Assembly: GCF_019396405.1 (NCBI RefSeq)
Contig: NZ_JAHKRL010000166.1
Location: 1 to 40,124, forward strand
Source: Nonomuraea rhizosphaerae
GTDB lineage: Bacteria > Actinomycetota > Actinomycetes > Streptosporangiales > Streptosporangiaceae
Length of the DNA: 40,124 nt
Direction: 5' to 3'
Shown here piece by piece: positions 1 through 40,124 of the stretch. Every line of letters starts with the position of its first letter. Position 1 is the first letter of the stretch. A model generated the notes under the pieces. It was not told the DNA's origin and ran no database searches. It saw only the letters and a list, made by a program, of their open reading frames with translations. The position numbers were made by a program, and so were the translations under genes.

Positions 1-1
1 G

Positions 2-1315
2 GTCGGCGCCGACCGGGTGCTGTGGGTGGAGCCCATGCGCCCGAACACCCACGCCCTCACCACCACCTGGAACGTCGACGGCCAGGACCTGCCGGGCGAC
101 CGCGACGCCCTCGACCTGCGCACGCTCGGCCTGTCGCCGGGCACGCACACGGTGCGGGCGACGGTCACGGACCCGACCTCGTTCGTCAGGGACCCGGCGG
201 TGCGGACGGCCATGTCCGGGACGCGCTCCTGGACGGTGGACACCTCGCTGACCACGCCGCCCGACGGCGTCACGCCCGGCATCGTCTCCAGCACGCCGGT
301 CGGCCACCCGCTGGGCCGCGCGGACGTCGTCTTCGTGGAGACCACCCACCCGGCCGCGAGCGTGCCCGCCGTCACCTGGACCCTCGACGGCACGCGCCTG
401 CCCGGCACCGGCAGCGACCTCGACCTCGGCGCGCTGAAGCTCGCCGACGGCGCCCACACGCTCACCGCCGCGTACGGGGGCGTGACGCTGACCTGGAGCG
501 TGGACGCCACCTCGCCGAGGACCGCCTACGAGCTGTCCCGCCCGCTGGCCAGGTCCGGCGACGCCTACGTCTACAACGGACCCTTCTCCATGAAGCTGAC
601 CGGCACCGACGACCGGGGCGGCTACGTGGTCTCGGAGTCGCGGGTGGACCAGGACGGCTGGTTCAACTACTTCGGCTGGCCGACCTCCTCCGCGCTGCCG
701 TGGACGTTCAGCGAGGACGGGACGGTCATCGACTCCCTGGTGTACGGGAAGCTGCCGCGCGGCCGGCACACGATCGAGTACCGCTCGATCGACGGCGCCG
801 GCAACTACGGCGAGGCCGGCCGGTTCACGGTCACCACGATCGCCCCGCCGCCCGCCTGCACCACCACCGTCACCGGCGCGCGCAGAGGCGGCCTCACCGT
901 CGCCACGGGTGTCACCTGTCTCGACGACGCGCAGGTCAGCGGCACGGTCACGGTCAAGCCCGGGGCGTCGCTGGTCGTCACGGGCGGCCGGATCACCGGC
1001 GCGCTGGCCGCGTCCAGGGCGGCCTCGGTGCAGGTGCTCGGCACGCGCGTGGACGGCGCGCTGAGCGTCGACAGGGCCGCCTCGCTGGCCGTCGTGGGCG
1101 CCGACGTCCGCGGCGCCGCGCTGCTGAGCGCCAACACCGCGCCGATCCTGTCGGGCACCACGGTCAAGGGCGCGCTCGCCTGCACGGGCAACACGCCCGC
1201 GCCGGTGGACCTGGACGTGCCGAACACGATCACCGGCGTGGGCGCGGGACAGTGCCGCACGCTAGGCGCGGGCCCCCGGGGCAGCGCGTACGAGGCGGTC
1301 CAGGGCGCTGGTTAA
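2..1315 (+). CDS. C-terminal part of a secreted multidomain protein, probably M64-type (IgA-peptidase-like) metallopeptidase; 5' end outside window
   Basis: The frame is open from the first codon at base 2, so the N-terminus and any catalytic domain lie upstream. What remains is extracellular in style. The first ~165 residues hold two Ig-like/PKD-like beta-sandwich units, each built around a 'W-x-V/L-D-G' strand (TTWNVDG, VTWTLDG) and a 'G-x-H-T' strand. A further domain rich in Gly/Tyr/Trp follows (residues ~175-280). The last ~150 residues show a ~22-residue period built on G-A-L and V-x-G steps (ITGAL, VDGAL, VRGAA, VKGAL), like a small right-handed solenoid. The opening stretch (VEPMRPNTHAL, then VTDPTSFVRDP) resembles what I remember of the tail of actinobacterial M64 peptidases; that is recall, not a search. 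The TAA at 1313-1315 overlaps the convergent kinase gene by 54 bp. Confidence 0.6.
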   Translation, partial: VGADRVLWVEPMRPNTHALTTTWNVDGQDLPGDRDALDLRTLGLSPGTHTVRATVTDPTSFVRDPAVRTAMSGTRSWTVDTSLTTPPDGVTPGIVSSTPVGHPLGRADVVFVETTHPAASVPAVTWTLDGTRLPGTGSDLDLGALKLADGAHTLTAAYGGVTLTWSVDATSPRTAYELSRPLARSGDAYVYNGPFSMKLTGTDDRGGYVVSESRVDQDGWFNYFGWPTSSALPWTFSEDGTVIDSLVYGKLPRGRHTIEYRSIDGAGNYGEAGRFTVTTIAPPPACTTTVTGARRGGLTVATGVTCLDDAQVSGTVTVKPGASLVVTGGRITGALAASRAASVQVLGTRVDGALSVDRAASLAVVGADVRGAALLSANTAPILSGTTVKGALACTGNTPAPVDLDVPNTITGVGAGQCRTLGAGPRGSAYEAVQGAG

Positions 1316-2257
1316 CGCGGCGGTGGACAGGTCGCGGACCCGGGCGTACTCCGACTCCGGGTATTGCCGCGGCCCGTTCTCCACCAGCAGGATCAGGTAC
1401 AGGTAGGCGTGGTAGAGGTCCAGCCGGGTCCGCGCGGCGGCGTCCAGCTCCAGCGGCGTCACCTCGCGGTACCCGGCCAGGAGCGGGTCGTCCTCGCGCA
1501 GCTCGCCGAAGATCGTCGGCGTGGCGAACTCGGCCAGCGGGTCGCCCCAGAACGCCCGCTCGTGGTCGATGATCGCCTGGATGCGGGGCGGCCCGGACAG
1601 GTCGAGGAAGACGTTGCCCGCCCAGACGTCGAAGTGCACGAGGTGCGGCGTGCGCACCTCGTCCAGGACGGGCGAGGCGGCCTCGAACACCGCGGCGATC
1701 TCCGCGACGGGCAGCGGCAGCGGCGTCGGCCAGCGCTCGGTGTCGGCCAGCAGCGCGCCCACCATGGCCAGGAACGCCTCCCGCCAGGTGGCGCCGGTGA
1801 TGCCCGCGTGCGGGTAGCCGAACACCTCGCCCGTCACCGCGTTGAAGCGGGCCAGCAGGCGCCCCAGCTCCCGCCGCAGCGCGGCCTCGCCGTCGGGCTT
1901 GACGTCGTTCCAGGACACGCCGTCGAGCGCGGCCAGCATCAGGTAGTCGCCGCCCAGCACCGGGTCGTCGAACCCGGCCCGCAGCAGCGCCGCCACCGGC
2001 ACGCCCGCGGCGGCGGCCAGCTCGTAGGCGGCCGCCTCCATGCGCAGCAGGTTGCGCTCGTAGCTGAGCTGGTCGAGGTCGGGCGGCGGGGCCAGCTTGA
2101 GCACCACCTGCCGGCCGTCGTCCAGGGTCAGCCGCCACACGGCGTTGGCGTAGCCGTCGGTCAGCTCGGTCGAGGCGCTCACGCCCGCGCCGAGCGCCCG
2201 CCGCGCCAGGTCGTCGAGCTGGGCAGGCGATAACCGCCGTTTGGTCCTGCTGTCCAC
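1262..2257 (-). CDS. Aminoglycoside phosphotransferase (APH)-fold small-molecule kinase
   Basis: Predicted ATP-dependent phosphotransferase of the APH/fructosamine-kinase fold, 331 residues. The ATP-binding lysine is likely K54 (VVLKL). The catalytic loop is H208-F-D210-VWAG-N215, the classic HxDxxxxN, and the metal-binding motif is D231-H-E233. The start is GTG at 2257, with AGGGAG five bases upstream; an open frame continues further up but has no better ribosome site. It is the last gene of the cellobiose operon, 32 bp after the aldose epimerase. That context points to a sugar or glycated substrate rather than an antibiotic, but this is inference. Its 3' end overlaps the convergent gene by 54 bp. 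Confidence 0.85.
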   Translation of the reverse strand: MDSRTKRRLSPAQLDDLARRALGAGVSASTELTDGYANAVWRLTLDDGRQVVLKLAPPPDLDQLSYERNLLRMEAAAYELAAAAGVPVAALLRAGFDDPVLGGDYLMLAALDGVSWNDVKPDGEAALRRELGRLLARFNAVTGEVFGYPHAGITGATWREAFLAMVGALLADTERWPTPLPLPVAEIAAVFEAASPVLDEVRTPHLVHFDVWAGNVFLDLSGPPRIQAIIDHERAFWGDPLAEFATPTIFGELREDDPLLAGYREVTPLELDAAARTRLDLYHAYLYLILLVENGPRQYPESEYARVRDLSTAALTSALDRLVRAAPGARA

Positions 2258-2289
2258 GAGAACTCCCTGCCGTCCGCGAAAATCAGGGT

Positions 2290-3132
2290 TCAGGCGGCGC
2301 TGATCGTCCAGCTCGCCTCGTGCTCGCCGCCGGGCTCCAGCACGACCACGTCGGTGCCGGAGTTGAACGCGTCGGGCGGGCACGTCATCGGCTCCACCGC
2401 CACGCCCTCGTAGTCGAGCTGCCTGCCGGTGCACACCTGCACCCACGGCAGCACGGCCGGGTCCCACGTCATCCGCACCCCGCCGACCCTGGCCTCCCCG
2501 GCCGACAGGCCGGTGAAGGCGTGGTCGACCACGTGGCCGTCGAGCGGCCTGGCCTCGCGGAAGTCGTACGGGGAGCCGGAGACGTCCTCCAGCGAGCGCG
2601 GCAGCAGCACCTCGTCGGTGGTGAGCACCTTCGAGGCGGGCAGGCTCAGGTCGTCGCCGAGCAGCCAGGGGTGCGCGGCGCACCCGTACGGGGCGGCGTC
2701 CCCGCCCTCGTTGCGCGCGGCGACCGTGGTGGTCAGGCCGCGCTCGTCGAGCCGGTGCGTCACGGTCAGGGCCAGCGTGAACGGGTATCCCGCCGCCGGG
2801 GTGATCGTGTGCGCGAGCCGTACGAAGGCGTGGTGGTCCTCGGCCTCCAGCAGCTCCACGATGCGCCACTCGACGTCGGAGACCAGCCCGTGCAGGGCGT
2901 GGCCGCGCTCGGGCTCGCTGACCGTGAGCTGGTGCACGCGCCCGCCGAACGGGTAGCGGGCGCCGCCCACCCGGTTGGGCCAGGGCGCCAGGATCGTGCC
3001 GGCGAAGTAGGGGACCGGGCCCTCGGCGGGCCAGCTCGTGATCAGGTGGCGCTCCCCGTGCTTGAGCGACCTGAGCGCGGCGCCGCGCGAGCTGATCTGC
3101 GCGGTGTAACCGGCGGCGGCAAGCTGGGGCAA
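2290..3132 (-). CDS. Aldose 1-epimerase (galactose mutarotase family)
   Basis: Interconverts alpha and beta anomers of aldoses, here probably the glucose released from cello-oligosaccharides by the upstream beta-glucosidase. 280 residues. Family features are the substrate-binding NR-x-G motif (WPNRVGG), HALHG, the catalytic histidine in GCAAHPW, and the catalytic glutamate in VAVEPMTCPPDAFN. I place the start at TTG 3132, preceded by GAGAGGA about six bases upstream. This leaves a 43-bp gap after the LacI gene, and the protein then begins directly with the family's first beta strand. A longer open frame reaches 3210 but would overlap cebR and adds unlikely residues. It is cytoplasmic, with no signal peptide. 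Confidence 0.88.
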   Translation of the reverse strand: MPQLAAAGYTAQISSRGAALRSLKHGERHLITSWPAEGPVPYFAGTILAPWPNRVGGARYPFGGRVHQLTVSEPERGHALHGLVSDVEWRIVELLEAEDHHAFVRLAHTITPAAGYPFTLALTVTHRLDERGLTTTVAARNEGGDAAPYGCAAHPWLLGDDLSLPASKVLTTDEVLLPRSLEDVSGSPYDFREARPLDGHVVDHAFTGLSAGEARVGGVRMTWDPAVLPWVQVCTGRQLDYEGVAVEPMTCPPDAFNSGTDVVVLEPGGEHEASWTISAA

Positions 3133-3175
3133 GGGGGGATCCTCTCTCAGGGGTCGGGCAAAGGATATCTCCCGG

Positions 3176-4174
3176 TCAGGCCGACTCCCGCCGCACCAGG
3201 TGGGTGTCAAGGATGACCACGGGCTGGCGCAGCTCCTCGCCGTTGATGCGGGCCACCAGGAGCTGGGCCATCTGCCGGCCCATCTGCTCGGTCGGCTGGT
3301 GGACGGTGGTCAGCGGCGGGTCGGACAGCAGGGCGGCCTTGGAGTCGTCGAACCCGATCACCGCCACGTCGTCGGGGATCGCCCGGCCCGCCGCCCTCAG
3401 CACCCGCATGGCGCCCAGCGCCATCGGGTCGGAGGCGGCGAACACGGCGTCGAGCCGAGGCTGCGCGGCCAGCAGCTCGGTCGTCGCGGCCACGCCGGTC
3501 TCCTCGGAGAAGTCGCCGAAGGCCACCAGCTCCTGCACGCCCGAGGTCAGCAGCGCGTCGCGATAGCCGGCCAGCCGGTCGACGCCCACGCTCATGTCCT
3601 GCGGGCCGGCGATCGTGGCGATGCGCTTCCTGCCCAGGCCGAGCAGGTGCTTGACCGCCTGCCGGGCGCCGGCCCGGTTGTCCATGTCCACGTAGCTGTA
3701 CGGGTCGAGGCCGACGGGACGGCCGCCCAGCACGGTCGGCACGCCCATCGCCTCCAGCCTGCCCGGCAGCGGGTCGGCTCCGTGCAGCGACAGGAGCAGC
3801 ACGCCGTCGACGTGCTGCCCCGTCAGGTAGTGCTGGAGCCGCTGGTGCTCCTCGCGCGACTGGGCCATGGCCAGGATGAGCTGCAGGCCCGTCTCGGCCA
3901 GGGCCGAGCCGATGCCCCTGATGGTGCCCGCGAAGTAGGGCTCGTCGAAGACGCGCAGCTCCGACTCGGACACCACCAGCGCCACCGTGTCGGTGCGCCT
4001 GGTCACCAGGGCCCGCGCCGCGCGGTTGGGCACGTAACCCAGCTCCTTGATGGCCCGCTGCACGGCGTCACGGGCCTTCTCGCTCACGTTGGGCGAGCCG
4101 TTGATGACTCTCGACACCGTGCCACGGCCCACACCTGCCCGAGCCGCGACTGCCTCAAGAGTCGGTCGGTTCAT
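3176..4174 (-). CDS. cebR: LacI-family repressor, CebR-like (cellobiose/cello-oligosaccharide responsive)
   Basis: 332 residues. An N-terminal LacI helix-turn-helix spans residues ~5-24 (TLEAVAARAGVGRGTVSRVI), followed by the hinge region (PNRAARALVTRRT) and a periplasmic-binding-protein-like sensor domain (residues ~60-330). In Streptomyces, CebR binds TGGGAGCGCTCCCA and is released by cellobiose or cellotriose. Two exact copies of that 14-mer lie upstream of cebE here, which strongly supports the name. The ATG overlaps the last 20 bp of bglC, so translation is probably coupled. In the Streptomyces loci I recall, cebR sits outside the transport operon; here it is inside and downstream, so repression would be autoregulated. 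Confidence 0.88.
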   Translation of the reverse strand: MNRPTLEAVAARAGVGRGTVSRVINGSPNVSEKARDAVQRAIKELGYVPNRAARALVTRRTDTVALVVSESELRVFDEPYFAGTIRGIGSALAETGLQLILAMAQSREEHQRLQHYLTGQHVDGVLLLSLHGADPLPGRLEAMGVPTVLGGRPVGLDPYSYVDMDNRAGARQAVKHLLGLGRKRIATIAGPQDMSVGVDRLAGYRDALLTSGVQELVAFGDFSEETGVAATTELLAAQPRLDAVFAASDPMALGAMRVLRAAGRAIPDDVAVIGFDDSKAALLSDPPLTTVHQPTEQMGRQMAQLLVARINGEELRQPVVILDTHLVRRESA

Positions 4175-5564
4175 GAGGCCTATTCTGCCGGATGATCTCC
4201 GAGTACCAGATGGCGCTGTCCTTCAGAACCCGGCGTTGCGACTCGAAGTCCACGTGGACCAGGCCGAATCGCTTTCCGTAACCCCATGCCCACTCGAAGT
4301 TGTCCATGAGTGACCAGGCGAAATAGCCCTCCAGGGGCACGCCCGCCTCGATCGCCTCGCGGCAGGCGCGCAGGTGGGCCTCGAAGTAGGCGACCCGCTC
4401 GGCGTCGTGCACCCGGCCGTGCTCCAGGACGTCCTCGAAGGCGGCGCCGTTCTCGGAGACCACCAGCGGGATCGGCGGGTAGTCGCGGGCCACCCGCTCC
4501 AGGACCTCGACCAGGCCGCCCTGGTCGATCTCCCAGCCCATCGAGGTGACCGGACGGCCGCCGTTGACGAACGACACGTGCTCGCTGCCCACCCACGGCG
4601 AGGCGGACTCCGTGGGGGCCGCCGCCGCCGATGCCCTGCCGCCTGGTGCTCCCGAAACCGTGAAGCGACTGTAGTAGTTGACGAGCAGCAGGTCGATCGG
4701 GGCGCCGATGGTCGCCAGATCGCCGTCCTTGATGAAGCCGAGGTCCATCCGCAGGTCGTCGAGCACGTCCTGCGGATAGCGTCCCGTCATGAGCGCGTCG
4801 AGGAAGAACCGGTTCTGCAGCCCGTCGATGCGCCGCGCCGCGTCCAGGTCCGCCTCGCTGTCGGTCTCCGGGGTGACCGCGTACAGGTTGACGCACCCGC
4901 CGACCCTGCGCGCGTCCATCGCCTGCACGGCCAGCCCGTGCGCGAGGTTGAGATGGTGCGCGCCCCTGATCGCGTTCTCCGGCTCGCGACGGCCCGGGGC
5001 GTGCTCGCCCGAGGCGTAGCCGAGGAACGCGGCGCACCATGGCTCGTTGACGGTGCTGAAGGTGTGCACGTGGTCCTTCAGCGCTTCGTGCACGGTCGCC
5101 GCGTAGTCGGCGAAGCAGTAGGCCGTGTCGCGGTTCGGCCAGCCGCCCCGGTCCTCCAGCGGCTGGGGCAGGTCCCAGTGGTAGAGGGTCAGCCAGGGGT
5201 CGATGCCGTGCCGCAGCAGCTCGTCGGTGAGCCGCTTGTAGAAGTCCAGGCCCTTGTGGTTGATCTTGCCCGAGCCGTCGGGCTGGACGCGCGGCCAGGA
5301 GACGGAGAAGCGGTAGGCGCTCAGCCCCAGCTCCGCCATGACCGCGACGTCCTCCCGGTAGCGGTGGTAGTGGTCGATGGCCACGTCCGCGTTGTCCCCG
5401 TTGAGCACCCGCCCCGGGGTCTTGGTGAAGGTGTCCCAGATGGAGGTGCCGCGCCCGTCGTCGGCCACCGCGCCCTCGATCTGGTACGCCGAGGTGGCGG
5501 ATCCGAACGCGAATCCCGCGGGGAAGCGCAGCCCGGTACGCGTCTGTTCCTCTTGTGTCGTCAC
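4155..5564 (-). CDS. bglC: GH1 family beta-glucosidase
   Basis: Hydrolyses cellobiose and short cello-oligosaccharides to glucose by the retaining mechanism in the cytoplasm. 469 residues, normal for GH1. The acid/base glutamate is E174 in the TVNEP motif, and the nucleophile is E371 in the VSENG motif. The N-terminal signature FAFGSATSAYQIEGA (residues ~18-32) is also present. There is no signal peptide, as expected for an enzyme acting on imported sugar. The start GTG at 5564 overlaps the permease stop in a GTGA tetranucleotide. A low-complexity Ala/Ser insert (residues ~310-322) is the only odd part. It matches bglC of the Streptomyces ceb locus in position and role. Confidence 0.95.
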   Translation of the reverse strand: MTTQEEQTRTGLRFPAGFAFGSATSAYQIEGAVADDGRGTSIWDTFTKTPGRVLNGDNADVAIDHYHRYREDVAVMAELGLSAYRFSVSWPRVQPDGSGKINHKGLDFYKRLTDELLRHGIDPWLTLYHWDLPQPLEDRGGWPNRDTAYCFADYAATVHEALKDHVHTFSTVNEPWCAAFLGYASGEHAPGRREPENAIRGAHHLNLAHGLAVQAMDARRVGGCVNLYAVTPETDSEADLDAARRIDGLQNRFFLDALMTGRYPQDVLDDLRMDLGFIKDGDLATIGAPIDLLLVNYYSRFTVSGAPGGRASAAAAPTESASPWVGSEHVSFVNGGRPVTSMGWEIDQGGLVEVLERVARDYPPIPLVVSENGAAFEDVLEHGRVHDAERVAYFEAHLRACREAIEAGVPLEGYFAWSLMDNFEWAWGYGKRFGLVHVDFESQRRVLKDSAIWYSEIIRQNRPHEPTDS

Positions 5565-6391
5565 GCCTTGACCGCACCTTCCATGAGTCCGCCGACGATC
5601 TGGCGGCCGAATGCGACGAATACCGCGATGAGCGGAATGATGGACAGCGCCGTTCCCGCGAAGATCAACGTGTAGTTGGTGGAGAACCTGGCGTTCAGCG
5701 AGGTGATCGCGATCTGCACCGTCGGGTTGTCCGGCGTCAGCACGATCAGCGGCCACATGAAGTCGTTCCACATCAGCATGAAGGTGTTGATGCCGAGCAC
5801 CGCCATGCCCGGCCGCACGGCCGGCAGCACGACGCTCCACCAGATCCGCAGGGTGGCCGCGCCGTCGACCCTGGCCGCCTCGACCAGTTCCATCGGCACC
5901 GCCTGGCGGGTGTACTGGGTCATCAGGAACACGCCGAACCCGTTGAGCAGGTACGGCAGGATGACCGCCTTGAGCGTTCCCGTCCACTCCAGGCTCACCA
6001 TCAGCCGGTACAGCGGCACCACGCCCATCTGCTGCAGCGGGACCGCCATGGTCAGCAGGACGGCGAGCAGGAGCACGTTCCTGCCCTTGAAGTTCAGGCT
6101 GGCGAAGGAGAAGCCCGCCAGCGTCGAGATGATCACCACCGAGACGGTGACGACGCTCGCCACGATGAACGAGTTGGTCAGGCCCAGCAGGAAGTGGGCG
6201 TCCTCGTTGTTGAGCACCGCGACGATGTTCTCGCCCAGGTTGCCGCCCGGCAGGAACGGCGGCGGCACCGAGACCGCGTCGGAGTTGGTCCGCGAGGCGA
6301 TGACCAGCATCCAGTACAGCGGGAACGCCGACAGCACGACGGCCAGCGCCAGCATGACCCTGGTGATGAGGGTCGGCGACCAGTTCGTCAT
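5561..6391 (-). CDS. cebG: Cello-oligosaccharide ABC transporter permease (CebG-like, MalG family)
   Basis: Second inner-membrane subunit of a carbohydrate ABC importer, 276 residues with about six predicted membrane helices. The cytoplasmic EAA loop that docks on the ATPase reads VEAARVDGAATLRIWW...LPAVRPG (residues ~185-210). The ATG at 6391 overlaps the cebF stop (ATGA), and its own stop overlaps the bglC start (GTGA), so translation is tightly coupled. No ATPase gene is encoded in this operon. Actinomycete CebEFG systems share the distant MsiK ATPase, and the same is likely here by inference. Confidence 0.92.
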   Translation of the reverse strand: MTNWSPTLITRVMLALAVVLSAFPLYWMLVIASRTNSDAVSVPPPFLPGGNLGENIVAVLNNEDAHFLLGLTNSFIVASVVTVSVVIISTLAGFSFASLNFKGRNVLLLAVLLTMAVPLQQMGVVPLYRLMVSLEWTGTLKAVILPYLLNGFGVFLMTQYTRQAVPMELVEAARVDGAATLRIWWSVVLPAVRPGMAVLGINTFMLMWNDFMWPLIVLTPDNPTVQIAITSLNARFSTNYTLIFAGTALSIIPLIAVFVAFGRQIVGGLMEGAVKA

Positions 6392-7338
6392 TTGGTGCCC
6401 CCGATCCTGCGCACGAACATGAAGTTGACGAAGGCGCCGATCAGGATGAGCAGGAACAGCAGCCAGGCCGCCGCGGCGGCGTAGCCGTAGTCGAACTCGC
6501 GGAACCCTTGCTTGACGATGAACATCGCGACCGTCTGGAACTGGCCTTGTGAGCCGCCGTCCACGTTGCCGTTGTAGAACGTGGTCGGCTCCGAGAACAG
6601 CGTGAGCCCGCCGATCGTGGAGTTGAGCACCACGAAGATCATGGTCGGGCGCAGCATCGGCAGGGTGATCTGCCAGAACTGCCGCCGCCGTGAGGCCCCG
6701 TCGATGGCCGCCGCCTCGTACAGGTCCTTCGGGATCGTCTGCATGCCGGCCAGGAAGATGATCGCGTTGTAGCCGGTCCAGCGCCAGTCGACCATCGTGG
6801 CGATGGCGATCCACGACGGGATCCGCTCGGCCCGCCAGTTCAGCGCGTCGACGCCGAACCAGCCCAGGATCCAGTTGACCAGGCCCCAGTCGCGGGCGTA
6901 GAGCTGCGTGAACACGACCGCCACCGCGACCACCGAGGTGACCAGCGGCAGCAGCACGCTCATCCGGATCGCCAGGCGCAGCCTCAGGCGCTTGTTCAGC
7001 GCGTTGGCCAGGAACAGGGCCAGCAGCAGCTGCGGCACCGTGGCCAGGAAGAACATCCCGACCGTGTTGACCACGGCGTTCCAGAAGTCCTCGTCCGCCA
7101 GCAGCTTGGTGTAGTTTTCCAGCCCGGCCCACTCCGTGGTGCCGGCCAGGTCGTAGTCGTAGAGCGAGTAGTAGAGCGTGAAGGCCAGCGGGAACAGCCC
7201 GAACGCGGCGAACAGGATGAAGTACGGGGACACCAGGGTGTACGGCATCGCCTTGACGTCCAGCCGGGAACGCCAGCGACGACCGGGCGGCCGGTGCGGC
7301 GTGTGCCGCACCGCCCGCGGCAGGGTGTCGATGCTCAT
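6388..7338 (-). CDS. cebF: Cello-oligosaccharide ABC transporter permease (CebF-like, MalF family)
   Basis: First inner-membrane subunit of the importer, 316 residues. A positively charged N-terminus (residues 1-28) is followed by about six membrane helices. The EAA loop is YEAAAIDGASRRRQFWQ...LPMLRP (residues ~210-235). The start ATG at 7338 is preceded by AAAGG with a six-base spacer. It lies 57 bp after cebE and overlaps cebG by 4 bp. It works with CebG as the membrane channel and receives sugar from the lipoprotein CebE. Confidence 0.92.
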   Translation of the reverse strand: MSIDTLPRAVRHTPHRPPGRRWRSRLDVKAMPYTLVSPYFILFAAFGLFPLAFTLYYSLYDYDLAGTTEWAGLENYTKLLADEDFWNAVVNTVGMFFLATVPQLLLALFLANALNKRLRLRLAIRMSVLLPLVTSVVAVAVVFTQLYARDWGLVNWILGWFGVDALNWRAERIPSWIAIATMVDWRWTGYNAIIFLAGMQTIPKDLYEAAAIDGASRRRQFWQITLPMLRPTMIFVVLNSTIGGLTLFSEPTTFYNGNVDGGSQGQFQTVAMFIVKQGFREFDYGYAAAAAWLLFLLILIGAFVNFMFVRRIGGTK

Positions 7339-7395
7339 GGGAGACCTTTCGGCGGCATCAGCCCGGCCCGCTGGTCGCGGGCCGGGCGGGACGAA

Positions 7396-8736
7396 CTAAC
7401 CCGCGGCCTTGACCGCGTCGTCGACCAGCTGCTTCCAGGCCTTGTCGTAGCCGACCGAGCCGTCGTCCATGCCCTGGATCACCGACTCGATGGCGTTCTT
7501 GACCTGGGCGTGCTTGACGCCGAGGAAGACCGGCTGAAGGGTCTCGGCCGACTTGGCGAAGATCTCGCCGATGGGGGCGTCGTTGAAGAACTCGTTCTTC
7601 GCGCCCTGCACCGCGGCGTCCTGCTGAGCCTTGGTGTTGCTCGGCATGTTGCCGAAGTCGGTGAAGATGCTCGCCTCGGTCTGCGCGTTGGTCAGGTAGT
7701 CGGCCACCATGGCCGCTTCCTTCGGGTTCTTGCTCTGCTTGGGCACCGCCAGCCAGGAGCCGCCCCAGTTGCCGCCGCCACCGGGCACCCCGGCCACGTC
7801 CCACTGGCCCTTGCCCTTGTCACCGGCGTTGCCGGAGACCACGCCGAGCATCCACGACGGGCACCCGAGCGTGGCGAACGAGCCCTTCTGGGTGCCGGCC
7901 GCCCACTCGTCGGTGAAGTTGCGCAGCTTGGCGGTCAGGCCCTGCTGGCTCATCTTCGTCGCGAAGTCGAAGGCCGTCTTCACCGCCGGGTTCTTGTCGA
8001 CGATGAGGTTGTTCTCCTTGTCGAAGTAGGTGACGTTGCCGTTCTTGGCCGCCTCCTGGTACAGGACCACCTGGTAGAGCGTGTTGGTTCCGTCAGCGAA
8101 CTTGCTGTCCTTCACCTTGCCCTGGAACTGCTGGCCCACCTTCATGAACGCGTCCCAGGACGGCCACAGCGCGGTGACCTTCTCACGGTCGGTCGGCAGC
8201 CCGGCCTTCTTGAACAGGTCCGTGCGGTAACAGATGCTCATGCCGCCGATGTCGGTGCCCAGGCCGAACAGCTTGCCGTCGGCGGTCAGGCCGTTCTCCC
8301 ACTTCCACGCGGGGAAGTCGCCCTGGCGCGAGTCCAGGCCGTACTCCTTCAGGTCGGCCCACCACTCCGGGTGCGCCTTGGCCAGGCCCATGCCGCCCTC
8401 GTCGATGCCGACCACGTCGCCGGCGCCGTTGCCGGCCTGCAGCCACTGGATCATCTGCGGCCAGTACTGCTGCTCGAACTGGTCGGTCAGGTGCTCTTCC
8501 TTGATCTGGATGTCCTTGTGCTCGGCGTTCCACTTCGTGATGGCGTTCTTGTAGCCGAAGTTGGAACCGCCGCCGAACGTCTGCACCCGGATCGTGACCG
8601 GCTCGGCAGCGGCGCTGGACGCGGGTGCGCTGGACGAGGCGGTGCCGCCGCCGGAGCTGCAAGACGCGGCGGCCAGCGCCGCCGCCGCCAGGGCCGAAGC
8701 CGCGGCAAGGCCGCCGCGACGCTTGCGGATCATCAT
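7396..8736 (-). CDS. cebE: Cello-oligosaccharide-binding lipoprotein (CebE-like ABC substrate-binding protein)
   Basis: Extracellular solute receptor of the ABC importer, 446 residues. The N-terminus has a KRR charged region, an Ala-rich hydrophobic stretch and a lipobox ending AAASC (Cys ~26), so it should be lipid-anchored outside the membrane. A Ser/Ala linker follows, then a family-1 sugar-binding fold with many aromatic residues (WPQMIQWLQ, PEWWADL, WKWENGL). I chose ATG 8736 because AAGGGG lies six bases upstream; the open frame runs to 8865 but would read through the operator. It is the first gene of the operon, and a CebR box lies 69 bp upstream of the start. Confidence 0.93.
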   Translation of the reverse strand: MMIRKRRGGLAAASALAAAALAAASCSSGGGTASSSAPASSAAAEPVTIRVQTFGGGSNFGYKNAITKWNAEHKDIQIKEEHLTDQFEQQYWPQMIQWLQAGNGAGDVVGIDEGGMGLAKAHPEWWADLKEYGLDSRQGDFPAWKWENGLTADGKLFGLGTDIGGMSICYRTDLFKKAGLPTDREKVTALWPSWDAFMKVGQQFQGKVKDSKFADGTNTLYQVVLYQEAAKNGNVTYFDKENNLIVDKNPAVKTAFDFATKMSQQGLTAKLRNFTDEWAAGTQKGSFATLGCPSWMLGVVSGNAGDKGKGQWDVAGVPGGGGNWGGSWLAVPKQSKNPKEAAMVADYLTNAQTEASIFTDFGNMPSNTKAQQDAAVQGAKNEFFNDAPIGEIFAKSAETLQPVFLGVKHAQVKNAIESVIQGMDDGSVGYDKAWKQLVDDAVKAAG

Positions 8737-8804
8737 GGTGGACCCCTTCTCGGGTGAACGGTGGGAAGTGAGCCGCGGCACGCTCCTGCCGCGGGGGGAG
8801 TCTT

Positions 8805-8818
8805 TGGGAGCGCTCCCA
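8805..8818. promoter_or_regulatory. CebR operator, proximal copy
   Basis: Perfect 14-bp palindrome TGGGAGCGCTCCCA, identical to the CebR box known from Streptomyces cellulose-utilisation genes. It lies immediately downstream of the predicted -10 of the cebE promoter and should cover the transcription start, so a bound repressor would block initiation. Confidence 0.93.
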
Positions 8819-8821
8819 CAA

Positions 8822-8850
8822 AGGGTGCCTTCAGGCGTTGTGAACGTCAA
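8822..8850 (-). promoter_or_regulatory. Candidate cebE promoter
   Basis: Reading the minus strand, TTGACG (8850-8845) is separated by 17 bases from CACCCT (8827-8822). The -35 is close to the housekeeping consensus and the -10 is weak. The proximal CebR box begins three bases later. Spacing and operator position support it; the start site itself is inferred. Confidence 0.55.
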
Positions 8851-8934
8851 TGCGCCGAAACGCAACCGTTACCAATGGTGCATATTCTTCCCGTGATACA
8901 GGATTTTCACTGACAAAGGCCCCAAAAGGTCGTT

Positions 8935-8948
8935 TGGGAGCGCTCCCA
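8935..8948. promoter_or_regulatory. CebR operator, distal copy
   Basis: Second perfect TGGGAGCGCTCCCA palindrome, 130 bp from the first (centre to centre) and 44 bp beyond the 3' end of the sigma factor gene. It is upstream of the predicted cebE -35, so it could aid repression by looping or cooperative binding. Confidence 0.88.
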
Positions 8949-8991
8949 TCTCATCGGTACCGTTTGTGGCCCATCTTGGACGCAGGAGGCG

Positions 8992-10260
8992 TCAGCCCTG
9001 CTGTGAGCCGGCGCAGGAGGCGGCGCGCTCGCGCAGCAGCGCCCGCTCGCGCTCGTTGCGGGTCAGCGTGGCCGCCCGCTCGAACTCCGCCCGCGCCTCG
9101 GCCGTGCGGCCGAGCTTGGCCAGCAGGTCACCGCGTACGCTCGGCAGCAGGTGGTAGCCCTTCAGCGCCGGCTCGCCGGCCAGCCGGTCCACCAGCTCCA
9201 GCGCCACGGCCGGGCCGTGGGCCATCGACAGGGCGACGGCCCGGTTCAGCTCCACGACGGGTGAGCGGGAGATGCGGGCCAGCGCCTCGTACAGGGTGGC
9301 GATGGCGTGCCAGTCGGTCTCCCCGGCGGTGAACGCCCTGGCGTGGCAGGCGGCGATGGCGGCCTGCAGCACGTACGGGCCGGGCACGTAGAGGGGCGTC
9401 TCGTCGCCCAGTTCCTCGGCCCGGCGCAGCGCGTCCAGGCCGCGGCGGATCAGCAGCCGGTCCCACCGGGCCCGGTCCTGCTCCAGCAGCAGGATCGGCC
9501 GCCCGTCGCGGCCCACGCGGGCGGCGGCCCGCGACGCCTGGATCTCCATGAGCGCGACCAGGCCGTGCACCTCGGGCTCCTCGGGCATCAGCCCGGCCAG
9601 CACCCGGCCCAGCCGCAGCGCGTCCTCGCACAGGCCCGGCCGCATCCAGTCGTCGCCCGCCGTGGCCGCGTAGCCCTCGTTGAAGATCAGGTAGATGACC
9701 TCCAGCACCGACGACAGGCGCCCCTCCAGCTCCTCGCCCTGCGGCACCTCGAACGGGACCTGCTTGTCGGACAGCGTCCGCTTGGCGCGCACGATCCGCT
9801 GCGCCACCGTCGGCTCCGGCACCAGGAACGCCCTGGCGATCTCGTCGGTGGCCAGCCCGCCGAGCACACGCAGCGTCAGCGCCACCCGGGCCTCGGTGGA
9901 CAGCACCGGGTGGCACGCCGTGAACACCAGCCGCAGCAGGTCGTCCTCGATCTCCTCCGGCGGCTCGTCCTCGACGCCCTCGCCCAGGTCACGGCCGATC
10001 TCGGCCAGCTTGCGGGCGTAGCGCTCCTGGCGGCGGACGTGGTCGACGGCCCGCCGCTTGGAGACGGTCATGAGCCAGGCGCCGGGGTTGCGCGGCACCC
10101 CCTCCCGCGGCCACTGCTCCAGGGCCGCCACGAGCGCGTCCTGGGCCAGCTCCTCGGCCAGCCCGAGGTCACGTACCAGGCCGGTCAGCCCGGCGATGAG
10201 CCGGGCCGCCTCGATCCGCCAGACCGCCTCGATCGCGCGGTGCGTGTCGGTCGCCGTCAT
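8992..10260 (-). CDS. RNA polymerase ECF sigma factor, ECF42 group with C-terminal TPR-like extension
   Basis: 422 residues, about twice the length of a minimal ECF sigma factor. Region sigma2 covers residues ~10-80, with the DNA-melting/-10 segment around PGAWLMTVSKRRAVDHVRR. Region sigma4 covers residues ~105-165 and includes the helix-turn-helix ATDEIARAFLVPEPTVAQRIVRAKR. The rest (~185-422) is a helical SnoaL-free extension with TPR-like character, including VLEVIYLIFNEGY and the late NRAVALSMAHGP segment. This architecture defines the ECF42 group, which has no anti-sigma factor and is found next to DGPF-domain genes. Exactly such a gene lies 45 bp upstream. The stop is 44 bp from the distal CebR box. 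Confidence 0.92.
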   Translation of the reverse strand: MTATDTHRAIEAVWRIEAARLIAGLTGLVRDLGLAEELAQDALVAALEQWPREGVPRNPGAWLMTVSKRRAVDHVRRQERYARKLAEIGRDLGEGVEDEPPEEIEDDLLRLVFTACHPVLSTEARVALTLRVLGGLATDEIARAFLVPEPTVAQRIVRAKRTLSDKQVPFEVPQGEELEGRLSSVLEVIYLIFNEGYAATAGDDWMRPGLCEDALRLGRVLAGLMPEEPEVHGLVALMEIQASRAAARVGRDGRPILLLEQDRARWDRLLIRRGLDALRRAEELGDETPLYVPGPYVLQAAIAACHARAFTAGETDWHAIATLYEALARISRSPVVELNRAVALSMAHGPAVALELVDRLAGEPALKGYHLLPSVRGDLLAKLGRTAEARAEFERAATLTRNERERALLRERAASCAGSQQG

Positions 10261-10305
10261 CCGGCCATGACAGCAGCTCAGGCCACCTCTCGCAACCCGG
10301 GGCCG

Positions 10306-10740
10306 TCAGTGGTCGTCGCCCCGCAGCCGCTCGTGCAGGGTGCGCTCGAACGCCTCCGGCGGCACGGACTCGTCGGCCGCGTCGGAGGCGTCGTACACGC
10401 GCCAGACGTCCAGCCCGACCCCCTCGTAGCCGCCGCGCGGCACGGGGACGCGCATCGCCCACTCCAGCGCCTCCTCGCGCGACTTGACCTGGATCAGCCA
10501 GAAACCGGCGATGAGCTCCTTGGCCTCGGCGAACGGCCCGTCCAGCACGGTCGCCCTGCCGTCCTTGTCGTAGGCGATCTGGGCCCCGGCGGAGCTGGGG
10601 TACAGGCCCTCGGCGGCCAGCAGCACCCCCGCCCTGGCCAGCGTCGCGTTGTACTCGTGCATCGCCTCGACGATGCCGGGCTCGGGCAGCGCGCCCGCCT
10701 CGACCTCCGCGTTCGACTTCCCGACGATCATGAACTTCAT
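10306..10740 (-). CDS. DGPF-domain (YCII-related) protein, ECF42 partner
   Basis: 144-residue cytoplasmic protein of the YCII/DGPF family. The name-giving DGPF motif is at LDGPFAEAKELIAGFW (residues ~62-77). It begins MKFMIVGK as usual for the family and ends with a short acidic/basic tail. A purine-rich site (GAGGGAGGG) precedes the ATG. DGPF genes are the conserved neighbours of ECF42 sigma factors and are ECF42 targets in Streptomyces; their biochemical function is not established. It is probably co-transcribed with the sigma gene from the promoter at 10778-10804. Confidence 0.9.
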   Translation of the reverse strand: MKFMIVGKSNAEVEAGALPEPGIVEAMHEYNATLARAGVLLAAEGLYPSSAGAQIAYDKDGRATVLDGPFAEAKELIAGFWLIQVKSREEALEWAMRVPVPRGGYEGVGLDVWRVYDASDAADESVPPEAFERTLHERLRGDDH

Positions 10741-10777
10741 CAGCGGTGTCCCTCCCTCGTGACGCTCTCACCGACGC

Positions 10778-10804
10778 GTCGAACGCGTACGGCGCGCATC
10801 GACA
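10778..10804 (-). promoter_or_regulatory. ECF42-type promoter for the DGPF-sigma operon
   Basis: On the minus strand TGTCGA (10804-10799) is followed after 17 bases by CGAC (10781-10778). This matches the ECF42 target motif described in Streptomyces venezuelae (TGTCGA at -35, a CGA/TC-type -10). It lies about 40 bp before the DGPF start codon, implying positive autoregulation by the sigma factor. Confidence 0.75.
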
Positions 10805-10857
10805 GCCCGTGCCTCGAAACCCTGGAGGGAATTGTGGCGGACGGGCCGGGAAAGCGG

Positions 10858-10890
10858 CGAGCGCGCGCCCCGGGGCGGGGCGCGCGCTCG
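10858..10890 (-). terminator. Strong GC hairpin, likely terminator of the CHAP gene
   Basis: Perfect 14-bp inverted repeat (arms 10858-10871 and 10877-10890) with a five-base loop, 12 bp beyond the CHAP stop codon. It has no clear U-tract, which is common for actinomycete terminators. It separates the CHAP transcript from the ECF42 operon. Confidence 0.75.
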
Positions 10891-10902
10891 TGACCGGGAT
10901 GC

Positions 10903-11592
10903 TCAGCCCGCGTACTCGGGGTAGCCGTAGCCGACGACCTGGGCCTTGGGGCGCACCCGCTCCTCGACCCGGCCGTTGCCGGTGTTGCCCTCGATGGTGC
11001 TGATGGTGCCGTTGTGGTTGTCCTTGACGACGAAGCCCACGTGCTGGATGTCGCTCAGGTCCTTGCCGCCGCCCCAGGAGAAGAACACCACGGCGCCGGG
11101 CTTGGCGATGACGCCGAAGCGCTTGTTGGCGGCGAACCAGCGGGCGTGCGCGACGGTGTAGGCGTCCCAGCCGACCGTGGCGCGGGCCCCGCTCTCCTCG
11201 CCGACCCAGGAGACGAACATCGAGCACCAGGCGGCGTTCAGGTACGCCTGCGGGGAGCCGCCGTCACGCTTGACGGTCTCCAGGGCGCGCGGCGAGTCCA
11301 TGTACCAGCGCTGGAACTTGGTGCCGCCGCCGGAGGCGTCCTCCGAGGTGCCGACCTGGGCCTTGGCCAGTGCCAGGACCTGGGCGGCGGTCACCTTCAC
11401 GGCGCCGGCCTTGCCGTTCTCCGGGTGCGTCTGGGAGGAGGAGAGCTTCGCGGCCACCACGGGGGTGGCGGGGGAGGTGACGGCGTGGGCGCCGGCGGGG
11501 CCGCTGAAGGCGGCGGCGACCGCGACGGTCACGCCGAGCGCGCCGCGAACGACGTCGAACCGGGGGGCACGGGTAAAACGATGCTTGGCCAT
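10903..11592 (-). CDS. Secreted CHAP-domain cell-wall hydrolase
   Basis: 229 residues. The N-terminal signal peptide has a basic start (KHRFTRAPRFD) and a hydrophobic core (residues ~17-36). The C-terminal CHAP (cysteine/histidine amidohydrolase) domain spans ~80-225. The catalytic cysteine is C123 in AAWCSMFVSW and the histidine is H184 in IQHVGFV, with a following acidic/Asn partner in IEGNTGNG. CHAP enzymes cleave peptidoglycan as amidases or endopeptidases. The start ATG at 11592 lies 12 bases after AAGGAG, a rather long spacer. The upstream leader is a c-di-AMP riboswitch, a control element known for resuscitation and lytic enzymes in actinobacteria, so expression is probably tied to c-di-AMP. 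Confidence 0.92.
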   Translation of the reverse strand: MAKHRFTRAPRFDVVRGALGVTVAVAAAFSGPAGAHAVTSPATPVVAAKLSSSQTHPENGKAGAVKVTAAQVLALAKAQVGTSEDASGGGTKFQRWYMDSPRALETVKRDGGSPQAYLNAAWCSMFVSWVGEESGARATVGWDAYTVAHARWFAANKRFGVIAKPGAVVFFSWGGGKDLSDIQHVGFVVKDNHNGTISTIEGNTGNGRVEERVRPKAQVVGYGYPEYAG

Positions 11593-11610
11593 CGAAGGGG
11601 GATTCTCCTT

Positions 11611-11735
11611 GCTTCCATGCCGCCTACCGGGTTAGCTGACGGGTTCGGGCGTGGAAGCTGCCCTACGGCACTGACGTGCCGATTCACCCCAAGAACGTGG
11701 GTCCCCGGTTCCGCCGTGAGGCGGATTCAGCGGTC
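11611..11735 (-). promoter_or_regulatory. c-di-AMP riboswitch (ydaO-yuaA type)
   Basis: The minus-strand leader contains the conserved blocks in order: CGCTGAATCC (~11732), GGAACCGGGG (11710s), TTGGGGTGAAT (~11691), the highly conserved CGAACCCGTCAGCTAACC (~11647-11630) and GGTAGGCG followed by GGAAG. These match the ydaO-yuaA consensus, which binds cyclic di-AMP. The 3' edge of the motif abuts the AAGGAG ribosome site of the CHAP gene, so ligand binding could act on termination or translation. Boundaries are approximate. Confidence 0.93.
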
Positions 11736-11860
11736 GCAGGACGATCCTGCGATCTTCTTCGTGATGGTTCGGCAACGAACCGGACAAACCGGACGTAAGC
11801 CGCGAATGCCCTAGAAGGTAATACAAGAGGCAAGGAGATTACAAATCCATAAATCGCCAG

Positions 11861-12826
11861 CTAGGAGAGTTGCCCCCTCGCGTCGGCCAGAAGCCCCATC
11901 ATGGCAAGGCTTTCGTCAAGAGGCATGATCGCGGATTCGGTCCTGCCCTCGGCCAGCGCGTCACGCACCTCGCGCACCTCTCCCACGTAGCCGGCCTGCT
12001 TGCCGCCGGCCCCCGGATCGAGCGTCAGCTCCTCCCGCTCCATCCCCGGGCCGCTCAGCAGCACCCTCTCCGGCGCCCAGAACGGCGCCTGGATGTCGGC
12101 CCGCATCTCCGTGCCCACCACGTAGGCGTCGTTGGCGTACGGGCCCAGCAGCGAGCACTCCACCAGCGCCCGCCTGCCGCCCGGATAGACCAGCACCCCG
12201 CCCGCCTCGGCGTCCACCCCGGAGGGCGCCAGCGAGCCCGTCACATGCGCCTCGGCAGGCGTCCCCAGCAACAGCTGCGCCAGCCCGAACGGGTAGATCC
12301 CCAGGTCGAGCAGCGCGCCCCCGCCCAGCTCCGGCGCCCACAGCCGGTGGGCGGGGTCGTACGGCAGCGCGAACCCGAACGACGCCCCCACCGACCGGAT
12401 CCCGCCGAACCGCGGATCGGCCGCCACCCGCTGGATCAGCGGGTTGAACCGCATCCACATGGCCTCCATCAGGAAGACCCCGGCCGAGCGGGCCAGCGCC
12501 ACCATCCGCTCGGCGTCCGCCACGGACGCGGCCAGCGGCTTCTCGCACAGCACCGCCTTGCCCGCCGCGATCGCCGCCTCGGCCACCTCCAGGTGCTGGG
12601 CGTGCGGGGTGGCCACGTAGACGGCGTCCACGGCCGGGTCGGCGCACAGCTCCTCGTACGAGCCGTGCGCCGACTCCGCCCCCAGTTCGGCGGCCAGCGC
12701 CGCGGCGCGCTCCACCGAACGCGAGCCCACGGCGGCCACCCGCATCCCCGGCTCGGCGGCGATGACCGCGCCCACAGTCCTGGCGATGCCACCGGTCGCC
12801 GCGATGCCCCAGGCAAGATCTCTCAT
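11861..12826 (-). CDS. Gfo/Idh/MocA family NAD(P)-dependent oxidoreductase
   Basis: 321 residues from ATG 12826; a TTG two codons earlier is an alternative, and neither has a strong ribosome site. The N-terminal Rossmann fold shows a degenerate glycine motif (WGIAATGGIA) and the family EKP motif (VLCEKPLA, residues ~95-102), whose lysine takes part in catalysis. The C-terminal alpha/beta domain follows, with LGGGALLDLGIYPF resembling dihydrodiol-dehydrogenase/1,5-anhydrofructose-reductase-like members. The substrate is unknown, probably a sugar or cyclitol. It lies 27 bp after an aldo/keto reductase on the same strand, suggesting a two-gene redox operon. Confidence 0.88.
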   Translation of the reverse strand: MRDLAWGIAATGGIARTVGAVIAAEPGMRVAAVGSRSVERAAALAAELGAESAHGSYEELCADPAVDAVYVATPHAQHLEVAEAAIAAGKAVLCEKPLAASVADAERMVALARSAGVFLMEAMWMRFNPLIQRVAADPRFGGIRSVGASFGFALPYDPAHRLWAPELGGGALLDLGIYPFGLAQLLLGTPAEAHVTGSLAPSGVDAEAGGVLVYPGGRRALVECSLLGPYANDAYVVGTEMRADIQAPFWAPERVLLSGPGMEREELTLDPGAGGKQAGYVGEVREVRDALAEGRTESAIMPLDESLAMMGLLADARGQLS

Positions 12827-12853
12827 GGGCAAGGATCGTAGGCAATCACCTCA

Positions 12854-13669
12854 TCAGGTGAAAGTCGCCGGGTCCGGCCCGATGCGCCGGCCGGTGTTCA
12901 TGGCGCCGATGGCGGCCATGTCCTCGGCGTCCAGGGTGAAGTCGAACACCTGGAAGTTCTCCTTGATCCGGGCCGGCGTGACCGACTTCGGGATCACGAC
13001 GTTGCCGAGCTGGATGTGCCAGCGCAGCGCGATCTGCGCGGGCGTCCTGCCGTGCTTGTCCGACAGCACGGCCAGCCCCGGGTCCGCCAGCAGCCCCTTG
13101 CCCTGCCCCAGCGGGCTCCACGCCTCGGTCACGATGCCGTTGGCCTCGTGGAAGTCGCGCATCTGCCGCTGCTGGAAATAAGGATGCAGCTCGACCTGGT
13201 TGATAGAGGGAGTGATGTCCGTTTCCGCCTCCAGCCGCTCCAGCGCCTCGACGGTGAAGTTCGACACTCCGATGGCCCTGACCCGGCCGGCCCGGTAGAT
13301 CTTCTCCAGCACGCTCCACGCGTCGACGTACTGGTCCCGCGCGGGCATCGGCCAGTGGATGAGGTACAGGTCGACGTGGTCGAGCCCGAGCCGCTCCAGG
13401 CTCTCCTCGAACGCCTCCTCGGCCCGTCCGTGGTCGTCGTTGGCCAGCTTGGTCGTGACGAACAGCTTCTCGCGCGCGATCCCCGAGGCGCGCAGGGCCC
13501 GGCCGACGCCCTCCTCGTTGCCGTACGCGGCCGCGGTGTCGATGTGGCGGTAGCCCGCCTCCAGGGCGTCCGTCACGACACGTTCGGCCTCGTCGGCGGG
13601 CACCTGCCAGACGCCGAACCCGAGCTGCGGGATGTGGACCCCGTCCGTGTTGAGCAATAGCGAGTTCAT
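12854..13669 (-). CDS. Aldo/keto reductase
   Basis: NADPH-dependent carbonyl reductase of the AKR superfamily (AKR5-like), ~271 residues in a single (beta/alpha)8 barrel. The catalytic tetrad is visible: Asp and Tyr in HIDTAAAYGNE, Lys in FVTTKLAN, and His in LIHWPMP. The cofactor-binding loop is VVIPKSVTPARIKEN. I prefer ATG 13669 (a GGAG lies three bases upstream); ATG 13678, three codons earlier, has no ribosome site. It heads the two-gene operon with the Gfo/Idh/MocA oxidoreductase and diverges from the glycosyltransferase genes. The physiological substrate cannot be told from sequence. Confidence 0.9.
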   Translation of the reverse strand: MNSLLLNTDGVHIPQLGFGVWQVPADEAERVVTDALEAGYRHIDTAAAYGNEEGVGRALRASGIAREKLFVTTKLANDDHGRAEEAFEESLERLGLDHVDLYLIHWPMPARDQYVDAWSVLEKIYRAGRVRAIGVSNFTVEALERLEAETDITPSINQVELHPYFQQRQMRDFHEANGIVTEAWSPLGQGKGLLADPGLAVLSDKHGRTPAQIALRWHIQLGNVVIPKSVTPARIKENFQVFDFTLDAEDMAAIGAMNTGRRIGPDPATFT

Positions 13670-13765
13670 GCTCTCCATTGTTCATGTGCCGTTTCTGACG
13701 GCTTAAGGCGGCCGGGCTAGCTTGAAGCGGTCGTGAACGGGCCATCACCCGGCTGGGAGAACAGA

Positions 13766-14710
13766 GTGGGCAAGCAGGCGTCGGCCTGGGTGGAGTCCCC
13801 GCTACAGATGCTGTGCGCCGTCGAGGCGCACCGCGCTGGACTGCTCGGACAGGCCACCGTGGTCGTGCCGCGCGCCGGGCTGCGCGCGCTCAAGGCGACC
13901 CGCCGCGAGCTGTCCGGGCTGGCGCTGCCCGAGGGCCTGGAGCTGGCCGAGCCGCGCGAGCGGATGCCGCGCCGGGTCCACGCCGTCGGCGACGCCTTCT
14001 CCGGCAAGGTCCAGCTCCGCTGGCTCACCTCCGGGCAGCGGCGCATCGTGATCGTCGACGACGGCCTGGCCACGCTCCGGCTGCTGGAGCTGCTGGCCGC
14101 CGGGCCGTACCGGCCGCTGCTGCGGGCCCGCGCCCGCCACGGAGGGCCGCGCGCGGTCCTCGGCCTGGCGGCGTCGCTCAGGCTGCGCCTCAGCGACGTG
14201 ACGGTGTTCACCGCGCTGCCGGTCTCGGCGGACCTGGAGCGGGCCGTGCGCGCGGCCGGCGCCGGCCTCGTCCGCCACGACTTCGGCTGGCTGCGCGAGC
14301 AGCCGCTGGCCGAGCCGGGGCCGGAGGAGCGCACCGTCGTCCTGGGCACCTCGCTGGTGCGCAACGGCCTCGTGCACCGCGACCGCTACCTGCGCTGGCT
14401 CATGGACCTGGCCTCCGAGGAGCCCCTGGCGTACTTCCCGCACCGGCGCGAGGACCCGGTGGACGTGGCGCTGATCCGCGACCGGCCCGGCATCACCGTG
14501 CACGACCGCGGCGTCCCCGCCGAACTGACCCTGCGCGGTCTGCACCCGAGCCAGCGGGTGCTGAGCCTGCCGTCGACCGCCATCAGCTCCCTGCGGGTGC
14601 TGCTCAGCCCGCGCGGCGTCGCGGTCGAGCCGGTCGACGTGCCCGACGACTGGTGGACCAGCAGGGCGGCCCCCGCCCTGCGCTCGCATCTGACAGGAGT
14701 TCCCGGTTGA
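13766..14710 (+). CDS. Putative glycosyltransferase with sialyltransferase-like (GT52/polysialyltransferase-type) motifs
   Basis: 314 residues, start GTG at 13766 with GGGAG six bases upstream. The opening WVESPLQMLCAVEA resembles the first strand of GT52 and polysialyltransferase-like enzymes. A D98-D99-G100 motif (IVIVDDG) matches the D/E-D/E-G motif of bacterial sialyltransferases. FPHRRED (225-230) sits where those enzymes carry the His-Pro donor motif, although the proline here is before the histidine. S270-T271 matches the third (S-S/T) motif. Function is inferred: possible transfer of a CMP-activated nonulosonic acid. It overlaps the next gene by 3 bp (TTGA), so the two are likely co-translated. 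The CMP-sugar synthetase fusion lies 7 kb away on the other strand. Confidence 0.6.
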   Translation: MGKQASAWVESPLQMLCAVEAHRAGLLGQATVVVPRAGLRALKATRRELSGLALPEGLELAEPRERMPRRVHAVGDAFSGKVQLRWLTSGQRRIVIVDDGLATLRLLELLAAGPYRPLLRARARHGGPRAVLGLAASLRLRLSDVTVFTALPVSADLERAVRAAGAGLVRHDFGWLREQPLAEPGPEERTVVLGTSLVRNGLVHRDRYLRWLMDLASEEPLAYFPHRREDPVDVALIRDRPGITVHDRGVPAELTLRGLHPSQRVLSLPSTAISSLRVLLSPRGVAVEPVDVPDDWWTSRAAPALRSHLTGVPG

Positions 14711-15873
14711 GAGTGCTGGCGGTCGCCGACTCCGACTCGTACCTGAAGTGGGCGGCGTGCCTGCTCGATGACCTGCCGCAGGGGTGCGAGGCGGAGCTCG
14801 CCGTGGTGCGCACCCCCATCGCGCCCTCGCCCGAGCAGATCGCCGCCGCCGTCGGCGGGCGTCCCGCGCCGCCGCTGCTGCCGGCGCGGGCGCTGCGGCG
14901 CATGGCCGAACGCACCCGGCCGGACGCCATCGTCGTGGCCTGCACGGGCCCGGTCGTGGACGTGCTGGTGGCGGAGGTGTTCGCCGGGCTGGCGCCGCGC
15001 CCGGTGTTCGTGACCGGGCTGCCGGGCATCTCGGTGCCGGCCACGGAGAAGGCGTGGCTGTACCGCAGCGGCTGCGACCTGTTCGTGGTGCACAGCGAAC
15101 GCGAGGTGGCCGAGTTCGCCCAGCTCGGGGCGCGGCTCGGCGGGGGAGGGGCGGTCGGGCTGGCCCGGCTGCCGTTCCTGCGCCCCCGCGTCGAGGGCGG
15201 CGGGAACCGGGTCGTGTTCGCCACCCAGGCCAAGGTGCCGCGCCGGCGCGAGGAGCGCGAGAGCATCCTGCTCGGGCTCGCCGAGCTGGCCAGGCTCCGG
15301 CCCGACCTGGACGTCGTGGTCAAGCTGCGCGCCCTGGAGGACGAGCGGCAGACGCACAACGAACGCCACCACTACCAGCGGCTCTGGCGCGACCTGGGCG
15401 AGCCGGGACGGCTGTCGTTCGCGGCGGGTTCGATGCACGAGCAGCTCGTACGGGCCGCCGGGTTCGTCACGGTCAGCTCCACGGCGGCGCTGGAGGCCAT
15501 CGCCCAGGACGTGCCGCTGCTGGTGCTGAGCGACTTCGGCGTGGGCGCGGAGATGATCAACCTGGTGTTCGAGGGCAGCGGCCTGCTGGGCACCCTGGAG
15601 GAGCTGTCGGCCGGCGACTTCCGGCCCGCCGACGCCGCCTGGTGCGCCGCCAACTACTTCCACCCGGCCGGCCGCAACGACTGGGCTGGCCGGCTGGAGC
15701 AGCTGGTGGCGACGCGGCCCCGCGTCCCGGCGACGTCGCTGCTGGACGGGCCCGAGCACGCGGTGGCCCGGCGGCGGGCCAGGATGCGGCTCGACGTGCC
15801 GCCGACGGTGCTGCGGGCGGGGTACCGGGCGAAGAAGAGGATGCGCCGCTACCTGCGCGCCCTGTCGTCGTAA
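14707..15873 (+). CDS. Putative glycosyltransferase (DUF6716-like)
   Basis: 388 residues, start TTG at 14707 with AGGAG seven bases upstream, overlapping the previous stop. The layout suggests a GT-B fold. An N-terminal Rossmann half starts RVLAVADSDSYLKWA, with a conserved VTGLPGISVPATEKA loop (~105). A C-terminal half contains VVKLRALEDERQTHNE (~215) and TVSSTAALEAIAQDVPLLVLSDFG (~255-280), the latter like the nucleotide-sugar loop of capsular glycosyltransferases. The C-terminus is very basic (KKRMRRYLRALSS), suggesting association with the membrane. I recall the DUF6716 label for similar actinobacterial proteins, unverified. It is coupled to the sialyltransferase-like gene and probably acts on the same polymer. 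Confidence 0.6.
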   Translation: MRVLAVADSDSYLKWAACLLDDLPQGCEAELAVVRTPIAPSPEQIAAAVGGRPAPPLLPARALRRMAERTRPDAIVVACTGPVVDVLVAEVFAGLAPRPVFVTGLPGISVPATEKAWLYRSGCDLFVVHSEREVAEFAQLGARLGGGGAVGLARLPFLRPRVEGGGNRVVFATQAKVPRRREERESILLGLAELARLRPDLDVVVKLRALEDERQTHNERHHYQRLWRDLGEPGRLSFAAGSMHEQLVRAAGFVTVSSTAALEAIAQDVPLLVLSDFGVGAEMINLVFEGSGLLGTLEELSAGDFRPADAAWCAANYFHPAGRNDWAGRLEQLVATRPRVPATSLLDGPEHAVARRRARMRLDVPPTVLRAGYRAKKRMRRYLRALSS

Positions 15874-15982
15874 CCCCTGTGGCTCATGTGGCTGCGGGGG
15901 CGCGGCTCTGACGGCTCGTGTGCCTCGTGCCCGCGGCTCTTACGGCCTGCGTGCCTCAGGGCCCGCGTGTCTCACCGCCCCT

Positions 15983-16016
15983 GTGACGTCGGGGGCCGCG
16001 TGACGTCGGGGGCCGC
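15983..16016. repeat. 17-bp perfect tandem duplication
   Basis: The unit GTGACGTCGGGGGCCGC occurs twice head-to-tail (15983-15999, 16000-16016) in the 217-bp gap between the two glycosyltransferase genes and the GT87 gene. Looser repeats of 'acggc-ctgcgtgcctc-gcccgcg' type precede it from ~15909. No gene is seen in this gap. Confidence 0.85.
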
Positions 16017-16026
16017 GCAGTTCTTA

Positions 16027-16044
16027 CGGTCCGCGTACGGACCG
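16027..16044 (+). terminator. Small GC hairpin, possible terminator
   Basis: Inverted repeat CGGTCCG / CGGACCG with a CGTA loop, 154 bp beyond the glycosyltransferase stop. The 7-bp stem is short and no U-tract follows, so a regulatory role for the next gene is also possible. Confidence 0.35.
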
Positions 16045-16090
16045 CGCCGCGACGTGGGCGGGCGGGCCGGGCGGTGCCAGGCTCCGGAGG

Positions 16091-17443
16091 GTGAGCAGGC
16101 ACACGATCTCCCTCGCCTTCCTCGCCGCGACGCTGGCGGCACTCGTCGCGGTCCTCGTTCGCATGGCGCTGGGGCGTCCCGATCTGCTGCGCTGGTACCT
16201 GGTCGCCTGGGCGCTGTTCGCCCTGGCGCTGTGGCTGCTGCGCTCGGTGCCCGAGGGGCGGCGCGGCGCGCTGGTCGTCGCCGGCGGCATCGTCGTGGCC
16301 GCCACCGGGCTCGCCGCCCCGCCCAGCACCAGCACCGACTCCTACCGGTACGCGTGGGACGGCCGGGTGCAGGCGGCGGGCCTGTCGCCCTACGACCATC
16401 CACCCGCCGACCCCGCGCTGAGCTTCCTGCGCGACGGCTGGCTCTTCCCCGGCGACTGCGACGCGCCCGACCGCGCCCGGCTGGCCGAGGGCGGCTGCAC
16501 CCGGATCAACCGCCCGGCCGTGCACACGATCTACCCGCCGCTGGCCGAGGGGTACTTCCTGGCCGTCCACCTGCTCTCGCCCGGCGGCGTGCGGCACAAG
16601 GCGCTGCAGCTCGGCGGCGCGCTGATGGCGATCGGGGTGCTGCTGGCGCTGTGCCGCCGGTTCGGCGCGGACAAGGCCGCGTACTGGGCGTGGTGCCCGG
16701 CCGTGCCCGCCGAGGCGGTCGGCAACGCGCACGTCGACATGCTGGGGGTGTTGCTGGTGGTGCTGGCGTTCTGCGTGGTGCGGGGGAGGGGAGCGCTGCT
16801 GGGGGCGGCGGTCGCCGCCAAGCTGCTGCCCGTGGTGACGCTGCCGGGCGCGCTGTCGGGCGTGCTCAAGGGCGTCTCCAAGAGCGGGCCCAATGGCGGG
16901 CTCAGGGACTGGCTCAGGGACGGTGTCGCCTGGCGGCGGATCGCCGCCACACTGGGGCCCGCCGTCCTGGTGGTGCTGCTGGCCTACCTGCCCTACCTGC
17001 TGGTCTCCCGGGCGTCCGTCGCGGGCTACCTCTTCGGATACGTCCAGGAGGAAGGTTACGAGGCGCCTTCGGCGCGGGGGAGGTATGCCGTGTTGCGGCT
17101 GGTGATGCCGGACTCCTGGGCGCCGTTCGCGGCGATCCTCGTGCTCGGGGCCGTGGTCTTTTACGTGCTGCGTCACGGGGACGCGGAGCGGCCCTGGGGC
17201 GGGGCGCTGCTGGTGAGCGGGACGCTGCTGCTGGTGCTGACGCCCGAGTACTCCTGGTACGCCCTCCTCGTCGTCGCCCTGGTGGCCCTGGACGGGCGGT
17301 GGGAGTGGCTCGGCGTGGCGCTCGCGGGGGCGGTCGGTTACCTGTTCGGGCCCGCGACGCTCGCGTACACGCTGGCCGCCCTGGCCGTGACAGTGGGCTG
17401 GGCCGTGCGCCGCGCGCGCCGGCCGGTGGAGGTGGCGGCATGA
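16091..17443 (+). CDS. GT87/DUF2029-type polyprenol-phosphate-mannose-dependent glycosyltransferase, polytopic
   Basis: 450 residues with roughly ten membrane helices, the first at residues ~5-25. An extracytoplasmic loop after helix 3 holds TDSYRYAWDGRVQAAGLSPYDHPPAD, with an aspartate near the membrane face typical of GT-C enzymes, and TRINRPAVHTIYPPLAE, typical of GT87/DUF2029 proteins. Such enzymes add mannose or similar sugars from a lipid-linked donor outside the membrane. The GTG start directly abuts GGAGG, leaving almost no spacer, so the true start is uncertain; later starts would lose helix 1. Its stop overlaps the next gene by 4 bp (ATGA). Confidence 0.8.
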   Translation: MSRHTISLAFLAATLAALVAVLVRMALGRPDLLRWYLVAWALFALALWLLRSVPEGRRGALVVAGGIVVAATGLAAPPSTSTDSYRYAWDGRVQAAGLSPYDHPPADPALSFLRDGWLFPGDCDAPDRARLAEGGCTRINRPAVHTIYPPLAEGYFLAVHLLSPGGVRHKALQLGGALMAIGVLLALCRRFGADKAAYWAWCPAVPAEAVGNAHVDMLGVLLVVLAFCVVRGRGALLGAAVAAKLLPVVTLPGALSGVLKGVSKSGPNGGLRDWLRDGVAWRRIAATLGPAVLVVLLAYLPYLLVSRASVAGYLFGYVQEEGYEAPSARGRYAVLRLVMPDSWAPFAAILVLGAVVFYVLRHGDAERPWGGALLVSGTLLLVLTPEYSWYALLVVALVALDGRWEWLGVALAGAVGYLFGPATLAYTLAALAVTVGWAVRRARRPVEVAA

Positions 17444-18549
17444 TCCTTCGGACGCTGCCGGACAGGTTCACCAGCCGCCTGCGCTCCGAGCGGGTGGCCG
17501 CCAGGCTCGGGATCTGGCTCGGCGTCAGCTTCACCGTCGCCTTCGCCACCGGCCTGTTCAGCCACTTCACCCAGCACCCGCCCGCCTGGCTGCTGTGGCC
17601 GTCACGGCCGGTCAACCTCTACCGGGTCACCCAGGGGCTGCACGTCGTCGGCGGCATCGCCACCGTCCCGCTGCTGCTGGCCAAACTGTGGACGGTCTAC
17701 CCCAAGCTGTGGCAGTGGCCGCCGCTGCGCTCGGCCGGGCACGCCGCCGAGCGGCTGTTCGTGCTGCTCCTGGTGGCGGGCGCGCTGTTCCAGCTCGTCA
17801 CCGGGCTGATGAACATCGCCTACACCTACCCCTGGCCGTTCGGCTTCGTCCAGGCGCACTACTGGACCGCGTACGTCACGTACGGGGCGCTCGTCGTCCA
17901 CGTCGTCAACGAGTGGGCCAAGGTGCGGCGGCACCTGTGGACCCGCGTCGAGGACCCGGACCGCCGCCGCTTCCTGACCACCGTGGCCGCCGCGGCCGGC
18001 CTGGCCGCCCTCGTCACCGCGGGGGAGACGCTCACCCCGCTGGAGCGGCTGGCCGTGCTCGCGCCGCGCGGCCCGCGCATCGGGCCGCAGGGGGTGCCGG
18101 TCAACAAGACGGCGCTGGCCGCCCAGGTCACCGGGGTGATCAGGGACCCGGCGTACCGGCTGGCCGTGACCGGGGCCGTCCGCGCCGAGCTGTCGCTGAG
18201 CCTCGCCGACCTCACCCGGCTGCCGCAGCACACCGTACGGCTGCCGATCGCCTGCGTGGAGGGATGGAGCGTGGAGTGCGAGTGGACCGGCGTCCGGCTG
18301 CGTGACCTCGTCCGGCTGGCCGGTGGGGCGCCGGACGCGGTCGTGACGGTCGAGTCGCTCGAACGCGCCGGCTCCTACCGCGTCAGCGAGGTGCGCCCGC
18401 CGCACTGGAACGACCCGCTGACCCTCCTCGCCCTGAGGATCAACGGCCAGGTACTGGACGCCGACCACGGCTATCCCGTGCGGCTCGTCGCGCCCAACCG
18501 GCCGGGTGTCATGCAGACCAAGTGGATCGGCCGGGTGAGGGTGGCATGA
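17440..18549 (+). CDS. Membrane-anchored molybdopterin-dependent oxidoreductase with cytochrome-b-like N-terminus
   Basis: 369 residues in two parts. The N-terminal ~200 residues hold five hydrophobic helices (~24-44, 63-83, 103-125, 138-160, 178-196). Histidines such as H68 and H154 could ligate haem. The C-terminal domain (~215-369) is a sulfite-oxidase-type molybdopterin fold, with the conserved cysteine C272 in PIACVEGWS and later GYPVRLVAPNRPG. Just before helix 5 lies D-R-R-R-F-L-T (175-180), a Tat-like twin-arginine motif. This fits the actinobacterial polytopic metalloproteins inserted by Sec and finished by Tat. The electron donor and acceptor are unknown. It overlaps both neighbours by 4 bp, implying a three-gene operon. 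Confidence 0.88.
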   Translation: MILRTLPDRFTSRLRSERVAARLGIWLGVSFTVAFATGLFSHFTQHPPAWLLWPSRPVNLYRVTQGLHVVGGIATVPLLLAKLWTVYPKLWQWPPLRSAGHAAERLFVLLLVAGALFQLVTGLMNIAYTYPWPFGFVQAHYWTAYVTYGALVVHVVNEWAKVRRHLWTRVEDPDRRRFLTTVAAAAGLAALVTAGETLTPLERLAVLAPRGPRIGPQGVPVNKTALAAQVTGVIRDPAYRLAVTGAVRAELSLSLADLTRLPQHTVRLPIACVEGWSVECEWTGVRLRDLVRLAGGAPDAVVTVESLERAGSYRVSEVRPPHWNDPLTLLALRINGQVLDADHGYPVRLVAPNRPGVMQTKWIGRVRVA

Positions 18550-19163
18550 GGTGGATCGGGTACGCGGCCGGCTGCGCGCTCGTGGCGCTCGGCGGGCACG
18601 GTCTGGTGACCGGCAGCGACCCGGCCGGGTGGGCGCTGTGGTTCGGCGGGGTGGTGGTGGCGCACGACGCCGTCCTCGCGCCCCTGGTCCTGCTGGCCGG
18701 GGTTGCTATGGGCCGGCTGGGCGGCGGGCCGGGGGGCGGGCTGGGTCGTGCGCCGAGGGCGGCGCTCGTCCTGGCGGGCACGGTGACGCTCGCGACGCTG
18801 CCGACCGTGCTGGCGATGGGCAGGCGCGCCGACAACCCGTCGATCCTGCCGCTCGACTACGGGCGCGGGCTGCTGATGGTCCTGGCGGCGCTCACGGTCG
18901 CCGCCCTCACCACCCGCCTCACCACCGCACCCGCGCGCCCCGGCTCGCCGCCGGGCCAGGAAACAGCGGCCTGGGGAACAGCGGCCTGGGGAACGCCAGG
19001 CCGGGGGATGGCCGGCCTGGGAGTGCCAGGCTGGGCGTCCAGGACGGCGGTGGCAGTGGGCGCGGGCCTGGCCGCCTGGTCCGTCGCCCCCATGGACCCC
19101 GCCGCCGCGCTGCCGCTCGGCGGGCTCGCCGGGATGCTGCTGCTGCACGCCTCAGATGGCTGA
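18546..19163 (+). CDS. Small polytopic membrane protein of unknown function
   Basis: 205 residues from ATG 18546, which overlaps the molybdoenzyme stop (ATGA). I predict about four or five helices: ~4-22, ~28-52, ~72-92, ~105-120 and near the C-terminus. An acidic/basic signature NPSILPLDYGRG lies between helices 3 and 4. Residues ~140-165 are Gly/Trp/Ala-rich, encoded by a degenerate 15-bp tandem repeat, and probably form a flexible loop. I do not recognise a family. Its place in the operon suggests a partner or assembly factor for the molybdoenzyme, or an accessory of the GT87 protein. The last 12 bp overlap the convergent gene. Confidence 0.75.
   Translation: MRWIGYAAGCALVALGGHGLVTGSDPAGWALWFGGVVVAHDAVLAPLVLLAGVAMGRLGGGPGGGLGRAPRAALVLAGTVTLATLPTVLAMGRRADNPSILPLDYGRGLLMVLAALTVAALTTRLTTAPARPGSPPGQETAAWGTAAWGTPGRGMAGLGVPGWASRTAVAVGAGLAAWSVAPMDPAAALPLGGLAGMLLLHASDG
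18964..19038 (+). repeat. Degenerate 15-bp tandem repeat inside a coding region
   Basis: Five units of 15 bp: the first two are identical (CAGCGGCCTGGGGAA), and the next three diverge while keeping the CC-GG-CTGGG core. The in-frame product is a TAAWG-like pentapeptide repeat within the small membrane protein. Length preserves the frame, so unit number could vary without breaking the gene. Confidence 0.8.
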
Positions 19164-20420
19164 GCGGATCTTCCTGCGCAGCCGGGTCAGGGCAGTCGGC
19201 CGGGCCGCCAGCCCCAGGGTCTCCAGGCGCTTGCGCTTGAAGTAGCGCCTCGGGAAGTCGTAGCCGACCGGCCGCAGCTCCGGATACGTCTCCGCCTGCA
19301 TGCAGTAGCCGACCGCCCGCACCAGCTCCGGCAGGTCCACGCGCGGCGGCGGCCGCATCGAGCCGTCCGCCTCCATGCGCGGCAGCAGCGCGTCCACGAT
19401 CGTGACGGGCACCCGGTTGCTGTTCTCGTACGGGGCCAGCCGCTCCAGCACCAGATCGGTGCCGTACGAGGCGGCGGGCACCCCGAAGTAGCGCCCGGCC
19501 GTGACCAGGCCGGTGGAGAAGCAGCCCACCACCAGCTCCGGCCGCAGCGCCGCGAAGCACACCTCGGCCGGGACGCTCTCGCCGGCCACCAGCAGCCGCA
19601 CGTCCAGCTGCTCGGCGGCGGCCCTGAGCAGCTGCGCGTGCCTGCGCCCGGCCGCCGGGTGCGGCTTGAACACCACGGTCGAGCAGCCGCGCGCGACCAG
19701 GCCGCGCAGCATCGACTCGTGCAGCCCCGCCTCCTCCTCGGGCGTGAGGATCTCCAGGGCCGACAGGTACTGGCCGAGGATCATCGCCTGGCCGGCCAGC
19801 ATGTCGGGCGCGGTCGTCGCCACCTGCCGCACCACCGCCAGGAACGCCTCGTCCGGCAGGATCGACGCCGGCACCCCGTACTCGCTGAGCAGGAGCGGCT
19901 CCAGCCCCGGCACCAGGTCCAGGTGCAGCAGCCGGGTGACGCGGCGGAAGATCTCGGCCGGCAGCGGGTCGCGGGTCGGGCCGTAGCTCATCAGGCCGTC
20001 GGAGTAGACGGTGATCGGGCAGTCGCGCACCAGCCCGGCGATGGTCCGGGCGGGCGGCACCGCGATCGACTCCAGCACCAGCTCCGACACCTCCTCCAGC
20101 CCCAGCCGGCCGCGGATCAGCCGCTCCATCATCGGCACCTCGACGACGCGGGCCTTCCAGTCCGACGGGTGCAGCGGCGCGATCAGCTCGTTCCACGAGT
20201 GCACCTCGTCGAAGCGCGAGCGCAGCACCGCGAAGCCCGGCGCCCGGTCCAGCGGCAGCGCGACCTCGGGGATCGCCGCGTTGTTCGACACGATCAGGAC
20301 CCGGCGCCCCTCGGCGAAGCGGCCGTCGTCGATCGCCGCGGCCACGGACATCGCCCCGAACAGCGTCGAGGCGTAGAAGACCGTCGTCCCTGAGGAGGGC
20401 GGGTCCGAAGGGGATGTCAT
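19152..20420 (-). CDS. Polysialyltransferase-like glycosyltransferase (read from an internal start of the GT2 fusion frame)
   Basis: 422 residues if translation begins at ATG 20420, which has a strong GGGAGGA site five bases upstream. Three motifs match bacterial poly- and oligosialyltransferases: S-D-G in TVYSDGLMSYGP, H-P in VFKPHPAAG, and S-T in GCFSTGLV. The basic C-terminal tail (RRYFKRKRLE, LRRKIRSAI) suggests membrane binding. It would elongate a chain of CMP-activated nonulosonic acid units at the cytoplasmic face. The same frame continues upstream into a GT2 domain with no stop, so it may instead be the C-terminal half of a fusion (see the 19152-21398 entry). It converges with the small membrane protein gene, overlapping 12 bp. 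Confidence 0.72.
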   Translation of the reverse strand: MTSPSDPPSSGTTVFYASTLFGAMSVAAAIDDGRFAEGRRVLIVSNNAAIPEVALPLDRAPGFAVLRSRFDEVHSWNELIAPLHPSDWKARVVEVPMMERLIRGRLGLEEVSELVLESIAVPPARTIAGLVRDCPITVYSDGLMSYGPTRDPLPAEIFRRVTRLLHLDLVPGLEPLLLSEYGVPASILPDEAFLAVVRQVATTAPDMLAGQAMILGQYLSALEILTPEEEAGLHESMLRGLVARGCSTVVFKPHPAAGRRHAQLLRAAAEQLDVRLLVAGESVPAEVCFAALRPELVVGCFSTGLVTAGRYFGVPAASYGTDLVLERLAPYENSNRVPVTIVDALLPRMEADGSMRPPPRVDLPELVRAVGYCMQAETYPELRPVGYDFPRRYFKRKRLETLGLAARPTALTRLRRKIRSAI

Positions 20421-21398
20421 GAGTCCTCCCGATCGCGGCGCAACCGGACATGGGGGCTGGGGGGGCAGTTCGGGCAGCAGCGCCCGCAGCGTGGCCTCGC
20501 GGTCCACGGACATCCGCGCCACCGCCTCCGCCACCAGGTCCGCGGGCAGCGTCCTGACCATCTGCGCGCCCCGCTCCTCGAAGCGGGCGCGCAGCGGCGG
20601 CGTGAAGCGGCCGGCGATCTCCAGGTGGTGGGCCAGCAGCGCGCAGAAGTTGCGCACCGCCTTCGGCAGGAACTCCTCCTCCAGATCCTTGAACACCAGG
20701 TCGAAGGCGTCGAAGAAGTGGAGCTGCCGCTCGTCGCCCACCTGCGTGAGCGATCCGGACACCATCCGCCGGTAGAACACCCCGGCCAGCGACACCACGG
20801 CGAACGAGGCCGCCTCCCGGTGCAGCCGCCAGATCCACGGCCGGTCCTCGGCGGTGTGCAGCGAGCCGGGGAAGTGCAGCAGGTCGCCCAGCGAGCGCCG
20901 GTAGACCCCCGCCCACGCGTACGGGTAGTCGACCATGGTCCGCACGCCGGCGGGCAGGATCGCCTCCCGGGGGTCCAGCACCGCGCCGCGCCGCGCCAGC
21001 GGGGCGCGGTGCAGGACCCGTTTACGGCCCTCGACCTGCACGTGGTCGGCACGCACGAAGTCGCAGCCGAGCCCGTCGACGGCCTCGACGAGCCGCGCCA
21101 GGTAGCCGGGGGCCAGCCAGTCGTCACCGTCCATGTACGTGACGTACCGGCCGGTGGCCGCCGCCAGCCCGGCGTTGCGCGCGTCCGCCAGCCCCACCGG
21201 GACGGTGTGCCGCAGGACGGTCAGGCCGGGCAGGTCGGCGCGGAAGTCGTCGACGATGTCGCCGGTGGCGTCCACCGACCCGTCATCGACGACGATGTAC
21301 TCGAAGTCGCGCCGCGTGTTGCGGCACAGGGAGGAGAGCGCGTCGGCGATGAAACGCTCGCCGTCGCGCACAGGGACGATGACCGACAGAAGTGTCAA
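19152..21398 (-). CDS. GT2 family glycosyltransferase, as read fused to the polysialyltransferase-like domain
   Basis: As given, the frame is open for 748 residues. Residues 1-~326 are a GT-A family 2 domain: SVIVPVRDGERFIADAL, the VVDDGS nucleotide motif, the DGDDW metal-binding DxD, and a later WAGVYRRS segment with AEDRPWIW. Residues 327-748 are the polysialyltransferase-like domain. The start is TTG 21398 with GAGGG five bases upstream, 11 bp after the synthase fusion gene. The two parts join through a Pro-rich linker encoded by a run of seven C on this strand (20465-20459). With one C fewer, GT2 would end at a TGA overlapping the second ATG as ATGA, so fusion versus two genes rests on one base. 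GT2 may start or link the chain that the second domain extends. Confidence 0.7.
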   Translation of the reverse strand: MTLLSVIVPVRDGERFIADALSSLCRNTRRDFEYIVVDDGSVDATGDIVDDFRADLPGLTVLRHTVPVGLADARNAGLAAATGRYVTYMDGDDWLAPGYLARLVEAVDGLGCDFVRADHVQVEGRKRVLHRAPLARRGAVLDPREAILPAGVRTMVDYPYAWAGVYRRSLGDLLHFPGSLHTAEDRPWIWRLHREAASFAVVSLAGVFYRRMVSGSLTQVGDERQLHFFDAFDLVFKDLEEEFLPKAVRNFCALLAHHLEIAGRFTPPLRARFEERGAQMVRTLPADLVAEAVARMSVDREATLRALLPELPPQPPCPVAPRSGGLMTSPSDPPSSGTTVFYASTLFGAMSVAAAIDDGRFAEGRRVLIVSNNAAIPEVALPLDRAPGFAVLRSRFDEVHSWNELIAPLHPSDWKARVVEVPMMERLIRGRLGLEEVSELVLESIAVPPARTIAGLVRDCPITVYSDGLMSYGPTRDPLPAEIFRRVTRLLHLDLVPGLEPLLLSEYGVPASILPDEAFLAVVRQVATTAPDMLAGQAMILGQYLSALEILTPEEEAGLHESMLRGLVARGCSTVVFKPHPAAGRRHAQLLRAAAEQLDVRLLVAGESVPAEVCFAALRPELVVGCFSTGLVTAGRYFGVPAASYGTDLVLERLAPYENSNRVPVTIVDALLPRMEADGSMRPPPRVDLPELVRAVGYCMQAETYPELRPVGYDFPRRYFKRKRLETLGLAARPTALTRLRRKIRSAI

Positions 21399-21409
21399 GA
21401 TCGCCCTCG

Positions 21410-23449
21410 TCAGACGGTGACGCGGCGCAGCCGGGCCTTGGGCGCCTCCTCGCCCGGGAAGACGCGCTTGACGCCGTCGCCCAGGGCCTGCTCGATGATC
21501 CGGACGTCGCGCACCAGGTGCTCCAGGCCGGAGGGCTCCAGCGAGGCGGCGTGGTCGGAGCCCCACATGGTGCGGTCGAGCGTGATGTGCCGCTCCACGC
21601 AGACCGCGCCGAGCGTCACCGCGGCCAGCGAGATCTGCAGGCCGCGCTCGTGCCCCGAGTAGCCGACCGGCACGCCGTACCGCTCCTTGAGGGTGGTGAT
21701 CGTGCGCAGGTTCGCCTCCTCCGGCGGCAGCGGGTACGTCGAGGTGGCGTGCATCATGATCAGCTTCTCGGTGCCGAGGATCTCGACCGCCTCGTCGATC
21801 TCCGACAGCGTGGACATGCCGGTGGACAGGACCAGCGGCTTGCCGGTCGCCGCGAGCGCGCGCAGCAGCTCGTGGTCGGCGACGCTGGCCGAGGCCACCT
21901 TGTGCGCCAGGACGTCCATCTCCTCCAGGAACTCCACGGAGGGCACGTCCCACGGCGAGGCGAACCAGTGCAGGCCCCGCTCGTCGCAGTACTTGGCGAT
22001 CTGGCGGTACTCGTCGCGCCCGAACTCGGTGCGCTCCTTGTACTCCAGGTAGGTCATCTCACCCCACGGCGTCTGCCTGATCTGCCCCTTCTGCTCCTCG
22101 GGCACGCAGATCGCCGGGGTGCGCTTCTGGAACTTCACCGCCTGGCAGCCGGCGTCGGCCGCCACGTCGACGAGCCTGCGGGCCAGGTCGAGGTCGCCGT
22201 TGTGGTTGATGCCGATCTCGCCGATCATGTACACCGGCTCGCCGTCGCCCACCAGCACGTCGCCGATCGCCACCGGGCCCAGCCGGGGTCGCGTCCTGGC
22301 GGCCTCGGGAGCGGGCGGCTCGGGCCGGGCCTGGATGACCCGGTCGCACAGCTCACGCACCGCGCCCGACCCGCCGGGCCGGGTCAGCACCACGCGGGCG
22401 GCGGCGCGCACGCGCGGGTGCGCGTCGGGCGTGGCGACCGGCCAGCCCACCTCGGCCATCGGGCCCAGGTCGTTGACGTCGTTGCCCACGTACGCCACCC
22501 GCGCCGGGTCCAGGCCCTCGATCGTCAGCCAGTCGCGCAGCACGGTCCGCTTGTCGGCCAGCCCCTGCAGCACCGGCACGCCCAGCTTGCGCGCCCGCGC
22601 GGCGACGACCGGGTTGTGCTCGGTCGACATGACCAGCACTTTGACCCCGGACCGGCGCAGCAGCGCGACGCCCATCCCGTCGGACCGGCTGACCAGCACC
22701 ATCTCGCGGCCCTCGGAGTCGACGTAGGCGCGGTCGTCGGTGTGCACGCCGTCGAAGTCGGTGATCACCGCGTCCACGTCGATCGGCTCAGGCGCGTCGA
22801 CGAACGGGGCGAGCGCGCGGACCAGCTCCAGGTCCTCGGGGTTGTCGATCTCGATCGCGTGCTGCGGCGGCACCTGCTGCACGGCGACGGTGCCGAAGAA
22901 GCGGTGGCCGCTCTCGCGCAGCCCGGAGGTGCGCATGACGTAGAAGGCGCCGTTCTCGCGGAACTGCGGCTCGCGGTCCTGCCTGCGCGGCCGGACCGCC
23001 GGGTCGTGGTTGATCCCGGCGCCGGCCGCGGTCCACAGGAACTCGTGCGTGGCCAGCCCGGACACGACCGAGTCGGCCTCGCCGTCCAGCACCTTGCGCA
23101 CCGCCGCCGACAGGTCGCCGGAGTCGATGAACGCGCTCGTGCACTGCACCAGCACGACCACCTCCGGGTCGGCCTCCAGCGCGTCGAGCGCGTGCAGGAC
23201 GGCCGACTCGCTGGAGGCGGTGGCGCCGCTCAGCTCCTCGGGACGCTCGACGACCAGCGCGCCCGCCTTCCTGGCGGCCTCGGCGATCCCCGCGTGGTCG
23301 GTGCTGACCACCACCTGGTCGATCAGCTCGGCGCGCAGCGACGCGCGCACGGCGCGGGCCACCAGGGGGATCCCTCCCACCGGCTCGAGGTTCTTGAGCG
23401 GGACGCCCGCCGAACCACCGCGGGCGGGAACAACGGCCAGGACTCGCAA
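21410..23449 (-). CDS. Trifunctional CMP-nonulosonate synthesis fusion: NeuA-like cytidylyltransferase, KdsC-like HAD phosphatase, NeuB-like synthase
   Basis: 679 residues, start TTG 23449 with GAGGAG about six bases upstream. Residues 1-~220 are a CMP-sialate/CMP-Kdn synthetase (VVPARGGSAGVPLKN, then FRENGAFYVM and EIDNPEDLELV). Residues ~223-375 are a KdsC/YrbI-type HAD phosphatase: nucleophile D231-F-D233, S275/T276, K300, and GNDVND (322-327). Residues ~392-679 are a NeuB TIM barrel: E411-IGINHNGD, VKFQKR, VLSTGMST, HATSTYP, GYSGHERG, ERHITLD. Condensation with phosphoenolpyruvate, dephosphorylation and CMP activation could thus occur on one chain. The phosphatase suggests a 9-phosphate intermediate, as in the Kdn pathway from mannose 6-phosphate. 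NeuB lacks its usual C-terminal SAF domain, and the NeuA motif has Ala14 where Lys is usual. Confidence 0.9.
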   Translation of the reverse strand: MRVLAVVPARGGSAGVPLKNLEPVGGIPLVARAVRASLRAELIDQVVVSTDHAGIAEAARKAGALVVERPEELSGATASSESAVLHALDALEADPEVVVLVQCTSAFIDSGDLSAAVRKVLDGEADSVVSGLATHEFLWTAAGAGINHDPAVRPRRQDREPQFRENGAFYVMRTSGLRESGHRFFGTVAVQQVPPQHAIEIDNPEDLELVRALAPFVDAPEPIDVDAVITDFDGVHTDDRAYVDSEGREMVLVSRSDGMGVALLRRSGVKVLVMSTEHNPVVAARARKLGVPVLQGLADKRTVLRDWLTIEGLDPARVAYVGNDVNDLGPMAEVGWPVATPDAHPRVRAAARVVLTRPGGSGAVRELCDRVIQARPEPPAPEAARTRPRLGPVAIGDVLVGDGEPVYMIGEIGINHNGDLDLARRLVDVAADAGCQAVKFQKRTPAICVPEEQKGQIRQTPWGEMTYLEYKERTEFGRDEYRQIAKYCDERGLHWFASPWDVPSVEFLEEMDVLAHKVASASVADHELLRALAATGKPLVLSTGMSTLSEIDEAVEILGTEKLIMMHATSTYPLPPEEANLRTITTLKERYGVPVGYSGHERGLQISLAAVTLGAVCVERHITLDRTMWGSDHAASLEPSGLEHLVRDVRIIEQALGDGVKRVFPGEEAPKARLRRVTV

Positions 23450-23521
23450 CGTGACTCCTCAGTGCTTACGGGTTGCACCCAGAAGCTAGAGGCCCGGATT
23501 GAACTGGCAGCGTCTCGCCCA

Positions 23522-24187
23522 TTAACTTTCCATGGGGATCCGGTAGAGCAACTCTGGACGGCCCACCCCGCCGTACTGCGGCATGCGCACCGCGACCCCC
23601 AGCTCCACCAGGTGTTCCAGGTAGCGGCGGGCCGTCACCCTCGACACCCCGGCGGCGGTGCCGGCGGCCTGCGCCGACATCCCCTCCGGGCTGGCCCGCA
23701 GCTCGGCGGCGATCGTGTCCAGGGTGTCGCGGGCCAGGCCTTTGGGCAGCTCGGAGCGGCCGCGCAGGGTGCCGAGCACCCGGTCCACGTCGCCCTGCCC
23801 AACGATCTCCCCGGCCTCCTCCCTGAACCGGGCGTAGCGGGTCAGCTTCTCGTTGAGTGTCGCGAAGGTGAACGGCTTGAGAAGGTACTGGGAGATGCCC
23901 AGCGACACCGCCGACCTGACCATCTCCAGGTCCCGCGCCGAGGTCACCGCGATCACGTCGCACAGCAGCCCGCCGGCCCGTACGGCCCGGCAGACCTCCA
24001 GCCCGTGCATGTCCGGCAGGTACAGGTCGAGCAGGATCAGGTCGACCCGCCGCCGGCGCAGGAACCGCAGCGCCTCCCCGCCCGAGCGGACCACGCCCGC
24101 CACCTCGAAGCCCGGCACCCGGCCGACGTAGAGGCGGTTGGCCTCGGCGGTGATCTCCTCGTCCTCCACCACCAGCACCGAGATCAT
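23522..24187 (-). CDS. Response regulator, DcuR/CitB-like
   Basis: 221 residues. The receiver domain is at residues 1-~120, with acidic pocket E8-D9-E10, phospho-acceptor D54 (ILLDLYLPD), T82/S83 and K104 (YLLKPF). A C-terminal winged or multi-helix DNA-binding domain (~150-221) contains SAQAAGTAAGVSRVTARRYLEHL, a helix-turn-helix typical of the CitB/DcuR/MalR group. The ATG overlaps the kinase stop (ATGA). With the divergent dicarboxylate symporter next to the kinase, the likely role is activating C4-dicarboxylate uptake. The palindrome at 25725-25742 is a candidate binding site. Confidence 0.92.
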   Translation of the reverse strand: MISVLVVEDEEITAEANRLYVGRVPGFEVAGVVRSGGEALRFLRRRRVDLILLDLYLPDMHGLEVCRAVRAGGLLCDVIAVTSARDLEMVRSAVSLGISQYLLKPFTFATLNEKLTRYARFREEAGEIVGQGDVDRVLGTLRGRSELPKGLARDTLDTIAAELRASPEGMSAQAAGTAAGVSRVTARRYLEHLVELGVAVRMPQYGGVGRPELLYRIPMES

Positions 24188-25692
24188 CGGACCTGCTCCC
24201 GCACCGGCAGCCGCACGGTGAACACCGACCCGTCGACCTCGATCGTGCCGCCGCACCTGCGCACCGCCTGCCCGACCAGCGCCAGGCCGAGCCCGTGCCC
24301 GTCGCCCTTGGTCGTCCAGCCCCTCCTGAACGCGTCCGGCGCGGTCAGCCCGGGGCCGTCGTCGGCGACCCTGACGAGGAAGCCGTCGCCACCGGCCCGC
24401 AGCAGCACCTCCACCCGCGTGGCCGCCTCGATCGCGTTGTCGATCAGGTTGCCGACGATCGTCACCAGCTCCCTGGCGTCGAGCCCCAGCTCCTCCAGCT
24501 CGCTGTCCAGCTCACTGTCCTCGTGCACGACCAGCTCGCCGCCGCGTTCGGCCGCCTCGGCGCTCTTGCCCAGCAGCAGCGCCGCCAGCACCGGCTCGCG
24601 CACCGCGCCCACCACCCGGTCGGTCAGCTCCTGCGCCGCCCGCAGCTCGGCTGTCCCGAACGCCACCGCCTGCTCCGTGCGGCCCAGCTCCACCAGCGTG
24701 ATCACCGTGTGCAGCCGGTTGGCCGACTCGTGCGCCGCCGACCGCAGCGACTCGGCGAACCCGCGCTCGGCGTCGAGCTGCCCGGCCAGCGCCTGCAGCT
24801 CGGTGTGGTCGCGCACGGTCACGACCGTGCCCAGCTCGCCGGCGGCGCCGTTGACGGCCAGGACGCGGTCGCCGACCAGGTGCACCCGCTCCTCCTGGCC
24901 CGCGCCGAGCACCTCCGACAGGCCCAGCTCCTCCAGGCGCCTGCCCTCGGCGTCCGCGGGCAGGTCCAGGAGCCGCCGCGCCGCGTCGTTGCACAGGGTG
25001 AGCGTGCCGTCCCGGCCGACCAGCAGCAGCCCCTCCCGTACGGCGTGCAGCACCGCGTCGTGGTGCCCGTGGATGCGGGCCAGCTCGACCGGCCCCAGCC
25101 CGAGGGTCTGCCGGCGCAGCCGGGCCGTCACCAGCCACGTGCCCGCCGCGGCCAGCGCGAGGCCGAGCAGCGCGATCAGGCCGATCAGGACGAGCGAGCC
25201 GCGCAGGCTGGCGCTCACCTTCTCGATCTTGATGCCCGCGCTGACCAGCGCCCGCACCTCGCCGTCCACGACGATGGGGGCGACGGCGCGGACCGACGGG
25301 CCGAGCGTGCCCGTGTACGTCTCGGTGAAGGTCTCGCCGTGCAGCGCCGGCCCGGTGTGGCCGAGGAAGCGCTTGCCGATCTCCGCCGGGTTCGGGTGGG
25401 TGTAGCGGGTGCCGTCGGGTTTCATGATGGTGACGAAGTCCAGGCCGGCCTCGGCGCGCACCCGCTCGGCGAACGGCTGCAGCCGCCCGCTCGGCGACGG
25501 CTCCTCCAGCGCGGCCAGCACGTCCGGTGAGGCGGCGACCGTGACCGTCGCCGCCCTGGCCGAGGCCGCCGCCTCGGCCTTGACCAGCCATCCCGCGAAG
25601 GCGACGACCAGCGCGGTGGCGCCCGCCATCAGGACGGTCACCACCAGCAGTTGCAGGGCCAGCATCTGGCCCGCCAGGCTCCAGCGGCGCAT
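24184..25692 (-). CDS. Sensor histidine kinase, DcuS/CitA-like
   Basis: 502 residues. Transmembrane helix 1 (~12-36) precedes an extracytoplasmic single-Cache/PAS-like sensor (~40-160) carrying the family signature DFVTIMKPDGTRYTHPNPAEIGK. Helix 2 (~165-190) leads to a cytoplasmic PAS domain (~205-300). The phospho-accepting histidine is H321 in LRSAAHESANRLHT, the H-x3-N form of the CitA/DcuS family. The HATPase domain (~385-500) has NLIDNAIEA, DDGPG and GHGLGLALV. The ATG at 25692 has GAAGGG upstream. The presumed ligand is a C4-dicarboxylate or citrate-like acid, inferred from the family and the neighbouring symporter. Confidence 0.93.
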   Translation of the reverse strand: MRRWSLAGQMLALQLLVVTVLMAGATALVVAFAGWLVKAEAAASARAATVTVAASPDVLAALEEPSPSGRLQPFAERVRAEAGLDFVTIMKPDGTRYTHPNPAEIGKRFLGHTGPALHGETFTETYTGTLGPSVRAVAPIVVDGEVRALVSAGIKIEKVSASLRGSLVLIGLIALLGLALAAAGTWLVTARLRRQTLGLGPVELARIHGHHDAVLHAVREGLLLVGRDGTLTLCNDAARRLLDLPADAEGRRLEELGLSEVLGAGQEERVHLVGDRVLAVNGAAGELGTVVTVRDHTELQALAGQLDAERGFAESLRSAAHESANRLHTVITLVELGRTEQAVAFGTAELRAAQELTDRVVGAVREPVLAALLLGKSAEAAERGGELVVHEDSELDSELEELGLDARELVTIVGNLIDNAIEAATRVEVLLRAGGDGFLVRVADDGPGLTAPDAFRRGWTTKGDGHGLGLALVGQAVRRCGGTIEVDGSVFTVRLPVREQVR

Positions 25693-25724
25693 CGGAACCC
25701 TTCCGGTGAACGAAACTTACGCAA

Positions 25725-25742
25725 TGGTGACCTGCGTCACCA
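25725..25742. promoter_or_regulatory. Palindrome in the divergent promoter region, candidate response-regulator site
   Basis: TGGTGAC and GTCACCA, 7-bp perfect arms around a CTGC centre, placed between the divergent kinase and symporter genes (105-bp gap). The position suits a site bound by the adjacent DcuR-like regulator, or a core promoter element; there is no direct evidence for either. Confidence 0.55.
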
Positions 25743-25797
25743 CTGGGCAGATAGTCGCACGGTCAGCTGTTTCACACATAGCGACCGGAGACCCCCC

Positions 25798-27135
25798 ATG
25801 CGTGATCGCACCCGCTATCTCTACCTGGCCGTCATCGCGGCGGTGCTGCTAGGGATCATGGTCGGCTTCCTCTGGCCGGACGCCGGGCAGGCGCTGAAGC
25901 CCCTCGGCACCGGTTTCGTCAACCTGATCAGGATGATGATCAGCCCGATCATCTTCTGCACGATCGTGCTCGGCATCGGCTCGGTCACCAGGGCCGCCAA
26001 GGTCGGCAAGGTCGGCGGACTCACCATCGGCTACTTCCTGCTGATGTCCACGGTCGCCCTGATCATCGGGCTGGTGGTGGGCAACCTCATCGACCCCGGC
26101 TCCGGCCTGCAGCTCACCGACGCCGCCAAGAAGGCCGCCGAGGACGAGGCCGCCAAGGGCGCCGCCTCCGGGACCTCCGACTTCCTGCTCGGCATCATCC
26201 CGGCCACGCTGGTGTCGGCCTTCACCGAGGGGCAGACGCTCCAGACGCTGCTGGTCGCGCTGCTCGTCGGCTTCGCGCTGCAGGCCATGGGGCCCAAGGG
26301 GACGCCCGTCCTGACGGCCATCGAGCACATCCAGCGGCTGGTCTTCCGCATCCTGGGCATGGTCATGTGGGCCGCGCCCGTCGGCGCCTTCGGCGCCATC
26401 GCCGCGGTCGTCGGGGCCACCGGCGTCAAGGCGCTGCAGAGCCTGGCCATCATCATGGCCGCCTTCTACGTGACCTGCCTGCTGTTCGTCGGCCTCGTCC
26501 TCGGCCCGCTGCTGTGGGCCGTGGTCAGGATCGGGATCTGGCCGCTGTTCCGGTACCTGGGCCGCGAGTTCCTGCTGATCCTGTCCACGTCGTCGTCGGA
26601 GGTCGCGCTGCCGCGCCTGATCGCCAAGATGGAGCACATGGGGGTCAGCCGGACCGTCGCCGGCATCACCGTGCCGACCGGCTACTCCTTCAACCTCGAC
26701 GGCACCGCGATCTACCTGACCATGGCCACCCTGTTCATCGCCTCGGCCACCGGGGCGCCGCTGCAGTTCGGCGAGCAGATCGCGCTGCTGCTGTTCATGA
26801 TGGTCGCCTCCAAGGGCGCCGCGGGCGTCACCGGCGCGGGCCTGGCCACCCTGGCCGGCGGCCTGCAGTCGCACCGGCCCGAGCTGGTCGACGGCGTCGG
26901 CCTCATCGTCGGCATCGACCGCTTCATGTCCGAGGCGCGGGCGCTGACGAACTTCGCCGGCAACGCGGTCGGCACCCTGCTCGTGGCCACGTGGACGGGC
27001 GACCTCGACCGGGAGCGGGCCGCGCAGGTGCTGTCCGGGAACGCGCCGTTCGACGAGGCGACGCTGCTGGACGAGGAGGAGGACCGGCCCGAGCCGCCGG
27101 CCGAGGAGGAACGCCGCGAGATGTCCCCCGTGTGA
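25798..27135 (+). CDS. Dicarboxylate/amino acid:cation symporter (DAACS family, DctA-like)
   Basis: Secondary transporter taking up C4-dicarboxylates (or glutamate/aspartate) with protons or sodium. 445 residues with about eight helices and two re-entrant loops. Family motifs are MMISPIIFCTIVLGI, the serine-rich hairpin LSTSSSEVALPRL, the unwound helix region YSFNLDGTAIYLTMATLFIA, and NFAGNAVGT with the substrate-coordinating Asp/Asn in IDRFMSEARALTN. A charged Lys/Glu loop lies between helices 3 and 4, and the C-terminal tail is acidic. The ATG at 25798 has GGAG eight bases upstream. The gene faces away from the DcuS/DcuR-like pair, its probable regulator. DAACS proteins are not sugar carriers, so this is separate from the ceb and mal loci. 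Confidence 0.93.
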   Translation: MRDRTRYLYLAVIAAVLLGIMVGFLWPDAGQALKPLGTGFVNLIRMMISPIIFCTIVLGIGSVTRAAKVGKVGGLTIGYFLLMSTVALIIGLVVGNLIDPGSGLQLTDAAKKAAEDEAAKGAASGTSDFLLGIIPATLVSAFTEGQTLQTLLVALLVGFALQAMGPKGTPVLTAIEHIQRLVFRILGMVMWAAPVGAFGAIAAVVGATGVKALQSLAIIMAAFYVTCLLFVGLVLGPLLWAVVRIGIWPLFRYLGREFLLILSTSSSEVALPRLIAKMEHMGVSRTVAGITVPTGYSFNLDGTAIYLTMATLFIASATGAPLQFGEQIALLLFMMVASKGAAGVTGAGLATLAGGLQSHRPELVDGVGLIVGIDRFMSEARALTNFAGNAVGTLLVATWTGDLDRERAAQVLSGNAPFDEATLLDEEEDRPEPPAEEERREMSPV

Positions 27136-27146
27136 CCCGCGAGAGG

Positions 27147-27965
27147 TCAGGGCTTGCGGCCGATGCCCGCGTACCCCATCCTGGCCAGCTCCTTGTCGAT
27201 GAACCGCGCATCCTCGGGGTCGGCGAACGGCCAGCCGACCTCGGGGCCGAGCCCGTTGGCCAGCCCCGGCTCGACCAGCTCGAAGTCGCCGAAGAAGCGG
27301 CCGATCTCGATGCCCGGCCGCGGGCAGAACGGCAGGTTGGCCCGCTGGTAGAACGCGCTGACCCGGGCCAGCCGCTCCGGCTCCGCGTCGGTGCCGACGT
27401 GCGAGATCGCCAGGTAGCTGCCGGGCGCCAGCGCCTGCCGGTAGGCGGCCACGAACCGGTGCGGCTCGTCCTCGTCCGGGACCAGGTGCAGGAAGAACAT
27501 CATCAGCACCGCCACCGGCCGGTCGAGGTCCAGCACGGCCCGCACGTCGGGATGGCCGAGGACCTTCTCCGGCTCGCGGCCGTCGGCCAGCACCATCGCG
27601 ACCCGCCGCGGGTCGGCCAGCAGGGCGCGGCCGTGCGTGGCGACGACGGGGTCGTTGTCGACGTAGACGACCTGCGCCTCGGGCCGGAAGCGTTGCGCCA
27701 CCTCGTGGACGTTCTCCCGCGCGGGCAGGCCGGAGCCCAGGTCGAGGAACTGGGTGACGCCCTGCCGGCACAGGTACTCGACCACCCGGCCGATGAGCTT
27801 CCTGTTCTGCCGGGCGCCCTCCCTGACCTCGGGGAAGACCCCTTCCACCAGGGCGGCCAGGGCCCGGTCGGCCTTGAAGTTGTCCTTGCCGCCGAGGAAG
27901 TAGTCGTACATCCGCGCCGCGTTGGGCGTGTACGGGTTCACGCCTCGCGGCGCCGGCTCCGTCAT
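27147..27965 (-). CDS. SAM-dependent methyltransferase, SAV2177/DUF574-like
   Basis: 272 residues from ATG 27965 (MTEPAP); ATG 27974 is three codons earlier. The family hallmark NPYTPNAARMYDYFLGGKDNF lies near the N-terminus. The SAM-binding motif I is FLDLGSGLPARENVHE, followed by VVYVDNDPVV (acidic end of strand 2). The family is abundant in Streptomyces, Nonomuraea and relatives, and the substrate of most members is unknown. The gene converges with the symporter across an 11-bp gap in which the two stop codons form a small dyad. A Gly-Pro-rich segment (ANGLGPEVGWPFADPED) near the C-terminus is also typical. Confidence 0.92.
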   Translation of the reverse strand: MTEPAPRGVNPYTPNAARMYDYFLGGKDNFKADRALAALVEGVFPEVREGARQNRKLIGRVVEYLCRQGVTQFLDLGSGLPARENVHEVAQRFRPEAQVVYVDNDPVVATHGRALLADPRRVAMVLADGREPEKVLGHPDVRAVLDLDRPVAVLMMFFLHLVPDEDEPHRFVAAYRQALAPGSYLAISHVGTDAEPERLARVSAFYQRANLPFCPRPGIEIGRFFGDFELVEPGLANGLGPEVGWPFADPEDARFIDKELARMGYAGIGRKP

Positions 27966-28029
27966 GCGCCCCATGCTCGCAGAAGGAGGCGCGCCGTTCA
28001 CGGCGCGGGTCGTTTCCGGCGCGAGGCTC

Positions 28030-29415
28030 TCACAGGGCGGGCAGGCGCAGCACGAACCTGGCGCCGCCCGGGCAGTCCTCGGCGCGGATCTCGCCGCGGT
28101 GCGCCAGCGCGACGTCCCGCGCGATCGCCAGCCCGAGCCCGGTGCCGCCCGCGTCGCGGCTGCGGGCGGCGTCCAGGCGGGTGAAGCGCTCGAAGATGCG
28201 CTCGCGGTCCTGCGGCGCGATCTCGGCGCCGTCGTTCTCCACCGCCAGCACGGCCGTGCCCCCGTCACCGGCGCCCGCGTCACCGGCGCCCGGCTCCCTG
28301 GCGTCCGGCTCCCTGGTGACCGTGACGCGGACGGTGCGCTCCGCGTGGCGCTGGGCGTTGTCCAGCAGGTTCGTCAGGACCCTGGCGAGCTGCAGCCGTA
28401 CGCCCTCCACGACGACCCCCTCGGCCAGCCTCACGCGCACGGGCAGCTTGCCGCCGCGCACGGCCAGCTCGTCGCGGACCAGGCCGCCCAGGTCGACGGG
28501 TTCCTTGGCCATGTCCACGCGCGAGCCGATCCTGGCCAGCAGCAGCAGGTCGGTCATGATGGCCTCCAGGCGGTCGGTGTCGCGCAGGGCGCTGTCCACC
28601 AGCGCGCCGAGGTCGGTGTCGTCGGGGTAGAGCTGGGCGCTCTCCAGCTGGGCGCGCAGCCCGGCGATGGGTGTGCGCAGCTCGTGCGAGGCGTCGGAGG
28701 CGAACTGCCGCTGCTGGTGCGCCGAGCGTTCCAGACGGGCCAGCGTGCCGTTGACGGACCTGGCGAGCTGGGCGACCTCGTCGTCCCCGGGCGGCTGGGT
28801 GACCCGGCGGCTCAGGTCGCTGGCGTTGACCTCGTCCAGCTCGGCCCGCATCGCCCCGACCGGGCGCAGCGCCCGGCCCATGACCAGCCAGGTCGCCCAG
28901 GTGGCCAGCGCGATGAGGGCGGCGATCTGGACCAGCACCACCACGTCCAGGGTGTGCGTGGCCAGGATCCTGGGGGTGGCGCGCCCGGCGTAGACGACGC
29001 GCGCGCCGGCGTCCGGCGACGTGCGCACGGCCGTCAGGTGCAAGCACATGCCGGGCAGGCAGCTCGTGGTGCTGAGGACCCGGTGGTCCGGGGTGGGCCG
29101 GACGTCGCTCAGGGGCGGCAGCCTGCGGGCGCTGTCGCTGGCCGACTCCACGCGGCCGTCGGGGGCGACCACCTGGACCATGTCCACGGACGGGTTGGGC
29201 ACCACCGGCTCGGCGCCGCGGGACAGGTCGCCCGCGCGGGCCTGCGCCGCCACCCGCTCGGCGAGGTCGCGGGTGTCGTGCCACACGTTCGACTCGATCA
29301 CGGACCTGGTCAGCGCGACTCCGCCGATCCCCGCGGGGACCAGCACGGCGGTGGCGACGGCCGCTGCCACGAGCGTGACGCGGCCGCGAAGGGACCTCGC
29401 CCAAAGGCGTGACAC
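28030..29415 (-). CDS. HAMP-domain sensor histidine kinase, orphan
   Basis: 461 residues. Helix 1 (~14-36) and helix 2 (~156-178) bracket an extracytoplasmic sensor of ~120 residues with two cysteines (C119, C124). The HAMP domain is ~180-232, the HisKA dimerisation helix has H244 in SDASHELRTP, and the HATPase has NLLDNAQRHAE, a degenerate DxG replaced by ENDGAEI, and GGTGLGLAI. A Gly/Ala/Glu/Asp-rich insert (~383-402), encoded by short DNA repeats, interrupts the ATPase domain. Such kinases usually follow a response regulator, but none lies on either side, so the partner is elsewhere or lost. The start GTG 29415 has no proper ribosome site, and a promoter 16 bp upstream suggests a very short leader. 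Confidence 0.9.
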   Translation of the reverse strand: MSRLWARSLRGRVTLVAAAVATAVLVPAGIGGVALTRSVIESNVWHDTRDLAERVAAQARAGDLSRGAEPVVPNPSVDMVQVVAPDGRVESASDSARRLPPLSDVRPTPDHRVLSTTSCLPGMCLHLTAVRTSPDAGARVVYAGRATPRILATHTLDVVVLVQIAALIALATWATWLVMGRALRPVGAMRAELDEVNASDLSRRVTQPPGDDEVAQLARSVNGTLARLERSAHQQRQFASDASHELRTPIAGLRAQLESAQLYPDDTDLGALVDSALRDTDRLEAIMTDLLLLARIGSRVDMAKEPVDLGGLVRDELAVRGGKLPVRVRLAEGVVVEGVRLQLARVLTNLLDNAQRHAERTVRVTVTREPDAREPGAGDAGAGDGGTAVLAVENDGAEIAPQDRERIFERFTRLDAARSRDAGGTGLGLAIARDVALAHRGEIRAEDCPGGARFVLRLPAL

Positions 29416-29430
29416 TCCCTGAGGCTACTC

Positions 29431-29459
29431 ACCGTGATTGCCGGGATATGCCGCGTCAA
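29431..29459 (-). promoter_or_regulatory. Candidate promoter of the orphan histidine kinase
   Basis: Minus strand TTGACG (29459-29454), 17-base spacer, CACGGT (29436-29431). The predicted transcript would start around 29424, leaving only ~9 bases before the GTG. The same two-box pattern is seen ahead of cebE. Confidence 0.5.
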
Positions 29460-29520
29460 GGGAAAGTTTGCCCCATGGTCGGGACGCCCTCGCCCGCCGC
29501 CGCCCTCGCGCCGTCCTCAG

Positions 29521-29600
29521 GCTGGAGCCGCACCGTCAGGTCCGGAGCCGCACCGTCAGGTCCGGAGCCGCACCGTCAGGTCTGGAGCCACACCGTGGTG
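29521..29600. repeat. 20-bp tandem repeat copied from the 3' end of the alpha-glucosidase gene
   Basis: Four consecutive 20-bp units. 29541-29560 and 29561-29580 are identical (TCCGGAGCCGCACCGTCAGG), 29521-29540 differs by two bases, and 29581-29600 is the diverged copy inside the gene. Each of the three outer copies carries the TCA that is the gene's stop on the minus strand. The array therefore looks like tandem duplication of the gene's last codons. Confidence 0.9.
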
Positions 29601-31066
29601 TCCGGCGGGAGGGCGCCCTCGGCGGTGAGCGGGCCGCTGGACAGCACGACCTCGCCGGCCGGCAGCTCCACCGCCGTCTCGCCCGTGTTCAGCACGACGA
29701 CCAGGCCGGGGGAGCGTTCGATCGCCAGGACGTCCTTCGCCGAGTCCAGCCAGGTCAGCGTGCCGCCGCCGAGCGCGGGGTGCTCCTTGCGCAGGCGCAG
29801 CGCCCTGCGGTAGAGGTTCAGCGTCGAGCCGGGGTCGTTCTCCTGGGCCTCGGCCGACAGCAGCGCCCACGAGTCGGGGATCGGCAGCCACGGCTCGCGC
29901 CAGCCGTACCCGGGGGCGGAGGTCCACGGGATCGGGACACGGCAGCCGTCGCGGCTCTCGCCGCGGCGCTTGAACGCCGGGTCCTGGCGCAGCTCGTCCG
30001 GCAGGTCGAGCACCTCCGGCAGGCCCAGCTCCTCGCCGTTGTAGAGGTAGGCCGAGCCGGGCAGCGCCAGCATGAGCAGCGTGGCGGCGTTCGCCCTGGC
30101 CAGGCCGCCGTGGCGGGTGACGTGGCGGGGCTTGTCGTGGTTGGACAGCACCCAGGTGGTGGGCGCGCCGACCATCTCGGCCTCGGCCAGGGACTTCTCG
30201 ATGACCGCGCGGAAGGACTTGGCGTGGAAGTCGGCGACCATGAAGTCGAAGTTGAACGCCTGGTGCAGCTCGTCGGGGCCGACGTAGCGGGCCAGGCGCT
30301 CCGGCGTGGACACCCACGCCTCGGCCACGGCCATCCGGCCGCCCGGGTAGGAGTCGAGGATCGGCCGCCACTCGCGGTAGATGTCGTGCACGCCGTCCTG
30401 GTCGAAGTACGGGACGCTCTCCGTGCCGAGCATCTCGGCCTGGCGGCCGTCCTTCGGCCCGACGTCGGGCAGCCCGTCGGCCTTGATCATGCCGTGCGCC
30501 ACGTCCACCCGGAAGCCGTCCACCCCGCGATCCAGCCAGAACCGCAGGATGTCGCGGAACTCCGCCCGTACGTCCGGGTTGTCCCAGTTGAGGTCCGGCT
30601 GCTCGGGCGCGAACAGGTGCAGGTACCACTGCCCGTCGGCGACCTGGGTCCAGGCGGGGCCGCCGAAGACGGACTCCCAGTCGTTGGGGCGGTCGCGGAA
30701 GACGTACCGGTCGCGCAATCCCGCCTGGAACCAGGGGTGCCGGTCGGAGGAGTGGTTCGGCACGAGGTCCACGATCACCCTGATGCCCAGGGCGTGCGCG
30801 TCGGTGATCAGCCCGTCGAGGTCGGCCAGCGTGCCGAACATCGGGTCGACGTCGCGGTAGTCGGCCACGTCGTAGCCGCCGTCGGCCATCGGGGAGGTGT
30901 AGAAGGGGCTCAGCCAGATGGCGTCCACGCCCAGCTCGGACAGGTATCCGAGCCGCTGCCGCACCCCCGGCAGGTCACCCGTGCCGTCGCCGTTCGCGTC
31001 GGCGAAGCTGCGCGGGTAGACCTGGTACACGACCGCGTCCCGCCACCAGTCGTCGTTGCCGAGCAT
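29576..31066 (-). CDS. aglA: GH13 alpha-glucosidase (oligo-1,6-/alpha-1,4-glucosidase type)
   Basis: Cytoplasmic enzyme releasing glucose from maltose or short maltodextrins, 496 residues with no signal peptide. It opens WWRDAVVYQVYPRSFADANGDG, typical of the alpha-glucosidase branch. Catalytic residues are nucleophile D188 (GFRVDVAHG), acid/base E249 (MAVAEAWV) and the transition-state aspartate D311 (VLSNHDKPR). The conserved DLVPNHSSD region is at ~100-108. The ATG at 31066 has a purine site (GGGGGA) about seven bases upstream; a longer frame to 31132 would start inside the -35 element. It diverges from malE, sharing a 243-bp regulatory region. Its last 20 bp are duplicated downstream. Confidence 0.93.
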   Translation of the reverse strand: MLGNDDWWRDAVVYQVYPRSFADANGDGTGDLPGVRQRLGYLSELGVDAIWLSPFYTSPMADGGYDVADYRDVDPMFGTLADLDGLITDAHALGIRVIVDLVPNHSSDRHPWFQAGLRDRYVFRDRPNDWESVFGGPAWTQVADGQWYLHLFAPEQPDLNWDNPDVRAEFRDILRFWLDRGVDGFRVDVAHGMIKADGLPDVGPKDGRQAEMLGTESVPYFDQDGVHDIYREWRPILDSYPGGRMAVAEAWVSTPERLARYVGPDELHQAFNFDFMVADFHAKSFRAVIEKSLAEAEMVGAPTTWVLSNHDKPRHVTRHGGLARANAATLLMLALPGSAYLYNGEELGLPEVLDLPDELRQDPAFKRRGESRDGCRVPIPWTSAPGYGWREPWLPIPDSWALLSAEAQENDPGSTLNLYRRALRLRKEHPALGGGTLTWLDSAKDVLAIERSPGLVVVLNTGETAVELPAGEVVLSSGPLTAEGALPPDTTVWLQT

Positions 31067-31103
31067 GCTGTTTCCCCCCGGTCGGATGCGTGATGTCTGG
31101 TGC

Positions 31104-31153
31104 AGGATGACCCGCCGGCCGTTCATGGTCAAGTGTAAGTTGCGGAAAGTTGC
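31104..31153 (-). promoter_or_regulatory. Candidate aglA promoter with upstream direct repeat
   Basis: Minus strand TTGACC (31132-31127), 17 bases, CATCCT (31109-31104). Immediately upstream the heptamer AAGTTGC (GCAACTT on the minus strand) occurs twice with a 10-bp period (31137-31143, 31147-31153). One helical turn between copies suits a LacI-type repressor such as MalR; the assignment is inferred. Confidence 0.5.
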
Positions 31154-31230
31154 AGTCGGGGTCCCCTATCTCTGGATACTCAAGGTGGCGAGGTCAGGGG
31201 AAGCGCCGGGCGGATCTGGATCGGGTAACG

Positions 31231-31274
31231 CTCTTTCGCAAGTTCTTCCAATTCTTGCAAAGAGCGGCTAACGT
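31231..31274 (+). promoter_or_regulatory. malE promoter with overlapping inverted-repeat operator
   Basis: A long inverted repeat has arms CTCTTT-C-GCAAG (31231-31242) and CTTGCAAAGAG (31254-31264), differing by one extra base. It overlaps a candidate promoter TTCCAA (31246-31251), 17-bp spacer, TAACGT (31269-31274). Protein binding there would mask the -35. A MalR-like repressor is the likely binder, but no such gene lies in the window. Confidence 0.6.
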
Positions 31275-31309
31275 CCCGGAAACACAAGCCCGTGATCCCA
31301 GGAGGTCCC

Positions 31310-32584
31310 ATGCGCACGCGAGCTCTGGGCGTGGCCGCACTCACCACTCTTGCGTTAGCCGCCACGGCCTGCGGCGGGTCGCAGCCCGCCACCCCCTCCG
31401 CGACCGGCTCGGCGGCCCCCAGCGCCGCCGCCACCCAGGCCCAAGGGGGCAAACTGGTGATCTGGGCCGACCCCAACCGGGTCAAGGCGCTCAAGCCGTT
31501 CGCCGAGCAGTTCGGCACCGAGAACGGCGTGAGCGTCGAGGTCAAGGAGATCAGCAAGGACAACCAGCAGACGTTCCTGACCGCCTCCCAGCAGGGCAGC
31601 GGCCCGGACATCATGGTCGGCGCGCACGACTGGATCGGCAACATGGTGCAGAACGGCGCCATCGAGCCGGTCAACCTCACCGACGCCCAGAAGGCCGCGT
31701 TCCCGGAGATCGCCATGAAGGCGGTCACGTTCGACGGCCAGGTGTACGGCGCCCCGTACGCGGTCGAGAACATCGCGCTGATCCGCAACACCAAGCTCGC
31801 CCCCGACGCCCCCGCGACCCTGGAGGACATGGTCAAGCAGGGCAAGGCGCTCAAGGAGGCGGGCAAGGTCAAGGAGGTGCTCTGCCTGCCGGTGGCGCAG
31901 AAGGGCGACGCCTTCCACGTCTACCCGATCTTCGCGGCGGGCGGCGGCTCGCTGTTCGGCACCACCGCCTCCGGCGACCCCGACCCCAAGAAGGTGCTGC
32001 TCGGCTCGCCCGAGTCGGTCAAGGCGTTCGGCAAGCTGAAGGACCTCGGGGAGAAGGGTGACGGCGCGCTCAAGACGTCCATCACCAACGAGAACTACAT
32101 CTCCAGCTTCGCCGGCGGCAAGTGCGCCTACCTCATCTCGGGCCCGTGGGCCATGGGCGACGTGAAGAAGGGCGGCATCTCCTACGACATCACGCCCGTC
32201 CCGTCGTTCAAGGACGGCAAGCCGGCCACCCCGTTCGTCGGCGTCCAGTCGTTCTTCGTCGCCTCCAAGGGCAAGAACAAGGCCCTGGCGCAGGAGTTCG
32301 TCGCCAACTACGTGACCAACAAGGACGTCGCCAAGGCCCTGTACGCGGCCGACCCCCGCCCGCCGGCGCTGACCGAGGCGCTGCAGGAGGTCGGGGCGAG
32401 CGACCCGGACGCCGGCAAGTTCATGGACGCCGGCAAGAACGGCATGCCGATGCCCGCCATCCCGGAGATGCAGGCGGTGTGGGAGCCGTTCGGCATCGCC
32501 GAGGCTGCGGTCGTCAAGGGCGGCGACGCGGCCAAGGCCGCCGAGGCCGCGCAGAAGGCCATCGACAGCTCGCTCAAGAACTGA
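31310..32584 (+). CDS. malE: Maltose/maltodextrin-binding lipoprotein (MalE-like)
   Basis: Extracellular receptor for the MalFG importer, 424 residues. The start ATG 31310 has a perfect AGGAGG. The signal sequence ends in a lipobox, LAATAC (Cys ~20), followed by a Ser/Ala/Pro linker. The mature protein resembles MalE-type family-1 binding proteins: KLVIWADPNRVKALKPFAEQF, the GPDIMVGAHDWIG region, and YLISGPWAMGDVKKGGISY. The gene is followed six bases later by malF. Maltose specificity is inferred from the alpha-glucosidase and GH13 enzyme around it. Confidence 0.93.
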   Translation: MRTRALGVAALTTLALAATACGGSQPATPSATGSAAPSAAATQAQGGKLVIWADPNRVKALKPFAEQFGTENGVSVEVKEISKDNQQTFLTASQQGSGPDIMVGAHDWIGNMVQNGAIEPVNLTDAQKAAFPEIAMKAVTFDGQVYGAPYAVENIALIRNTKLAPDAPATLEDMVKQGKALKEAGKVKEVLCLPVAQKGDAFHVYPIFAAGGGSLFGTTASGDPDPKKVLLGSPESVKAFGKLKDLGEKGDGALKTSITNENYISSFAGGKCAYLISGPWAMGDVKKGGISYDITPVPSFKDGKPATPFVGVQSFFVASKGKNKALAQEFVANYVTNKDVAKALYAADPRPPALTEALQEVGASDPDAGKFMDAGKNGMPMPAIPEMQAVWEPFGIAEAAVVKGGDAAKAAEAAQKAIDSSLKN

Positions 32585-32590
32585 GCCGTC

Positions 32591-34171
32591 ATGTCGTCCC
32601 CGCCCGCCGTGGACGTCCGTGAGGCGAGGGGGGCGCACGCGCCCCCCAAGCCCCGCCGGGAGATCACCACGGCCTTCCTGGTGAGCAGGATCGCGGTGCT
32701 CGCCGTGGCCGCCGCGCTCCTGCTCTACGCCCTGCCGCCGCTGGTGGCGGCCCGGTCGTGGCCGGCCGTGGTGATCCTGTGCGCCGCCACCGCGGCCATC
32801 GCCTACCTCTACCTGACCCGCCGCTTCGTCCCGGCCAAGTACCTGATCCCGGGCACCGTGTTCCTCATCGCCTTCCAGGTGTTCCCGGTCCTCTACACGG
32901 TGAGCACGGCGTTCACGAACTTCGGCGACGGCCACCGCGGCGACAAGCGGGCCGCGATCACCGCCATCGAGTCGGGCTCGGTGCGGCAGGCGCCCGGCTC
33001 GCCCGAGTACAGCCTGACCGCCGCGCTCAAGGGCGAGGCGCTGGTCTTCCTGCTGGTGGACCCGGCGACCAAGCAGGTGCAGGCGGGTGACGCGGCCGGG
33101 CTCACGCCGGTGCCCGGAGCCCAGGTCGGCGTGACCGGCAAGGTGCTCAGGGCGCCCGGCTACACCGTGCTGACCGCGCCCCAGGCCGCCGCCAGGGGAC
33201 AGGACGTCACGGCCCTGTCCGTGCCCACCCCCGGCGGGCTGATCAAGGCGAACGGCCTGAGCCGCGCGGTCGAGGGCCGGGCCACGCTCGTCTACGACGC
33301 GCGCTGCGACTGCGTCCAGGGCGAGGGCGACCGGTGGGCGGCCGACGAGGGCCAGGGCTACTTCGTCAACGCCAAGGGACAGCACCTGGCGCAGGGCTGG
33401 CAGGTCAACGTCGGCCTCTCGAACTTCGCCCGGGTGGTGACCGACCCGACGATCTCCCGCTACTTCGCCGGCGTCTTCGGGTGGAACGTGGTGTTCGCGC
33501 TGGCCAGCGTCGGCACCACGTTCGCGCTCGGCATGGCGGTGGCGCTGGCGCTGCACCATCCGCGCATGCGCGGCACCAAGGCGTACCGGATCGCGCTGAT
33601 CCTGCCGTACGCGATGCCGTCGTTCGCGATGCTGCTGGTCTGGCGGGACATGTTCAACCGCGACTTCGGCCTGATCAACCAGCTCTTCGGGGTGGACGTG
33701 GACTGGATGGGCCAGCCGTCCACGGCCAGGTTCGCGGTCGTGCTGGTCAACCTGTGGCTCGGCTTCCCGTACATGTTCCTGGTGACGACCGGGGCGCTGC
33801 AGGCGATCCCGCGCGAGCTGACCGAGGCCGCCTCCATCGACGGGGCGACGCCGTGGAACGGCTTCCGCCGGGTGACGCTGCCGCTGCTGCTGGTGGCGCT
33901 GACGCCGCTGCTGATCTCGTCGTTCGCGTTCAACTTCAACAACTTCAACGCGATCGCGCTGACCAGCGAGGGCGGGCCGTTCCCGGCCGAGAGCCCGCAG
34001 GTGGGGGCGACCGACCTGCTCATCACGTACACGTTCAGGCTGGCGTTCGGCACGGGTGGGGCGCAGTTCGGCTTCGCCGCGGCGATCTCGGTGTTCATCT
34101 TCGCGATCGTGGCGATCATCTCGGCCGTGACGTTCCGGCGCACCCGCAGGCAGGAGGAGGTCTACGCGTGA
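32591..34171 (+). CDS. malF: Maltodextrin ABC transporter permease MalF, with large periplasmic-type loop
   Basis: 526 residues, close to the 514 of Escherichia coli MalF and much longer than the ~300 of CebF in this window. Two or three N-terminal helices (~25-100) are followed by a ~180-residue extracytoplasmic region (~108-270) matching the MalF P2 loop, which contacts the binding protein. The core with about five helices follows. The EAA loop is LTEAASIDGATPWNGFRRVTLPLL (~412-435). No clear ribosome site precedes ATG 32591, so it may depend on coupling to malE, six bases upstream. The ATPase is not encoded here; MsiK is the usual shared ATPase in actinomycetes. Confidence 0.92.
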   Translation: MSSPPAVDVREARGAHAPPKPRREITTAFLVSRIAVLAVAAALLLYALPPLVAARSWPAVVILCAATAAIAYLYLTRRFVPAKYLIPGTVFLIAFQVFPVLYTVSTAFTNFGDGHRGDKRAAITAIESGSVRQAPGSPEYSLTAALKGEALVFLLVDPATKQVQAGDAAGLTPVPGAQVGVTGKVLRAPGYTVLTAPQAAARGQDVTALSVPTPGGLIKANGLSRAVEGRATLVYDARCDCVQGEGDRWAADEGQGYFVNAKGQHLAQGWQVNVGLSNFARVVTDPTISRYFAGVFGWNVVFALASVGTTFALGMAVALALHHPRMRGTKAYRIALILPYAMPSFAMLLVWRDMFNRDFGLINQLFGVDVDWMGQPSTARFAVVLVNLWLGFPYMFLVTTGALQAIPRELTEAASIDGATPWNGFRRVTLPLLLVALTPLLISSFAFNFNNFNAIALTSEGGPFPAESPQVGATDLLITYTFRLAFGTGGAQFGFAAAISVFIFAIVAIISAVTFRRTRRQEEVYA

Positions 34172-35013
34172 AGCTCTCGTTGACGCTGCGGCACGTGTTC
34201 GTGCTGGTCGTGTGCGCCTTCGCGCTGTTGCCGATCGTGTTCGTGGTCTCGGCCGCGATCAACCCGCTCGGCACGCTGGCCTCGACCGAGCTGCTGCCGA
34301 AGGGGGCGAGCCTGGGCAACTTCGGCGACCTGTTCGCCTCCGACACCTATCCGTTCGCCCGCTGGTTCCTCAACTCGGTGTTCATCGCGCTGGCCTCCTC
34401 CTTCGCCAGCCTGCTGCTGTCGATGCTGGCCGCCTACGCCTTCAGCAGGATGCGTTTCGCCGGGCGCAGGACGGGGCTGCTGGCGCTGCTGCTCATCCAG
34501 ATGTTCCCGCAGTTCCTGGCCATCGTGACGATCTTCATCATCTTCACCAAGGTGACCGAGATGTACCCGGCGTTCGGGTTCAACACGGTGTGGGGGCTGC
34601 TGCTGCTCTACCTGGGCGGCGCGCTGGGCGTGAACACGTGGCTGATGAAGGGCTTCCTCGACACCGTCCCCAAGGAACTGGACGAGGCCGCCACGGTGGA
34701 CGGGGCCTCGCACGCGCAGATCTTCTGGCGGGTGATCATGCCGCTGGTCACGCCGATCCTCGCCGTCACCGCGCTGCTGGCCTTCATCGGGACGATGAGC
34801 GAGTTCATCATGGCCAATGTTTTCCTTCGCGACCCGGAGAGCAAGACACTGGCGGTGGGCATGTACGGGATGATCGCGGGGGACCAGCGCAACGCGAACT
34901 TCGGCATGTTCGCCGCGGCCACGCTGCTCACGGCCGTCCCGACGGTCGGGGTGTTCCTGTGGCTGCAGAAGTACATCGTCTCCGGGCTGACGGCCGGAGC
35001 CGTCAAGGGGTAG
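34168..35013 (+). CDS. malG: Maltodextrin ABC transporter permease MalG
   Basis: 281 residues with six predicted helices. The start GTG 34168 overlaps the malF stop (GTGA) and has AGGAGGAGG upstream. The EAA loop is LDEAATVDGASHAQIFWRVIMPLVTP (~170-196). The C-terminus (SGLTAGAVKG) matches the MalG family tail that inserts toward the transport channel in E. coli MalG. It forms the translocation pore with MalF and is translationally coupled to it. Confidence 0.93.
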   Translation: MKLSLTLRHVFVLVVCAFALLPIVFVVSAAINPLGTLASTELLPKGASLGNFGDLFASDTYPFARWFLNSVFIALASSFASLLLSMLAAYAFSRMRFAGRRTGLLALLLIQMFPQFLAIVTIFIIFTKVTEMYPAFGFNTVWGLLLLYLGGALGVNTWLMKGFLDTVPKELDEAATVDGASHAQIFWRVIMPLVTPILAVTALLAFIGTMSEFIMANVFLRDPESKTLAVGMYGMIAGDQRNANFGMFAAATLLTAVPTVGVFLWLQKYIVSGLTAGAVKG

Positions 35014-35019
35014 GGGCCA

Positions 35020-36762
35020 TTGCGTTTCCTCGGCGTGCCGCACCACGACGGGTCGGCACTGTACGTCGGCGACCAGAGACCGTCACCGGGCTCCACGGTG
35101 ACGGTCTGGCTGCGCGGGCGGGCACGTGAGGTCCACGTGCGCACGGTGCGCGACGGCGAGCCGCGCTTCGTCCAGGCCCGGCCCGCCACCCGCTTCAGCG
35201 CCACCCGGTTCGAGGGGGACGGCGACTGGTGGCGGGCCGACCTCGTCGCCGCCAACCCCGTCACCCCGTACCGGTTCCTCATCGACGGGCGGTCGTGGCT
35301 GACCGCGGCCGGGCTCTTCGACCATGACGTCACCGACGCCACCGACTTCCGGCTCCTCACCCACGAGCCGCCGCCCGCCTGGCTGGCCGACGCGATCGTC
35401 TACCAGGTCTTCCCTGACCGTTTCGCTAGGTCACGGCCCATGCGCGAGCTGCCGGACTGGGCGCTGCCACGCGACTGGGACCAGGATCCGGTCCAGGCCG
35501 AGGGGCCCGGAACCGGCCGGCAGTTCTACGGCGGCGACCTCGACGGCATCACCGGGCGGCTCGACCACATCGCGGCGCTCGGCGCCGACACCGTCTACCT
35601 GACGCCGATCTTCCCCGCCCGCTCCAACCACCGCTACGACGCCGCCGCCTTCGACCGCGTCGACCCGCTGCTCGGCGGTGACGAGGCGCTGGACCGGCTC
35701 GCGGACGCGGTGCACGCGCGCGGCATGCGGCTGCTCGGCGACATCACCACCAACCACTGCGGCAGCTCCCACCCGTGGTTCACCGCCGCGCTGGCCGGCG
35801 GCCCCGAGCGCGAGATGTTCTACTTCGACGGCGACGACTACGAGTCCTGGTACGGCGTCAGGTCCCTGCCCAAGCTCAACTGGGGCAGCGACCTGGTCCG
35901 CGCCCGCGTGCCGGCCGTGCTGCGCCGCTGGCTCGGCCCGTTCGACGGCTGGCGGGTGGACGTGGCGAACATGACCGGCAGGCACGGCACCGAGGACCAC
36001 AACCACGAGGCCGCCCGCCTGCTGCGCCGCGAGAGCGGCCCCGGCGCCGCGCTCATCGCCGAGCACTGCCACGACGCCTCGCCCGACCTCGACCGCGACG
36101 GCTGGCACGGCACCATGAACTACGGCGGCTTCACCCGCCCCGTCTGGTCCTGGCTGCGCTCGCCCGGCCTGGACCTGCCCACCTTCCTCGGCGTGCCGGG
36201 CGGGGTGCCGCCGCGCGACGGGCTCCAGACGCTGGCCACGTTCCGCGCCTTCGCGGCGGGCGCGTCGTGGCGTTCGCTGGCGCACTCCTGGCAGCTCCTG
36301 GACTCCCACGACACGCCGCGCGTACGGACCGTCACCGGCTCCGCCGCGCGCCACCTCGTCGCCGTCGGCCTCCAGGCGACGCTGCCGGGCACGCCGATGG
36401 TGTTCGCCGGCAGCGAGTACGGCCTGACCGGCGTGAACGGCGAGCACTCCCGCACCCCGATGCCCTGGGACCGGCCCGCCGACCAGGACCTGGCGACGCT
36501 GGCGGCCTACCGGGAGCTGTTCGGCCTGCGCAGGGCCGAGCCCGCGTTACGCCGCGGCGGGCTGCGGTGGCTGCACGCCGACGCCGACTGCCTGGTTTTC
36601 CTGCGGGAGACCGAGGAGGAGTCGCTCCTGGTGTGCGCCCGCCGCGCCCCGGGCCCCGCCCTCTCGCTTCCCGCCCGGATGGAGGGCGTTTATAACGCTT
36701 GTGACACCGATGTGTTGCCAGGAGATGGCCCTTCGCTCCGTATATGGCGCACTACGTCCTGA
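35020..36762 (+). CDS. GH13 alpha-amylase-family enzyme (maltogenic amylase/neopullulanase-like), cytoplasmic
   Basis: 580 residues, start TTG 35020, six bases after malG, with an AGGGG purine stretch upstream. An N-terminal beta-sandwich (~1-115) resembles CBM34, as in maltogenic amylases and cyclomaltodextrinases. The catalytic barrel starts WLADAIVYQVFPDRFARS. Catalytic residues are the nucleophile Asp ~310 (GWRVDVANM), acid/base Glu ~346 (LIAEHCHD) and Asp ~427 (LLDSHDTPR). It has no signal peptide, so it should act on imported maltodextrins and pass products to the alpha-glucosidase. The exact specificity (alpha-1,4 or alpha-1,6) cannot be read from sequence alone. Confidence 0.9.
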   Translation: MRFLGVPHHDGSALYVGDQRPSPGSTVTVWLRGRAREVHVRTVRDGEPRFVQARPATRFSATRFEGDGDWWRADLVAANPVTPYRFLIDGRSWLTAAGLFDHDVTDATDFRLLTHEPPPAWLADAIVYQVFPDRFARSRPMRELPDWALPRDWDQDPVQAEGPGTGRQFYGGDLDGITGRLDHIAALGADTVYLTPIFPARSNHRYDAAAFDRVDPLLGGDEALDRLADAVHARGMRLLGDITTNHCGSSHPWFTAALAGGPEREMFYFDGDDYESWYGVRSLPKLNWGSDLVRARVPAVLRRWLGPFDGWRVDVANMTGRHGTEDHNHEAARLLRRESGPGAALIAEHCHDASPDLDRDGWHGTMNYGGFTRPVWSWLRSPGLDLPTFLGVPGGVPPRDGLQTLATFRAFAAGASWRSLAHSWQLLDSHDTPRVRTVTGSAARHLVAVGLQATLPGTPMVFAGSEYGLTGVNGEHSRTPMPWDRPADQDLATLAAYRELFGLRRAEPALRRGGLRWLHADADCLVFLRETEEESLLVCARRAPGPALSLPARMEGVYNACDTDVLPGDGPSLRIWRTTS

Positions 36763-36818
36763 GGCGCTACGGTGGGCGCTCCTGGTTCAGATTTAAACTA
36801 GACAGTGGTGTGTTGCGC

Positions 36819-38051
36819 ATGAGGTTGCTCGCGGTGGCCGTCGTGGCCTCCCTACTGCCCGCCCTCCCGGCCGAGGCCCGGGCGGGCACGACGTACTACG
36901 TCGACTCCAGGAAGGGCGACGACTCGGCGGCGGGAACCAGCGCCACCAAGCCCTGGAAGAGCCTGGAGAAGATCGCCGCCGCCGACCTCAAGCCCGGCGA
37001 CGCCGTCAGCCTCAAACGCGGCAGCAGATGGACCGGCACCCTCACCCTGGCCGCCAAGGGCACCGCCGCCAGGCCGATCGTCATCCAGGCCTACGGGTCC
37101 GGCCCCATGGCCCGCATCACCGGCATGGACGGCAACTGCGTCGTCGTCAGCGGCGACCACTGGCGCGTCAGCGGCGTGCGCGCCTCCCGCTGCCAGTGGG
37201 CCGGCTTCGAGGTGAGCGGCGACAACAACGAGCTGATCGGCGTGGGCGCCGACCACAACATCGCCGGCGTGCTCATCACCCCCTCCGGCTCGCGCAACGT
37301 CGTCAGGGACAGCACGATCACCGACAACAACCGGATGAGCGTCAACGACTCCGAGCCCGGCAACGACTCCGGCGCGTTCGGCGTCCTGCTCAACGGCGAC
37401 AACAACGTCGTCAGCGGCAACACCATCACCGGCAGCTACGGCCCCAGCATCGACTTCGGCTACGACGGCGCCGCGGTCGAGATCTTCGGCGGCGACCGCA
37501 ACCTGATCACCCGCAACATCAGCCGCGACAACCTGACCTTCACCGAGCTGGGCGCCGCCAAGGGCAGCACCGCCACGGGCAACGTCTTCTCCTTCAACGT
37601 GGTCACCACCTCGCGCGGCCGCGGCGCCTTCCTCGTCACCCGCGGGCCCAAGCACGTCGTCGGGCCGGTCAAGGGCACGATCGCCGTGCACAACTCCGTC
37701 TACCTGCCCGGCCGGCAGACGCTCGGCTGGTCCTGCCACGACGGCTGCTCGCCGTCGATACTCAAGCTCCGCAACAACGCGATCAAGGTCGGCGGGCAGG
37801 CGGGCTACGAGGACGGCAAGGGCGCCGACGAGGCGGGCAGCGTGTACATGGGGCGCACCTTCCGGTTCAAGCTGGGGCGCGGCTCCGTCCGGGCCGACCC
37901 CAAGTTCGTCTCCAGCAAGGACCTGCACCTGCGGCCCGGCTCCCCGGCGCTGGGCCACGGCGTCCGGCTCGGCCCCGAGTGGTACGGCGGCTCCTCCGCC
38001 GGAGCGCCGTCCCTGCCGGCCAGGCCCGACGCGGGGGCCTACCCGCGCTGA
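36819..38051 (+). CDS. Secreted right-handed parallel beta-helix protein
   Basis: 410 residues from ATG 36819. A signal peptide (MRLLAVAVVASLLPALPAEARA) precedes GTTYYVDSRKGDDSAAGTSATKPW, the usual opening of pectate-lyase-like beta-helix proteins. Repeats with N-x-(V/I)-(S/T)-G-N-x-I patterns (VVSGNTITGSYG, NLITRNISRDN) run from ~115 to ~290. Family members are polysaccharide lyases, epimerases or adhesins; no catalytic set is evident, so the substrate is unknown. A second possible start is GTG 36810. Neither has a ribosome site, and a TAAACT box at 36794-36799 could give an almost leaderless transcript. Confidence 0.85.
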   Translation: MRLLAVAVVASLLPALPAEARAGTTYYVDSRKGDDSAAGTSATKPWKSLEKIAAADLKPGDAVSLKRGSRWTGTLTLAAKGTAARPIVIQAYGSGPMARITGMDGNCVVVSGDHWRVSGVRASRCQWAGFEVSGDNNELIGVGADHNIAGVLITPSGSRNVVRDSTITDNNRMSVNDSEPGNDSGAFGVLLNGDNNVVSGNTITGSYGPSIDFGYDGAAVEIFGGDRNLITRNISRDNLTFTELGAAKGSTATGNVFSFNVVTTSRGRGAFLVTRGPKHVVGPVKGTIAVHNSVYLPGRQTLGWSCHDGCSPSILKLRNNAIKVGGQAGYEDGKGADEAGSVYMGRTFRFKLGRGSVRADPKFVSSKDLHLRPGSPALGHGVRLGPEWYGGSSAGAPSLPARPDAGAYPR

Positions 38052-38088
38052 CCCCGGCCTCGCGCGGGTCCGGCCTGCTCCCGGCGGA

Positions 38089-39165
38089 TCAGCGCTCGCA
38101 CATCGCGCTGGTGAAGGCGTCGATCAGGTGCTGCCGGTTCCGGGGGACGCCCGTGGTGTAGACGGTGGCGGCGCGTCCGGCCCGGTCGCGGCCGGTGAAC
38201 ACCGCGGCTCCCGGCATGTCGCCGGCGGCGAAGTAGGTGTAGCCGCAGCTCGACCTCATCCGGGTGACGCCGTAACCGTAGCGCGCGCCCTCGGGCCAGC
38301 CTTCCTGCTCGACCGGCACCGTCCTGGTCGTCATCGAGCTCAGCGGGGCCTCGGCCCAGAACCTGTTGAGGTCCTCGGGGGTGGAGACCAGGCCGCCGCT
38401 GGCCCCGAACACGTAGGTGGGCAACCGGCCGGTCAGGTCCACCTTGCCGTCCTGCGGCCGGGCGGGGTGCACACCGTAGGTGTGCGCGTGCGGGCCGCGG
38501 ATGCCGTTGTCGCCCTCGGCGGGCCAGTACGTGTCACGCATCCCGTACGGCTTGAGGATCAGATCCCGGCTCACCTGGCGGAAGTCCCGGCCGCTCACCT
38601 TGGTCACGATCATGCCGAGGACGAGGTAGTTGGTGTTGGCGTAGGCGAAGGAGCCGCGGGCGGTGGGCTTGCGCGCCAGTGCCACCCGCAGGAAGTCCGG
38701 GAGGGGGCGTCCCCAGTCGATCGCGTCGAGGAACTCGGGCAGGCCGCTGGTCTGCTGCAGCAGCATCCGGACGGTGATCTTCCGGCCGTCGATCCCGGCG
38801 CCGGCGCCGGTGCCACGCAACACTCCGGGCAGGTAACGCTCCACCGTGGCGTTCAGGTCGATCTTCTTCCGGCCGGCCAGCCGCAGCACGGTCGCGGCGA
38901 TGACGGGCTTGCTCGCGCTGGCGATCCTGAAGCGCCCCTGGGAGCCGATCATCGGCTTGCCGGTGCCCCGCTGCGCGGTGCCGGAGCGCCTGGTCAGAAC
39001 CGCGCCGCCCGGGGTCCGTACCTGGCTCAACGCGCCCGCCATGCCGTCCTCGGCGGTGAGCACGTCAAGAGAGGACTGCGGTGAACGCGCCGCGCCGGCG
39101 GAAGCCGGGACGACAGGGGCAAGGGCGAGACAGCCGGCGACAGCGGCGGCGAGCAATTTCGACAT
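38089..39165 (-). CDS. Secreted serine hydrolase, beta-lactamase/D-alanyl-D-alanine carboxypeptidase family
   Basis: 358 residues with a signal peptide (~1-25). The S83-A-S-K86 motif (IASASKPV) provides the nucleophilic serine and lysine; Y175-A-N177 (FAYANTNY) is the second conserved motif. The usual third motif (HxG or K-T/S-G) is not plain: the matching region reads AAGDMPGAAV, so catalysis may differ from a classic class C enzyme. The fold family includes DD-peptidases, esterases and EstB-like hydrolases. The ATG at 39165 has AAGG only one base upstream, a weak site. It converges with the beta-helix gene, leaving a 37-bp gap. Confidence 0.88.
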   Translation of the reverse strand: MSKLLAAAVAGCLALAPVVPASAGAARSPQSSLDVLTAEDGMAGALSQVRTPGGAVLTRRSGTAQRGTGKPMIGSQGRFRIASASKPVIAATVLRLAGRKKIDLNATVERYLPGVLRGTGAGAGIDGRKITVRMLLQQTSGLPEFLDAIDWGRPLPDFLRVALARKPTARGSFAYANTNYLVLGMIVTKVSGRDFRQVSRDLILKPYGMRDTYWPAEGDNGIRGPHAHTYGVHPARPQDGKVDLTGRLPTYVFGASGGLVSTPEDLNRFWAEAPLSSMTTRTVPVEQEGWPEGARYGYGVTRMRSSCGYTYFAAGDMPGAAVFTGRDRAGRAATVYTTGVPRNRQHLIDAFTSAMCER

Positions 39166-39243
39166 GCCTTAAATGTCGCGGGAGGAGCGCTCAGAATCAG
39201 TCACGTCCACCTGCCTGTTCGGGTGGGGTATACTCCACCGCCT

Positions 39244-39582
39244 TCAGCCCAGCGCCTCCAGGGCCGCGGCGATCGCGCCCGTCAGCAGGCCGACGATCGG
39301 GATCAGCGGGCTGCCCTTGAGCGCCGCCACGGCGTGGAAGCGCAGGTCGCGGTACTCCGGCATGCCCTCGGTGCCCGGCAGCGTCAGCAGGCGCGGCTGG
39401 ATCGCGGCGACGACCAGCCAGTCGAGGATCACCAGGTCGTACAGGGACATGGTGGTGAACATGACCGCTCCCGTGGCCGCCGCCGTCCAGAAGCCCAGGT
39501 CGGTGCCGAGGTCGGCGCGCATCATCAGCAGCGCCACGGTGGCCGGCGGCACGCAGCAGCCGCCCCAGAACAGCGTGCCCAC
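39244..39582 (-). CDS. Small membrane protein, N-terminus probably disrupted
   Basis: 112 residues from GTG 39582, the only canonical start in the frame, giving about three helices (~1-20, ~28-60 with SLYDLVILDWLVVAAIQP, ~93-112). The frame stays open upstream to ~39735. That region encodes protein-like sequence (DFLLGDYPAAVQERYG, then KGRRIALWVG) that reads naturally into the helices, so the real N-terminus is probably near 39670. There GTG 39671-39669 lies one frame off: a single inserted base after it would give a start reading MDFLLGDYP. No family is recognised. It is divergent from the TetR-like gene, a common arrangement for a regulator and its target. Confidence 0.6.
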   Translation of the reverse strand: MGTLFWGGCCVPPATVALLMMRADLGTDLGFWTAAATGAVMFTTMSLYDLVILDWLVVAAIQPRLLTLPGTEGMPEYRDLRFHAVAALKGSPLIPIVGLLTGAIAAALEALG

Positions 39583-39716
39583 CCACAGCGCGATCCGGCG
39601 GCCCTTCTCGCTCCTGGGCCGGCCGTAGCGCTCCTGGACGGCGGCCGGGTAGTCGCCCAGCAGGAAGTCACGGCTGGCCGCCGCCCCGGCGAGGCCGCCG
39701 ACGTCCCGAGCACCGC

Positions 39717-40124
39717 GCGGGCAGGCCCACCCTCACCAGGCAGCGCGTCGCCCGCGCCGCGCTGCGCCTGCTCGGCCGGGCCGGCCCCGCCGAGCTGACC
39801 ATGCGCAACGTGGCCGCCGAGCTGCAGGTGTCCCCGCGCGCCCTCTACAACTACGTCAGCGACCGCGACGACCTGCTGCGCGAGATGCTGGCCACCTGCC
39901 AGGCGGACAAGCCGGAGCCGCGCCTCGACCCGTCCCGGTGGCGCGAGAGCCTGCGCGCCTACTGCCGCGACCTGCGCTCCTGGTACCGCGCCCACCCCGG
40001 CATGCTGGCGCTGGCCCACGCCGAGAACCTCACCCACCTGGCCACCCCGGGCCTCATGGCGGCCGACGACGCGCTCGTCGGCTTCCTGCTGGCCATCGGC
40101 CTGCCGCCGCGGGAGGGCTACCCC
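39717..40124 (+). CDS. TetR/AcrR-family regulator, partial at window end and without a visible start
   Basis: The frame reads AGRPTLTRQRVARAALRLLGRAG, then a TetR helix-turn-helix (LTMRNVAAELQVSPRALYNYVSDRDDLLREML), then the start of the ligand domain (WRESLRAYCRDLRSWYRAHPGMLALAHAENL). It continues to the last base, so the C-terminus is missing. No ATG, GTG or TTG occurs in this frame before the ATG inside the recognition domain (~39801). The left end given is where TetR-like sequence begins, not a start codon. A CTG at 39674 in another frame gives a plausible leader, again pointing to a frameshift or deletion. It probably regulates the divergent membrane protein gene. Confidence 0.7.

Follow-up and report, generated by a model that had tools for sequence, protein, structure and literature searches.

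Does a single polypeptide of the soil bacterium Nonomuraea rhizosphaerae both synthesize and activate a nonulosonic acid, and if so, which one? The question is raised by a 679-aa protein encoded on the minus strand at positions 21410..23449 of the window, by which we mean the whole 40,124-nucleotide stretch of DNA analyzed. The gene starts with TTG, ends with TGA (21410-21412), and is preceded at five bases by a Shine-Dalgarno-like GAGGAG read by eye (23455..23460, minus strand). Its product comprises, in order, a NeuA-like CMP-nonulosonate synthetase domain (residues 1-215; 22805..23449), a KdsC-like C0 HAD phosphatase domain (residues 225-375; 22325..22777), an inter-domain linker (residues 376-392; 22274..22324), and a NeuB-like synthase domain (residues 393-679; 21413..22273), all on the minus strand. 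The Pfam and NCBIfam matches found in this one ORF confirm the anatomy proposed by the first-pass annotation, i.e., NeuA, KdsC-like HAD, and NeuB on a single chain, in an order (activation, phosphatase, synthase) that was correctly described as the reverse of the pathway order. The strand opposite the gene is also open, as it lies within a 1337-aa plus-strand ORF.

The source genome is 63.9% complete and comprises 555 contigs, and we considered whether a sequencing or assembly artefact had joined two genes. The contig does contain such a join farther downstream, between a GT2 glycosyltransferase gene (20421..21398, minus strand; PF00535) and a polysialyltransferase-family gene (19152..20420, minus strand; PF07388). 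These two share one frame only in the window, while they form separate ORFs in all 81 relatives that have both, and the frame of the window departs from that of the few relatives compared by eye in a C-rich stretch near the GT2 end. This join was thus rejected as a second fusion and is not counted as biology. The situation differs for NeuA-HAD-NeuB, since the three domains occur in one frame in all 24 other genomes of the genus that were searched. In 23 of them, one stop-free match spans at least residues 2-678; in the remaining genome (G021), the match falls in two pieces, both inside a 709-aa open frame. The nearest named locus, from N. cypriaca, is 94% identical. Among the best 80 of 584 relatives (named genomes), a sample that favors close kin, 74 encode the three domains in a single ORF; in the other six (Thermobifida, Actinorugispora, and four Promicromonospora), NeuA-HAD has a separate NeuB ORF next to it. 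Because this frame is shared by 24/24 genus genomes and 74/80 relatives, the artefact that the first-pass annotation had allowed for is refuted, and its probability is negligible.

A search for the spread of the fusion showed that it is no one-off but is common across many genera of the Streptosporangiaceae. In a class-wide draw that included 28 genomes of the same family, the fusion was found in 10 (among them G311, whose two pieces share an open frame), 3 had a split form with a stop within the match, 1 had its pieces on two contigs, 1 gave weak matches only, and 13 had no match, which makes the fusion common in the family without being universal. In group f18 of the draw, presumed to be Streptomyces, the split form was observed in the four loci carried into the alignment (L110, L111, L123, and L130). 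Both the fusion and its conservation are thus direct observations, and the fusion is old and stable within one family. No three-domain NeuA-HAD-NeuB chain was found described in the titles and abstract openings listed by searches of the open-licence literature.

The split relatives suggest how the chain may have formed. In Thermobifida, Actinorugispora, and a related genome, the junction reads ...AARKG-stop-V-A-MT..., with both genes in one frame and, in these Thermobifida-type loci, the NeuB ATG lying two codons past the stop. From this arrangement, the fusion probably arose from a tandem NeuA-HAD/NeuB pair by loss of a stop codon. A tree of 72 of the 104 rows, built by a quick search with no bootstrap, required three changes of the fused or split label. 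It gathered the Streptosporangiaceae fusions in a single 50-row clade (SH-aLRT 99), adjacent to the Thermobifida group with its split genes; the Cellulomonas fusions (two rows) and that of genome G253 (one row) fell elsewhere. The linker of the window contains no ATG, GTG, or TTG codon. Parsing of 73 fused loci gave a raw count of 10 in which a start codon in the linker is accompanied by a 4-base Shine-Dalgarno-like match; 8 of these starts are GTG in Streptosporangiaceae, and the other two (L088 and L108) are ATG. In L087, a locus outside the 73, GGAGG stands ten bases ahead of a linker ATG. All three fusions from outside the family appear to retain the old NeuB start, so they may be recent or leaky. 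Across 11 Nonomuraea sequences, the median dN/dS was 0.28 for NeuA, 0.17 for HAD, 0.14 for NeuB, and 0.51 for the linker; the weakly constrained linker is therefore the fastest-evolving part, and each of the three domains is constrained.

We then considered each domain in turn. Residues 5-178 match CTP_transf_3 (PF02348; 3.9e-22, 79.6 bits against a gathering threshold of 22.6), and the conserved RGGS stretch and polar residues expected of a NeuA domain are present, with R10, G11, G12, R156, Q157, and E165 invariant in 29/29 fused proteins. The best PDB sequence match is PpNeuA, a CMP-Kdn synthetase (9t4z, 9.5e-34), followed by the murine CMP-Neu5Ac synthetase (1qwj, 1.8e-29). By structure, the modelled domain resembles the Neisseria CMP-Neu5Ac synthetase 1eyr (Z 27.9, rmsd 3.5, 210 residues) and PpNeuA 9t4z (Z 27.5, rmsd 3.2, 213 residues) to the point that the two are tied.

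The central domain (residues ~225-375) is a HAD of the KdsC/KDN-9-P phosphatase type according to TIGR01670 (4.1e-26) and NF058599 (1.3e-24). Both matches remain below their cut-offs, the KdsC-phosphatase subfamily model TIGR01670 at 91.8 against 106.95 bits and the Kdn-9-P phosphatase equivalog NF058599 at 87.2 against 180 bits; no control genome exceeded the NF058599 cut-off. The motif residues of a C0 HAD are all present, namely D231 and D233 (motif I), S275 (II), K300 (III), and D324 and D327 (IV), and they are invariant in 29/29 aligned fused proteins and in 85/85 fused rows; the first-pass annotation, which had reported intact motifs at D231/D233, K300, and D324/D327, gave exact numbers. 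More generally, 17 active-site positions taken from the three sites, chosen on established knowledge of these families, hold the same residue in each of the 85 fused rows (the window among them) and in 19/19 split rows, save for a gap in one split row at 231 and at 233. The intactness of these residues, like the fusion, is observed directly.

An alternative reading holds that the HAD is a noncatalytic oligomerization module, with the phosphate removed by another phosphatase or an unphosphorylated substrate used from the start. The layout is indeed shared with vertebrate CMAS, whose C-domain is reported to be tetrameric and to have no phosphatase activity (PMC8636478), and certain split relatives are entirely without HAD. 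In genomes G152 (at two places), G297, and G210, NeuA and NeuB are immediate neighbors whose matches lie 21 to 132 bases apart, which leaves no room for a HAD, and no HAD match was found in the 20-kb locus of one of the G152 places (L124). The phosphatase is thus retained in all 85 fused rows, yet not in every relative. Against a purely structural role, the catalytic residues are invariant in every one of these fused rows, and the HAD evolves under a lower dN/dS than NeuA (0.17 against 0.28). We consider a noncatalytic HAD quite unlikely and favor the reading of a probably active phosphatase.

Two further residues bear on the sugar recognized by this phosphatase. E277 and K288, within STEHNPVVAARARKLG, align by eye with E56 and K67 of BT1713, within TGEKTEIVRRRAEKLK, with matching context and an identical 11-residue spacing. 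Both are kept in 85/85 fused and 19/19 split rows. We take this Glu/Lys pair to be the mark that separates Kdn-9-P from Kdo-8-P phosphatases. In the solved BT1713 variants, residue 56 is Ala in 4hgq and both residues 56 and 67 are Ala in 4hgr; apart from 3mmz, the six other KdsC-type chains listed have Arg (five chains) or Ala (one chain) at the first of these positions and no Lys at the second. The closest solved relative of the window HAD, 3mmz (2.9e-53), has both Glu and Lys, and the HAD of L130 is nearer still to it (2.9e-77). This structure, presumably of a Streptomyces avermitilis protein, was solved as a lone domain, and its listing as a "putative HAD family hydrolase" gives no function.

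The C-terminal domain matches NeuB (PF03102) over residues 426-661 (1.1e-83, 280.8 bits against a gathering threshold of 22.1), and its model aligns with 6ncs (Z 31.6, rmsd 3.1, 264 residues). Its best NCBIfam synthase match is TIGR03569 (N-acetylneuraminate synthase, NeuB_NnaB), which covers model positions 1-278 of 329 and scores 268.8 bits, below the cut-off of 399.65. The chain ends after the barrel, as no C-terminal SAF (antifreeze-like) domain was found in the fusion with Pfam at E 0.001, while a second NeuB of the same genome (L002) does carry one. In Neisseria NeuB, Arg314 of the SAF domain touches the N-acetyl group, and structures of the R314 mutant (4ipi and 4ipj) were among the PDB matches listed. 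A synthase without SAF would therefore suit an acceptor without an N-acetyl group, an argument that we treat as a lead only.

An AlphaFold2 model of the whole fusion had a mean pLDDT of 76.8 and a pTM of 0.50, values at which the single domains are usable and the arrangement of the domains is uncertain. Fold comparison of this model returned NeuB- and NeuA-like chains throughout, with no HAD chain among the 50 matches listed.

We infer the substrate, product, polymer, regulation, and assembly of this system. It is likely that the protein is a trifunctional CMP-Kdn synthase, using mannose 6-phosphate, phosphoenolpyruvate, and CTP, that feeds a phosphate-free wall polymer. The C-terminal NeuB would condense mannose 6-phosphate and phosphoenolpyruvate into Kdn 9-phosphate, the central HAD would strip the 9-phosphate, and the N-terminal NeuA would activate Kdn with CTP to give CMP-Kdn, an activated sugar akin to sialic acid. 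The GT2 enzyme, the polysialyltransferase-family protein, and a predicted sialyltransferase-like neighbor would then use CMP-Kdn for a teichulosonic-acid-type wall polymer, probably made under phosphate shortage. A more elaborate assembly, possible but doubtful, would have a tetrameric HAD core bearing four NeuA and four NeuB domains, with Kdn 9-phosphate and Kdn passed between sites so that mannose 6-phosphate, phosphoenolpyruvate, and CTP become CMP-Kdn without release; making a phosphate-free polymer in this way under phosphate starvation would return inorganic phosphate to the cell.

The three activities could instead act on ManNAc 6-phosphate and yield CMP-Neu5Ac or another N-acylated nonulosonate. 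NeuB and NeuA families handle several nonulosonates, the CMP-Neu5Ac synthetases 1eyr and 1qwj are close to the NeuA domain, and TIGR03569 is the best synthase match, though below its cut-off. NanE, which could supply ManNAc 6-phosphate, scored above its cut-off in 13/26 genomes of the genus (one of them with a partial match), so that this substrate is possible in those genomes. NeuC, on the other hand, exceeded its cut-off in none of the 30 genus genomes, in agreement with its absence as noted in the first pass; the weaker NeuC relatives present in 30/30 are probably UDP-GlcNAc 2-epimerases. Genomes such as G010, a single contig, carry the fusion without NanE and without NeuC over the cut-off, and the fusion is devoid of the SAF domain that bears the N-acetyl-contacting arginine in Neisseria. 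Mannose 6-phosphate could be supplied more generally. The bact-PGI_C family, which we take to be bifunctional phosphoglucose/phosphomannose isomerases, was found in 26/26 genus genomes, and type I PMI in 20/26, with none found in the other 6; PF20511 and PF10432 were used here in place of PF01238, a poor marker of mannose-6-phosphate isomerase (1/26). As judged from gene content, mannose 6-phosphate is the only one of the phosphorylated acceptors considered that has a source in every genome searched, and we regard the use of ManNAc 6-phosphate as unlikely. The route from mannose 6-phosphate to CMP-Kdn, which had been the simplest reading at first pass, is instead favored by the BT1713-type Glu/Lys pair, the 9t4z match, the NeuC count, and a gene order like that of Streptomyces.

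The gene neighborhood, also observed directly, is consistent with the use of CMP-Kdn in a polymer. The probable TTG start of the GT2 gene lies 11 bases past the fusion stop, and the two genes are likely in the same operon. The 88 loci compared were the 80 described above plus 8 further regions of 20 kb, some of which share a genome with one of the 80. In 81 of these loci, the synthase genes have GT2 and polysialyltransferase-family genes nearby, and the combination of NeuA, NeuB, GT2, and polysialyltransferase-family genes, our criterion for a teichulosonic acid locus, was present in the window and in 81/88 loci; in five further loci, GT2 and/or the polysialyltransferase gene was missing. Another conserved neighbor, g13721 (13721..14710, plus strand; 329 aa), was found in 66/88 loci; in L124, L130, and the loci of Cellulomonas, it adjoins either NeuB or the fused gene. 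Its protein gave no sequence match in Pfam, NCBIfam, or the PDB, and its model (pLDDT 89, pTM 0.86) has a predicted GT-B fold. The first Foldseek matches were the Neisseria sialyltransferase NST, a polysialyltransferase, and a Pasteurella sialyltransferase (7.7e-6 to 4.6e-5, TM 0.36-0.46), and a second fold comparison was headed by six sialyltransferase-type chains (Z 14.6 to 12.6), followed by plant UGTs (12.4). The predicted fold is thus sialyltransferase-like, although with such low TM values and plant UGTs so close behind, the fold alone cannot show the donor. The motifs DDG, HRR, and ST, invariant among 24 sequences, resemble those of bacterial sialyltransferases.

Regulation was approached by scoring PHO-box-like repeats upstream of the fusion. 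In the window, the best score was 9/14, not above shuffles (mean 9.03 over 80 loci), while scores of 13/14 were reached in L087 and 12/14 in L079-L081, L083, and L084. Separately, a similar GTTCAGCTC-type stretch lies at a comparable distance in 8 of 25 loci inspected (score 10-11).

The separate enzymes and the pathway are already known; the three-domain chain is a new arrangement whose likely function, as read from its sequence, is clear. If this reading is true, one chain carries every step that leads from a central metabolite to an activated nonulosonic acid. The protein would then be a single-enzyme means of making CMP-Kdn, and its gene could mark Kdn-type wall polymers in the Streptosporangiaceae. 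Its phosphatase, apparently active where only a remnant is left in animal CMAS, would also offer an experimental handle on the former role of the CMAS C-domain.

Several known systems resemble the fusion in part. The likeness to animal CMAS drawn in the first-pass annotation is correct, as NeuA followed by a KdsC-like domain is the layout of both, with NeuB added here; the vertebrate protein has no NeuB, and its C-domain showed no phosphatase activity (PMC8636478), whereas the fusion has intact phosphatase residues. The algal PpNeuA system provides the best solved NeuA match, and assays showed formation of Kdn-9-P from Man-6-P (PMC6200933), but its enzymes are on separate proteins. The CMP-Kdn pathway of Bacteroides thetaiotaomicron (Kdn-9-P synthase, BT1713, and CMP-Kdn synthetase) has the same three steps and the E56/K67 pair, though on three separate proteins with three accessions (PMC6200933).

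Closer in gene content is Streptomyces coelicolor, whose main wall polymer is described as a phosphate-free Gal-Kdn teichulosonic acid (PMC7831098) and whose SCO4873-SCO4882 region is given as a PhoP-controlled teichulosonic acid cluster (PMC13011467, citing Ostash et al. 2014). SCO4881 is called NeuB (PMC2367054), and the published names of SCO4878 and SCO4880 are putative glycosyltransferase and putative transferase. In the presumed Streptomyces loci L123 and L130, NeuA-HAD adjoins NeuB, and the vicinity includes GT2, polysialyltransferase-family, and g13721-like genes. The order in L130 (g13721, NeuB, NeuA-HAD, a DUF6716 putative glycosyltransferase, GT2, polysialyltransferase) fits SCO4882 to SCO4877, compared by published names and not by S. 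coelicolor sequence. Loci of this type differ from the window in that NeuB is a separate gene, and L124, another of them, is without HAD.

The remaining comparison is with Planobispora rosea, a member of the same bacterial family as the window with a fused congener (L055). There, a "sialic acid synthase" (EV45_RS38880) was matched to SCO4880 and its neighbors to SCO4877-4879 and SCO4882, and these genes follow PhoP-activated genes (PMC8269224). The available text gives the gene as SCO4880 alone and mentions no fusion. The expression pattern reported in it supports PhoP control in a relative. Its authors modelled the locus as one for teichuronic acid, in the one paper on a family member that searches of the open-licence literature turned up (PMC8269224). 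The gene content described here points to a nonulosonate rather than to teichuronic acid.

The GT2 and polysialyltransferase-family genes downstream of the fusion read as a single frame in the window (19152-21398, - strand). This arrangement is confined to this contig, as the two form separate ORFs in all 81 relatives that carry both. The frame difference behind the joining lies at a C-rich stretch, and a sequencing error is possibly its cause. Two-component genes resembling DcuS/DcuR also adjoin the fusion, together with a gene for a sodium:dicarboxylate symporter (23522-27135). Of the 88 loci compared, many from Nonomuraea and one from Thermoactinospora have these genes beside the fusion; the remainder do not. 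The same genome encodes a second NeuB-family synthase, which has the SAF domain (contig C341 of G000, locus L002:372-1865, - strand), and similar additional NeuB matches (about 37-43% identity) are present in many genomes of the genus.

Outside Streptosporangiaceae, separate fusions are found in L087 and L088 (both Cellulomonas) and in L108. The linkers of these genes still contain an ATG, accompanied by a Shine-Dalgarno-like match, and NeuB might therefore be produced alone as well as in fused form. In G152, NeuA and NeuB adjoin with no HAD in between (L124:8388-10016), and no HAD phosphatase was detected anywhere in this 20-kb locus; such pairs also occur in places in G297 and G210.

Directly adjoining NeuA-HAD in a presumed Streptomyces locus is a DUF6716 "putative glycosyltransferase" gene (L130:10936-12249, - strand), likely a further component of the wall-polymer pathway. 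In the window, the Arg/Ala/Gly-rich ORF at 14784-15911 (+ strand) has no family match and is probably a shadow ORF. The ORF at 15886-18549 (+ strand) carries a C-terminal cytochrome b561-like and molybdopterin-oxidoreductase domain, and its N-terminal half is doubtful. The gene at 13721-14710 (+ strand) is a conserved neighbour of the fusion. Its product matched nothing in the sequence-family search, and bacterial sialyltransferases were the first Foldseek matches of its predicted GT-B fold. It is a candidate Kdn transferase. Its counterpart in the Streptomyces coelicolor teichulosonic acid locus is possibly SCO4882.
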